Of a DNA stretch of 40,942 nucleotides, positions 1-40,942 are shown piece by piece (the stretch's first letter is position 1; each line of letters opens with the position of its first letter). The DNA comes from Mesorhizobium sp. (lineage in GTDB: Bacteria; Pseudomonadota; Alphaproteobacteria; Rhizobiales; Rhizobiaceae): the NCBI GenBank assembly GCA_004020545.1, contig SAQE01000058.1, forward strand, positions 1 to 40,942, given 5' to 3'. Position numbers and translations under genes: made by a program. The notes below the pieces were generated by a model. It was given only the letters and a program-made list of their open reading frames with translations, had not been told where the DNA came from and ran no database searches.

Positions 1-52
1 AACGACCTCATTCTGGCACATTGTGATGCCGTCGGGGGCCGTCCACCCCAAC

Positions 53-103
53 ACGGACCGAATGTCCGCTCCCGCTCCGGTTCTCGCAAGGCTTCGACTC
101 GGC
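53..103. repeat. Short dispersed repeat, copy A
   Basis: This segment shares ordered blocks with 18339-18394: CGGAC and GTCCG flanking a 5-base loop, then CGCTCCGGTTCTCG (73-86 here, 18358-18371 in the other copy), then CGACTCGGC (95-103 and 18386-18394). The hairpin arms are the same in both copies while the loop differs (CGAAT here, TTCAA there). This suggests a structured intergenic repeat family rather than chance similarity. Confidence 0.5.
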
Positions 104-188
104 CTGACCTGAATCTCAACACATCTTGGCGCCTTTTTTGATCGGCTGGGGAGCCGTGTCCGGACCCGTTAGCCGGCTGCATAGCGAT

Positions 189-201
189 TGTGCAGTGCAC
201 A
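189..201. promoter_or_regulatory. Candidate operator palindrome upstream of RND efflux genes
   Basis: TGTGCA and TGCACA are perfect inverted arms around a single G. The site lies in the only intergenic space before the efflux adaptor and pump. No regulator gene is adjacent within the window, so the binding protein is unknown. The assignment rests only on symmetry and position. Confidence 0.25.
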
Positions 202-343
202 TTAAATCTTCGTAATGCCGCGTTTTGGCCCTTTTCCGCCAAAGCCTTGTCCTATCTATTCGGCGAAAATCACGACGAAAGACCGTGAAACGAGCTAAGA
301 TGGACCACCGGGATCGGCGTGTCGGGTAGAAGGCTTGTTGTCG

Positions 344-1633
344 ATGCGCGGAAAAATCGCCTTTGCAGTCGTTGCGCTGGCCTGCCTTGCAGGAGCCGGC
401 CTCTACCTTTCGCCCGCTACGATGGGCAAGATCCAGCAGCTGATCTCGGGCCGGCAGGTCACGGCGGACGGCGCGGACAAGACGGCCAAGGCATCGGACA
501 ATCCGAAGGGCGATGGCGGCAAGGGCGGTAGCGGCTCGCGTTCGGCCTCGATCGTTTCGGCAACCGTGACGACCGCCGATTTTCCGATCCGCCGCTACGC
601 CATCGGCTTCGTCTCCTCGCCGTCGGTAGTCAGCGTGAACGCCCGCGTCTCCAGCCAGATCATGTCGATCGCCGTCAAGGACGGCCAAATGGTCAAAGCC
701 GGCGATCTTCTCTTTTCGCTCGACGATCGCGCGCTGAAGGCACAGCTTGCCAAGGACCAGGCGACGCTCGCTAAGGACCAGGCGATGCTCGTCAGCGCCC
801 AGGCCGATCTGCAGCGCGCCAAGGACCTTGTCGCCAAGCAGGCGGGCACGCAGCAGACTTACGACCAGGCGCTGGCGGCGCAAAGGGCCGCGGCCGCCAC
901 CATCGATGCCGACAAGGCGACGATCGACGCCGATACGGTCCAGTTGAGCTACGCGACCATCACCGCGCCCATCTCAGGCAGGCTCGGAGCGGTCAACGTC
1001 TCTGTGGGTGATCTCGTCACCACCAGCAACGGCAGCTCAAGCAGCACGACGCCGCTTGTCACCATCACGCAGATGGACCCGCTGCAGGTGAATTTCACTC
1101 TGCCGGAAAGCAACCTTGCCCTGTTGCACAAGGAACTGGCGAACCCACAGCAAGGAGACGTGACGCTGACCAAGGACGGCGATCCCAAGCCGATCGGCAA
1201 GGGCACGCTCGACTTTGTCGATTCCAGCGTCGATACCGCCTCCGGCACCATCGCCACGCGGGCGAGCATACCGAACTCCGATCTTTCGCTTTGGCCCGGC
1301 CAGTATGTGAACGTCGTGCTTGACGCCGGCACGATGCCGCAAATGACCTCTGTGCCGACGGTCGCGGTGCAGCCCAGCCAGAAAGGCTCCTTCGTCTATG
1401 TCGTCAAGCCGGACAACACCGTCGAGATGCGCCCGGTGCAGGTGGCGCTGACGGAAGGCGAAAACAGCGCCATCAGCCAAGGGCTGAAGGCCGGTGAAAA
1501 AGTGGTCGTCGAAGGCCAGACGAGGCTGAAGGACGGCGCTGCCGTCCACGAAGGCAAAACCGCCGGCAACGGCGCCGATCAGGCCGCTCCCAAGGTCGCG
1601 GAAGCCGACAAGGCCGGCGGGGCGCGGCCATGA
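344..1633 (+). CDS. RND efflux periplasmic adaptor (HlyD/MFP family)
   Basis: This is the periplasmic adaptor of a tripartite RND efflux pump, linking the inner-membrane pump encoded next to an outer-membrane channel. The 429-residue product starts with a membrane anchor or signal (about residues 4-26). A Gly/Lys/Asp-rich linker follows, then a lipoyl-like half motif (around VSSQIMSIAVKDGQMVKAGD), an alpha-helical hairpin rich in Ala/Gln/Lys, a second lipoyl half (YATITAPISGRLG), and beta-barrel and membrane-proximal domains. ATG 344 is chosen because AGAAGG lies 10 bases upstream; TTG codons at 335 and 338 are in frame but too close to it. The stop overlaps the pump start (ATGA), which indicates translational coupling. 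The substrate cannot be read from sequence. No outer-membrane channel gene is in the window. Confidence 0.9.
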   Translation: MRGKIAFAVVALACLAGAGLYLSPATMGKIQQLISGRQVTADGADKTAKASDNPKGDGGKGGSGSRSASIVSATVTTADFPIRRYAIGFVSSPSVVSVNARVSSQIMSIAVKDGQMVKAGDLLFSLDDRALKAQLAKDQATLAKDQAMLVSAQADLQRAKDLVAKQAGTQQTYDQALAAQRAAAATIDADKATIDADTVQLSYATITAPISGRLGAVNVSVGDLVTTSNGSSSSTTPLVTITQMDPLQVNFTLPESNLALLHKELANPQQGDVTLTKDGDPKPIGKGTLDFVDSSVDTASGTIATRASIPNSDLSLWPGQYVNVVLDAGTMPQMTSVPTVAVQPSQKGSFVYVVKPDNTVEMRPVQVALTEGENSAISQGLKAGEKVVVEGQTRLKDGAAVHEGKTAGNGADQAAPKVAEADKAGGARP

Positions 1634-4600
1634 TCTCCGAATTCTGCATACGCAGGCCCGTCGCCACGCTGCTGATGTCGTTCGCCCTCGTTCTGGGCGG
1701 CATCTTTGCCTACAAGTTCCTGCCGGTGGCAGCGCTGCCGAGCGCCGAATTCCCGGTGGTCAACGTCTCGGCCCAGTTGCCGGGCGCGTCGCCGGAAACG
1801 ATGGCGACGTCGGTGGCGACACCGCTGATCAAGCAGTTCTCCACCATCGCCGGCATCGATTCGATCTCCACGACCAATTCGCTTGGCCAGACCTCGATCG
1901 CCATCCAGTTCGTGCTTAACCGGGATATCGACGCCGCCGCGGCCGACGTCCAGGCGGCTATAGCGCGCACGCAGCGGCAATTGCCGCCAGAGATGACATC
2001 GCCGCCGAGCTATCGAAAGGTCAATCCGGCCGACGCGCCGATCCTTCTGATGTCGCTGGTCAGCGACACGGTGCCGCTCACCGATCTCGACGCGTTCGCC
2101 GAAAACGTCATTTCGCCGTCGCTGTCGACGATCGACGGCGTGGCGCAGGTCTCGATCTTCGGCCAGCAGAAATACGCGGTGCGTATCCAGATCGATCCGA
2201 CGGCGCTCGCCGCGCGCGGGATCTCGATCGATCAGCTGCAGGCGGCGATTGCCTCGGCCAACAGCAACACGCCGCTCGGCGTGCTGCAGAACAACAAGCA
2301 GCAGCTAACGATTACCGCCAACACGCAGCTGACCAATGCGGCCGGCTTCTCCAACCTGATCATCGCCACCAAGAATGGTCGCCCGGTGCGATTAGGCGAG
2401 GTGACCCGCGTCATCGATTCGGTGCAGACCACGACGACGGCGAGCTGGTATGACGGCACCCGCGCCATCATCATGGCCGTGCAGCGCCAGCCCGACGCCA
2501 ACACGGTCGAAGTGGTCGATCACGTGAAGGCGATGCTGCCTTCTTTCCAGGACCAGATGCCCGGCGCGGCCAGTATCAAATTGCTCAACGACCGCTCCAC
2601 GTCGATCCGCGCCGCCGTCGAAGACGTCCAGTTCACGCTGCTCCTGACCATTGCCCTGGTGGTGATGGTGATCTTCGTCTTCCTGCGCCGCGTCACCGCG
2701 ACGATCATTCCAGCCGTGGCCGTGCCGATCTCGCTGATCGCCACGCTCGGCGCGATGTTCCTGTTCGGCTTCTCGATCGACAACATCTCGCTGATGGGCC
2801 TCACGCTGGCGGTAGGCCTCGTCGTCGACGACGCCATCGTCATGCTGGAAAACATCTTCCGCCACATGGAGGAGGATGGGCTGTCAGCCTTCGACGCCTC
2901 GCTGAAGGGCGCACGCGAGATCGGCTTCACCATCATTTCGATCTCGATCTCGCTGGTGGCGGTATTCATCCCCGTGCTCCTGATGGGCGGCGTCATCGGC
3001 CGCATCTTCAACGAATTCGCGGTCGTGGTGACCGTCGCCATCCTGGCGTCGATGTTCGTGTCGCTGACGCTGACGCCGATGCTGTGCGCGCGGCTGCTGT
3101 CGGTGACCAAGGCCGACCGCGAGGCGCATGGCGAGGGCCGGAGGCACGATATCTTCACGCGCGGCTACGACTGGCTCCTGACCTTCTGCCTGCGGCACAC
3201 TTTCCTGGTGTTCCTTGTCTTCGCCGGAACGGCGGCGGCGTCGGTCTGGCTGATCCAGACCTCGCCGAAGGGCTTCTTCCCGCAGGAAGACATCGGCCAG
3301 ATTTCGGTGACGACGATGGCTCGGCAGGACATCTCCTTCGACGCCATGGTGAAGCTGCAGGGCCAGGTGGCGAACGTCTTCGCGCATTCTCCCTATGTGT
3401 CGCATGTGGCCTGGTCGGCCGGTAGCGGCAACAACGCGCTGAACCAGGGCCAGCTCTACGTTCAGCTGAAGGATAAGAGCCAGAGGCCCAACATCGAGAA
3501 GGTGCTTTCAGACCTGCGGCGGCAACTGGCGGGCGTCGCCGGCATCGAGACTTATATGCAGCCGGTTCAAAACCTCAGGCTGGGCTCGCGCTCTTCCGCC
3601 AGCGCCTACCAACTGGTCGTTCAGGGCCTCGACACCGGCCAGACCGATATCTGGGCGCAGAAGCTCAATGATGCGATGGCGGCGGATCACACGACGTTCA
3701 CCGACGTCACCAGCGATCTGCAGAACAATGCCCTGGAGGCGACGCTGGTGGTCGACCGCGACAAGGCAGCCCAGCTCGGTATCGACACCAGCACGCTGCG
3801 TTCGGCCCTCTATGGCGGTTTCGGCACCGATCAGGTCTCAACCATTTTTGGCTCGGCCGACAGCTATGAGGTCATCACCGAGCTCGATCCGAACATCGAG
3901 TGGTCACCCGAGCGGATGCTGGCCATCCAGGTCAGGACGGCAAGCGGCAGCCTGGTGCCGCTCGGCGCCTTTGCCCATGTCGATCGCACGGCAGGCGCGC
4001 TGACTGTCAACCAGCTCGGCCAGTTGCCGGCGGTGACGATCTCCTACAACCTGCCGCAGGGCGTGTCGCTCGGTGACACAGTGGCCCGCATCGACCAGCT
4101 CAAAGAGCAGATCGGCATGCCGAAGGCGATCTCGACCACCTTCGCCGGCACGGCCAAGACCTTCCAGGATTCGCTCGCCAACCAGGGTCTGCTCATCGGC
4201 GGCGCGATCCTGACGATCTATATCGTGCTCGGCATGCTCTATGAGAGCTTCATCCATCCGCTCACCATCCTCACCGGCCTGCCGTCGGCGGTGCTGGGAG
4301 CGCTGGTCGCGCTGCAGCTCGCGGGGATGGACCTGTCGGTCATCGCGGTGATCGGCATCCTGATGCTGATCGGCATCGTCAAGAAGAACGGCATCATGAT
4401 GGTCGACGTGGCGCTGGAGCTCAGACGACAAGGCATGTCGGCGGTGGACTCCATCCACAAGGCCTGCCTGATGCGTTTCCGGCCGATCATGATGACGACA
4501 CTGGCGGCGCTGATGGGCACGTTCCCGATCGCGCTCGGCACCGGCGCCAGCGCCGAATTGCGCCAGCCGCTCGGCGTCGCGGTGGTGGGCGGCCTGCTCG

Positions 4601-4788
4601 CCTCGCAGGCGCTCACGCTGTTCGTCACGCCGGTGATCTACGTCTATTTCGAGAATTTCTCCGGCTGGCTGCTCGGCCTCTCGTCGAAGAAGAACCGGCC
4701 GGAGTTGCATGCGGTCGAGCCGGTTGAACAGCCCTCGCTGTTCGATTCGGAGGAAGAAGCCGAACCGAAAAAGGTGGCTGCCGAATAG
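1630..4788 (+). CDS. RND efflux transporter permease (AcrB/MdtBC-like)
   Basis: This is an inner-membrane proton/drug antiporter of the resistance-nodulation-division superfamily. Its 1052 residues match the usual 1020-1060. It opens with the family start ISEFCIRRPVATLLMSFALV, forming TM1, and has the two large periplasmic loops and twelve membrane segments of the family. TM4 contains GLVVDDAIVMLENIFRHME, whose paired aspartates are the proton relay of AcrB-type pumps. TM10 and onwards carry GIVKKNGIMMVDVALELRR and MRFRPIMMTTLAALMGTFP, both typical of hydrophobe/amphiphile exporters (HAE family). The gene overlaps the adaptor gene by 4 bases. The acidic C-terminal tail (DSEEEAEPKK) is cytoplasmic. 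It is probably a multidrug or plant-compound exporter; the substrate is inference. Confidence 0.93.
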   Translation: MISEFCIRRPVATLLMSFALVLGGIFAYKFLPVAALPSAEFPVVNVSAQLPGASPETMATSVATPLIKQFSTIAGIDSISTTNSLGQTSIAIQFVLNRDIDAAAADVQAAIARTQRQLPPEMTSPPSYRKVNPADAPILLMSLVSDTVPLTDLDAFAENVISPSLSTIDGVAQVSIFGQQKYAVRIQIDPTALAARGISIDQLQAAIASANSNTPLGVLQNNKQQLTITANTQLTNAAGFSNLIIATKNGRPVRLGEVTRVIDSVQTTTTASWYDGTRAIIMAVQRQPDANTVEVVDHVKAMLPSFQDQMPGAASIKLLNDRSTSIRAAVEDVQFTLLLTIALVVMVIFVFLRRVTATIIPAVAVPISLIATLGAMFLFGFSIDNISLMGLTLAVGLVVDDAIVMLENIFRHMEEDGLSAFDASLKGAREIGFTIISISISLVAVFIPVLLMGGVIGRIFNEFAVVVTVAILASMFVSLTLTPMLCARLLSVTKADREAHGEGRRHDIFTRGYDWLLTFCLRHTFLVFLVFAGTAAASVWLIQTSPKGFFPQEDIGQISVTTMARQDISFDAMVKLQGQVANVFAHSPYVSHVAWSAGSGNNALNQGQLYVQLKDKSQRPNIEKVLSDLRRQLAGVAGIETYMQPVQNLRLGSRSSASAYQLVVQGLDTGQTDIWAQKLNDAMAADHTTFTDVTSDLQNNALEATLVVDRDKAAQLGIDTSTLRSALYGGFGTDQVSTIFGSADSYEVITELDPNIEWSPERMLAIQVRTASGSLVPLGAFAHVDRTAGALTVNQLGQLPAVTISYNLPQGVSLGDTVARIDQLKEQIGMPKAISTTFAGTAKTFQDSLANQGLLIGGAILTIYIVLGMLYESFIHPLTILTGLPSAVLGALVALQLAGMDLSVIAVIGILMLIGIVKKNGIMMVDVALELRRQGMSAVDSIHKACLMRFRPIMMTTLAALMGTFPIALGTGASAELRQPLGVAVVGGLLASQALTLFVTPVIYVYFENFSGWLLGLSSKKNRPELHAVEPVEQPSLFDSEEEAEPKKVAAE

Positions 4789-4852
4789 GCGACCGCCTCT
4801 GGACCAAGGCGCCGAGCTTGTGAGGGCATGCCCACGATCGTAACCTTGCGCC

Positions 4853-5458
4853 ATGTCCCATGATCACGACCACGACAACGAGCTCGATCCGTTCGCCGCG
4901 CGCGTGCGCGCGCTGGAGACGATCCTCACTGACAAAGGCCTGATCGACCCGGCGGCCATCGACGTCATCGTCGATACCTACGAGACGAAGATCGGCCCGC
5001 GCAACGGCGCCAGGGTGGTGGCCAAGGCCTGGAGCGATCCCGTCTATGCCGAATGGCTGAAGCGCGACGCGACGGCGGCGATCGCCTCGCTTGGCTATAC
5101 CGGCCGCCAAGGCGAGCACATGCAGGCCGTCTTCAACACCGAGGAGACGCACAACCTCGTCGTCTGCACGCTCTGCTCCTGCTATCCGTGGTCGGTGCTC
5201 GGCCTGCCGCCGGTCTGGTACAAGGCGCCGCCTTACCGTTCGCGGGCTGTCATCGATCCGCGCGGTGTGCTGGAAGAATTCGGGCTGACGCTGCCCAAGG
5301 ACAAGAAGATCCGGGTGTGGGATTCGACCGCCGAGCTTCGCTACCTGGTGGTGCCGATGCGGCCGAAGGGCACCGAAGGCTGGAGCGAGGAACAGCTTGC
5401 CGGGCTGGTCGGCCGCGATGCGATGATAGGTACGGCGCTGGCCAAAGAGCCGGGATAA
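4853..5458 (+). CDS. nthA: Nitrile hydratase alpha subunit, cobalt type
   Basis: This is the catalytic subunit of nitrile hydratase, which hydrates nitriles to amides in the cytoplasm. The 201-residue product carries the metal motif [10 protein letters not shown] at about residues 103-112. Its second and third cysteines are the ones oxidised to sulfinate and sulfenate in the family. Threonine after the first Cys and tyrosine after CSC mark the low-spin cobalt type rather than the iron type (VCSLCSCTPW). The following LGLPPVWYK is also conserved. The N-terminus is His/Asp-rich (SHDHDHDNE), as in some cobalt-type alpha subunits. The beta subunit gene follows after 13 bases. No clear Shine-Dalgarno precedes ATG 4853. 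No amidase gene, which would finish nitrile breakdown to acid, is in the window. Confidence 0.95.
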
Positions 5459-5471
5459 AGGGAGAGCCGGC

Positions 5472-6131
5472 ATGAACGGGCCGCAAGACCTCGGCGGGCA
5501 GATGGGTTTTGGGGCGGTAGCGCCCGAAAAGGACGAGCCCTATTTCCACGCCGAATGGGAAAGGCGCGCGCTGGGCGTGACGCTCACCGCCGGCGCCATG
5601 GGCGCCTGGAACATCGACGAGAGCCGGCATGCGCGGGAATCTCTCCATCCGGCCGACTATTATGCCTCGAGCTACTACCAGATCTGGATCAAGGCGCTGG
5701 AGACGCTGTTGAAGCGCCACGGCTTTGTTACCGAGCGCGACCTTGCGGCCGGCAAGGCGATCGATCCGGCAGCCACGCCCAAGCGTGTACTGAAGGCGGC
5801 AGATGTGCCGGCGGTGCTCGCCAAGGGCGGGCCGTGCGATCGGCCGGTCGCCACGGTGGCGCGATTCCGGGCCGGCGATCGCGTGCGAACGAAGAATTTC
5901 AATCCCACCGGCCATACGCGCCTGCCGCGCTATGCGCGCGGCAAGAACGGGACGATCGAGGCGGTGCGCGACGGCTTCGTGTTCCCCGACAGCAACGCGC
6001 ATGGCAAGGGCGAGAACCCGCAATGGGTCTATACGGTGGTTTTCGACGGGGCGGAGATCTGGGGCGAGGGCGCCGACCCAACGCTGAGCGTGTCGATCGA
6101 TGCTTGGGAGAGCTATCTTGAACCGGCATGA
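5472..6131 (+). CDS. nthB: Nitrile hydratase beta subunit
   Basis: This is the structural partner of the alpha subunit, with which it forms the alpha-beta core around the cobalt site. The 219-residue product begins MNGPQDLGGQMGFG, the typical family N-terminus. It continues with a helical region (EWERRALGVTLTAGAMGAWN, ADYYASSYYQIWIKALETLL) and ends in an SH3-like barrel, including RFRAGDRVRTKNFNPTGHTRLPRY and a Gly-rich PQWVYTVVFDGAEIWGEGAD segment. GGGAGAG lies about 5 bases before the ATG. The 3' end overlaps the start of the accessory gene. The length is normal for cobalt-type enzymes. Confidence 0.95.
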   Translation: MNGPQDLGGQMGFGAVAPEKDEPYFHAEWERRALGVTLTAGAMGAWNIDESRHARESLHPADYYASSYYQIWIKALETLLKRHGFVTERDLAAGKAIDPAATPKRVLKAADVPAVLAKGGPCDRPVATVARFRAGDRVRTKNFNPTGHTRLPRYARGKNGTIEAVRDGFVFPDSNAHGKGENPQWVYTVVFDGAEIWGEGADPTLSVSIDAWESYLEPA

Positions 6132-6468
6132 GGCCAAACTGCCGGGCGGTTTCGACGATCCGGTGTTCACCGAACCATGGCAGGCGCAAGCCTTCGCTAT
6201 GACGGTGGCGCTGCACGACAAGGGCCTGTTTTCGTGGAGCGAATGGGCGGACGCCCTGTCGGCGGAAGTGAAGACGCCGGACGCCGCGAGCGACGGCCAC
6301 GACTATTACGAGCATTGGCTGGCGGCGCTGGAAAAACTGCTGTCGCGAAAGGGGATTGCCGGCAAGGTCGAGGTCGACGCGCTCGCGGCCGCCTGGGAGC
6401 GCGCCGCGCACGCCACCCCGCACGGCAAGCCGATCCTGCTGGAGAACGATCCGGGGCCTGGCAGGTAG
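6118..6468 (+). CDS. Nitrile hydratase accessory (activator) protein
   Basis: This is a small 116-residue protein related to the N-terminal part of the beta subunit and to the p14K-type activators that load cobalt and assist cysteine oxidation in the alpha subunit. Diagnostic segments are FTEPWQAQAFAMTVALHDKG, LFSWSEWADALSAE and DYYEHWLAALEKLL. TTG 6118 is preferred: GGGAG at 6106-6110 sits about 7 bases upstream and the gene then overlaps the nthB end, as expected for a coupled operon. An in-frame ATG at 6100 would extend it by six residues but has no clear ribosome site. Family membership is clear; the exact start and the activation mechanism are inferred. Confidence 0.85.
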   Translation: MNRHEAKLPGGFDDPVFTEPWQAQAFAMTVALHDKGLFSWSEWADALSAEVKTPDAASDGHDYYEHWLAALEKLLSRKGIAGKVEVDALAAAWERAAHATPHGKPILLENDPGPGR

Positions 6469-6612
6469 GCGAGTCGCGGCAGTTTGTTCTCTTTACGTTC
6501 TATTTTGCGCCTGCTAGCGTGCACGGGCTGGAGGCAATGAGCTGCCGCCGGCGATATTGATGGCGGGGTGGCCAACCTTGTATTTCGCTCGCGAATCCGG
6601 TCTGTCGCACTG

Positions 6613-7740
6613 ATGGAATTCTCTCCCCAGCAGGACGAGGCTCTGAAGGCGGTCGGCCGCTGGCTGAAGGACGGCCGGCCGCAGATATTCCGTCTGTTCG
6701 GCTATGCCGGCACCGGCAAGACGACGCTGGCGCGCTATTTCGCCGAGCATGTCGACGGGCAGGTGCAGTTCGCCGCCTTCACCGGCAAGGCAGCCCAGGT
6801 GCTGCGCTCCAAGGGGGCGATCAACGCGCGCACCATCCATTCGTTGATCTACCGGCCGAAGGGCGAGGAGTCGGTCGAGGACGAAGTGACCGGCAAGACT
6901 TCGATCTCGCCGACCTTCGCGCTCAACCGGCAAAGCCCGATCGCGCGCGCCAAGCTGGTCGTCATCGACGAGTGTTCGATGGTCGACGAGCAGCTCGGCC
7001 GCGACCTGATGAGTTTTGGCACGCCGATCCTGGTGCTGGGCGACCCGGCACAGTTGCCGCCGATCTCGGGTGGCGGTTTCTTCACCGAGCACGAGCCGGA
7101 CGTGCTGCTGACGGAAATCCATAGGCAGGCGCGCGACAATCCGATCATCCGCCTCGCCCTCGACGTGCGCGAAGGCCGAGAGTTCATGCACGGCGATTTC
7201 GGCACGGCACAGGTGATCGGCAGGGAAGGGGTCACCCAGGATCTTGTGCTCAAGGCCGACCAGGTGCTGGTCGGCACAAACCGCACGCGGCGGCGCTATA
7301 ACCAGCGCCTGCGCGAACTCAAAGGGTTCAATGCCGACTATCCGCAGGCCGGCGACAAGCTGGTTTGCCTGCGCAACGATCCGGCCAAGGGGCTGCTCAA
7401 CGGCTCGCTTTGGAAGGTGATGACCTCGTCTCGGGAGACTGTTAAGCCCGGCATCAACCTGCTGGTCTCGCCGGAAGAGGACGATCCCGACCGCGGCGTC
7501 GCCAAGATCAAGCTCTTGAAGGCGGCGTTCGAGGATCCGGACGCCGAAATCCCCTGGCAGCAGAAGAAGCGCTTCGACGATTTCGACTATGGCTATGCGC
7601 TGACGGTGCACAAGGCGCAGGGCTCGCAATGGAACGACGTCGTGCTGTTCGACGAGAGCTGGGCGTTCAAGGAGACGCGGCAGCGCTGGCTCTACACGGC
7701 AATCACCCGCGCGGCAGAGCGGCTGACGATCGTGCGTTGA
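6613..7740 (+). CDS. RecD-like ATP-dependent DNA helicase (superfamily 1)
   Basis: This is a 375-residue single-polypeptide helicase of the RecD2/Pif1-like branch. Visible motifs, in order: Q-like NFSPQQ-type start (EFSPQQDEAL), Walker A GYAGTGKTTL, motif Ia FTGKAAQVL, Walker B VIDECSMVDE, motif III LGDPAQLPPI, motif IV region LTEIHRQAR, motif V ALTVHKAQGSQW and motif VI YTAITRAAERL. It is much shorter than RecD2 (about 740 residues) and lacks its N-terminal helix-hairpin-helix region, so it is a minimal helicase. ATG 6613 is chosen because the family alignment begins at MEFSPQQ; a GTG at 6568 would add 15 residues of unlikely sequence. It probably acts in DNA repair or recombination; there is no operon partner. 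Confidence 0.85.
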   Translation: MEFSPQQDEALKAVGRWLKDGRPQIFRLFGYAGTGKTTLARYFAEHVDGQVQFAAFTGKAAQVLRSKGAINARTIHSLIYRPKGEESVEDEVTGKTSISPTFALNRQSPIARAKLVVIDECSMVDEQLGRDLMSFGTPILVLGDPAQLPPISGGGFFTEHEPDVLLTEIHRQARDNPIIRLALDVREGREFMHGDFGTAQVIGREGVTQDLVLKADQVLVGTNRTRRRYNQRLRELKGFNADYPQAGDKLVCLRNDPAKGLLNGSLWKVMTSSRETVKPGINLLVSPEEDDPDRGVAKIKLLKAAFEDPDAEIPWQQKKRFDDFDYGYALTVHKAQGSQWNDVVLFDESWAFKETRQRWLYTAITRAAERLTIVR

Positions 7741-7755
7741 GACGAACCGGCATTG

Positions 7756-8151
7756 TCATGCCGGTCTTGCGCCAAGCCATCGCCAGGCGGCTTCTTCGTC
7801 GTCGCTGCCGAAACGCCTGAACTCGAACGGCAAAGCCTTCGGAAACAAGCCCCCGACATAGGACGCCCAGCGCGGCTCGCCTATGGCCGCGCAACGGACA
7901 ACATGCTCCAGCGCGTCGCCCACACCTTGCCGGAGCGTCCTTTCCGAAATGTTGGCCCAATCGACGCTCTCCTCGTCAGTCAGTCTCACCAGCACGTCTA
8001 TCCTTGGATGAAGGGCATAGGCTGCTTCGAGCAGGCCAAACAGATTTTCCGCATCCGCAGGCGCAACGTCGCCGACGACGTCGATGGCAAAAAGCGCGTC
8101 GCGGTTGGTGTCGAGGCGGCGTATCGCCGGCACGGCTTCGAGGTGCTTCAC
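7756..8151 (-). CDS. STAS/SEC14-type (SpoIIAA-like) small protein
   Basis: The predicted soluble protein of 131 residues has the alternating strand/helix pattern of SpoIIAA-like STAS_2 proteins: an N-terminal strand, the segment [20 protein letters not shown], the strand [11 protein letters not shown], a helix-rich middle and a C-terminal segment ending in [10 protein letters not shown]. Proteins of this group are found singly in many Proteobacteria, and their role is unclear. GTG 8151 is chosen because AAGGA lies 7 bases upstream; a TTG two codons earlier is too close to that site. It converges with the helicase gene and is divergent from pdxJ. Function is not assigned. Confidence 0.65.
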
Positions 8152-8263
8152 TGGCAAATCCTTGCGGTGGCCATCATCTCGTCCTATGGAACACCGGAAA
8201 CCCTCTATCTGTTCCCTGCAAAGGCGCTATAGATGCCCGCCAAAACCACAGGGACGCCAATTC

Positions 8264-9004
8264 ATGCCCGCGAAGCTTTCGGTCAACCTCAATGCCATCG
8301 CCATGCTGCGCAACCGCCGGGACCTGCCGTGGCCGAGCGTCACAGGGCTTGGCCGCATCGCGCTTGCCGCCGGCGCGCACGGGCTGACGGTGCATCCGCG
8401 TCCCGACGAGCGGCATACCAGGCATTCCGACCTGCCGGAGATCAGGGCGCTGATCGACGACGAGTTTCCGGGCGCGGAATTCAACATCGAAGGCTATCCG
8501 AACGAGGATTTCCTGGCGCTTGTCGAAAAGCATCAGCCGGAACAAGTGACGCTGGTGCCCGACGACCCTGCGCAAGCGACATCGGACCATGGCTGGGACT
8601 TCGTCGCGCAGGCCGCGTTCCTGACGCCGATCGTCAGGCGGCTGAAGAAGGGCGGGTTTCGCGTGTCGCTGTTTTCCGACGCCGATCCGGCCGGCGTGAA
8701 TGCCGCGCGCGATACCGGCGCCGACCGGATCGAACTTTACACCGGCCCGTATGGCAGTTGCCATTCCGATTCCGCCAAGGCTGCCAAGGAATTGGAAAAA
8801 CTGGGAATGACCGCCGACGCGGCTTTCGCGGCAGGGCTTCAGGTCAATGCCGGACACGATCTCACCGTGGACAACCTGCCGGCGCTTGCCAAGCGTATCC
8901 CGGCATTGGCCGAAGTATCGATCGGACATGGGTTGACAGCCGATGCCCTGGAGTATGGCATGGCCGGCACGGTGGGACGTTTCTTGAAGGCCTGTGGATG
9001 GTAG
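8264..9004 (+). CDS. pdxJ: Pyridoxine 5'-phosphate synthase PdxJ
   Basis: PdxJ condenses 1-deoxyxylulose 5-phosphate with 3-amino-2-oxopropyl phosphate to form pyridoxine 5'-phosphate, the ring-closing step of vitamin B6 synthesis. The TIM-barrel protein of 246 residues has the usual length and the family segments [76 protein letters not shown] and [16 protein letters not shown] 8264 fits the family N-terminus [10 protein letters not shown]; the frame remains open upstream but not convincingly. It differs slightly from the enterobacterial form (RRDLPWPS insert near the N-terminus), as usual in rhizobia. A 15-base hairpin (9006-9020) follows the stop, without a T tract. Confidence 0.95.
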
Positions 9005-9096
9005 GGCAAGGAAGCCTTGCGTAGCTCCGGCGGTTATGGAGTGTCGCATCCATTGCAGCGAAGGGAGGCTATCGCGCTTCTGATAAAGCGGGGTCC

Positions 9097-11013
9097 ATGG
9101 TGCTAGCCAACACCAGCAGCGAGTCGGAAACCCTCGAACGTTCGAGCCATGCCGAAACCGAACGGCAGCACAGCACCAAGGTTCTCATGCTTGGCGCGCT
9201 CGGCGTCGTCTATGGCGATATCGGCACGAGCCCGATCTATGCGTTCCGGGAGGCGCTCCATGCTTCGCCGGGCGCTGTCGCCCGCAACGACGTTCTTGGC
9301 GTGCTGTCGCTGATCGTGTGGGCGCTGACGATCATCGTCACGATCAAATATGTCGCGTTCGTGTTGAGAGCCGACAACAAGGGCGAGGGCGGCACGCTGT
9401 CGCTCATGGCGCTTGCCCGAAGCGCTTATCCCAGTGGATCCGGAGTTATCCTCGCCATCGGCCTCTGCGGCGCGGCGTTGTTTTTTGGCGATTCGATCAT
9501 CACACCGGCCATCTCCGTGCTTTCGGCGGTGGAAGGCTTGGAGGTCGTCACCCCGGCGCTCGACGCCTATGTCGTTCCGATCACGCTGGTCATCCTGGCG
9601 GTGCTTTTTGCCGTGCAGCGCTTCGGCACAGGCAAGGTGGCGGCGGTTTTCGGGCCGGTGACGGCGACATGGTTCGTGGCCATCGGCGTTGCTGGCATCT
9701 ATCACATCGTCGACGATTGGTCCGTCCTGCTGGCGATCAACCCGTATTACGCGCTCTACTATCTGGCCACCACCCCGACGGGCGCCTTCGTCACCGTCGG
9801 CGCGGTTTTCCTGGCGGTCACGGGCGCCGAGGCGCTCTATGTCGACCTTGGCCATTTCGGCCGCAAACCGATCGTGCTGGCCTGGTTTTCCATTGTTTTC
9901 CCTTGCCTGCTGCTGAACTATTTCGGGCAAGGCGCCTTCGTGCTCTCACATGGCGGCAAGCCGACCAATCCGTTCTTCCAGATGCTTCCCGAATGGGCGC
10001 TGATGCCGATGGTCGGCCTGGCGACGGCCGCGACAGTCATCGCCAGCCAGGCGGTGATTTCCGGCGCTTTTTCGCTGACCAGGCAGGCGGTGCAGCTCAG
10101 TCTTTTGCCCCGCATCGAGGTGCAGCACACATCCGAGATGCAAAGCGGCCAGATCTATATGCCGAGGGTCAATCTGCTGGTTGCGCTCGGCGTGATGCTT
10201 CTGGTCGTCGGCTTCGGCAGCTCGAGCGCGTTGGCCGCCGCCTACGGCATTTCGGTGACCGGCGAGATGCTGATGACGACAGTGCTGCTGTTCGTGGTGA
10301 TGCGCTGGCTCTGGAAATGGCAGCTCGCCCTCGCATTGGCGCTGGCGCTGCTCTTCGGCACCATCGACATGGGCTTCTTCCTGGCGAATGTCGTCAAGAT
10401 CGTCGAAGGCGGCTGGGTGTCGATCACGGTGGCGTCGATCATGGGGCTGATCATGTGGACCTGGGTGCGCGGCAGCCGATACCTCTTCGACAAGACGCGC
10501 CGCAACGAGATCCCGCTCGACTTCCTGGCGGCCAATCTCCTCAAGAAAAAGCCGCAGCTTGTGTCCGGCACAGCGGTGTTTCTCACCAGCGATCCGCTAA
10601 GCGCCCCGACCGCGCTCATGCACAGCCTGAAACACTACAAGGTGCTGCACGAACAGAACGTCATCCTCTCGGTGGTGACGGCGCCGCAGCCGGTCGTGCC
10701 GGACAGCGAGCGCGTGAAGCTGGAGACCGTCAACGAGCTGTTCATGCGGGTGACGCTGACCTTCGGTTATATGGAGCAGCCGAACATCCCGCGTGCGTTG
10801 GCCATCTGCCGCAAGCAGGGCTGGAAGTTCGACATCATGACGACGTCCTTCTTCCTGTCGCGGCGCTCGCTGAAGGCCTCGCCCAATTCCGGCATGCCGG
10901 TCTGGCAGGACCGGCTGTTCATCGGCCTTGCGCGCAGCGCGGCGGATGCTACGGAGTATTTCCAAATCCCGACCGGGCGCGTCGTCGAGATCGGCACGCA
11001 AGTCGCGATTTGA
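9097..11013 (+). CDS. kup: Kup-type potassium uptake transporter, copy 1
   Basis: This is a secondary K+ importer (KUP/HAK/KT family; K+/H+ symport) in the inner membrane. The 638-residue product has a short hydrophilic N-terminus, the signature [20 protein letters not shown] near residue 36, about twelve membrane segments, and a C-terminal cytoplasmic domain starting near [16 protein letters not shown]. It includes the conserved [19 protein letters not shown] and [11 protein letters not shown]-like region ([20 protein letters not shown]). A second copy of the same length follows after 147 bases. The two differ through most of the membrane region but are nearly identical over the last 185 codons. 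Start ATG 9097 gives an N-terminus (MVLAN) matching that of copy 2 (MALAN). Confidence 0.93.
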
Positions 11014-11160
11014 CCCTTTATGCCGGCCTCTTGCACGATAGATTCATGGACAGGCGCAGATCGAGCCGTGCGTTGACGGCACGGGAGCCCTAACGTCGGG
11101 GCACTTGATATTGCACTGCAGCAAGCGTAGAGCACCGCGCGTTTTATCGGAGTGTCGTCC

Positions 11161-13077
11161 ATGGCCCTTGCCAATGGTGCTGAGGCAGAACCCGTCGACC
11201 ATACGGGGCATCCGGAAATAGAGCAGCACAGCACCAAGGTGCTGATGCTGGGTGCGCTGGGTGTGGTCTATGGCGATATCGGCACCAGCCCGATCTACGC
11301 CTTCCGTGAGGCGCTGCATGCCTCGTCCGGTGGCGACGTCGCCAACCGGGCCGATATTCTCGGCGTGCTGTCGCTGATCATCTGGTCGCTCACCATCACG
11401 GTCACCATAAAATACATCATGTTCGTGCTGCGCGCCGACAACCGCGGCGAAGGCGGCGTGCTGTCACTGATGGCGCTGGCGCGCGGCAGCTTCGCGACGC
11501 GCTCGGCGATCATCCTCGGCATCGGCATCGTCGGAGCGTCGCTGTTTTTCGGCGATGCGGTCATCACGCCTGCCATCTCGGTGCTGTCGGCGGTCGAAGG
11601 CATGAATGTCGTCACGCCCACCTTCCAGCCTTACGTGGTGCCGCTGACACTGCTCATTCTGGCCATTCTTTTTGCCGTGCAGCGGTTCGGCACGGGCGGC
11701 GTCGGCCTCGTATTCGGTCCGGTCACCGCCCTATGGTTCCTGGCCATCGGCCTTTCCGGCCTCATGCACATCATCGACGACCCCGAAATCCTGTGGGCCA
11801 TCAGTCCGCACTACATCGTCGCCTTCCTGATCAATTCGCCTGATGTTTCCTTCGTCACTATCGGTGCGGTGTTTCTGGCGGTTACCGGGGCCGAAGCGCT
11901 TTATGCCGATCTCGGCCATTTCGGCCGCAAGCCGATCGTGCTCGCCTGGCTGGCGATCGTGTTTCCGTGCCTGCTTTTGAACTATGCCGGGCAGGGCGCC
12001 TTCGTGCTTGCCAAGGGCGGCGTCGTCGGCCATCCGTTTTTCGAGATGAACGAGGGCTGGGCGCTGATCCCCATGGTGGTGCTGGCGACGGCGGCGACCG
12101 TCATTGCCAGCCAGGCCGTCATCTCCGGCGCCTATTCGCTGACCAGGCAGGCGGTCCAGCTCAACATGCTGCCGCGGCTCGAAATCCTGCACACGTCGGA
12201 GAAGCAGTCCGGGCAGGTCTACATGCCGCGCGTCAACATGCTCCTGGCGCTTGTGGTGATGCTGCTGGTGGTCGGCTTCGGCGAGTCCAGCAAGCTCGCC
12301 TCCGCTTACGGCATCTCGGTCACCGGCAACATGCTGGTGACGACGACGCTGCTCTTCGTCGTCATGACGCGCATCTGGAAGTGGAACATCTGGCCGGCGG
12401 TCGCGCTGACGGCAGTGTTCGCGCTCATCGATATCGGCTTCTTCGCCTCCAACATCGTCAAGGTGTTCGAGGGCGGCTGGGCGTCGCTGGCCGTGGCCTT
12501 TGCCATCATCCTCGGCATGTGGACCTGGGTGCGCGGCAGCCGTTATCTCTTCGACAAGACGCGCCGCAACGAGATCCCACTCGACTTCCTGGCGGCGAAC
12601 CTTCTGAAAAAGAAGCCGCAACTGGTGTCGGGGACCGCAGTGTTCCTGACGAGCGACCCTCTCAGCGCACCGACGGCGCTGATGCACAGCCTGAAGCACT
12701 ACAAGGTGCTGCACGAACAGAACGTCATCCTCTCGGTGGTGACCGCGCCGCAGCCGGTGGTGCCGGACAGCGAGCGCGTGAAGATGGAGACCGTCAACGA
12801 GCTGTTCATGCGGGTGACGCTCACCTTCGGTTATATGGAGCAGCCGAACATCCCGCGTGCTTTGGCCATCTGCCGCAAGCAGGGCTGGAAGTTCGACATC
12901 ATGACGACGTCCTTCTTCCTGTCGCGGCGCTCGCTGAAAGCCTCGCCCAATTCCGGCATGCCGATCTGGCAGGACAGGCTGTTCATCGGCCTTGCGAAAA
13001 CGGCGGCGGACGCGACAGAGTATTTCCAGATCCCGACCGGGCGCGTGGTCGAGATCGGCACGCAGGTCGCCATCTGA
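11161..13077 (+). CDS. kup: Kup-type potassium uptake transporter, copy 2
   Basis: This is a paralogue of the preceding gene, also 638 residues when started at ATG 11161 (CGGAG about 8 bases upstream); an in-frame GTG at 11152 overlaps that site and is rejected. It has the same family signature, [39 protein letters not shown] and a cytoplasmic C-terminal domain. By eye the last 185 codons differ from copy 1 at only four residues (L/M, V/I, R/K, S/T). In contrast, the last membrane segments just before that point are clearly diverged (for example [16 protein letters not shown] against [16 protein letters not shown]). Two Kup copies may serve different pH or osmotic conditions, as is known for rhizobia with several Kup systems; this is inference. 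Confidence 0.93.
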
Positions 13078-13113
13078 CGGGCTGCAATGCGTAGGGGGAA
13101 CTGGGAGGCGGGC

Positions 13114-13221
13114 ATGAGCGGCGAATTGGTGCTCGTCACCGGCGGGTCCGGCTTCCTCGGCGCTCACTGCAATCCTGGCAGCGTTAGAGCAATTCAGCTT
13201 CAGATCGCTGAACTGCTCTAA
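13114..13221 (+). pseudogene. Truncated NAD(P)-binding epimerase/SDR gene (5' remnant)
   Basis: ATG 13114 has a good ribosome site (GGGAGG at 13103-13108) and encodes MSGELVLVTGGSGFLGAHC, an intact Rossmann nucleotide-binding start (TGGSGFLG) of an extended SDR. After His-Cys the similarity stops, the frame enters the palindromic repeat at 13186 and ends at TAA 13219-13221 after 35 residues. The remainder of the dehydrogenase is absent, and the next gene lies on the other strand. I interpret this as the 5' stub of a deleted gene. The translation signals still look usable, so a short peptide could be made, but no function is expected. Confidence 0.7.
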
Positions 13222-13282
13222 CCATCTGTTTTTACGCAATTCCGGACGGAAAACGGCCACGCAGTTCTCCTGGAATTGCTCT
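13186..13282. repeat. 97-bp palindromic intergenic repeat (Rhizobiales type)
   Basis: The element is bounded by perfect 10-base inverted ends, AGAGCAATTC at 13186-13195 and GAATTGCTCT at 13273-13282. Its left part forms a further hairpin, AGAGCAATTCAGC (13186-13198) against GCTGAACTGCTCT (13207-13219), with one mismatch. The right part contains TTTTTACGCAATTCCGGACG. From memory this resembles a repeat common in Mesorhizobium and Rhizobium intergenic DNA. It sits at the break of the SDR stub and 4 bases past the stop of the convergent reductase gene, where it may also work as a terminator. Confidence 0.7.
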
Positions 13283-13286
13283 GGTT

Positions 13287-14180
13287 TCAGCCGAGCAGGG
13301 CGGCTTTGTTTGCTTCGAGGAATTGCTTCAGCGTCTGCGGCTTGCGGCCTGACAACGTCTCGACCGTATCGGTCACCATGCCGATACGGCCGGAGCGCGT
13401 GTTGGCGTCGAAGGACACGATGATACGGGCGAAGTCCTCTGGAATCCCCGCCGCCTTGACGCCCTCCGTCAGCGCCTCGTCAGGCACCTGGATGACCTCC
13501 AGCGGCTTGCCGGTGACTTCGCTCACCAGGGCGGCAATTTCGTTCGTCGTGTAAGCCTGCGGACCGGTCAGGGTGTAGATTTGGCTTTCCTTCGAGCCGG
13601 AGGCGAGGCCTGCGGCAATGGCGGCCGCCATGTCGTCGCGCGCGCCATGCGCGATGCGGCCGTCGGCGGCCGAGGTGTACCACTTGCCGGACGCAATGGC
13701 GTGCGGCAGCGCCAGGAACAGGTTCTCCTGATACCAGCCGTTGCGGAAGACGGTGTAGGGAATCCCGCTCGCCTTGATCGCCTGCTCGGTGCCGTAGTGA
13801 TCGCCGGCGAACAGCACCGGTGAGACCGGCTCAGGGTTGGGCATCGAGGTGTAGAGCAGATGCGAGACGCCGGCCGCCTTGGCCGCGGCCACCGCAGCCT
13901 GATGCTGCCTCAGGCGCCGGTCGCTCTTCAAGTCGAGCTCGCCGGTCGAGATGATCAGCACCCGGTCGGCGCCTGTGAACGCCTTCTCCAGCGAGGCCTG
14001 GTCATCGAAATCGGCCGCCCTGACGGTGATGCCGCGCGCTGCCAGGTCGGCAAGGTTTTCGGGATTGCGCGTGGTGGCGACGATGTTCGCCGGCGCGACT
14101 TTCTGCGCACCGAGCAGATGGTTGATCACGGCGCGGCCGAGATGGCCGGAAGCGCCGGTGACGAGGAGGGTTTCGGTCAT
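13287..14180 (-). CDS. NmrA-type SDR, NAD(P)H quinone reductase (YtfG/Qor2-like)
   Basis: This cytoplasmic Rossmann-fold enzyme of 297 residues resembles Escherichia coli quinone oxidoreductase 2 (YtfG). It has the glycine-rich nucleotide motif TGASGHLGRAVINHLL at residues 8-23, ATTRNPENLADLAARGI, the segment LLYTSMPNPEPVSPV, and YTVFRNGWYQENL, which matches YTLLRNGWYSENY of YtfG. ATG 14180 is chosen by alignment; the frame runs further upstream into unlike sequence. It is divergent from an HxlR regulator, the same arrangement as ytfG/ytfH in E. coli, which supports the identification. A palindrome in the shared upstream region may be the operator. It probably reduces quinones or other electrophiles. 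Confidence 0.85.
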   Translation of the reverse strand: MTETLLVTGASGHLGRAVINHLLGAQKVAPANIVATTRNPENLADLAARGITVRAADFDDQASLEKAFTGADRVLIISTGELDLKSDRRLRQHQAAVAAAKAAGVSHLLYTSMPNPEPVSPVLFAGDHYGTEQAIKASGIPYTVFRNGWYQENLFLALPHAIASGKWYTSAADGRIAHGARDDMAAAIAAGLASGSKESQIYTLTGPQAYTTNEIAALVSEVTGKPLEVIQVPDEALTEGVKAAGIPEDFARIIVSFDANTRSGRIGMVTDTVETLSGRKPQTLKQFLEANKAALLG

Positions 14181-14223
14181 GAGAGGTTCCTGAATATTGC
14201 GCCGAAGGGCGGGTGCGGGTATC

Positions 14224-14240
14224 GGTCTCAAAAAGAGACC
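14224..14240. promoter_or_regulatory. Candidate HxlR operator palindrome
   Basis: GGTCTCAAAAAGAGACC is a perfect inverted repeat (6-base arms, 5-base A loop) centred in the 166-base region between the divergent reductase and HxlR genes. HxlR proteins bind inverted repeats as dimers and often control the divergent oxidoreductase gene, so this is the best operator candidate. No binding data can be inferred from sequence alone. Confidence 0.45.
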
Positions 14241-14346
14241 AGCGCTAAAATAGGAATTGACCGCAGGCCGTAAAGAAGGCAGTTTTTCGGGAGGTAGGCA
14301 CAGCCAGGGAACCGCCGGGCCGGTCGCCGCTTCAACGGATGTCGCC

Positions 14347-14760
14347 ATGGACAGCAAGATCTTCAATCTGAAATCCAAGCTGGAGGTCTACAAGGCCATG
14401 ACCGATGGCGGCAATTTCGCCGATTGCCCGGTTCGCGACGTGATTCAGGGCATCAGCGGCAAATGGAGCTCGCTGCTGGTCATGGCGCTGGCCGAGAAGC
14501 CCTACCGGTTCGGCGAATTGCGACGCCTGGTTCCCGACATCTCGCAACGCATGCTCACCCAGACGCTGCACGAGCTGCAGCGCGACGGATATGTGCATCG
14601 CGAGGTGTTCCCCACCAAGCCGCCGAGCGTCGAGTACAGCCTCACCGATCTTGGTCGGTCGATGTTCGTTCCCCTCTATCAACTCGTCCAATGGGCCGAA
14701 CTCAACCATGACGCGGTGCGCGATGCGCGGGCCGTTTTCGATGCTTCTTCCCGGGCCTGA
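14347..14760 (+). CDS. HxlR-family transcriptional regulator (YtfH-like)
   Basis: This winged helix-turn-helix regulator of 137 residues has the family core CPVRDVIQGISGKWSSLLVM, the recognition region FGELRRLVPDISQRMLTQTL and the wing VHREVFPTKPPSVEYSLTDLG. The cysteine directly before PVRD is the conserved position used as a redox or electrophile sensor in HypR/QorR-type members; sensing here is inference. ATG 14347 starts MDSKIFNLKSKLEVYKAM; the frame is open about 90 bases further upstream but that would cover the promoter region. It is divergent from the quinone reductase gene and most likely controls it. Confidence 0.88.
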   Translation: MDSKIFNLKSKLEVYKAMTDGGNFADCPVRDVIQGISGKWSSLLVMALAEKPYRFGELRRLVPDISQRMLTQTLHELQRDGYVHREVFPTKPPSVEYSLTDLGRSMFVPLYQLVQWAELNHDAVRDARAVFDASSRA

Positions 14761-14848
14761 GGCGCGGCCGACTGGCGGCGATAGGCGAGGATCCCGCCGG
14801 GACCGCAATTCCTCGCCGCCATGGTCGCCGGAACGGTGATCGACCCGT

Positions 14849-15568
14849 TCAGGCCGATCGGGCTTGCGGAGTTGCAGTGGCCTGCAACTGGATGATCTCG
14901 GACAGATAAGATTCCTTTGCCCGCAGGAAGGCGTGCAGCCGTCGCGGATAGTCGGCGCCGACAGCCTGCTTCACCGACGGCCTTTCACTCAGCGCTTTGC
15001 GCCAAGCCTTGATCAGAGGCTTTCCATCGAGAATGCCGAAATCGCCGACGCGGTCGAAGGTGTCGAAATAGCGGAAGATCGGCCCATAGACGGCGTCGAC
15101 CAGCGAGAAGCGGTCGCCGGCGAACCACGGGCCGCTTTGCCTGGCTGCAAGCTCCGCCTCCACGCGACCGAACATCTCGGACAGGCCTTTGCTTTCACGG
15201 AAGAACGCGGCTTCATCCGGCGCGGAGTAGAAGCGGCCGATGGCGTTGAGGATGGCTGAGCCGAACTCGATCCAGGCGCGATGCCTGGCCCGCATGAGTG
15301 GATCAGCCGGATGCAACGGATCGGCCTCGGTCTCCTCGAGGAATTCGAGGATGACGGCGGATTCGAAAATCACCTCTTCCGCGTCGTCGCGCGGGACGCG
15401 CAGCAGCGGCACCTTGCCGAGCGGCGAGATCGCCCTGAACCAGTCCGGCTTGTCGGCAAGGTCGACGTTGACCCGTTCGAACGGCATTCCCTTCTCGGCA
15501 AGCGAGATCGCGGCGCGCTGCACGTAGGGGCAAAGGTGATGGCTGACGAGGATAAGTCCGGCGGCCAT
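14849..15568 (-). CDS. Glutathione S-transferase family protein
   Basis: This is a 239-residue cytosolic GST with the thioredoxin-like N-domain (LVSHHLCPYVQRAAISLAEKG; the CPYVQR motif supplies the active-site cysteine of omega/beta-like forms). The cis-proline segment GKVPLL and ESAVILEFLEE, which binds the glutathione gamma-glutamyl group, are also present. An all-helical C-domain carries WFAGDRFSLVDAVYGPIFRY. ATG 15568 is preferred because GGGGAGAG lies 5-6 bases upstream; it begins one base after the stop of the Rieske gene, so the two are translationally coupled. A Cys-type GST paired with a ferredoxin suggests thiol-dependent reduction or detoxification of an electrophile; the substrate is unknown. 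Confidence 0.88.
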   Translation of the reverse strand: MAAGLILVSHHLCPYVQRAAISLAEKGMPFERVNVDLADKPDWFRAISPLGKVPLLRVPRDDAEEVIFESAVILEFLEETEADPLHPADPLMRARHRAWIEFGSAILNAIGRFYSAPDEAAFFRESKGLSEMFGRVEAELAARQSGPWFAGDRFSLVDAVYGPIFRYFDTFDRVGDFGILDGKPLIKAWRKALSERPSVKQAVGADYPRRLHAFLRAKESYLSEIIQLQATATPQARSA

Positions 15569-15569
15569 T

Positions 15570-15875
15570 TCACTCTCCCCAGACATAGTTCAGCGCGCCG
15601 TCCTCGACACGGGTTGACAGGAACATCAGGCGCGAGCCTTTCGGCGCCGGGCCCTCGAGGCGCTCGCCACTTTCCATGTCGAAGCGGGCGCCATGCCACT
15701 GGCAGACGAAGGCGCCGTCCTCGCAGTCGAGCGGCCCGCCGAAATGCAGGCAGGCATTGGCCGCGGCGCGGATGCGCTCGCCGCTGCGCCAGACATGGAC
15801 CTCGCGGCCGAAGAAAGGCGCGACCAGGCTGCCGGTTCGCGGGATGTCGGCCACTTTACAGATTTCGCGTTTCAT
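15570..15875 (-). CDS. Rieske [2Fe-2S] ferredoxin-like protein
   Basis: This small soluble Rieske protein has 101 residues. Both cluster motifs are intact: ACLHFGG (Cys-X-His) and CQWHGARFD (Cys-X2-His), separated by a 15-residue loop rich in Asp/Gly. No membrane anchor or oxygenase catalytic domain is present, so it is either an electron-transfer component or a nitrite-reductase-small-subunit-like protein. ATG 15875 has an AAGGAG about 7 bases upstream. It is the first gene of a two-gene operon with the GST and is divergent from a MarR gene. Three copies of a palindrome lie in the shared promoter region. No oxygenase is adjacent, so its partner is unknown. Confidence 0.85.
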   Translation of the reverse strand: MKREICKVADIPRTGSLVAPFFGREVHVWRSGERIRAAANACLHFGGPLDCEDGAFVCQWHGARFDMESGERLEGPAPKGSRLMFLSTRVEDGALNYVWGE

Positions 15876-15891
15876 CGGAGAACTCCTTATC

Positions 15892-15952
15892 GATGCAATT
15901 GCATCTATATGGATGCATTTGCATCGATCGTCAAGCTTGATGCAATTGCATC
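15892..15952. promoter_or_regulatory. Triple operator for MarR regulator
   Basis: Three copies of one 14-base palindrome lie in the 96-base region between the Rieske and MarR genes: GATGCAATTGCATC at 15892-15905 (perfect), GATGCATTTGCATC at 15912-15925 (one central mismatch) and GATGCAATTGCATC at 15939-15952 (perfect). Starts are 20 and 27 bases apart, so the first two lie on the same face of the helix. MarR proteins bind such short palindromes, and divergent MarR/target pairs are commonly autoregulated. The middle copy fills the spacer of a candidate promoter for the Rieske-GST operon. Confidence 0.8.
15906..15934 (-). promoter_or_regulatory. Candidate sigma-70 promoter of Rieske-GST operon
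   Basis: On the minus strand, TTGACG (15934-15929) and CATATA (15911-15906) are separated by exactly 17 bases, about 30 bases upstream of the Rieske start. The spacer contains the middle operator palindrome and the -10 lies between two operator copies, so bound MarR would block polymerase. This is a sequence-based prediction only. Confidence 0.5.
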
Positions 15953-15971
15953 TATTGGATAGGTTCCGTCC

Positions 15972-16427
15972 ATGACGAAAAAATCTCCTGCGCCCGAGGC
16001 CGTCAAAGCCTGGGGCCGCCTGCTGCGCGTGTCGCGCCAACTGGTCGAGAAGACCGAAGATATCTTGAAGGCCGGCGGCCTGCCGCCGCTCGCCTGGTAC
16101 GACGTGCTGCACGAGCTTGCCGAAGCGGGCGAGGGCGGCTTGCGGCCATTCGAGCTGATCGATCGCGTGCTTTTGGCGCAGTACAACGTCTCGCGGCTGC
16201 TCGCCCGGTTGGAGGCGGATGGCCTTGTGGAAAAGCTGCCTGTCTCGGACGACGGCCGCGGCCAGACCGTGCGCATCACGCCAAGCGGCAGGGAGATGCG
16301 CCGCCGCATCTGGGCGGTCTATGGCGCGGCCATCGCCGATCTAATGGGCGACAAGCTTTCCGCCAAGGAGTTGGAGGCACTGGCCAGCTTGCTCGGGCGC
16401 CTGCGCGATCCGCCGGTCGGGGACTAG
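15972..16427 (+). CDS. MarR-family transcriptional regulator
   Basis: This 151-residue winged-helix regulator has the MarR layout: N-terminal dimerisation helix (VKAWGRLLRVSRQLVEKTEDIL), LPPLAWYDVLHELAEAGEGG, the recognition helix YNVSRLLARLEADGLVEK, the wing SDDGRGQTVRITPSG with its conserved Asp-Arg-like turn, and a C-terminal helix. It is divergent from the Rieske-GST operon, and three palindromes fill the space between them, which points to repression of both transcription units and release by a small electrophile or phenolic ligand. The ligand class is inferred from the family, not seen. Confidence 0.88.
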   Translation: MTKKSPAPEAVKAWGRLLRVSRQLVEKTEDILKAGGLPPLAWYDVLHELAEAGEGGLRPFELIDRVLLAQYNVSRLLARLEADGLVEKLPVSDDGRGQTVRITPSGREMRRRIWAVYGAAIADLMGDKLSAKELEALASLLGRLRDPPVGD

Positions 16428-16513
16428 CCGCGAGGTTCTTCCTCGGACTTACGCCGTTTTGACTTTTCGGCAACGGCCCCTTGCATCGGAAGTCGGAATG
16501 CGCAATAAGCCGA

Positions 16514-16528
16514 ACCGTAACGTACGGT
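16514..16528. promoter_or_regulatory. Candidate TetR operator palindrome
   Basis: ACCGTAACGTACGGT has perfect 6-base arms (ACCGTA, TACGGT) around ACG. It lies just upstream of the TetR-family start proposed at 16535, a usual place for an autoregulatory operator. If the gene actually begins at 16481 the palindrome would be inside coding sequence, which argues for the downstream start. Confidence 0.4.
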
Positions 16529-16534
16529 ACGCCA

Positions 16535-18276
<1,742 letters not shown>

Positions 18277-18338
18277 GAAGCCTGCGCCAATTCTACCCTG
18301 CCGGCCATCTGCTGCAGGTTTCTGCGCTTCCGGTGCTC

Positions 18339-18394
18339 ACGGACTTCAAGTCCGCTCCGCTCCGGTTCTCGAAACCCGCACCAACCGACTCGGC
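18339..18394. repeat. Short dispersed repeat, copy B
   Basis: This is the second copy of the repeat at 53-103. It carries the same hairpin arms CGGAC/GTCCG with a different 5-base loop (TTCAA), the common block CGCTCCGGTTCTCG at 18358-18371 and CGACTCGGC at 18386-18394, with a spacer of different length between the last two. It lies in the 190-base space between ilvC and the PilZ gene, which otherwise holds only the terminator hairpin. Confidence 0.5.
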
Positions 18395-18434
18395 AGGGCG
18401 AATTGTCATCTGACTTCCCGCGTGAAACATCAAA

Positions 18435-18461
18435 GCCGGCGGAGCGATCCGCCGGCGTTTT
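18435..18461 (+). terminator. Rho-independent terminator between ilvC and PilZ genes
   Basis: GCCGGCGGA (18435-18443) pairs perfectly with TCCGCCGGC (18448-18456) over a GCGA tetraloop and is followed by GTTTT on the plus strand. On the minus strand it lies directly after the PilZ gene stop and is followed by a weaker T-rich stretch, so it may serve both converging genes. Confidence 0.7.
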
Positions 18462-18466
18462 CATGC

Positions 18467-18751
18467 TCAGCCATAGTGCCAGCGCGGTTTCGGCTCGGTG
18501 CCGGTGAACTCGATGCCGATGCGGTCCTCGCGGCGCCAGCGGACGACCGCCTTGTAGCCGATGCCGTCGGTCGGCACGTAGAGCAGGAATTCGTCGGGCA
18601 CGCGCGCCTCGATCGGCACCTTCAATTCCGCGCCGCCCGGATGCATGTTGCGCACCGTGCACGCGACCTCGGAATTGTTGATGCCGGTCAGGATCGCCGC
18701 ACCTTTCAGCACGCGTTGCCGGTGCTTGTCTCTCGACTCGTTCTCAGCCAT
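18467..18751 (-). CDS. PilZ-domain protein
   Basis: This 94-residue protein is essentially one PilZ domain, the usual cyclic di-GMP receptor fold. An Arg-rich N-terminus (RDKHRQRVLKGA) stands where the RxxxR motif is expected, and NMHPGGAEL corresponds to the (D/N)xSxxG motif. In this second motif the serine is replaced by His-Pro-Gly-like residues, so nucleotide binding may be weakened or lost. The remaining strands (VVRWRREDRIGIEFTG) match the family. ATG 18751 is chosen over the GTG at 18760. No motility or cellulose gene is adjacent, so the target is unknown. Confidence 0.75.
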   Translation of the reverse strand: MAENESRDKHRQRVLKGAAILTGINNSEVACTVRNMHPGGAELKVPIEARVPDEFLLYVPTDGIGYKAVVRWRREDRIGIEFTGTEPKPRWHYG

Positions 18752-18876
18752 GGCGGGCACGTCCTAACGGATCGCAACACGGCGATCGTCATGTGGGGCA
18801 CCGCATCACGGATAGACGCCCCTGCTAAATTTAGGGTTACATTGCCCCGCAAGCTCTCTCTTTTTTGCCGCAATAG

Positions 18877-18902
18877 AAACGGCGCCGCGATGGGCGCCGT
18901 TT
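18877..18902 (-). terminator. Bidirectional hairpin terminator after BA14K gene
   Basis: AAACGGCGCC (18877-18886) and GGCGCCGTTT (18893-18902) are perfect 10-base arms around GCGATG. The hairpin ends with T-rich flanks in either direction. It begins about 22 bases after the stop of the BA14K-family gene on the minus strand, where a terminator is expected. Confidence 0.65.
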
Positions 18903-18923
18903 CATTCTTCCTGCCGACGGGGC

Positions 18924-19508
18924 TCAGATATAGGGCGAAATGCACTGCCGGCGCGGGCCATAGTAAGGCTGGAACGTGTTGTCCCAGGCCCGATATGAGC
19001 GGTAGCGGTCGTAGCACCACTGGACATGGGCCCTGGACAGCCGCTCCGTCCGGTAGATGCGCCGCGGCTGATAGTAGCGAGGATAGGGATCATAATAGTA
19101 GGGATCGTAGTAGTTGCCGTAGGCCAGGCTGCCCAGGCCTAGGCCGAGGCCGAGCCCCAGAATGGCCGCGTCGCTATCACGGAAATGCCGATGATGGCGA
19201 TGATGCCGCCAGCGCCAGTCGCCATTCCAATCGCCGCCATCCCAGTTGCGGGAGAAATGACGGCCGCGGAAGTTGTCGCCGCGCCACCTGAAGTCGCCGC
19301 CGCGCCGCCAGCGCCAATCATACATCTGCTGCCGGTCGTTGCCGCCGGCCCATTCGTCTCGGACCGGGATGATTTGCGGCGCAGTCGCATTGGTCGCGGT
19401 CGAGAGATCGGGTTGCAGGATCGGTCCGGCGATCGACGTCGCCGTCAAACCCGCCATTAGGCCCAGGGCCACCAGCCCCGAGCCAAGGGAAGACAAGAGC
19501 GGTTTCAT
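18924..19508 (-). CDS. BA14K-family exported protein
   Basis: This is a 194-residue predicted exported protein. A signal peptide (about residues 1-30, [20 protein letters not shown]) precedes a middle region very rich in Arg, Trp, Gly and His ([20 protein letters not shown]), then a hydrophobic Gly/Leu repeat ([17 protein letters not shown]). Tyr/Pro-rich sequence follows, and the C-terminus [20 protein letters not shown] then [10 protein letters not shown] is the BA14K domain first known from a Brucella immunoreactive protein with lectin-like activity. ATG 19508 with GGAGAG just upstream is preferred over the open frame further back. The two C-terminal cysteines may form a disulfide. Location in the envelope is inferred; the role is unknown. 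Confidence 0.82.
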
Positions 19509-19673
19509 TTCACTCTCCAAGGAGTAAGGTCCCACGCCCAGAACACCCCGGGAATGGGCCTATTGATAGGACTTTCCGTCTGAACGGAGGATGAACGGAA
19601 AGGTTCCGTCAACCATGACGGGCATGCGCCTGGCTCTTGTGTTCGCTATCGCTTGCGGGCAAAGGTCTCGGCC

Positions 19674-20786
19674 ATGTCGCTGCGCCTCGCCACCTTCAAC
19701 GTCGAGAACCTGATGAACAGGTTCGATTTTTCCGGCTATCGCAACCAACTCAACGAGGACCGGACGCTGGCGCTGTTCGACATCCGGAGCGAGGCCGAAT
19801 ACAGGCTGCTGGAACAGGCGCGCACCATCGCCCAGTCCGACGATACCCGCCAACTGACGGCGCTCGCCATAGCGGCAACCCGCGCCGACATCATCTGCAT
19901 GCAGGAGGTCGACAACATCGAGGCGCTGAAGGCCTTCGAATATGGCTATCTGTTCAAGATGATCGGGCAGGGCTACCGCCAGAAATTCACCACCACCGGC
20001 AACGACACCCGCGGCATCGATGTTGCCGTGATGATGCGCAGCGAGACCGCGCAAGGCCAGTCGATCGAGTTCGTGCGCATGACCAGCCACGCTTATGTCA
20101 CGTTCGAGCAGTTCGAGCTGTTCACGCCGGAACTGGCGGCGCTCGGGTTCCTGGCCAACGAGCGCATCTTCAGGCGCGATTGTCTGGAAATCGACGTGAC
20201 GGTGGGCGGCGTGCCGCTGACGCTCTATCTGGTGCATTTCAAATCGATGGGTTCGCCGCGCAACGGGCTCGACGGCCGCGAGGCGACGATGCCGCTACGC
20301 ATCGCCGAGGCGCAGGCCGTGCGCCGCATCATCGAGGCGCGTTTCGGCAAGGATCATGCGGCGGACAAGCGCTGGGCGATCTGCGGCGACATGAACGACT
20401 ACCGCCAGCGCGTGAAGATCGAAGGCGACAGCTTCGACGGCTATCGCTTCGAGGTGGTCGACGAAGCCCAGTCCGCGATCAGTGTTCTGACCGCCGGCGG
20501 CTTCTGCGAGAACGTCGTCGAGCGGCGGCCGGAAATGGATCGCTGGAGTTTCTATCACACACGCGGACCGGAAGAGCGGCATCTCTGCCAGCTCGACTAT
20601 ATCCTGCTGTCGAAAGGGCTTGCCGCGAAGAACGCGACGGCGGTTCCGGACATCATCCGCAACGGCCAGCCCTGGCGCACCATCTTTCCGCCGGGGCAGG
20701 AAGTCGAACGTTTCCCGCGTGCCGGCTGGGACCGGCCGAAGGCCTCCGACCATTGCCCGGTGGTGATCACCCTGGACATGGCCTGA
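19674..20786 (+). CDS. Endonuclease/exonuclease/phosphatase (DNase I-fold) protein
   Basis: This 370-residue metal-dependent phosphodiesterase carries the fold's catalytic motifs in order: LATFNVENL (residues 5-13), IICMQEVDN with the metal-binding Glu, GIDVAVMMR, VHFKSMG, CGDMNDYRQR with the Asp/Asn pair, and the closing SDHCPVVITL. No signal peptide or membrane segment is seen, so it is probably cytoplasmic. Start ATG 19674 is set by the family N-terminus MSLRLATFNVEN. The next gene begins 6 bases after the stop, so they form an operon. The substrate (nucleic acid, phospholipid or sugar phosphate) cannot be determined. Confidence 0.83.
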   Translation: MSLRLATFNVENLMNRFDFSGYRNQLNEDRTLALFDIRSEAEYRLLEQARTIAQSDDTRQLTALAIAATRADIICMQEVDNIEALKAFEYGYLFKMIGQGYRQKFTTTGNDTRGIDVAVMMRSETAQGQSIEFVRMTSHAYVTFEQFELFTPELAALGFLANERIFRRDCLEIDVTVGGVPLTLYLVHFKSMGSPRNGLDGREATMPLRIAEAQAVRRIIEARFGKDHAADKRWAICGDMNDYRQRVKIEGDSFDGYRFEVVDEAQSAISVLTAGGFCENVVERRPEMDRWSFYHTRGPEERHLCQLDYILLSKGLAAKNATAVPDIIRNGQPWRTIFPPGQEVERFPRAGWDRPKASDHCPVVITLDMA

Positions 20787-20792
20787 ACGCCC

Positions 20793-21524
20793 ATGAGTTT
20801 CGACCTGCCACGCAACGTCATTCTGCCCGTCGACGAAGTCGGCGTGCGGCTCGACCCAAGCCCTCACCCTTTCGAACGCGACAACGAGGCAGCGATTGCC
20901 GAAAACTGGCAGCGCGAAATGGCAGCGAAGCCGGCGCTCTACGATGGCACCGTGGTGCTGCTTTCGGCGCTCGCCTATCGCGACAGCCGGCTTGTCGGCC
21001 GCTGCCATGCCGTGAAGTACTCGACCTTCATGCTCTGGCGCAAAAACCGTGAGCGGAGCGGCGCCGAGCATGCCTATGCGCATGCCGTGCTGGCCGCCGG
21101 CGACAATGCGCTGGTGGCGATCCGCATGGGCTCGCACACGGTGAACGCCGGCCGCGTCTACTTCGCCGCCGGTTCCTTCGAGCCGATCGATTTCCGCGAC
21201 GGTCTCGTCGATGTCGACTTCAACATGATCCGCGAAGTGGGCGAGGAGACCGGGATCGACCTGTCCGCGGCTCAGCGCGGTCGGCGCTATAACGCGCTTT
21301 CGACAGCCAACGGCACGGTGATCTTCCGTCGCTACCGGGTCGCTGAGCCGGCCGATGAGATCGCGCGGCGCATTAGCGAATTCGTTGCCGCCGAAAGTGA
21401 ACCCGAAATCGAAGCTCCGGTCATCATCCGCAATGCCGATGATCTACCGGACGGGCTGATGGGCCATATGAAGCCGCTCATCGAATGGCATTTTGCGGAG
21501 AGCGACGAGGACTCCGACCTTTAA
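20793..21524 (+). CDS. Nudix-like hydrolase, degenerate Nudix box
   Basis: This 243-residue protein is probably of the Nudix fold: the segment MIREVGEETGIDL matches the second half of the Nudix box (REUxEExGU). The first half is not canonical: counting back from the Arg, Val occupies the usual Glu position and Asp the usual Gly. Upstream, GRVYFAAGSFEPIDFRDGLV resembles the loop leading into the box with an altered length. The protein therefore may have changed specificity or reduced activity. It is co-transcribed with the DNase I-fold gene (6-base gap). The identity of the substrate is unknown; homologous forms in rhizobia are annotated simply as NUDIX hydrolases, to my recollection. Confidence 0.6.
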   Translation: MSFDLPRNVILPVDEVGVRLDPSPHPFERDNEAAIAENWQREMAAKPALYDGTVVLLSALAYRDSRLVGRCHAVKYSTFMLWRKNRERSGAEHAYAHAVLAAGDNALVAIRMGSHTVNAGRVYFAAGSFEPIDFRDGLVDVDFNMIREVGEETGIDLSAAQRGRRYNALSTANGTVIFRRYRVAEPADEIARRISEFVAAESEPEIEAPVIIRNADDLPDGLMGHMKPLIEWHFAESDEDSDL

Positions 21525-21536
21525 TGTTACCTTGTA

Positions 21537-21565
21537 GGGGCGCGCGAAAAATTCTCCCGCGCCCC
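21537..21565. terminator. Possible hairpin between convergent Nudix and acdS genes
   Basis: GGGGCGCG (21537-21544) and CGCGCCCC (21558-21565) are perfect 8-base arms with a 13-base loop, in the 81 bases between two converging stops. There is no T tract on either side, so activity as an intrinsic terminator is doubtful. Confidence 0.35.
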
Positions 21566-21605
21566 GTCAACCCATCGGCGGCCGGCCGCCTGGGCGGAAG
21601 CCGGA

Positions 21606-22703
21606 TTATGGAAAGATTGGAGCCAACGCGTCATCCGGCGCGACCTCCGGGACGCCAGGCTTGCTCGCGAGGACAGTAGCTGGGCCATCGTCCTTGTAAT
21701 AGTAGCTGTAGCCGTTGATGGCCGGCGCGCCGCCGAGATGCGCGAAGAGAATCCTTGAGCCCTCGGGAAAGAAGCCTTTCCTGGTCAGATCGATCAGGCC
21801 CTGCATCGACTTCCCCTCGTAAACCGGATCGGTGATCATGGCCTCCGTGCGCGCCGCCAGCCGGATTGCGTCGTTGGTGGCTTCCGACGGAACGCCATAG
21901 GCCGGATAGGCATAGTCGGGGTTGATCACGATTTCGTCCTCGCGCACGGCGCGGCCCAGCCCGACGAGAGCGGCTGTGTCGTCGACGATGCGGCGGACCT
22001 GGGCACGGGTCTGAGCGAGCGTTCCCGAGGCATCGATGCCGATCACCCGGTCGGCACGGCCTTGCGCGGCGAAGCCAACGATCATGCCGGCCTGCGTCGA
22101 GCCGGTCACGACGCACACGATGATGTAGTCGAAGGTGCAGCCGAGCTCCGCCTCCTGCCTGGCCACCTCCTCGGCGAAGCCGACATAGCCCAGCCCGCCG
22201 AACTTGTGCACCGAGGCGCCGGCCGGGATCGGATAGGGCTTGCCGCCGGCGTCCTTCACCGACTGGATCGCGTCCTGCCAGCTTTTGCGGATGCCGATAT
22301 CGAAGCCGTCGTCGACAAGCCGGCTGTCCGCGCCCATCAGGCGCGTCAGCAGGATGTTGCCGACCCGGTCGTAGACCGCATCATAGTGCGGCACCCATTT
22401 TTCCTGGATCACCACGCACTTCATGCCGATCTTGGCCGCCGTCGCCGCGACCAGGCGCGTATGATTCGACTGGACGCCGCCGATCGACACCAGCGTGTCG
22501 GCACCGGTGCGAATAGCGTCCGGCACGATATACTCGAGCTTTCGCAGCTTGTTCCCGCCCATGGCGAGACCGGAATTGCAATCATCTCGCTTTGCGTAGA
22601 CCTGCACCTTCCCGCCCAACGCCGCGCTCAGCCGCGGCAGATGCTCGATCGGCGTCGGGCCGAAGGTCAGCGGATACCGTTCAAACTTTTCGAGAAGTGA
22701 CAT
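21606..22703 (-). CDS. acdS: 1-aminocyclopropane-1-carboxylate (ACC) deaminase
   Basis: AcdS is a PLP enzyme that cleaves ACC, the plant ethylene precursor, to 2-oxobutyrate and ammonia, lowering ethylene in host roots. Diagnostic segments are [37 protein letters not shown] (PLP lysine), [11 protein letters not shown] (catalytic Ser), [41 protein letters not shown] and [11 protein letters not shown]. The Glu in VYEGKS and the Leu in AHLGG are the positions that separate ACC deaminases from D-cysteine desulfhydrases. ATG 22703 follows GGAGGG. At 365 residues it is about 27 longer than the usual 338; the extra is a C-terminal tail (from about [12 protein letters not shown]). It is divergent from acdR, the typical arrangement outside symbiosis islands. 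Confidence 0.93.
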
Positions 22704-22850
22704 CGATTTGCCCTCCACGGTGGTCGTTTTCAATGGGCAAAGGATAGATCAATTCCAGCGAAAGGTGCTCTCGAACCGAACCTCAAGGATTTGCGCTTTC
22801 CTCAAAAAATGCGCTAAGATAGATGCATTCATTCATTGTGGCGGGTAGAA

Positions 22851-23327
22851 ATGGAAGAATCTTCCACCCCGACTCTCGACCGCATTGACGTCAAGATCCT
22901 GCGGGCCCTTCAGGCCGAGGGACGGTTGACCAATGCGGAGCTCGCGGCTCGCGTGAATGTCAGCGCCGCCACATGCCACCGGCGCACGCAGCGCCTGTTC
23001 GAAGAGGGCTATATCACCGGGGTCAGGGCGGAGATCGCGCCCGCCGCGGTAGGGCTTGGCGCACTGGTGATGGTCGGCGTCGTGCTCGACCGTTCCACAC
23101 CGGAGAGCTTCGCCGCTTTCGAGGAGGCCGCGCTTCAGCTCAAGGAGGTGCTGGATTGCAATCTCGTGGCCGGCGACTTCGATTATCTGCTGAAGATAAG
23201 AGTCCGGGACATGGCGGACTTCAACAAGCTTCACGGGCAGAAGCTGATCGCGCTGCCGGGCGTGCGGCAAACCCGGACGTTCTTCGTCATGAAGGAGGTC
23301 AAGGAGAATGCGCGGCTGCCGTTTTGA
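22851..23327 (+). CDS. acdR: Lrp/AsnC-family regulator of acdS (AcdR)
   Basis: This is a 158-residue Lrp-type regulator. Its N-terminal helix-turn-helix spans LDRIDVKILRALQAEGRLTNAELAARVNVSAATCHRR (cited as position 8-44 of the protein); the C-terminal RAM domain includes LKEVLDCNLVAGDFDYLLKI and the closing LPGVRQTRTFFVMKEV. It is divergent from acdS with 147 bases between, as for known acdR-acdS pairs in which AcdR activates acdS in the presence of ACC. ATG 22851 is used; an in-frame TTG at 22836 would add five residues. The intergenic region has two TGCGCT and two GATAGAT direct repeats but no clear sigma-54 promoter. Confidence 0.88.
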   Translation: MEESSTPTLDRIDVKILRALQAEGRLTNAELAARVNVSAATCHRRTQRLFEEGYITGVRAEIAPAAVGLGALVMVGVVLDRSTPESFAAFEEAALQLKEVLDCNLVAGDFDYLLKIRVRDMADFNKLHGQKLIALPGVRQTRTFFVMKEVKENARLPF

Positions 23328-23349
23328 CAGGCAGCGACCTTGACGGTGG

Positions 23350-23592
23350 TCAGCGTCGCCCCTTGTCCTGCAATGCCTTGCGATCGTTGCGGGCGGCGAC
23401 GAAAAAAAGAATGACGCCGAGGCCGAGCAGCGCGCCCATCGCCATTCCCATCGTCTGGCCGACGACCTCCTGGAAATTCGCGGCGACGCGATCGGGATTT
23501 TGGATGCCGTAGCCGGCCAGGTACCACCACAGGCCGGCCAAGCCGACCTCGACGGTCGCCAACACCAGGATCAGCCGCGCCTTCTTAGTCAT
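23350..23592 (-). CDS. Small two-helix membrane protein
   Basis: This is an 80-residue protein that I do not recognise. It has two hydrophobic segments, about residues 6-25 (ARLILVLATVEVGLAGLWWY) and 44-64 (TMGMAMGALLGLGVILFFVA), with basic ends (MTKKAR; RNDRKALQDKGRR), so both termini are probably cytoplasmic. ATG 23592 with GGGGGAG about 7 bases upstream is a strong start. It lies between acdR (convergent) and the exporter genes; no function can be inferred. Confidence 0.7.
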   Translation of the reverse strand: MTKKARLILVLATVEVGLAGLWWYLAGYGIQNPDRVAANFQEVVGQTMGMAMGALLGLGVILFFVAARNDRKALQDKGRR

Positions 23593-23687
23593 TCGAATCT
23601 CCCCCACATAGCAAAGACCACTGCAGTAGCATTGCCGGATGGGCGGCGACAGAGGGCAGGCGAGGCCAATACCGGCGGCGGCTGCGC

Positions 23688-24905
23688 CTATTCATGCCTC
23701 AGTGCGTCGATCGGATCGAGCCTTGCGCCGCGCAGCGCCGGGAAGAAGCCGAACACCACGCCGATCAGCGCCGAGAAACCGACGGCGAGCAGGATGACTG
23801 CCGGGCTCGGCGCAAAGGGTATCGTCAACGTCGCCGAGGCAAGGCCGGCAAGCGCCAAGCCGATCAGGATGCCGATGATGCCGCCAAGCAGCGACAGCAC
23901 CGTCGCCTCGACCAGGAACTGGACGAGGATGTGCTTCTCATGCGCTCCGATGGCCAGTCTGATGCCGATCTCGCGCGTGCGCTCGGTGACCGAGACCAGC
24001 ATGATGTTCATGATGCCGATGCCGCCGACGAGCAGGCTGACGCCGGCGACCGCGCCCAGCATGCCGGTCATGGTGGTGGTCGCGCTGGCCATCGCGTCGG
24101 CGATCTGGGTCATGTCGCGGATCGAGAAATCGGGATCGCGGTCCGGCGTGATGCGGCGCGTGTCGCGCAGGATGTCCTCGACGCGCGGCTGCAGTTCGGT
24201 GGTCGGCGTGCCGTCGTCGGCGGCGATGTAGATGTTGTCGATGTCGCGGTTGCCGGCGATGCGCCGCTGATAGGCGGCAAGCGGCATCAGCACGACATTG
24301 TCCTGGTCCTGGCCGAAGCCGGTATACCCCTTCGGCTCCAGCAGGCCGACGATCCTGCAGGAAGTGCGGTTGACACGGATGATTTCGCCCTCCGGATCGC
24401 CGGCGCCGAAGAATTGCTGGCGCACCGTCTCGCCGATCAGGCACACGCCAGCGCCGGCGCGGGTCTCGGAATCGCTGAACGGGCGGCCGGAAACCAGTTT
24501 CCAGTCGCGCGCGTCGAGATAGGCGCTGTCGGTACCGGTCACGCCCGACGTCAGGCTCTCCGTGCCGTAGATGACGCGCACCTGCTTCTGCGAGGCCGGG
24601 GCGATGGCGCGGGCGCCGCTGAGATGGACGACGAGCGCCGCAAGGTCCTTGTCGGCGAGGGGACGGGTGGCCTGGTCGAGCCCGCCCGGTCCGCCCGGCC
24701 CGGCGGGACGGCCGGAGCGCACGACCAGCAGATTGCTGCCGAGCTTCGAGATATCGGCCTTGACCTTCTCGGTGGTCCCGGAACCGATGGTGAGCATGGC
24801 GATGACAGCCGCCACGCCGATGACGATGCCAAGCAGGGTCAGGAACGAGCGCAGCACGTTCCTGCGGATCGAAATCAGCGAAAGGCGGACGGTCTCCCAG
24901 ATCAT
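23688..24905 (-). CDS. MacB-like ABC transporter permease
   Basis: This is an inner-membrane permease of 405 residues, equivalent to the membrane half of MacB. An N-terminal membrane helix (IRRNVLRSFLTLLGIVIGVAAVIAML, about residues 13-38) leads into a MacB-type periplasmic domain (about 39-270), followed by three C-terminal helices of the FtsX type (MLGAVAGVSLLVGGIGIMNI, ILVQFLVEATVLSLLGGIIG, AVGFSALIGVVFGFFPALRG). It has the characteristic ERTREIGIRLAIGA loop and the ending ARLDPIDALRHE. It overlaps the ATPase gene by 4 bases. Such pumps do not carry substrate across the inner membrane; they drive export from the periplasm. The substrate is unknown. Confidence 0.9.
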   Translation of the reverse strand: MIWETVRLSLISIRRNVLRSFLTLLGIVIGVAAVIAMLTIGSGTTEKVKADISKLGSNLLVVRSGRPAGPGGPGGLDQATRPLADKDLAALVVHLSGARAIAPASQKQVRVIYGTESLTSGVTGTDSAYLDARDWKLVSGRPFSDSETRAGAGVCLIGETVRQQFFGAGDPEGEIIRVNRTSCRIVGLLEPKGYTGFGQDQDNVVLMPLAAYQRRIAGNRDIDNIYIAADDGTPTTELQPRVEDILRDTRRITPDRDPDFSIRDMTQIADAMASATTTMTGMLGAVAGVSLLVGGIGIMNIMLVSVTERTREIGIRLAIGAHEKHILVQFLVEATVLSLLGGIIGILIGLALAGLASATLTIPFAPSPAVILLAVGFSALIGVVFGFFPALRGARLDPIDALRHE

Positions 24906-25606
24906 GCGGCCTCGGCTTTTGCGGCGTCCGAGGAGACATGGCCGTCGAGGAAGCGCACGGTGCGCCTGGCATATTCCGCGACGTCGGCCTCATGCGTGAC
25001 CATGACGATAGTGAGGCCGAGTTCGGCATTGAGCCTGGTCAGCAAGTCCATGATCTCGTGCGTGCGCGCCGTGTCGAGATTTCCCGTGGGCTCGTCGGCG
25101 ACGAGCAGCGTCGGCTTGGTGACGATGGCGCGCGCGATCGCAACGCGCTGCTGCTGACCGCCCGACAGCTCGGCCGGCGTGTGGTGCTCGCGCCCGACCA
25201 GCCCGACCTGGGCCAGCGCGTGCATTGCGAGATCGCGGCGTTCGCGGGCGGAAACACCGCGATAGATCAGCGGCAGCTCGACATTTTCGGCCGCCGTGGT
25301 GCGGGGCAGGAGATTGTAGCCCTGAAAGACGAAGCCGACATAGAGGTTGCGCAGCACGGCACGGCGGTTGCGGTCGAGCCTGCCGGCATCGACGCCCATG
25401 AAGCGGTAGGTTCCGGCCGTCGGCGTATCGAGGCAGCCGATGATGTTCATGGCGGTCGACTTGCCAGAGCCGGACGGCCCCATGATGGCGACGAACTCGC
25501 CGCGGCGTATCGCAAGATCGACGCCGGCAAGCGCGTCCACGCGCGCCTCGCCTTCGCCATAGCTCTTCCAGACCTTGTCGAAAGTGATGAGCAAGGGAGC
25601 GGACAC
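24902..25606 (-). CDS. ABC transporter ATP-binding protein (MacB/LolD type)
   Basis: This 234-residue ATPase has Walker A GPSGSGKST (about residues 41-49), the Q-loop region VGFVFQGYNLLPRTTAAENV, the signature LSGGQQQRVAIARAIV, Walker B LLVADEPTGNLD and the H-loop MVTHEAD. The NLLPRTTAAENVELPLIY segment is typical of ATPases paired with FtsX-type permeases. The gene sits between the permease (4-base overlap) and the periplasmic adaptor (4-base gap), giving a split MacB in which ATPase and membrane part are separate proteins. Confidence 0.93.
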   Translation of the reverse strand: MSAPLLITFDKVWKSYGEGEARVDALAGVDLAIRRGEFVAIMGPSGSGKSTAMNIIGCLDTPTAGTYRFMGVDAGRLDRNRRAVLRNLYVGFVFQGYNLLPRTTAAENVELPLIYRGVSARERRDLAMHALAQVGLVGREHHTPAELSGGQQQRVAIARAIVTKPTLLVADEPTGNLDTARTHEIMDLLTRLNAELGLTIVMVTHEADVAEYARRTVRFLDGHVSSDAAKAEAA

Positions 25607-25610
25607 AGGA

Positions 25611-26897
25611 TCAGCTCCGCTGCTGCGAGCCGGTGATGACCTCGGCGTCCTGGTCGAGGCCGGACGTGATCTCGGTCAATTCGCCGTCGGTCGAGCCGAT
25701 CCTGACGTTGACGGCATGCGGCCGCCCGTTTTCCAGCACATAGATCGTGCGTGAGCCGTCAGTCGGCGTCTTTGTCGCCTCCCGCTGCCGGTTGGGACGG
25801 CCCATGCGGCCGGTGAACAGATCGCGCAGGCTCCAGCCGCGAGCCGCCTGCTCGGCCGGGCGGTAACGGAAGGCGGTGGCAGGCACCGTGAGCACGCCTT
25901 TGGCCTGCCTGGTGACCACGGAGACGGTGGCGGTCATGCCGGGCCTGAGCAGGAGCTCGCCGTTGTCGACTTCGAGCCGTGCATTGTAGGTGACGACGCC
26001 GTCGGTGGTCACCGAGGCATAGGAGATGTCGCGGATCTCGGCGTCGAAGGGACGGTCCGGGAATGCGTCGACGGTGAAGCGGGCATGCTGGCCGGGCTTG
26101 ACCTGGCCGATATCGGCCTCGTCCACTGCGGCCTGCAGCTCCATGTTCCGCAAGTCGGCGGCGATGATGAACAGCACCGGCGCCTGCAGCGAGGAGGCGA
26201 CCGTCTGGCCGGGATCGACCGAGCGCGTGAGCACGATGCCGTCGATCGGCGCGTAGATGGTGCTCTTGGCAAGATCGGTCTGCTGCGCCTTGAGATCGGC
26301 CTCGGCGATGGCGAGATTGGCTGCGGCGCTGTCGAGCGCCGCCTTGGAGCGGTCGCGCGTCGCGGTCGCCGCTTCCAGCGACTGGTCCGTCGCCATGCCG
26401 CGCTTGGTGAGCGCGCTCGCGCGGACCACTGCGTTCTCGCTTTCCTGCAACGTGACCTTGGCGTTCTCGACGGCCGCGGCTGCCGCCTTGGCCGAGGCGG
26501 TGGCGCGCTCGATCTGGACTTCGAGCTTGGCGGTATCCAGCCTCGCCAGCACGTCGCCCTTCTTCACCTGCTGGTTCTCGCTGACCTCGACGGAGCGGAC
26601 GATGCCGGAAAGCTCGCTGGAAATGTCGACCTGGGTCAGCGGCTGCAGCGTTCCGGTCGCCGACACCTGGACGGTCAGGTCGGCGACCGTCGCCGGCGCG
26701 GTCGTGTATTCGATCCGGGGCGGGGCGGCGGCGCTCCACCGGTAGACGCCAATCGCGACCGCCACGACCGCCAGCGCCAGCAGCGCGTAGAGCCAGCCGC
26801 GCCGGCGCTTGCGGGTCACGCCTTTGCGGTCGAGCCCGAGAGCTGCCTCGATGGAAGTATCGGATTCCGCCTTTGGTGGATTGACAACCTGATCCAC
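25611..26897 (-). CDS. MacA-like periplasmic adaptor (HlyD family)
   Basis: This 428-residue adaptor is for the following ABC exporter. A short cytoplasmic N-terminus is followed by one membrane anchor (WLYALLALAVVAVAIGVYRW, about residues 35-54), a lipoyl half (GIVRSVEVSENQQVKKGDVL), an Ala/Glu-rich coiled-coil hairpin, a second half (STIYAPIDGIVLTRSVDPGQ), a beta-barrel and a membrane-proximal domain. The start is GTG 26897 with AGGGG upstream; it is the first gene of the three-gene operon. An outer-membrane channel would be needed and is not in the window. An insertion near residues 350-375 (SLRDLFTGRMGRPNRQREAT) is longer than in enterobacterial MacA. Confidence 0.9.
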   Translation of the reverse strand: MDQVVNPPKAESDTSIEAALGLDRKGVTRKRRRGWLYALLALAVVAVAIGVYRWSAAAPPRIEYTTAPATVADLTVQVSATGTLQPLTQVDISSELSGIVRSVEVSENQQVKKGDVLARLDTAKLEVQIERATASAKAAAAAVENAKVTLQESENAVVRASALTKRGMATDQSLEAATATRDRSKAALDSAAANLAIAEADLKAQQTDLAKSTIYAPIDGIVLTRSVDPGQTVASSLQAPVLFIIAADLRNMELQAAVDEADIGQVKPGQHARFTVDAFPDRPFDAEIRDISYASVTTDGVVTYNARLEVDNGELLLRPGMTATVSVVTRQAKGVLTVPATAFRYRPAEQAARGWSLRDLFTGRMGRPNRQREATKTPTDGSRTIYVLENGRPHAVNVRIGSTDGELTEITSGLDQDAEVITGSQQRS

Positions 26898-27030
26898 ACC
26901 GGACCCCTATAACGAAAAATTGATGTCCCTATCCGTGCACAAATCAGGCTTTGAGGTTCGGATTTCAAATTAAATTTCCCTCATGTTGGGATTGAGGCCG
27001 AAATTCGGGGCGAGGCGGAAGGTTTTCTCG

Positions 27031-27933
27031 ATGGCGCGCAACTACTTCCTTTACGACGTATTTACGACCGGGCGGCTGGCCGGCAATCCGCTCGCCGTGG
27101 TGCTCGACAGCCAGGGGCTGGACACCGCCGCCATGCAGGCGATCGCGCGCGAATTCAATCTGTCCGAGACGGTTTTCGTGCTGCCGCCCGACAATGCCAA
27201 GCACCGCAATCGCATCCGCATCTTCACACCGGACTACGAGATGCCGTTCGCCGGTCATCCGACGGTCGGCTCAGCGATCGCGCTTGCGGAACTGGCAGGC
27301 GAGACTGCGGGCGTCTTCGTGCTGGAGGAGAATATCGGCCCGGTGCGCTGCGCGGTCAGCACACATGATGGCGCCACCTTCGCCGAATTCGACCTGGCGA
27401 AACTGCCGGAGCGGCTGGAACTCGCCGCCGATCCGGAGATGATCGGCGCGGCGCTTGGCCTTGGCCCGCATGAGCTCGGCTTCGAGAATCACCGCGTCTC
27501 CTTCTGGTCGGCCGGCGTGCCATACGTCACTATTCCGGTCGCCGGCCTTGAGGCGGCGGCAAAAATCCGGCTCGACAACCAGGCTTGGTCCGAGCTCGCG
27601 CCGCGCAAGAGCGAATGGGCCTTTGCCAGCCCCTATGTGTATTGCCGCGAGACTGTGCATCACGACAGCGCCTTCCATGTCCGCATGATCGTGCCCGGTA
27701 CCCCATCCTACGAAGACCCGGCGACCGGCTCGGCCGCCGCCGCCTTTGCCGGCACCATCATGCATTTCGATGGCCCGACGGACGGAATCTCGCAGCTCTG
27801 GATCGAGCAGGGGCTGGAAATGGGCAGGCCTTCGCGCATCCGGCTCGAGCTCAATGTCGACGGCGGAAAACTGGCCTCGGCGCGCATCGGCGGCCATGCG
27901 ATCAAGGTCGCGGAAGGCAAGCTTTTCGTCTGA
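27031..27933 (+). CDS. PhzF-family isomerase/epimerase-like protein
   Basis: This is a 300-residue member of the PhzF family (diaminopimelate epimerase fold). Family features: N-terminal FLYDVFTTGRLAGNPLAVVL, FNLSETVFVLPP with the catalytic Glu, MPFAGHPTVGSAIAL, and in the second half YEDPATGSAAAAFAG. It makes the two-lobed fold but lacks the paired catalytic cysteines of diaminopimelate epimerase. ATG 27031 (GGAAGG 8 bases upstream) is preferred over ATG 26983. No phenazine genes are near, so phenazine synthesis is not indicated; most relatives have unknown substrates. It is divergent from the exporter operon. Confidence 0.87.
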   Translation: MARNYFLYDVFTTGRLAGNPLAVVLDSQGLDTAAMQAIAREFNLSETVFVLPPDNAKHRNRIRIFTPDYEMPFAGHPTVGSAIALAELAGETAGVFVLEENIGPVRCAVSTHDGATFAEFDLAKLPERLELAADPEMIGAALGLGPHELGFENHRVSFWSAGVPYVTIPVAGLEAAAKIRLDNQAWSELAPRKSEWAFASPYVYCRETVHHDSAFHVRMIVPGTPSYEDPATGSAAAAFAGTIMHFDGPTDGISQLWIEQGLEMGRPSRIRLELNVDGGKLASARIGGHAIKVAEGKLFV

Positions 27934-28038
27934 TGCCTGCGGCAATTCGGCGATTTGTCGGGAAATGATCCGGCGGGGCTGGACATAGCCGAAACCGGCG
28001 GCTATATGCGCCGCCGACGCTGGGTTTCCCGGCGGTGT

Positions 28039-28114
<76 letters not shown>

Positions 28115-28477
28115 TTTTTCCGCTGACATTACAGTGCTTTGAGCGAGACGTCTCAACGAGAACAACCTGGCACCCAGTCTCATGGATGCCAACTCTCCCA
28201 GTCTCATGTAAGGTTGGAGTGCGCGTTTCGGCCCGCTTTGATGCTTGGCTGCGAGCAGCGGGATATTTTCCCTCTTGGCTAGACGTATGACAAGCTAGGT
28301 GGCATTTTCCAAGCTTGCCGTTTTCTAGTCAGCGAAAAGAGAACGCTTGGTTCCCGATCACTACGCCATCGTATATACTGAAGAGACGCGAAGAATATTC
28401 GTGAAATTTCCGAAACTTTTGGTGATTTTGTTCTCACCAAGAGCTGTTCCGGCCCGAATTGCGGCTGCATCGGCTGC
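28115..28477. other. AT-richer gap between tRNA-Lys and DUF559 gene
   Basis: There is no standard-start gene in these 363 bases. CCCAGTCTCATG occurs twice (28173-28184 and 28197-28208), and GAGACGTCTC (28145-28154) is a perfect palindrome. From 28382 the frame of the downstream nuclease gene is open and encodes convincing protein (IREISETFGDFVLTKSC then GPNCGCIGC), although it contains no ATG, GTG or TTG. A second frame starting at TTG 28347 encodes VPDHYAIVYTEE and could be the true N-terminus joined by a one-base shift. No copy of the tRNA 3' end was found downstream, so there is no visible integration scar. Confidence 0.5.
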
Positions 28478-29308
28478 ATGATGTTCTCGTCGAAGGTGTT
28501 GTTTGGCGAAGCCGAATTCTCGGTCCTTGACCTTGATGGAGCGAAGGCTCTGGATGAAAATCTCATGGCTTATTCGTTCACAGAGGAGGGAGAAATCTTT
28601 CTTTTCGGCCTTAAGCACAGCTACAAGGCTTACAAGGGCACGATCAATAAAGAGAAGCTCGACAAGATCTTCAGATTTCCAGATGCTGCTTTGATCATCA
28701 AACCTGAAGAGGACGGCACATTCACCCATTCGTATGTTTCCCCGACCGTAGACAGGCGTGTCATATCACGGGGCTGCCGGCCAACGCCGCACTGCCCATG
28801 CATCGGATGCCGTATCGTAGATATGTGGTACACAAAGGCGCCGGGGCATATGACGCCTGCGGTCGACGTTTCGGAGGCTAGAGTTTCTCCAGACGGAGAA
28901 TTGGTTCTGCCGATTTTCGAGGGCGAAGAAATTATTTCGAAGCTCCTAATGCGTGACCCGTCCGTCCGCCATGCCTTTTCTCCGAATATCTTCGATTCTC
29001 CACTTGAGCAGATGTTCTACGAACTCGCCTTTCTAGATCTGCACAAATATCCGCAGCATCCTGTCGGGAAATATCGCTTGGACTTTGCAATCCCGGACAA
29101 GCGCATAGCCATCGAACTTGATGGACATGAGTATCACAAGACCAAATACCAGCGAACCCACGATGCAAAACGAGACCGCTGGTTGTATGGCCAAGGATGG
29201 ACCGTCCTACGCTTTACCGGGACGGAAATTCATCAGAACTTGGACCGCTGCCTTGATGAAATATGCAAGTTGGTTGGCATCGAACGTGTAAGTAGGTCCC
29301 AACAGTGA
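28478..29308 (+). CDS. DUF559-type nuclease with cysteine-cluster N-terminal region
   Basis: The C-terminal 90 or so residues form a DUF559/Vsr-like PD-(D/E)xK nuclease domain: SPLEQMFYELAFLDL, YRLDFAIPDKRIAIELDGHE (Asp and Glu-Leu-Asp active-site positions), then the Arg/Asp-rich helix THDAKRDRWLYGQGWTVLRF and a closing helix. The N-terminal 170 residues are of no family I recognise. They contain CRPTPHCPCIGC near residue 99. A matching CSGPNCGCIGC is encoded in frame just before the first ATG (28445-28477), so the annotated start is probably too short and the 5' end is broken or non-standard. Base composition is visibly lower in GC than its neighbours, and the gene stands beside a tRNA; both suggest acquisition by transfer. 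A role in DNA repair or phage defence is speculation. Confidence 0.65.
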   Translation: MMFSSKVLFGEAEFSVLDLDGAKALDENLMAYSFTEEGEIFLFGLKHSYKAYKGTINKEKLDKIFRFPDAALIIKPEEDGTFTHSYVSPTVDRRVISRGCRPTPHCPCIGCRIVDMWYTKAPGHMTPAVDVSEARVSPDGELVLPIFEGEEIISKLLMRDPSVRHAFSPNIFDSPLEQMFYELAFLDLHKYPQHPVGKYRLDFAIPDKRIAIELDGHEYHKTKYQRTHDAKRDRWLYGQGWTVLRFTGTEIHQNLDRCLDEICKLVGIERVSRSQQ

Positions 29309-29429
29309 GCGCGGTGAAATGCAGGGCACAGCGGCTATATGATCTGCGATCCAGCATCCGTGCTGCGGTTCCCAGAATGCCAACCACGACCTTTTGCGTA
29401 TCAAGTTCATAGACCGATGTTGAACAGGA

Positions 29430-30440
29430 TTACTTCTCCGACACACCCGCCTCCGCGAAGCTCGCCATGCGGGCATGGCACTCCAGCGCCGCGCGGACGA
29501 TGTTGACGGCGAGGCAGGCGCCGGAGCCTTCGCCGAGCCGCATGCCGAGGTCGAGCAGCGGCGGCAGACCGAGCGCTTCGAGCAGGCGCCGGTGGCCCGA
29601 TTCGGCCGAGACATGGGCGGCGATGGTGTGGGCAAGGCCAGTGGGGTGCAGCCGGGCCAGGGGTGCCGCGGCGGCCGTGCAGACGAAGCCGTCGAGCAGC
29701 ACCGGCACGTTGTTTTTGCGCGCGGCAAGCGTGGCGCCGAAGATCGCGGCAAGCTCGCGCCCGCCGAGCGCAGCCGCGATCTTCAGCGGATCGGAGAGCG
29801 AATCGGCGTGGCGCTTGCGGCCGGCCTCGATCGCCGTGATCTTGCGAATCAGGCCTGCATCGTCGACGCCGGTGCCGCGCCCGGTCCATTTTTCCGCGCC
29901 GCCGCCGAAGAGGGCGGCCGAGATCGCGGCCGCCGGCGTGGTGTTGCCGATGCCCATCTCGCCGAAGCAGACGAGGTCGAGGTCCTTGGTCACGGCGTTG
30001 TAGCCGGCCGAGACGGCGGCGAGGAAGGCCTGTTCGTCCATGGCCGGCACTTGCGTGAAATCGCCCGTCGGATGGTCGAGATCGAGCGGGATGACGTCGA
30101 GCTTGGCGCCGGCGATGCGGGCAAGCTGGTTGATGGCCGCGCCGCCACCGGCAAAGTTCGCCACCATCTGCACGGTGACTTCCGACGGATAGGCCGACAC
30201 GCCCTGCGCGGTGACGCCGTGATTGCCGGCAAAGACGAACACCTTCACCGTGTCGAGCTTAGGCATCTCGCGGGCTTGCCAGCGCCCCAGCCATGCGGCG
30301 ATCGTTTCCAGCCGGCCGAGGCTGCCTTGCGGCTTGGTCAGCGTGTCCTGTCGGCGGGCGACGGCACTCGCGGCGGTATCGCTGCCGGCGGGAAGATCGA
30401 GGCAGGCGGCGCGAAGGTCTTCGAGCGATTTGAACGACAT
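29430..30440 (-). CDS. cobT: Nicotinate-nucleotide-dimethylbenzimidazole phosphoribosyltransferase
   Basis: The enzyme transfers phosphoribose from nicotinate mononucleotide to 5,6-dimethylbenzimidazole, giving alpha-ribazole phosphate for the lower ligand of B12 (called CobU in the P. denitrificans scheme). The 336-residue length is usual. Family segments: RRQDTLTKPQGSLGRLE, VFAGNHGVTAQGVSAYPSEV, NFAGGGAAINQLA, FGEMGIGNTTPAAAI, and GMRLGEGSGACLAV with the catalytic Glu. It is the last gene of the minus-strand cob cluster, 24 bases after cobS. It converges with the nuclease gene; the 121-base gap between their stops has no obvious terminator. Confidence 0.95.
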   Translation of the reverse strand: MSFKSLEDLRAACLDLPAGSDTAASAVARRQDTLTKPQGSLGRLETIAAWLGRWQAREMPKLDTVKVFVFAGNHGVTAQGVSAYPSEVTVQMVANFAGGGAAINQLARIAGAKLDVIPLDLDHPTGDFTQVPAMDEQAFLAAVSAGYNAVTKDLDLVCFGEMGIGNTTPAAAISAALFGGGAEKWTGRGTGVDDAGLIRKITAIEAGRKRHADSLSDPLKIAAALGGRELAAIFGATLAARKNNVPVLLDGFVCTAAAAPLARLHPTGLAHTIAAHVSAESGHRRLLEALGLPPLLDLGMRLGEGSGACLAVNIVRAALECHARMASFAEAGVSEK

Positions 30441-30464
30441 GGGGGCAATGTCTCCAATTGAGAG

Positions 30465-31235
30465 TCAGGGGGATAGGGAAACTGAGGCAACGAGCAGGAC
30501 CGCGATTTCGCCGAGCTGCTGCAGCGCGCCGATCGTGTCGCCGGTCTGGCCGCCGATCTGGCGGAGGCAAAGCGCGCGGAAGGCGGCAAACGAGAGGCCG
30601 AGCAGAACGAGCGCCACTATCGCGCCGCCGAGACCGAGCGCCAGCAGCGCCACGGCACCGAGGGCCGCGCCGATGGCTGCGGTCTCGGCGCCGACGGTGC
30701 CCGCATCGGCGGACAGACCGTCGGCGCGGGCCGGCGGCAGAAAATGCATGAAGGCGCCGAAGAGACCGCGTGAAGCGGCATGCGCGGCCAGCAGGGCCAG
30801 GAAGACATGGCCGGGTCCGGCCAACTCGGCAAGCGCGCTCCAGCGAATGAGCAGCGAGATGCCGAGCGCCGCCGCGCCATAGGCGCCGATGCGGCTGTCG
30901 CGCATGATCTCAAGCTTCCTCTCGCGGGTCTTGCCGCCGCCAAAGCCATCGGCAATGTCGGAAAGCCCATCCTCATGCAGGCAGCCGGTGGCAAGCATCG
31001 TCGCTGCGAGTGTGAGCGCCGCGGCCGGAGCGGTGGCTACGCCCAGCCCGGAAGCGACGGCGTAGACGAGCGCGCCGATGATGGCGACGGCGAGACCGGC
31101 AAAGGGTGCGGCCCAGATCGCGTCCGCAAGGCCGCGCCCGCCGAAATCACTCGACGGAAGCCTCAACCTGGTGAAGAAGACGAGGCTGAGGCCGATATCG
31201 TCAAGCAATTGCCGCCGTGCGGAAGGGCCGCTCAT
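30465..31235 (-). CDS. cobS: Adenosylcobinamide-GDP ribazoletransferase (cobalamin synthase)
   Basis: This is an integral membrane enzyme that joins adenosylcobinamide-GDP with alpha-ribazole (phosphate) in the last assembly step (CobV in the P. denitrificans scheme). The 256-residue product has about six hydrophobic segments and the family core CLHEDGLSDIADGFGGGKTR followed by EIMRDSRIGAYGAAAL, whose acidic residues bind metal. Its start overlaps the cobB stop by 4 bases (ATGA), and cobT follows. Confidence 0.94.
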   Translation of the reverse strand: MSGPSARRQLLDDIGLSLVFFTRLRLPSSDFGGRGLADAIWAAPFAGLAVAIIGALVYAVASGLGVATAPAAALTLAATMLATGCLHEDGLSDIADGFGGGKTRERKLEIMRDSRIGAYGAAALGISLLIRWSALAELAGPGHVFLALLAAHAASRGLFGAFMHFLPPARADGLSADAGTVGAETAAIGAALGAVALLALGLGGAIVALVLLGLSFAAFRALCLRQIGGQTGDTIGALQQLGEIAVLLVASVSLSP

Positions 31236-32548
31236 GCGCCCCTCGCAATGGCATGGAAGAAGGTGCCGCTGACAAGGCCACGCCGGTAGCCCGAGGCGCC
31301 GAGCGGATTGCCCTGGCCGTCGGCGAGGTCGGCCAGCGGCTCGTCATTGCCGGTGGCCGTCATCTGCGCATAGTGGAATTCATGGCCACGGATGAGGGTG
31401 CCCTCCGGCCCCAGCGGGCACGCGGCGCGCAGCCGCGCCTCGCGGTAGCCGAGATTCATCTTGCGCCTGGCGAAGCTGGTCGAATGGCCGAGCAAGCCGA
31501 GCATGTTGTGGTTTTGGCCGTCCGCGTCCTCCAGCGCCTCACCCAACACCATGAAGCCGCCGCACTCGCCATGCACGGGCTTCGTCGCGGCAAAGCGAGC
31601 CATTCCCGTCCGGAACTTCGTCGCGGCCGCGAGCTTGCCAGCATGCAGTTCCGGATAGCCGCCGGGCAGCCAGCAGACGTCGCAGTCTTCAGCGGGTGTC
31701 TCGTCTGCAAGCGGTGAGAAAGGGACGATCTCGGCGCCGGCGTTGCGCCAATGCGCGGCGACATGCGGGTAGAGGAACGTGAAGGCGGCATCCTCGGCCA
31801 GCGCGATACGCTGTCCAGGTGGCTGTAGTGCGTCGCCGACGTCGCCGAACGATGGCTCGAGCGGGGTTGCCAGCGCGAGGATGGCGTCGATATCGAGCGA
31901 CTTCTCGACCATGTCGGCCAGTCGGTCGAGATGCGCCATCAGGTTCTCGTACTCGCCGGCCTGAACGAGGCCGAGATGGCGCTCCGGCAGGTTGAGCGTC
32001 GGATCGCGCAGGATGGCGCCGACCACCGGCAGGCCGATCGCCTCGATGGCGTCGCCCGATAGCCGCCTGTGCCGTTCGCTGCCCAGACGATTGAGAACGA
32101 CGCCGGCCATGCGCACGTCCGGATCGTAGGTGGCAAACCCCTTGGCGACGGCCGCAGCCGTGGTCGACTGTCCAGAAACGTCCAGCACCAGAAGCACCGG
32201 CAGGCCATAGAGCCGCGCAAGATCTGCGGCCGAACCCGAACGGCCTTCAGGCGCGGGAATGCCGTCGAACAGGCCCATCGCGCTTTCGAGGATGACGTAT
32301 TCGGCGTCGTCTGCCGCCTGGCTGGCTAGCGCGTTGAGCAGGGAAGGGGACATCGCCCAGCTGTCCAGATTGACGCCGGACAGGCCAGTCGCGGCGGCAT
32401 GGAAGCCGGGGTCGATATAGTCCGGTCCGGACTTCGCCCCGCGCACCTTCAGGCCGCGCCGGGAAAGCGCGCGCAGCAGGCCGATGGTGACGCTGGTCTT
32501 GCCCGAGCCGGAGCGCGGCGCGCCGATGATGATCGCGCGGGCGGTCAT
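31232..32548 (-). CDS. cobB: Hydrogenobyrinate a,c-diamide synthase
   Basis: CobB performs ATP- and glutamine-dependent amidation of the a and c side chains of hydrogenobyrinic acid. The 438-residue product has an N-terminal dethiobiotin-synthetase-like ATPase domain with P-loop GAPRSGSGKTSVTIGLLRAL, the segment SGPDYIDPGFHAAATG, and a C-terminal class I glutamine amidotransferase domain with the nucleophile Cys in HGECGGFMVLG and the catalytic His region RGHEFHYAQ. It has 4-base overlaps with cobA upstream and cobS downstream. Confidence 0.95.
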   Translation of the reverse strand: MTARAIIIGAPRSGSGKTSVTIGLLRALSRRGLKVRGAKSGPDYIDPGFHAAATGLSGVNLDSWAMSPSLLNALASQAADDAEYVILESAMGLFDGIPAPEGRSGSAADLARLYGLPVLLVLDVSGQSTTAAAVAKGFATYDPDVRMAGVVLNRLGSERHRRLSGDAIEAIGLPVVGAILRDPTLNLPERHLGLVQAGEYENLMAHLDRLADMVEKSLDIDAILALATPLEPSFGDVGDALQPPGQRIALAEDAAFTFLYPHVAAHWRNAGAEIVPFSPLADETPAEDCDVCWLPGGYPELHAGKLAAATKFRTGMARFAATKPVHGECGGFMVLGEALEDADGQNHNMLGLLGHSTSFARRKMNLGYREARLRAACPLGPEGTLIRGHEFHYAQMTATGNDEPLADLADGQGNPLGASGYRRGLVSGTFFHAIARGA

Positions 32549-33360
32549 GCCGTGCCCGCCAGTGCCGCGCGCAGGGTGACGATGCCGCCGACGACAATCA
32601 GCGCCGGCGAGGCGAGTCCGGCGGCCGCGGCCTCCTCGGCGATTGTCGTGAGCGTTGCGACGACGATGCGCTCCTGCGGCGTGGTCGCTGCAACGATCAC
32701 CGCTGCCGGCGTCGACGGCGCGAGGCCGCCGTCGAGCAGCTTTGCCGCTATCACCGGCAGGTTGGCCATGCCCATATAAACGACGACAGGCTGGCCGGTG
32801 CGCGCGATCGCGGCCCAGTCGATGTCGTCATCGGTGCCCGCGGCATGGCCGGTAGCAAGGATAACGGCCTTGTTGATGCCGCGCATGGTGGCGGGGATAC
32901 CGGTCGCAGCCAAGGCGCTGAGGCCGGAGGTCAGGCCGGACAGCACCTGGAACGGGATTCCCTCCCGCGCCAGCGCCAGTGCCTCTTCACCGCCTCGGCC
33001 GAAAATATAGGGATCGCCGCCCTTGAGGCGCACGACGCGGCGGCCCTCTCGCGCCAGCCGTACGAGCAATGCGTTGATGTCGTCCTGCTTCATCGAAGGC
33101 TGGCCGCCGCGTTTTCCCGCGTAGAAAAGCTCGGCGCCTTCAGCGACCGCAACGACATCGGGCGAGACCAGCGCGTCATAGACCAGCGCATCACACTGTC
33201 CGAGCGCCGCCAGCACTTCCAGAGTCAGGCAGCCGGGATCGCCGGGGCCGGCGCCGGCCAGCCAGACATGACCTGACTCCAGCGCGCGCGGCTTGAAGTT
33301 CAGCCGCGCCAGCGCCTGTTCCACCGTTGCCCGTCCGTTTCTGTTGGTGCTGGCGTTCAC
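32545..33360 (-). CDS. cobA: Uroporphyrinogen-III C-methyltransferase
   Basis: CobA adds methyl groups at C2 and C7 of uroporphyrinogen III, giving precorrin-2, the entry step of the B12 branch. The 271-residue product has the SUMT features [68 protein letters not shown] and GIPATMRG. There is no fused CysG dehydrogenase or HemD domain. The start is GTG 33360, overlapping the cobM stop (GTGA). An N-terminal extension of about 28 residues precedes the domain. Confidence 0.95.
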
Positions 33361-34121
33361 AATCCGTCCCGTCCGCGAAAACGCCGCTGGTAGTGGGCGT
33401 CGTAAAGTGAACTTTCGCCGAAATCCTGCGCGGCCAAGGCGCTGCCGACGAAGATGATCGCCGTGCGTTCCATCGGGTTTTCCGCGAGCTGCGCTTCGAT
33501 GGTGCCCAGAGTGCCGGTCAGAATGCGCTCATCCGGCCAGGAGGCGCGGAAAACGACCACTACCGGGCACTCGGCGCCGTAGAGCGGCGTCAGATCGGCG
33601 ACGATGCGGTCGATGGCGTGGATGGCGAGATGAATGGCGAGCGTGGCGCCAGTGCGGCCGAAGCCGGCAAGCGTCTCGCCGGGCGGCATTTTCGAGGCGC
33701 GGCCGGAGACACGAGTGAGCACGAGGCTCTGGGCGAGCTCGGGAATCGTAAGCTCGCGGCGCAGCGCGGCCGCTGCCGCCGCGAAGGAGGGGACGCCCGG
33801 CGTCAGCGTGTAGGGGATATTGTGCTTTTCCAGCCGCCTGATCTGTTCGGCCACGGCGCTCCACACCGAGAGGTCGCCGGAATGCAGGCGCGCGACATCG
33901 TGGCCGGCCTTGTGGGCGGCGAGATATTCGGCCTCGATCTCGTCGAGCGACATTGGCGCGGTATCGATCAGTTTGGTGCCCGGCGCGCAATGTTCGAGCA
34001 GTTCTGGCGCGACGATCGAACCGGCATAGAGACACACGGGGCAGGTCGCCAGCAGGCGGCTGCCGCGCAAGGTGATGAGGTCGGCCGCGCCCGGTCCGGC
34101 GCCGATGAAATGGACCGTCAT
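33357..34121 (-). CDS. cobM: Precorrin-4 C11-methyltransferase
   Basis: CobM methylates precorrin-4 at C11 to give precorrin-5. The 254-residue tetrapyrrole methylase shows [56 protein letters not shown] and [17 protein letters not shown], matching CobM/CbiF. Start ATG 34121 overlaps the cobE stop by 4 bases. Located between cobE and cobA. Confidence 0.95.
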
Positions 34122-34504
34122 GCAGCACCTCCACCGAGAGCGATGGCGCAGGTCACCGGGCCGAGCACGGTACGCGGCCCGAGCAGTTTTGCGTCCTTGC
34201 CGGCTGCGGCCAGGGCCGAGGCTTCCGAAACCGACGGCGTGCCGGCATGCGCCTGCGAGAGATCGGAGTGGCTGAGCGTGCCGGCGGAGGCGGCCCGCAA
34301 CGCGTCGTCGCTGACGACGATCACCGGGAGGGCAAGATCACGGCCGGCCACGAAGATCGCTTCCTCCTCGCGTTTGATTTCGCCGGTCGCCAGCACCGAA
34401 AGTGCTGTCATCGCCAGCCCGTGCGCCTCGAGCGCGGTCTCGATCGCGGCGCGCACGTCGCGCGCCGTCACACCTTTCCGGCTGCCGATTCCCGCGACCA
34501 TCAT
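34118..34504 (-). CDS. cobE: CobE/CbiG C-terminal-type cobalamin biosynthesis protein
   Basis: This 128-residue protein corresponds to the C-terminal domain of CbiG and to CobE of the aerobic pathway; its exact biochemical role in the aerobic route is unsettled. Features: [20 protein letters not shown] at the N-terminus, [16 protein letters not shown], and [20 protein letters not shown] near the end. ATG 34504 overlaps the cobL stop (ATGA) and is chosen over a GTG at 34522, which lies inside cobL. Overlaps cobM downstream. Confidence 0.88.
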
Positions 34505-35742
34505 GGCTTCACCCAACTCCACTGCATGACCGGCATGGCCGGACGCCAGGCCTGCATGGACCCGACCGGCGCTGCGCGCGAAAGCGCAATGCGGGTGAGG
34601 TCGCCGCCGCGCCTGGTGTGCTGATCGAGAAGTAGCGCCTCCATCTCCAGCGTCACCGCGTTGGCGACGAGCCGGCCGCCGGGACGCAGCGCCTTGATCG
34701 CCTTCTCAAGCACGCCGGCATCGCTGCCGCCGCCGCCGATGAAGATCGCGTCCGGCGTCTCGAGTTTCGTGAGCGCCCTGGGTGCCGAGCCTTCGATCAC
34801 GACAAGGCCGGGCACACCGCAATGCGCGGCGTTGCGGTGGATGCGGGCGGCGCGTTCGCTATCGGCTTCGATGGCGATGGCGCGCATTGAAGGGTGAGCG
34901 AGCATCCATTCGATGCCGATTGAGCCGGAGCCGGCGCCGATATCCCACAGCAACTCGCCACGCCGAGGCGCCAGCGCCGACAGCGTGATGGCGCGGATCT
35001 CGCGTTTGGTGATCTGGCCGTCATGCTCGAACAGATGATCGGCAAGGCCGACGGTCAAAGGCAGGATGCGCGCATCCGGCGTCGATTCAATTTCCAGGGC
35101 CAGCACATTGAGCGGGTTGATGTTTTTGAGATCGAAGGCATCGGCGCGGGTGGTGCGATGCGTTTCCTTGGGACCGCCGAGCGCTTCGAGGACTGTCAAT
35201 CGCGAAGAGCCGAAGCCGAGTTCGTTGAGCAGTCCGGCGATGGCTGGCGGCGCGTCGCCATCCGATGTGAGGGCAAGGATGCGCGCGCCGGGATGGAGCA
35301 GGGGGCGGATCAGGTCGATCGAATGACCGTGAAGCGAGATGACCTCGACATCCTGCAGCGCCCAACCCAAGCGGGATGCGGCCAGTGAGAGCGATGAAGG
35401 CCCCGGCAGGACGAGCATTTGATCCGGCTTCACTTTGTGCGCCAGCGTGACGCCGACGCCGTGGAAGAACGGGTCGCCGGAGGCAAGCACGCAGACGTTC
35501 CGGCCCTTCAGTGCCAGCACATCGCGCATTTCGGCGTCGAATGGCGTCCGCCACGAGCGGGCTTCGCCCTTGGCCAGGGATGCGACCAGCGCGAGGTGGC
35601 GCTTGCCGCCGAAGACGACTTCGGCGTCGGCAATCCGATGCTTGGCCTCGTCGCCGAGACCCGCTAAACCGTCCTCGCCGATGCCGACCACCGTCAGCCA
35701 TTTTGAGGTGAGCTTGGCGCCGCGCGGACCCTTAGCAGGCAT
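34501..35742 (-). CDS. cobL: Precorrin-6Y C5,15-methyltransferase (decarboxylating)
   Basis: CobL methylates C5 and C15 and decarboxylates the acetate side chain at C12, giving precorrin-8x. The 413-residue product is the fused form: an N-terminal CbiE-like tetrapyrrole methylase (WLTVVGIGEDGLAGLGDEAK, VCVLASGDPFFHGVGVTL) and a C-terminal CbiT-like Rossmann methyltransferase (GELLWDIGAGSGSIGIEWML, AIEADSERAARIHRNA, DAIFIGGGG). ATG 35742 gives the same length as the P. denitrificans enzyme. This start is interleaved with the start of cobK on the other strand (the two ATGs share the bases CATG), so its promoter, if separate, must lie inside cobK. Confidence 0.95.
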   Translation of the reverse strand: MPAKGPRGAKLTSKWLTVVGIGEDGLAGLGDEAKHRIADAEVVFGGKRHLALVASLAKGEARSWRTPFDAEMRDVLALKGRNVCVLASGDPFFHGVGVTLAHKVKPDQMLVLPGPSSLSLAASRLGWALQDVEVISLHGHSIDLIRPLLHPGARILALTSDGDAPPAIAGLLNELGFGSSRLTVLEALGGPKETHRTTRADAFDLKNINPLNVLALEIESTPDARILPLTVGLADHLFEHDGQITKREIRAITLSALAPRRGELLWDIGAGSGSIGIEWMLAHPSMRAIAIEADSERAARIHRNAAHCGVPGLVVIEGSAPRALTKLETPDAIFIGGGGSDAGVLEKAIKALRPGGRLVANAVTLEMEALLLDQHTRRGGDLTRIALSRAAPVGSMQAWRPAMPVMQWSWVKP

Positions 35743-35743
35743 G

Positions 35744-36511
35744 ATGACCCACCGTATCCTGATCCTCGGCGGAACCACGGAGGCCCGGCAACTGGCGGGC
35801 AAGCTGACGCGTCGCAAGGATTTCTCGGTCACGCTGTCGCTCGCCGGCCGCACCGAAAGTCCCGTCGCGCAAGGCGTGCCCGTGCGCGTCGGCGGTTTTG
35901 GCGGCGCGGAGGGATTGGCCGTCTATCTCAGCGAGGAACACGTCCACCTGCTGATCGACGCCACGCACCCTTACGCGGCGCGCATTTCGGCCAATGCCGC
36001 CGAGGCGGCCCAGCAAACCGGTGTGCCGATCATTGCCCTGCGACGTCGTGGCTGGGAGCCTGTGGCTGGTGATCGCTGGACGTTCGTGGACGGCGTTGCT
36101 GAAGCGGCCAAGGCGCTCGGCATGGCGCCACGTCGCGTTCTTCTCGCGATCGGCCGGCAGGAGGCCGGCGCCTTCGAGGCTGCTCCGCAGCATCACTATC
36201 TGATCCGCAGCGTCGATCCGGTGGAGCCGAAGCTCGCGGTGCCGGACGTGGTCTACCTGCTCGCGCGCGGGCCGTTTCCGGAAGCAGATGAAAGGGCGCT
36301 GCTCGAAAAGCACAGCATCGATGCTGTCGTGTCGAAGAACAGCGGTGGTGACGCGACCTACGGCAAGCTCGCCGCGGCGCGGGCGCTCGGCATCGAGGTG
36401 ATCATCGTGCGCCGGCCGCCTCTGCCAGACGTTCCTTCGGCCGAGACCGTCGATCAACTGGCCGCAAAAGTCGATCATCTTTTCGACCCTGTTGCCGAAC
36501 GCGGGGTGTAG
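35744..36511 (+). CDS. cobK: Precorrin-6A reductase
   Basis: CobK reduces precorrin-6A to dihydro-precorrin-6A with NADPH. The 255-residue product has the family start HRILILGGTTEARQLAGKL, the segment LLIDATHPYAARISANAAEA, RVLLAIGRQEAGAF, and a C-terminal VVSKNSGGDATYGKLAAARA. There are two consecutive ATG codons (35741 and 35744), either of which abuts the cobL start. It is the only cob gene on the plus strand here. Its last 37 bases overlap the 3' end of cobJ, so cobK RNA is partly antisense to cobJ, and a cobJ-to-cobL transcript would be antisense to all of cobK. Confidence 0.95.
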   Translation: MTHRILILGGTTEARQLAGKLTRRKDFSVTLSLAGRTESPVAQGVPVRVGGFGGAEGLAVYLSEEHVHLLIDATHPYAARISANAAEAAQQTGVPIIALRRRGWEPVAGDRWTFVDGVAEAAKALGMAPRRVLLAIGRQEAGAFEAAPQHHYLIRSVDPVEPKLAVPDVVYLLARGPFPEADERALLEKHSIDAVVSKNSGGDATYGKLAAARALGIEVIIVRRPPLPDVPSAETVDQLAAKVDHLFDPVAERGV

Positions 36512-37239
36512 ACCAGCGCTGGGCGTTCGCCGCGCTTGATGATCCGGGTCTCGGGCGAGCCGATGATGATGCAAGTCGCCATGTCGGCTTTTTCCGCATC
36601 GGCGTCCGCCAGCAGGAATACCTCGATGCGCTCGTCCGGCCGGCCGGCGGCGCGACCGAAGATCACCGGCGTGGTGCCGGGCAGGATCGCCTTCAGGCAT
36701 TCGAAGGCGCGGCCGAGCTGCCAGGGGCGCGCCTTGCTGATCGGATTGTAGAGCGCGATGACGAAGCCGGCGCCGGCCGCAGCCAGCAATCTCAGCTCGA
36801 TCAGGTCCCAAGGCTTCAGATTGTCCGAGAGCGAGATAGCGCAGAAGTCGTGGCCGAGCGGCGCGCCTATGCGAGCGGCGACCGCGAGCATGGCTGTTAC
36901 GCCGGGGACGACAGCGAGGTCGATGGCGCGCCATTCGGCTGGCCCGGCCTCGATCGCCTCGCAGACGGCCGCCGCCATGGCGAAGACGCCGGGGTCGCCG
37001 CCGGACACGACAGCCACGTTGTGGCCTTCGGCGGCCTTGGCCAGCGCTTCGTTGGAACGGGCGAGTTCTTCCCTGTTATCAGAGGCGACGCGGGTCTGAT
37101 CCGGCCTCAGCTCGAGCCGGTCGAGATAGGGCTTGTAACCAAAGAAGAAGGAGGCGTCGGCCACCGCTTGACTGGCCTGCGGCGTGACCTGGTCGGCATT
37201 GCCGGGACCGAGACCGATGACGGTGAGGCGGCCGCTCAT
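36475..37239 (-). CDS. cobJ: Precorrin-3B C17-methyltransferase
   Basis: CobJ methylates C17 and drives ring contraction, forming precorrin-4 from precorrin-3B. The 254-residue product shows LTVIGLGPGNADQVTPQASQ, VAVVSGGDPGVFAMAAAVCE, VPGVTAMLAVAARIGAPLGH, FCAISLSDNLKPWDLIELRL and FVIALYNPISKARPWQLGRA, all typical. ATG 37239 overlaps the cobI stop by 4 bases. The 3' end overlaps convergent cobK by 37 bases. Confidence 0.95.
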   Translation of the reverse strand: MSGRLTVIGLGPGNADQVTPQASQAVADASFFFGYKPYLDRLELRPDQTRVASDNREELARSNEALAKAAEGHNVAVVSGGDPGVFAMAAAVCEAIEAGPAEWRAIDLAVVPGVTAMLAVAARIGAPLGHDFCAISLSDNLKPWDLIELRLLAAAGAGFVIALYNPISKARPWQLGRAFECLKAILPGTTPVIFGRAAGRPDERIEVFLLADADAEKADMATCIIIGSPETRIIKRGERPALVYTPRSATGSKR

Positions 37240-37994
37240 GGCTTTGCTCCGGGGGCTCCGGGACGGGCCGACCAGCCGGCGACCAGCACGATGGCGAAAT
37301 AAGGCGCCTTGTCGTCCGGCTTTTCGGTAAGCCGCATCGAGACGCTGCCCGGCATGGTGCCGCGCTCGACATAGACCGCCTTTGCCAGCTTGCCGGCCGC
37401 TTCCAGCGCGCGGCGGATTTTTGGCAGGTTGCGGCCGACCTTCATGATCACGGCGGCATCGGTATCGGCCAGCCGCCGCGTCAGCTCGAACTCGCTCATC
37501 GTGCCCGGCAGCACGGTCAGCACGTCGTCGCCCTGGACGATCGGCACGCCGGTCGCCGACCAGCAGCCGGACATGGCGGTGATGCCGGGGATGACCTCGG
37601 TCGGGAAGCGGTGCGCAAGGCGGGCATGCAGATGCATGTAGGAGCCGTAGAAAAGCGGATCGCCTTCCGACAGCACCGCGACCATCTTGCCGGCGCCAAG
37701 ATGTTCGGCGACCTGTTCGGCCGACTGTTCGTAGAAATCGGTGATCTGCGAGCGGTAGTCGTCGTGATCCTTGTCGATCTCGGTCGTCACCGGATAGAGC
37801 AGCGGCAGCTCGATCATGTCTGGCCGGAACCGCGCCTCGACGATGGCGCGTGCATTGCTGTTGTTGCCGCGCTTGGCGAAGTAGGCGACGACATCGGCCT
37901 CGGCCAGGGCGCGCGCCGCCTTCAGCGTCAGAAGCTCCGGATCGCCGGGACCGGTGCCGACGCCGACCAGGCGGCCTTTTACAATCGCGTTCAC
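37236..37994 (-). CDS. cobI: Precorrin-2 C20-methyltransferase
   Basis: CobI methylates precorrin-2 at C20 to give precorrin-3A. The 252-residue product has RLVGVGTGPGDPELLTLKAA, VVAYFAKRGNNSNARAIVEA, VAVLSEGDPLFYGSYMHLHA, VIPGITAMSGCWSATGVPIV and VIMKVGRNLPKIRRAL, diagnostic for CobI/CbiL. The start is GTG 37994, overlapping the cobH stop (GTGA); the upstream continuation of this frame lies within cobH and is not used. Confidence 0.95.
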   Translation of the reverse strand: MNAIVKGRLVGVGTGPGDPELLTLKAARALAEADVVAYFAKRGNNSNARAIVEARFRPDMIELPLLYPVTTEIDKDHDDYRSQITDFYEQSAEQVAEHLGAGKMVAVLSEGDPLFYGSYMHLHARLAHRFPTEVIPGITAMSGCWSATGVPIVQGDDVLTVLPGTMSEFELTRRLADTDAAVIMKVGRNLPKIRRALEAAGKLAKAVYVERGTMPGSVSMRLTEKPDDKAPYFAIVLVAGWSARPGAPGAKP

Positions 37995-38623
37995 AGGCCT
38001 GGCCTCGCCAATGCGTTGAGCGCGGCCGCTGTCATGGCGCTGCCGCCGAGCCTGCCGCGCACGATGGCGTAGGGCACGCCGTAGGAATTCCCGGCCAGCG
38101 CATCCTTGGATTCGGCAGCACCCACGAAGCCGACCGGCATGCCGATGATCGCCGCCGGCTTCGGCGCGCCGTCGCGCAGCTTTTCGAGCAGATAGAAGAG
38201 CGCGGTCGGCGCATTGCCGATAGCGATGACCGATCCGGCCATGCTCTCGCCCCAGAGGTCGATGGCCGCGGCCGAGCGGGTGTTGCCGATTTCCATGGCG
38301 ATCCCTGCGGTGCGCGGGTCGCGCAGCGTGCAGATCACCTCGTTGCCGGCCGGCAGCCGGGCGCGGGTGACGCCATGGGCGACCATTTCCGCGTCGCAAA
38401 AGATCGGAGCGCCGGCGGCAAGGGCCACGCGGGCCGCAGCAACGAAGCCGCTGGAGAAGATGAAATGGCCGGCGGCTTCGACCTGGCCGCAGGCGTGGAT
38501 CATGCGGATCGCGACATCGGCTTCCGCTTCGGAGAAGCGCGAGAGATCCGCCTCGGCGCGGATGATGGCGAAAGAGCGCTCGTAGATCGCCATCCCGTCA
38601 TGGATATAGTCGTAGGCGGCCAT
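37991..38623 (-). CDS. cobH: Precorrin-8X methylmutase
   Basis: CobH moves the methyl group from C11 to C12, converting precorrin-8x to hydrogenobyrinic acid. The 210-residue product has the family start YIHDGMAIYERSFAIIRAEA, the catalytic His in RMIHACGQVEAA, PIFCDAEMVAHGVTRARLPA, IGNAPTALFYLLEKLRDG and MPVGFVGAAESKDAL. ATG 38623 comes 3 bases after the cobG stop. It precedes cobI with a 4-base overlap. Confidence 0.96.
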   Translation of the reverse strand: MAAYDYIHDGMAIYERSFAIIRAEADLSRFSEAEADVAIRMIHACGQVEAAGHFIFSSGFVAAARVALAAGAPIFCDAEMVAHGVTRARLPAGNEVICTLRDPRTAGIAMEIGNTRSAAAIDLWGESMAGSVIAIGNAPTALFYLLEKLRDGAPKPAAIIGMPVGFVGAAESKDALAGNSYGVPYAIVRGRLGGSAMTAAALNALARPGL

Positions 38624-38626
38624 TCT

Positions 38627-40105
38627 TTAGTTCCGTCGATAGAGTTCGGCGATGCCTTCCGCGCCAAGCCTTGCCAGGCAGGCCGCGGCGGTCTCGCCGG
38701 GATGTCGTGCGTCGCGGAGCGCCGCCGCAATGCCGGCGACCCCGTGCGCGGCGTCATAGCCCGGCCTGTATCCGGCAGGAAGGGCCTTTGCCGTCCCGTC
38801 CACGACAAGTCCGGCTCCGTTTTCGTCGCCGACCAGGGTGAGCGCCGCCGGGCCGGGATGCGCGCAACCCTTGGCGCAGCCGGAAACGTGCAACGTGAGC
38901 GAGGAGTCGAGGAGGTCGGCGCTTTCCTTTGCGATCGTCTCGGCAATGGCGCGGGTGGCGATGCGGCCGGAAGCGCAGGCCGGCGTGCCGGGGCAGGCGG
39001 CGATGCGGGTGCGGGGGTCGGAGGCGGCTGTGACGAAGCCGAGGGTGGACGCAGCGCCTTGCAGCGAAGAGCAGGCGGGTGGAGTCAAGCCGAGGAGGAG
39101 CAGGGCGCGGCCGGGTGCCATACGGATTTCGGTTGAGCCGAGTTGCAGTGCTTGCCCGACGAATTCGATGAGGTTTTGCGCCGGCATGCTGCCGAAGGGC
39201 AGGCCGATGCCGACAGCGTGGTTGTCCGCGAGACCGAAGGTGCCAATGGGACTTCTCGCAGGCCGGCGTTCCTGCGCACCCCCCTCTGTCCTGCCGGACA
39301 TCTCCCCCGCAAGGGGGGAGATTGCTCTCTCATTTCGGCCTTCGCTAATCGCCAGCGACGCAAGAAAGGAGCCGTGGGCCGAACTGCCGATCTCCCCCCT
39401 TGCGGGGGAGATGTCCGGCAGGACAGAGGGGGGTGGGACGGAGTGCCAGCTTGCGAGCGAGTTGAGCTGTCTCTCCGACAAATCCCGTGTGTGCGCCTCG
39501 CGGCCTTTTTCAGCGACCATCCGGAGTATTGCAACAGTGATGTCCCGGGCAGCATCTTCTTCGACCGCCGCGAGCGGCTTTGCACTGCGCTCGTCGCCAG
39601 CAACTGACACACTCCACCGGACGCCCGCTGTGGCCTGCACCGCCTTCAGCCGCACATCGGCCGTCAGCGCATCCAGGGCCAACTGCCCACCGCCGTCGAC
39701 AATCACCGAGACCTTCGGCCCCAGTCTTGCCGTCAGCCCGGCCTCTTCAATCGCCGCCCGGACCCGCTCGGCCAGCGGGCGAGGGTCGGCAATCTCCTGC
39801 GGATCGATGCCCGCCAGCGGCCCAATTTCGACCGGCACGCCGGTGCGTGCCGCAATGCCCAGCGCATCCACCTCGGCTGCCAGCAGGCGCGCGCTTTCCG
39901 CCGTCAGGCCACGGATCTGCAGGCTGCCGCGCGCGGTCACCTCCATGATGCCATTGCTATGGCGCAGGGCGGATTCACCGAGTCCGATCAGCGACTTGGG
40001 AAGAAGTCCTCCAGCGACCGGATTGAGCCGCACCAGCAGCCCGTCGCCGGTTTGCATCGGAGCGGATAAAGCGGGGCAAGCGCCGCGGCGCGAAAAGGCG
40101 TTCAT
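38627..40105 (-). CDS. cobG: Precorrin-3B synthase, with in-frame repeat insertion
   Basis: CobG is the iron-sulfur, oxygen-dependent enzyme that hydroxylates precorrin-3A at C20 and forms the lactone of precorrin-3B. The 492-residue product has the sulfite/nitrite reductase fold: a ferredoxin-like half (GLLVRLNPVAGGLLPKSL, IMEVTARGSLQIRGL), a second half (GTFGLADNHAVGIGLPFGSM) and the 4Fe-4S site cysteines in CPGTPAC and CAKGC. Between the halves, roughly residues 224-276 are encoded by a 159-bp palindromic repeat (PPPSVLPDISPARGEI at one end, ISPLAGEMSGRTEGG at the other). Without it the length would be near 439, closer to normal. The reading frame stays open, so a functional enzyme with an extra loop is possible. 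Overlaps cobN by 4 bases. Confidence 0.93.
   Translation of the reverse strand: MNAFSRRGACPALSAPMQTGDGLLVRLNPVAGGLLPKSLIGLGESALRHSNGIMEVTARGSLQIRGLTAESARLLAAEVDALGIAARTGVPVEIGPLAGIDPQEIADPRPLAERVRAAIEEAGLTARLGPKVSVIVDGGGQLALDALTADVRLKAVQATAGVRWSVSVAGDERSAKPLAAVEEDAARDITVAILRMVAEKGREAHTRDLSERQLNSLASWHSVPPPSVLPDISPARGEIGSSAHGSFLASLAISEGRNERAISPLAGEMSGRTEGGAQERRPARSPIGTFGLADNHAVGIGLPFGSMPAQNLIEFVGQALQLGSTEIRMAPGRALLLLGLTPPACSSLQGAASTLGFVTAASDPRTRIAACPGTPACASGRIATRAIAETIAKESADLLDSSLTLHVSGCAKGCAHPGPAALTLVGDENGAGLVVDGTAKALPAGYRPGYDAAHGVAGIAAALRDARHPGETAAACLARLGAEGIAELYRRN
39277..39435. repeat. 159-bp palindromic element inserted within cobG
   Basis: Perfect 46-base inverted repeats at 39277-39322 and 39390-39435 flank a 67-base centre. 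Each arm also contains its own small hairpin (ATCTCCCCC and GGGGGAGAT around CTTGC). Within the centre, TTCGGCC and GGCCGAA can extend the pairing. The length is divisible by three and the cobG frame crosses it without a stop. The arm sequence resembles a repeat that is widespread between genes in rhizobia; here it is inside a coding region. No target-site duplication is evident at its edges. Confidence 0.9.
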
Positions 40106-40942
40106 GCCGCCACTCCCTGGGCTTCGGCAATCAATGCCGTGAGATCGTCGTCGATGGAATTGCGTTGCGGATGCCAGAGGCCGCGCCGCCGCGCCGAAAG
40201 GAACCGCTCGGCAATGACCTTCGCGGCGGCGGGATTCTCGCGCAGGAGGAAGGCGCGGACTTCCAAGTCGCCGAGATAGGCGTCGTGCACCGCCTCGATC
40301 AACGCGCCCGATATCGCATGCGTGGTCTCGGCGAAGCCGACGAGACGGTCGACCGTCTCGGCGAATTCCGAGGCGCCGCGCGGGCCGTGACGCATCTGGC
40401 CGGCGATGAAGCGCGGGTTGACCGCGCGGGCGCGCACCACACGCGAAACCGCCTCGCCAACCGAACGCGGCCTCGGCTTCTTTGGATCGGTCGTGTCGAG
40501 CACGATGACATCGGCGTTCTTGCCAAGTGCTGCAAGGGCGGCCGAAAATCCGCCGATGAAGGCGACATCGGCGGAGCCTTCGAGGATGTCGCGCCCCGGG
40601 TCATCGCCTGTGTGGACGAGCAGATCGGCTTCGGCGACGCGGTCCTCGAAGGCGCCGGGGGCGGAAATCGCTTCGCCGTCGGCGCCGCCATACGCATGCG
40701 AGGTGGCCTCAAGATAGGCGCGGCCGATCTCCTCGCGTACGCCCCATTCGCCGCGCGACAGCAGATCCTCGACGCCGGCGCCGTAGGTGCCGGGCGAGGT
40801 GCCGAAAATGCGCGGGCCGACCTTGCCCTGAGCGCGGGTTGCGGCAGCGAGGGGATTTTCCGAATCGTCTTCGTCGCGGCTCGCAACTGCGTCGGCTGCG
40901 GCGTCGATCAGCGCGATCTGGGTCGGGAACATGTCGCGGAAC
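40102..40942 (-). CDS. cobN: Cobaltochelatase subunit CobN, C-terminal part (cut by window)
   Basis: This is the C-terminal 280 or so residues of CobN, the large subunit of the ATP-dependent aerobic cobaltochelatase (with CobS/CobT chelatase subunits elsewhere) that inserts Co2+ into hydrogenobyrinate a,c-diamide. Segments GPRIFGTSPGTYGAGVEDLL, REEIGRAYLEATSHAYGGAD, NPRFIAGQMRHGPRGASEFA, ALIEAVHDAYLGDLEVRAFL and AERFLSARRRGLWHPQRNSI match the family end. The frame is open to the window edge, so the remaining 900 or more residues lie beyond it. Its stop overlaps the cobG start (ATGA). Any cobalamin riboswitch for the operon would lie outside the window. Confidence 0.95.
   Translation of the reverse strand, partial: FRDMFPTQIALIDAAADAVASRDEDDSENPLAAATRAQGKVGPRIFGTSPGTYGAGVEDLLSRGEWGVREEIGRAYLEATSHAYGGADGEAISAPGAFEDRVAEADLLVHTGDDPGRDILEGSADVAFIGGFSAALAALGKNADVIVLDTTDPKKPRPRSVGEAVSRVVRARAVNPRFIAGQMRHGPRGASEFAETVDRLVGFAETTHAISGALIEAVHDAYLGDLEVRAFLLRENPAAAKVIAERFLSARRRGLWHPQRNSIDDDLTALIAEAQGVAA

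Follow-up and report, generated by a model that had tools for sequence, protein, structure and literature searches.

An in-frame palindromic element in cobG of Mesorhizobium belongs to a dispersed family and carries a spacer found in both orientations among relatives

Results

The window, i.e. the whole stretch of 40,942 nucleotides of Mesorhizobium sp. DNA that was analysed, carries on its minus strand the gene cobG (38627–40105), which encodes a precorrin-3B synthase of 492 amino acids with an insert at about residues 224–277. The assignment is based on the open reading frame and on a profile match (TIGR02435 at 447 bits, cut-off 234.8). The C-terminal 279 amino acids of CobN are encoded on the same strand at 40102–40941, where the window ends inside the gene; the match to TIGR02257 (positions 951–1225, 354 bits) scores under the cut-off because only this part of cobN is in the window. 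Elsewhere in the window, direct repeats at 9165–10293 and 11223–12357 (spacing about 2.06 kb, 76–82% identical) possibly represent a tandem gene duplication.

Inside cobG lies a palindromic element of 159 bp (39277–39435, minus strand), which encodes PPSVLPDISPARGEI...ISPLAGEMSGRTEGG. In the sense of cobG, arm 1 (46 bp, 39390–39435) is followed by a 67-bp spacer (39323–39389) and by arm 2 (46 bp, 39277–39322), the exact reverse complement of arm 1, all on the minus strand. The spacer is directional and, as judged by profile and comparison, occurs in both orientations among relatives. The perfect 46-bp inverted repeats around 67 bp (159 bp in total) given in a preliminary description of this DNA were thus reproduced, coordinates included, and its statement that the cobG frame has no stop there is also correct, the 492-residue frame (38627–40105, minus strand) being open through the whole palindrome. 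Two smaller hairpins were recognized within the arm, GTCC-TGCC-GGAC at 39288–39299 and ATCTCCCCC-GCAAG-GGGGGAGAT at 39300–39322, each with a mirrored copy in the other arm; the tip of the second is the site which varies jointly in both arms. Beyond the perfect arms the inverted repeat continues imperfectly, with 68-nt arms that are 90% complementary (39255–39322 and 39390–39457), and in this longer form spans 39255–39457.

The first ferredoxin-like half and the 4Fe-4S domain of CobG fall within residues 16–195 according to Pfam, and nitrite/sulfite reductase matches restart past the insert, from about residue 294. The palindrome sits between two modules of CobG, as had been proposed, and a stretch of low pLDDT lies there. 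In the AlphaFold2 model of CobG (mean pLDDT 84.1), stretches of at least three residues with pLDDT below 50 were found only at residues 1–5 and 223–279; the inserted segment is predicted to be a disordered loop, which is in agreement with the surface-loop placement suggested before. Folded as RNA, the element has a predicted energy of −130.7 kcal/mol compared with −67.5 ± 4.3 kcal/mol for 200 shuffles (z −14.8), so the palindrome is not a product of chance. A search of the element against Rfam gave no family above its gathering score. Two microRNA families appeared below it and were read as stem-loop resemblance.

The arm is not unique to cobG. A 22-base core of the arm, at up to three mismatches, was counted at 168 sites (87 + 81) of the window genome, whereas the reversed-pattern control gave 0, and a BLAST search with the element listed 40 places in this genome (80 rows, both strands), these being the scored ones among 154 first-look candidates. 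At least one arm-core site was present in 158 of the 297 genomes of the same GTDB family; the highest count was that of genome G050 (163 + 165 sites), and many relatives of the window genome had dozens. The family was also found in 163 plasmid records (Sinorhizobium, Rhizobium, Shinella, Phyllobacterium and others), and among the 60 plasmid rows listed from these records no annotated row (all but 7) had a listed gene beneath the match, the gene table being incomplete. Phages gave no match. Open frames of at least 40 amino acids flank many of the 30 best own-genome loci on both sides; ten of these frames were checked by Pfam and nine of the ten by NCBIfam (L007, L012, L018 and L030 are among the rest). 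Three of the 30 copies, cobG included, lie in recognized genes (L002 and L004 were matched). In 54 arms from 27 copies of the window genome outside recognized genes, the two bases of one pair in the small hairpin co-vary (26 T-A, 19 G-C, 4 C-G and 5 others), and only 10 of the 27 copies agree in form between their two arms. The Y1 transposase family PF01797 had no match in the window genome and matched 5 of 14 control genomes. The family is thus dispersed and apparently non-autonomous, resembling REP and RPE sequences, and the cobG element is a member of it that lies in frame.

Neither the sister copies in other genes nor the inversion of the spacer figured in the preliminary description. The same element in the same frame occurs in cobN, about 2 kb upstream of cobG. 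In the window genome, the N-terminal part of cobN (L004, contig C160, P0001), at the end of another contig, contains two in-frame palindromes, and a dipeptide-type ABC ATPase (P0002) has an in-frame element between two motifs, which we take to be Walker A and FVFQD. In-frame copies are therefore present in several unrelated genes, i.e. cobG, cobN and the ABC ATPase gene. Of the 30 best ATPase loci from 61 congeneric genomes, 29 contain the element and show no stop codon over the part read, a share that is biased upward since the query carried the insert (56 of the 61 genomes matched, and several of the remaining matches end before the insert).

Some other inserts were observed at these sites. 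In L100, part of arm 2 has given way to a second palindrome-like insert (about 90 nt) in both cobN (about 812–1070) and cobG (about 3694–3980); this insert is nearly identical in the two genes, and a similar one is present in cobG of L137, which belongs to another genus. This would be the outcome either of exchange among the copies or of a second element that has the arm as its target. At cobN site A, the start of L047, L050, L058, L062, L070, L074 and others has a different palindrome-like family, PLPLEGRVRPQAGGGV...TPPGPAGHPPLEGEG; in the window genome site A holds the cobG-element family with its two arms in different frames. At cobN site B, which holds the cobG-type element in other species, L078, L081 and L107 have another insert, SPLWGGSVRD...GPAGHPPHKGEG; perhaps it is the arm in another frame.

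The same linker of cobG carries the insert, read in the same frame, in 67 of 80 named loci (66 of 79 protein-aligned ones plus L077, which has a frameshift, was left out of the alignment and carries the insert). These carriers include a Pseudaminobacter locus (L109), one titled Rhizobiales bacterium (L078) and one with an N in one arm (L049). In other genera, an inverted repeat at this linker and in this frame was present in 16 of 56 fetched loci (the 16 spanning 10 genus codes), which are not a random sample, the 60 regions having been taken mostly by best score from 130 matching genomes; four of the 60 were congeners, and L119 repeats L109. The preliminary description expected a sharp gain of 53 residues in this strain, and this expectation failed against the 67 and 16 loci with the insert. 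Where it allowed for non-repeat DNA at this site in close homologues, repeat DNA was found. Because the same linker and frame recur in these loci, the element in cobG is either old or the linker has been used repeatedly. The data are compatible with one old insertion followed by many losses as well as with repeated insertion into a permissive linker. In L132 (genome G007), the same linker holds another insert, HPAALQPPSPRGGEE...SPLGERTRAGEG, which is rich in proline and glycine; this favours a permissive site.

The 13 named loci without the insert are L067, L068, L080, L089, L094, L095, L098, L099, L102–L105 and L107; some related genomes have no element, or only a remnant, at cobG. Element-less CobG proteins keep differing leftovers of the arms (SVLPD-MSGRTEGG, SVL-SGRTEGG, SVLR-RTEGG, APP-SGRTEGG, DISPARG-ERGA, DISPS-RKPIG). 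At least 10 different deletion junctions were counted by eye from the alignments, all in frame except that of L188, and CobG can therefore do without the element. The word 'domesticated', used in the preliminary description, is too strong for an element lost in frame many times. In L179, L181 and L184 (1–3 contigs each), which have kept the loop, the frame breaks at or near the element, and in L188 (also 1–3 contigs) it is broken at or beside the element scar; these are either real losses or sequencing errors in G/C runs.

The direction of each spacer was assigned by a profile built from the own-genome spacers. Among 64 cobG spacers (window and L031–L108), 34 were plus and 30 minus; a larger tally of 41 plus and 41 minus counts L065 and L088 a second time, as L112 and L114, and the smaller one is hence quoted. 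The cobN spacers were 25 plus and 23 minus in 48 calls (74 loci examined), and those of the ABC ATPase 16 plus and 13 minus (29 of 30 loci). Within single genomes the orientations in cobN and cobG were unrelated (11, 10, 12 and 9 genomes in the four combinations, 42 in all). On a cobG tree of 79 rows, orientation changed 24 times compared with a shuffled mean of 26.7, and 100 of 500 shuffles were as low. Orientation on this tree is close to random at the level of species, each of which is represented by one genome in the collections. The tree is the result of a quick search with 30 open forks, L077 (frameshift) and L110 (partial) having been dropped and the repeats L112 and L114 included, and recombination of cobG between strains would shuffle orientation on it in the same way.

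As the arms can exceed the k-mer length of short-read assemblies, the orientation calls might be artefacts, all the more so in view of the many draft genomes and of several window-genome contigs that end within 200 bases of an arm. The genomes in at most five contigs, whose sequencing method is not known, nevertheless gave 13 plus and 16 minus (29 orientation calls, 28 loops extracted), which argues against this explanation, and we regard it as extremely improbable.

Loops in opposite orientation turned out to be nearly as similar as those in the same orientation. For pairs at a cobG distance of 0.12–0.15, identity was 0.767 in opposite pairs after reverse-complementing (40 pairs) and 0.771 in same-orientation pairs (46 pairs), with a control of about 0.67 on the lenient measure; at 0.15–0.18 the opposite pairs were somewhat lower (0.723 vs 0.749). 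The reverse-complemented cobG loops of L083/L097 and L071/L082 are 92–97% alike, depending on the identity measure. In cobN, the inner 93 nt of L061 and L082 match at 91 of 93 positions when one is reverse-complemented and at 48 of 93 directly, between flanks that are 90% and 94% identical; the two differ by a clean inversion. As these comparisons show, the spacer has been inverted in place many times. On the stricter of the two measures (control 0.50–0.58), the mean canonical identity of cobG loops is about 0.62, and the loops of many relatives are too divergent for simple inversion to be the sole process. Exchange of alleles or ectopic replacement is also at work.

Replacement or re-insertion by other copies in random direction could in principle produce both orientations with no inversion in place. 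The strongly differing loops of some close relatives, the shared nested insert of L100, according to which copies can exchange, and the abundance of arm-core sites in the window genome (168) and its relatives (dozens) speak for such a process, but it does not fit the near-identical reverse-complement loops at single sites (L061/L082 of cobN, L083/L097 and L071/L082 of cobG). Moreover, cobG and cobN loops are hardly closer within a genome (identity 0.639, 37 pairs) than between genomes (0.628, 2515 pairs), and the cobG arms hold one small-hairpin form, GTCC/GGAC (arm 1 in 100 and arm 2 in 98 of 101 copies), while the remaining window-genome copies have mixed forms (26 of 54 arms). Since the cobG arms keep one variant and the genomic pool mixes them, free exchange of the arms with this pool is unlikely. 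As the sole process, ectopic replacement is contradicted by these comparisons, and we consider it an unlikely origin of the two orientations.

Each inversion replaces about 22 residues of CobG at once. The GC-rich DNA and a phase in which third codon positions face third codon positions across the arms let the frame survive most inversions: after being inverted, 83 of 100 spacers would still be free of stops, as would 96% of ordinary cobG segments. The 83 observed compare with 87.2 expected from codon shuffles, and no selection for openness in both directions was seen in this comparison.

For the analysis of the arms, 132 cobG sequences were taken at the start, of which 101 with both arms kept were compared (87 from the window, L031–L108 and L171 onwards, and 14 from other genera); the 31 left out were deletions and nested, gapped or distant copies. 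Excluding the tips, the minority frequency at third codon positions was 0.011 and 0.018 in the two cobG arms and 0.274 in the rest of cobG, and the third positions were about as invariant as the first and second ones. Similarly, the arms in the ABC ATPase gave 0.024 and 0.016 vs 0.236. The bases at the tip form a Watson-Crick pair in 92 of 101 cobG copies (38 expected), 44 of 46 cobN copies (17 expected) and 27 of 29 ABC ATPase copies. Among 17 independent contrasts on the tree (starred branches), about 15 changed the same way and none the opposite way (median p 6e-5). The match is not specific for these genes; it was also seen in 21 of the 27 other copies in the window genome. The resulting residue pairs in the protein (A/A, S/E, T/V) follow from the pairing of the bases and have no obvious protein logic. 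That the arms are nearly frozen, third codon positions included, suggests a constraint on the DNA or RNA itself.

One such constraint might be a role in RNA, in which the stem in cob mRNA would set RNase III cleavage, ribosome pausing between the modules or the expression of downstream cob genes. The very stable predicted hairpin, the conserved third positions and the paired tip changes would all suit this role, but the element is lost in 13 of 80 named cobG loci, arms in the ABC ATPase are similarly conserved, and the plasmid copies (annotated rows among the 60 listed, incomplete gene table) have no listed gene beneath them; we therefore think it improbable that the element is kept for this reason. 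That the inserted residues serve CobG as a domesticated peptide appears less probable still, indeed very doubtful. The insert is in frame in most loci examined and the arm peptides are nearly constant, but inversion swaps the spacer peptide wholesale, deletions are frequent, the segment is predicted to be disordered, unrelated proteins contain these arm peptides as well and the third positions of the arms are about as invariant as the first and second ones.

Discussion

The most probable explanation, in our opinion a fairly likely one, is an old in-frame insertion of a dispersed palindromic element into a variable linker of CobG, which was tolerated as a disordered loop and the spacer of which was repeatedly inverted, most likely by hairpin template switching or strand exchange. 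According to this scheme, a REP/RPE-like element would have entered the linker between the two modules long ago; we infer its tolerance as a disordered loop from the model and the alignments. The inverted arms may then form a hairpin, and template switching or strand exchange between them would both flip the spacer and make the two arms alike. Most inversions would keep the frame and swap about 22 residues, and the element is sometimes deleted, in nearly all observed cases in frame, presumably under selection for the frame. Template switching between inverted repeats is described to homogenize arms and to invert spacers, also in coding DNA of yeast genes (PMC8604942, available part). It fits both the inversions and the matching arms. 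A neutral version of it would homogenize the arms but would not freeze them and is thus insufficient to explain their conservation. Something more would be needed to freeze the arms: either the DNA or RNA is under purifying selection, or the arms are exchanged with those of a conserved pool. A bolder version, which we find rather unlikely, is that the spacers of cobG, cobN and the ABC ATPase gene flip to and fro within living populations, giving two isoforms per strain, and that the arms are kept because hairpin-driven flipping, or a cell factor acting on the hairpin, is itself maintained.

The likeness to the yeast case is one of pattern, namely arm homogenization together with spacer inversion in coding sequence, from which a common enzymatic mechanism may be presumed. 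The ten yeast spacer inversions given in the available text of PMC8604942 substitute 2–5 bp and change at most two residues, whereas here the spacer is mostly 63–94 bp among relatives in cobG, three genes are affected, the element is dispersed and the orientations are at about 1:1.

Among known repeats, the RPEs of Rickettsia are palindromes of about 100–150 bp found between genes and in frame in unrelated genes, where the added peptides are seemingly tolerated (PMC10969869, PMC2229807), and WPE-like in-frame regions occur in addA, addB and priA (PMC4224334), as far as the available portions of these papers go. The Mesorhizobium element is likewise short, palindromic, dispersed and in frame in several unrelated genes, so that it is best read as an RPE-like protein-coding palindrome by analogy. 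The RPE analogy drawn in the preliminary description stands as regards in-frame behaviour, which is much like that of the Rickettsia elements, but not as regards a recent jump, the element being old or the site reused. RPE and WPE come from another bacterial order and are likened by behaviour, not by sequence, and their descriptions do not, in the accessible parts of PMC10969869, PMC2229807 and PMC4224334, include recurrent inversion of a spacer at an orthologous coding site.

The element also resembles the REP/REPIN sequences associated with RAYT, which are short hairpin units, often in opposed pairs and in high copy number, and some of which are intragenic; intragenic REPs are known in several bacteria (PMC3733652, available part). 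In contrast to these, the Mesorhizobium arm has neither of the tags GTAG and CGTC described in the accessible text of that paper (one CGTC is in the spacer only), and the Y1 family of RAYT, PF01797, found in 5 of 14 controls, had no match in the window genome. The Correia elements of Neisseria, small repeats, are reported to invert as well, but that case concerns promoters near genes (PMC10969869, in its available portion), whereas here the inverted piece lies inside a reading frame. RIME and other rhizobial intergenic repeats, which are dispersed and named together with palindromes in the part of PMC2573895 available, are similar by description only. The literature searched, which covers few subscription journals, gave no earlier description of this Mesorhizobium palindrome family in genes and none of recurrent spacer inversion of in-frame palindromic elements in coding sequence.

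In the literature covered, in-frame palindromic elements come mainly from intracellular Rickettsiales; here they are widespread in Mesorhizobium and its kin and lie in core metabolic genes. A coding spacer of about 21–31 codons that inverts repeatedly would provide a natural and countable record of hairpin-driven inversion and arm homogenization, which also indicates how much protein sequence may be swapped at once with no loss of the frame, and the cause of the near-unchanged arms becomes testable.
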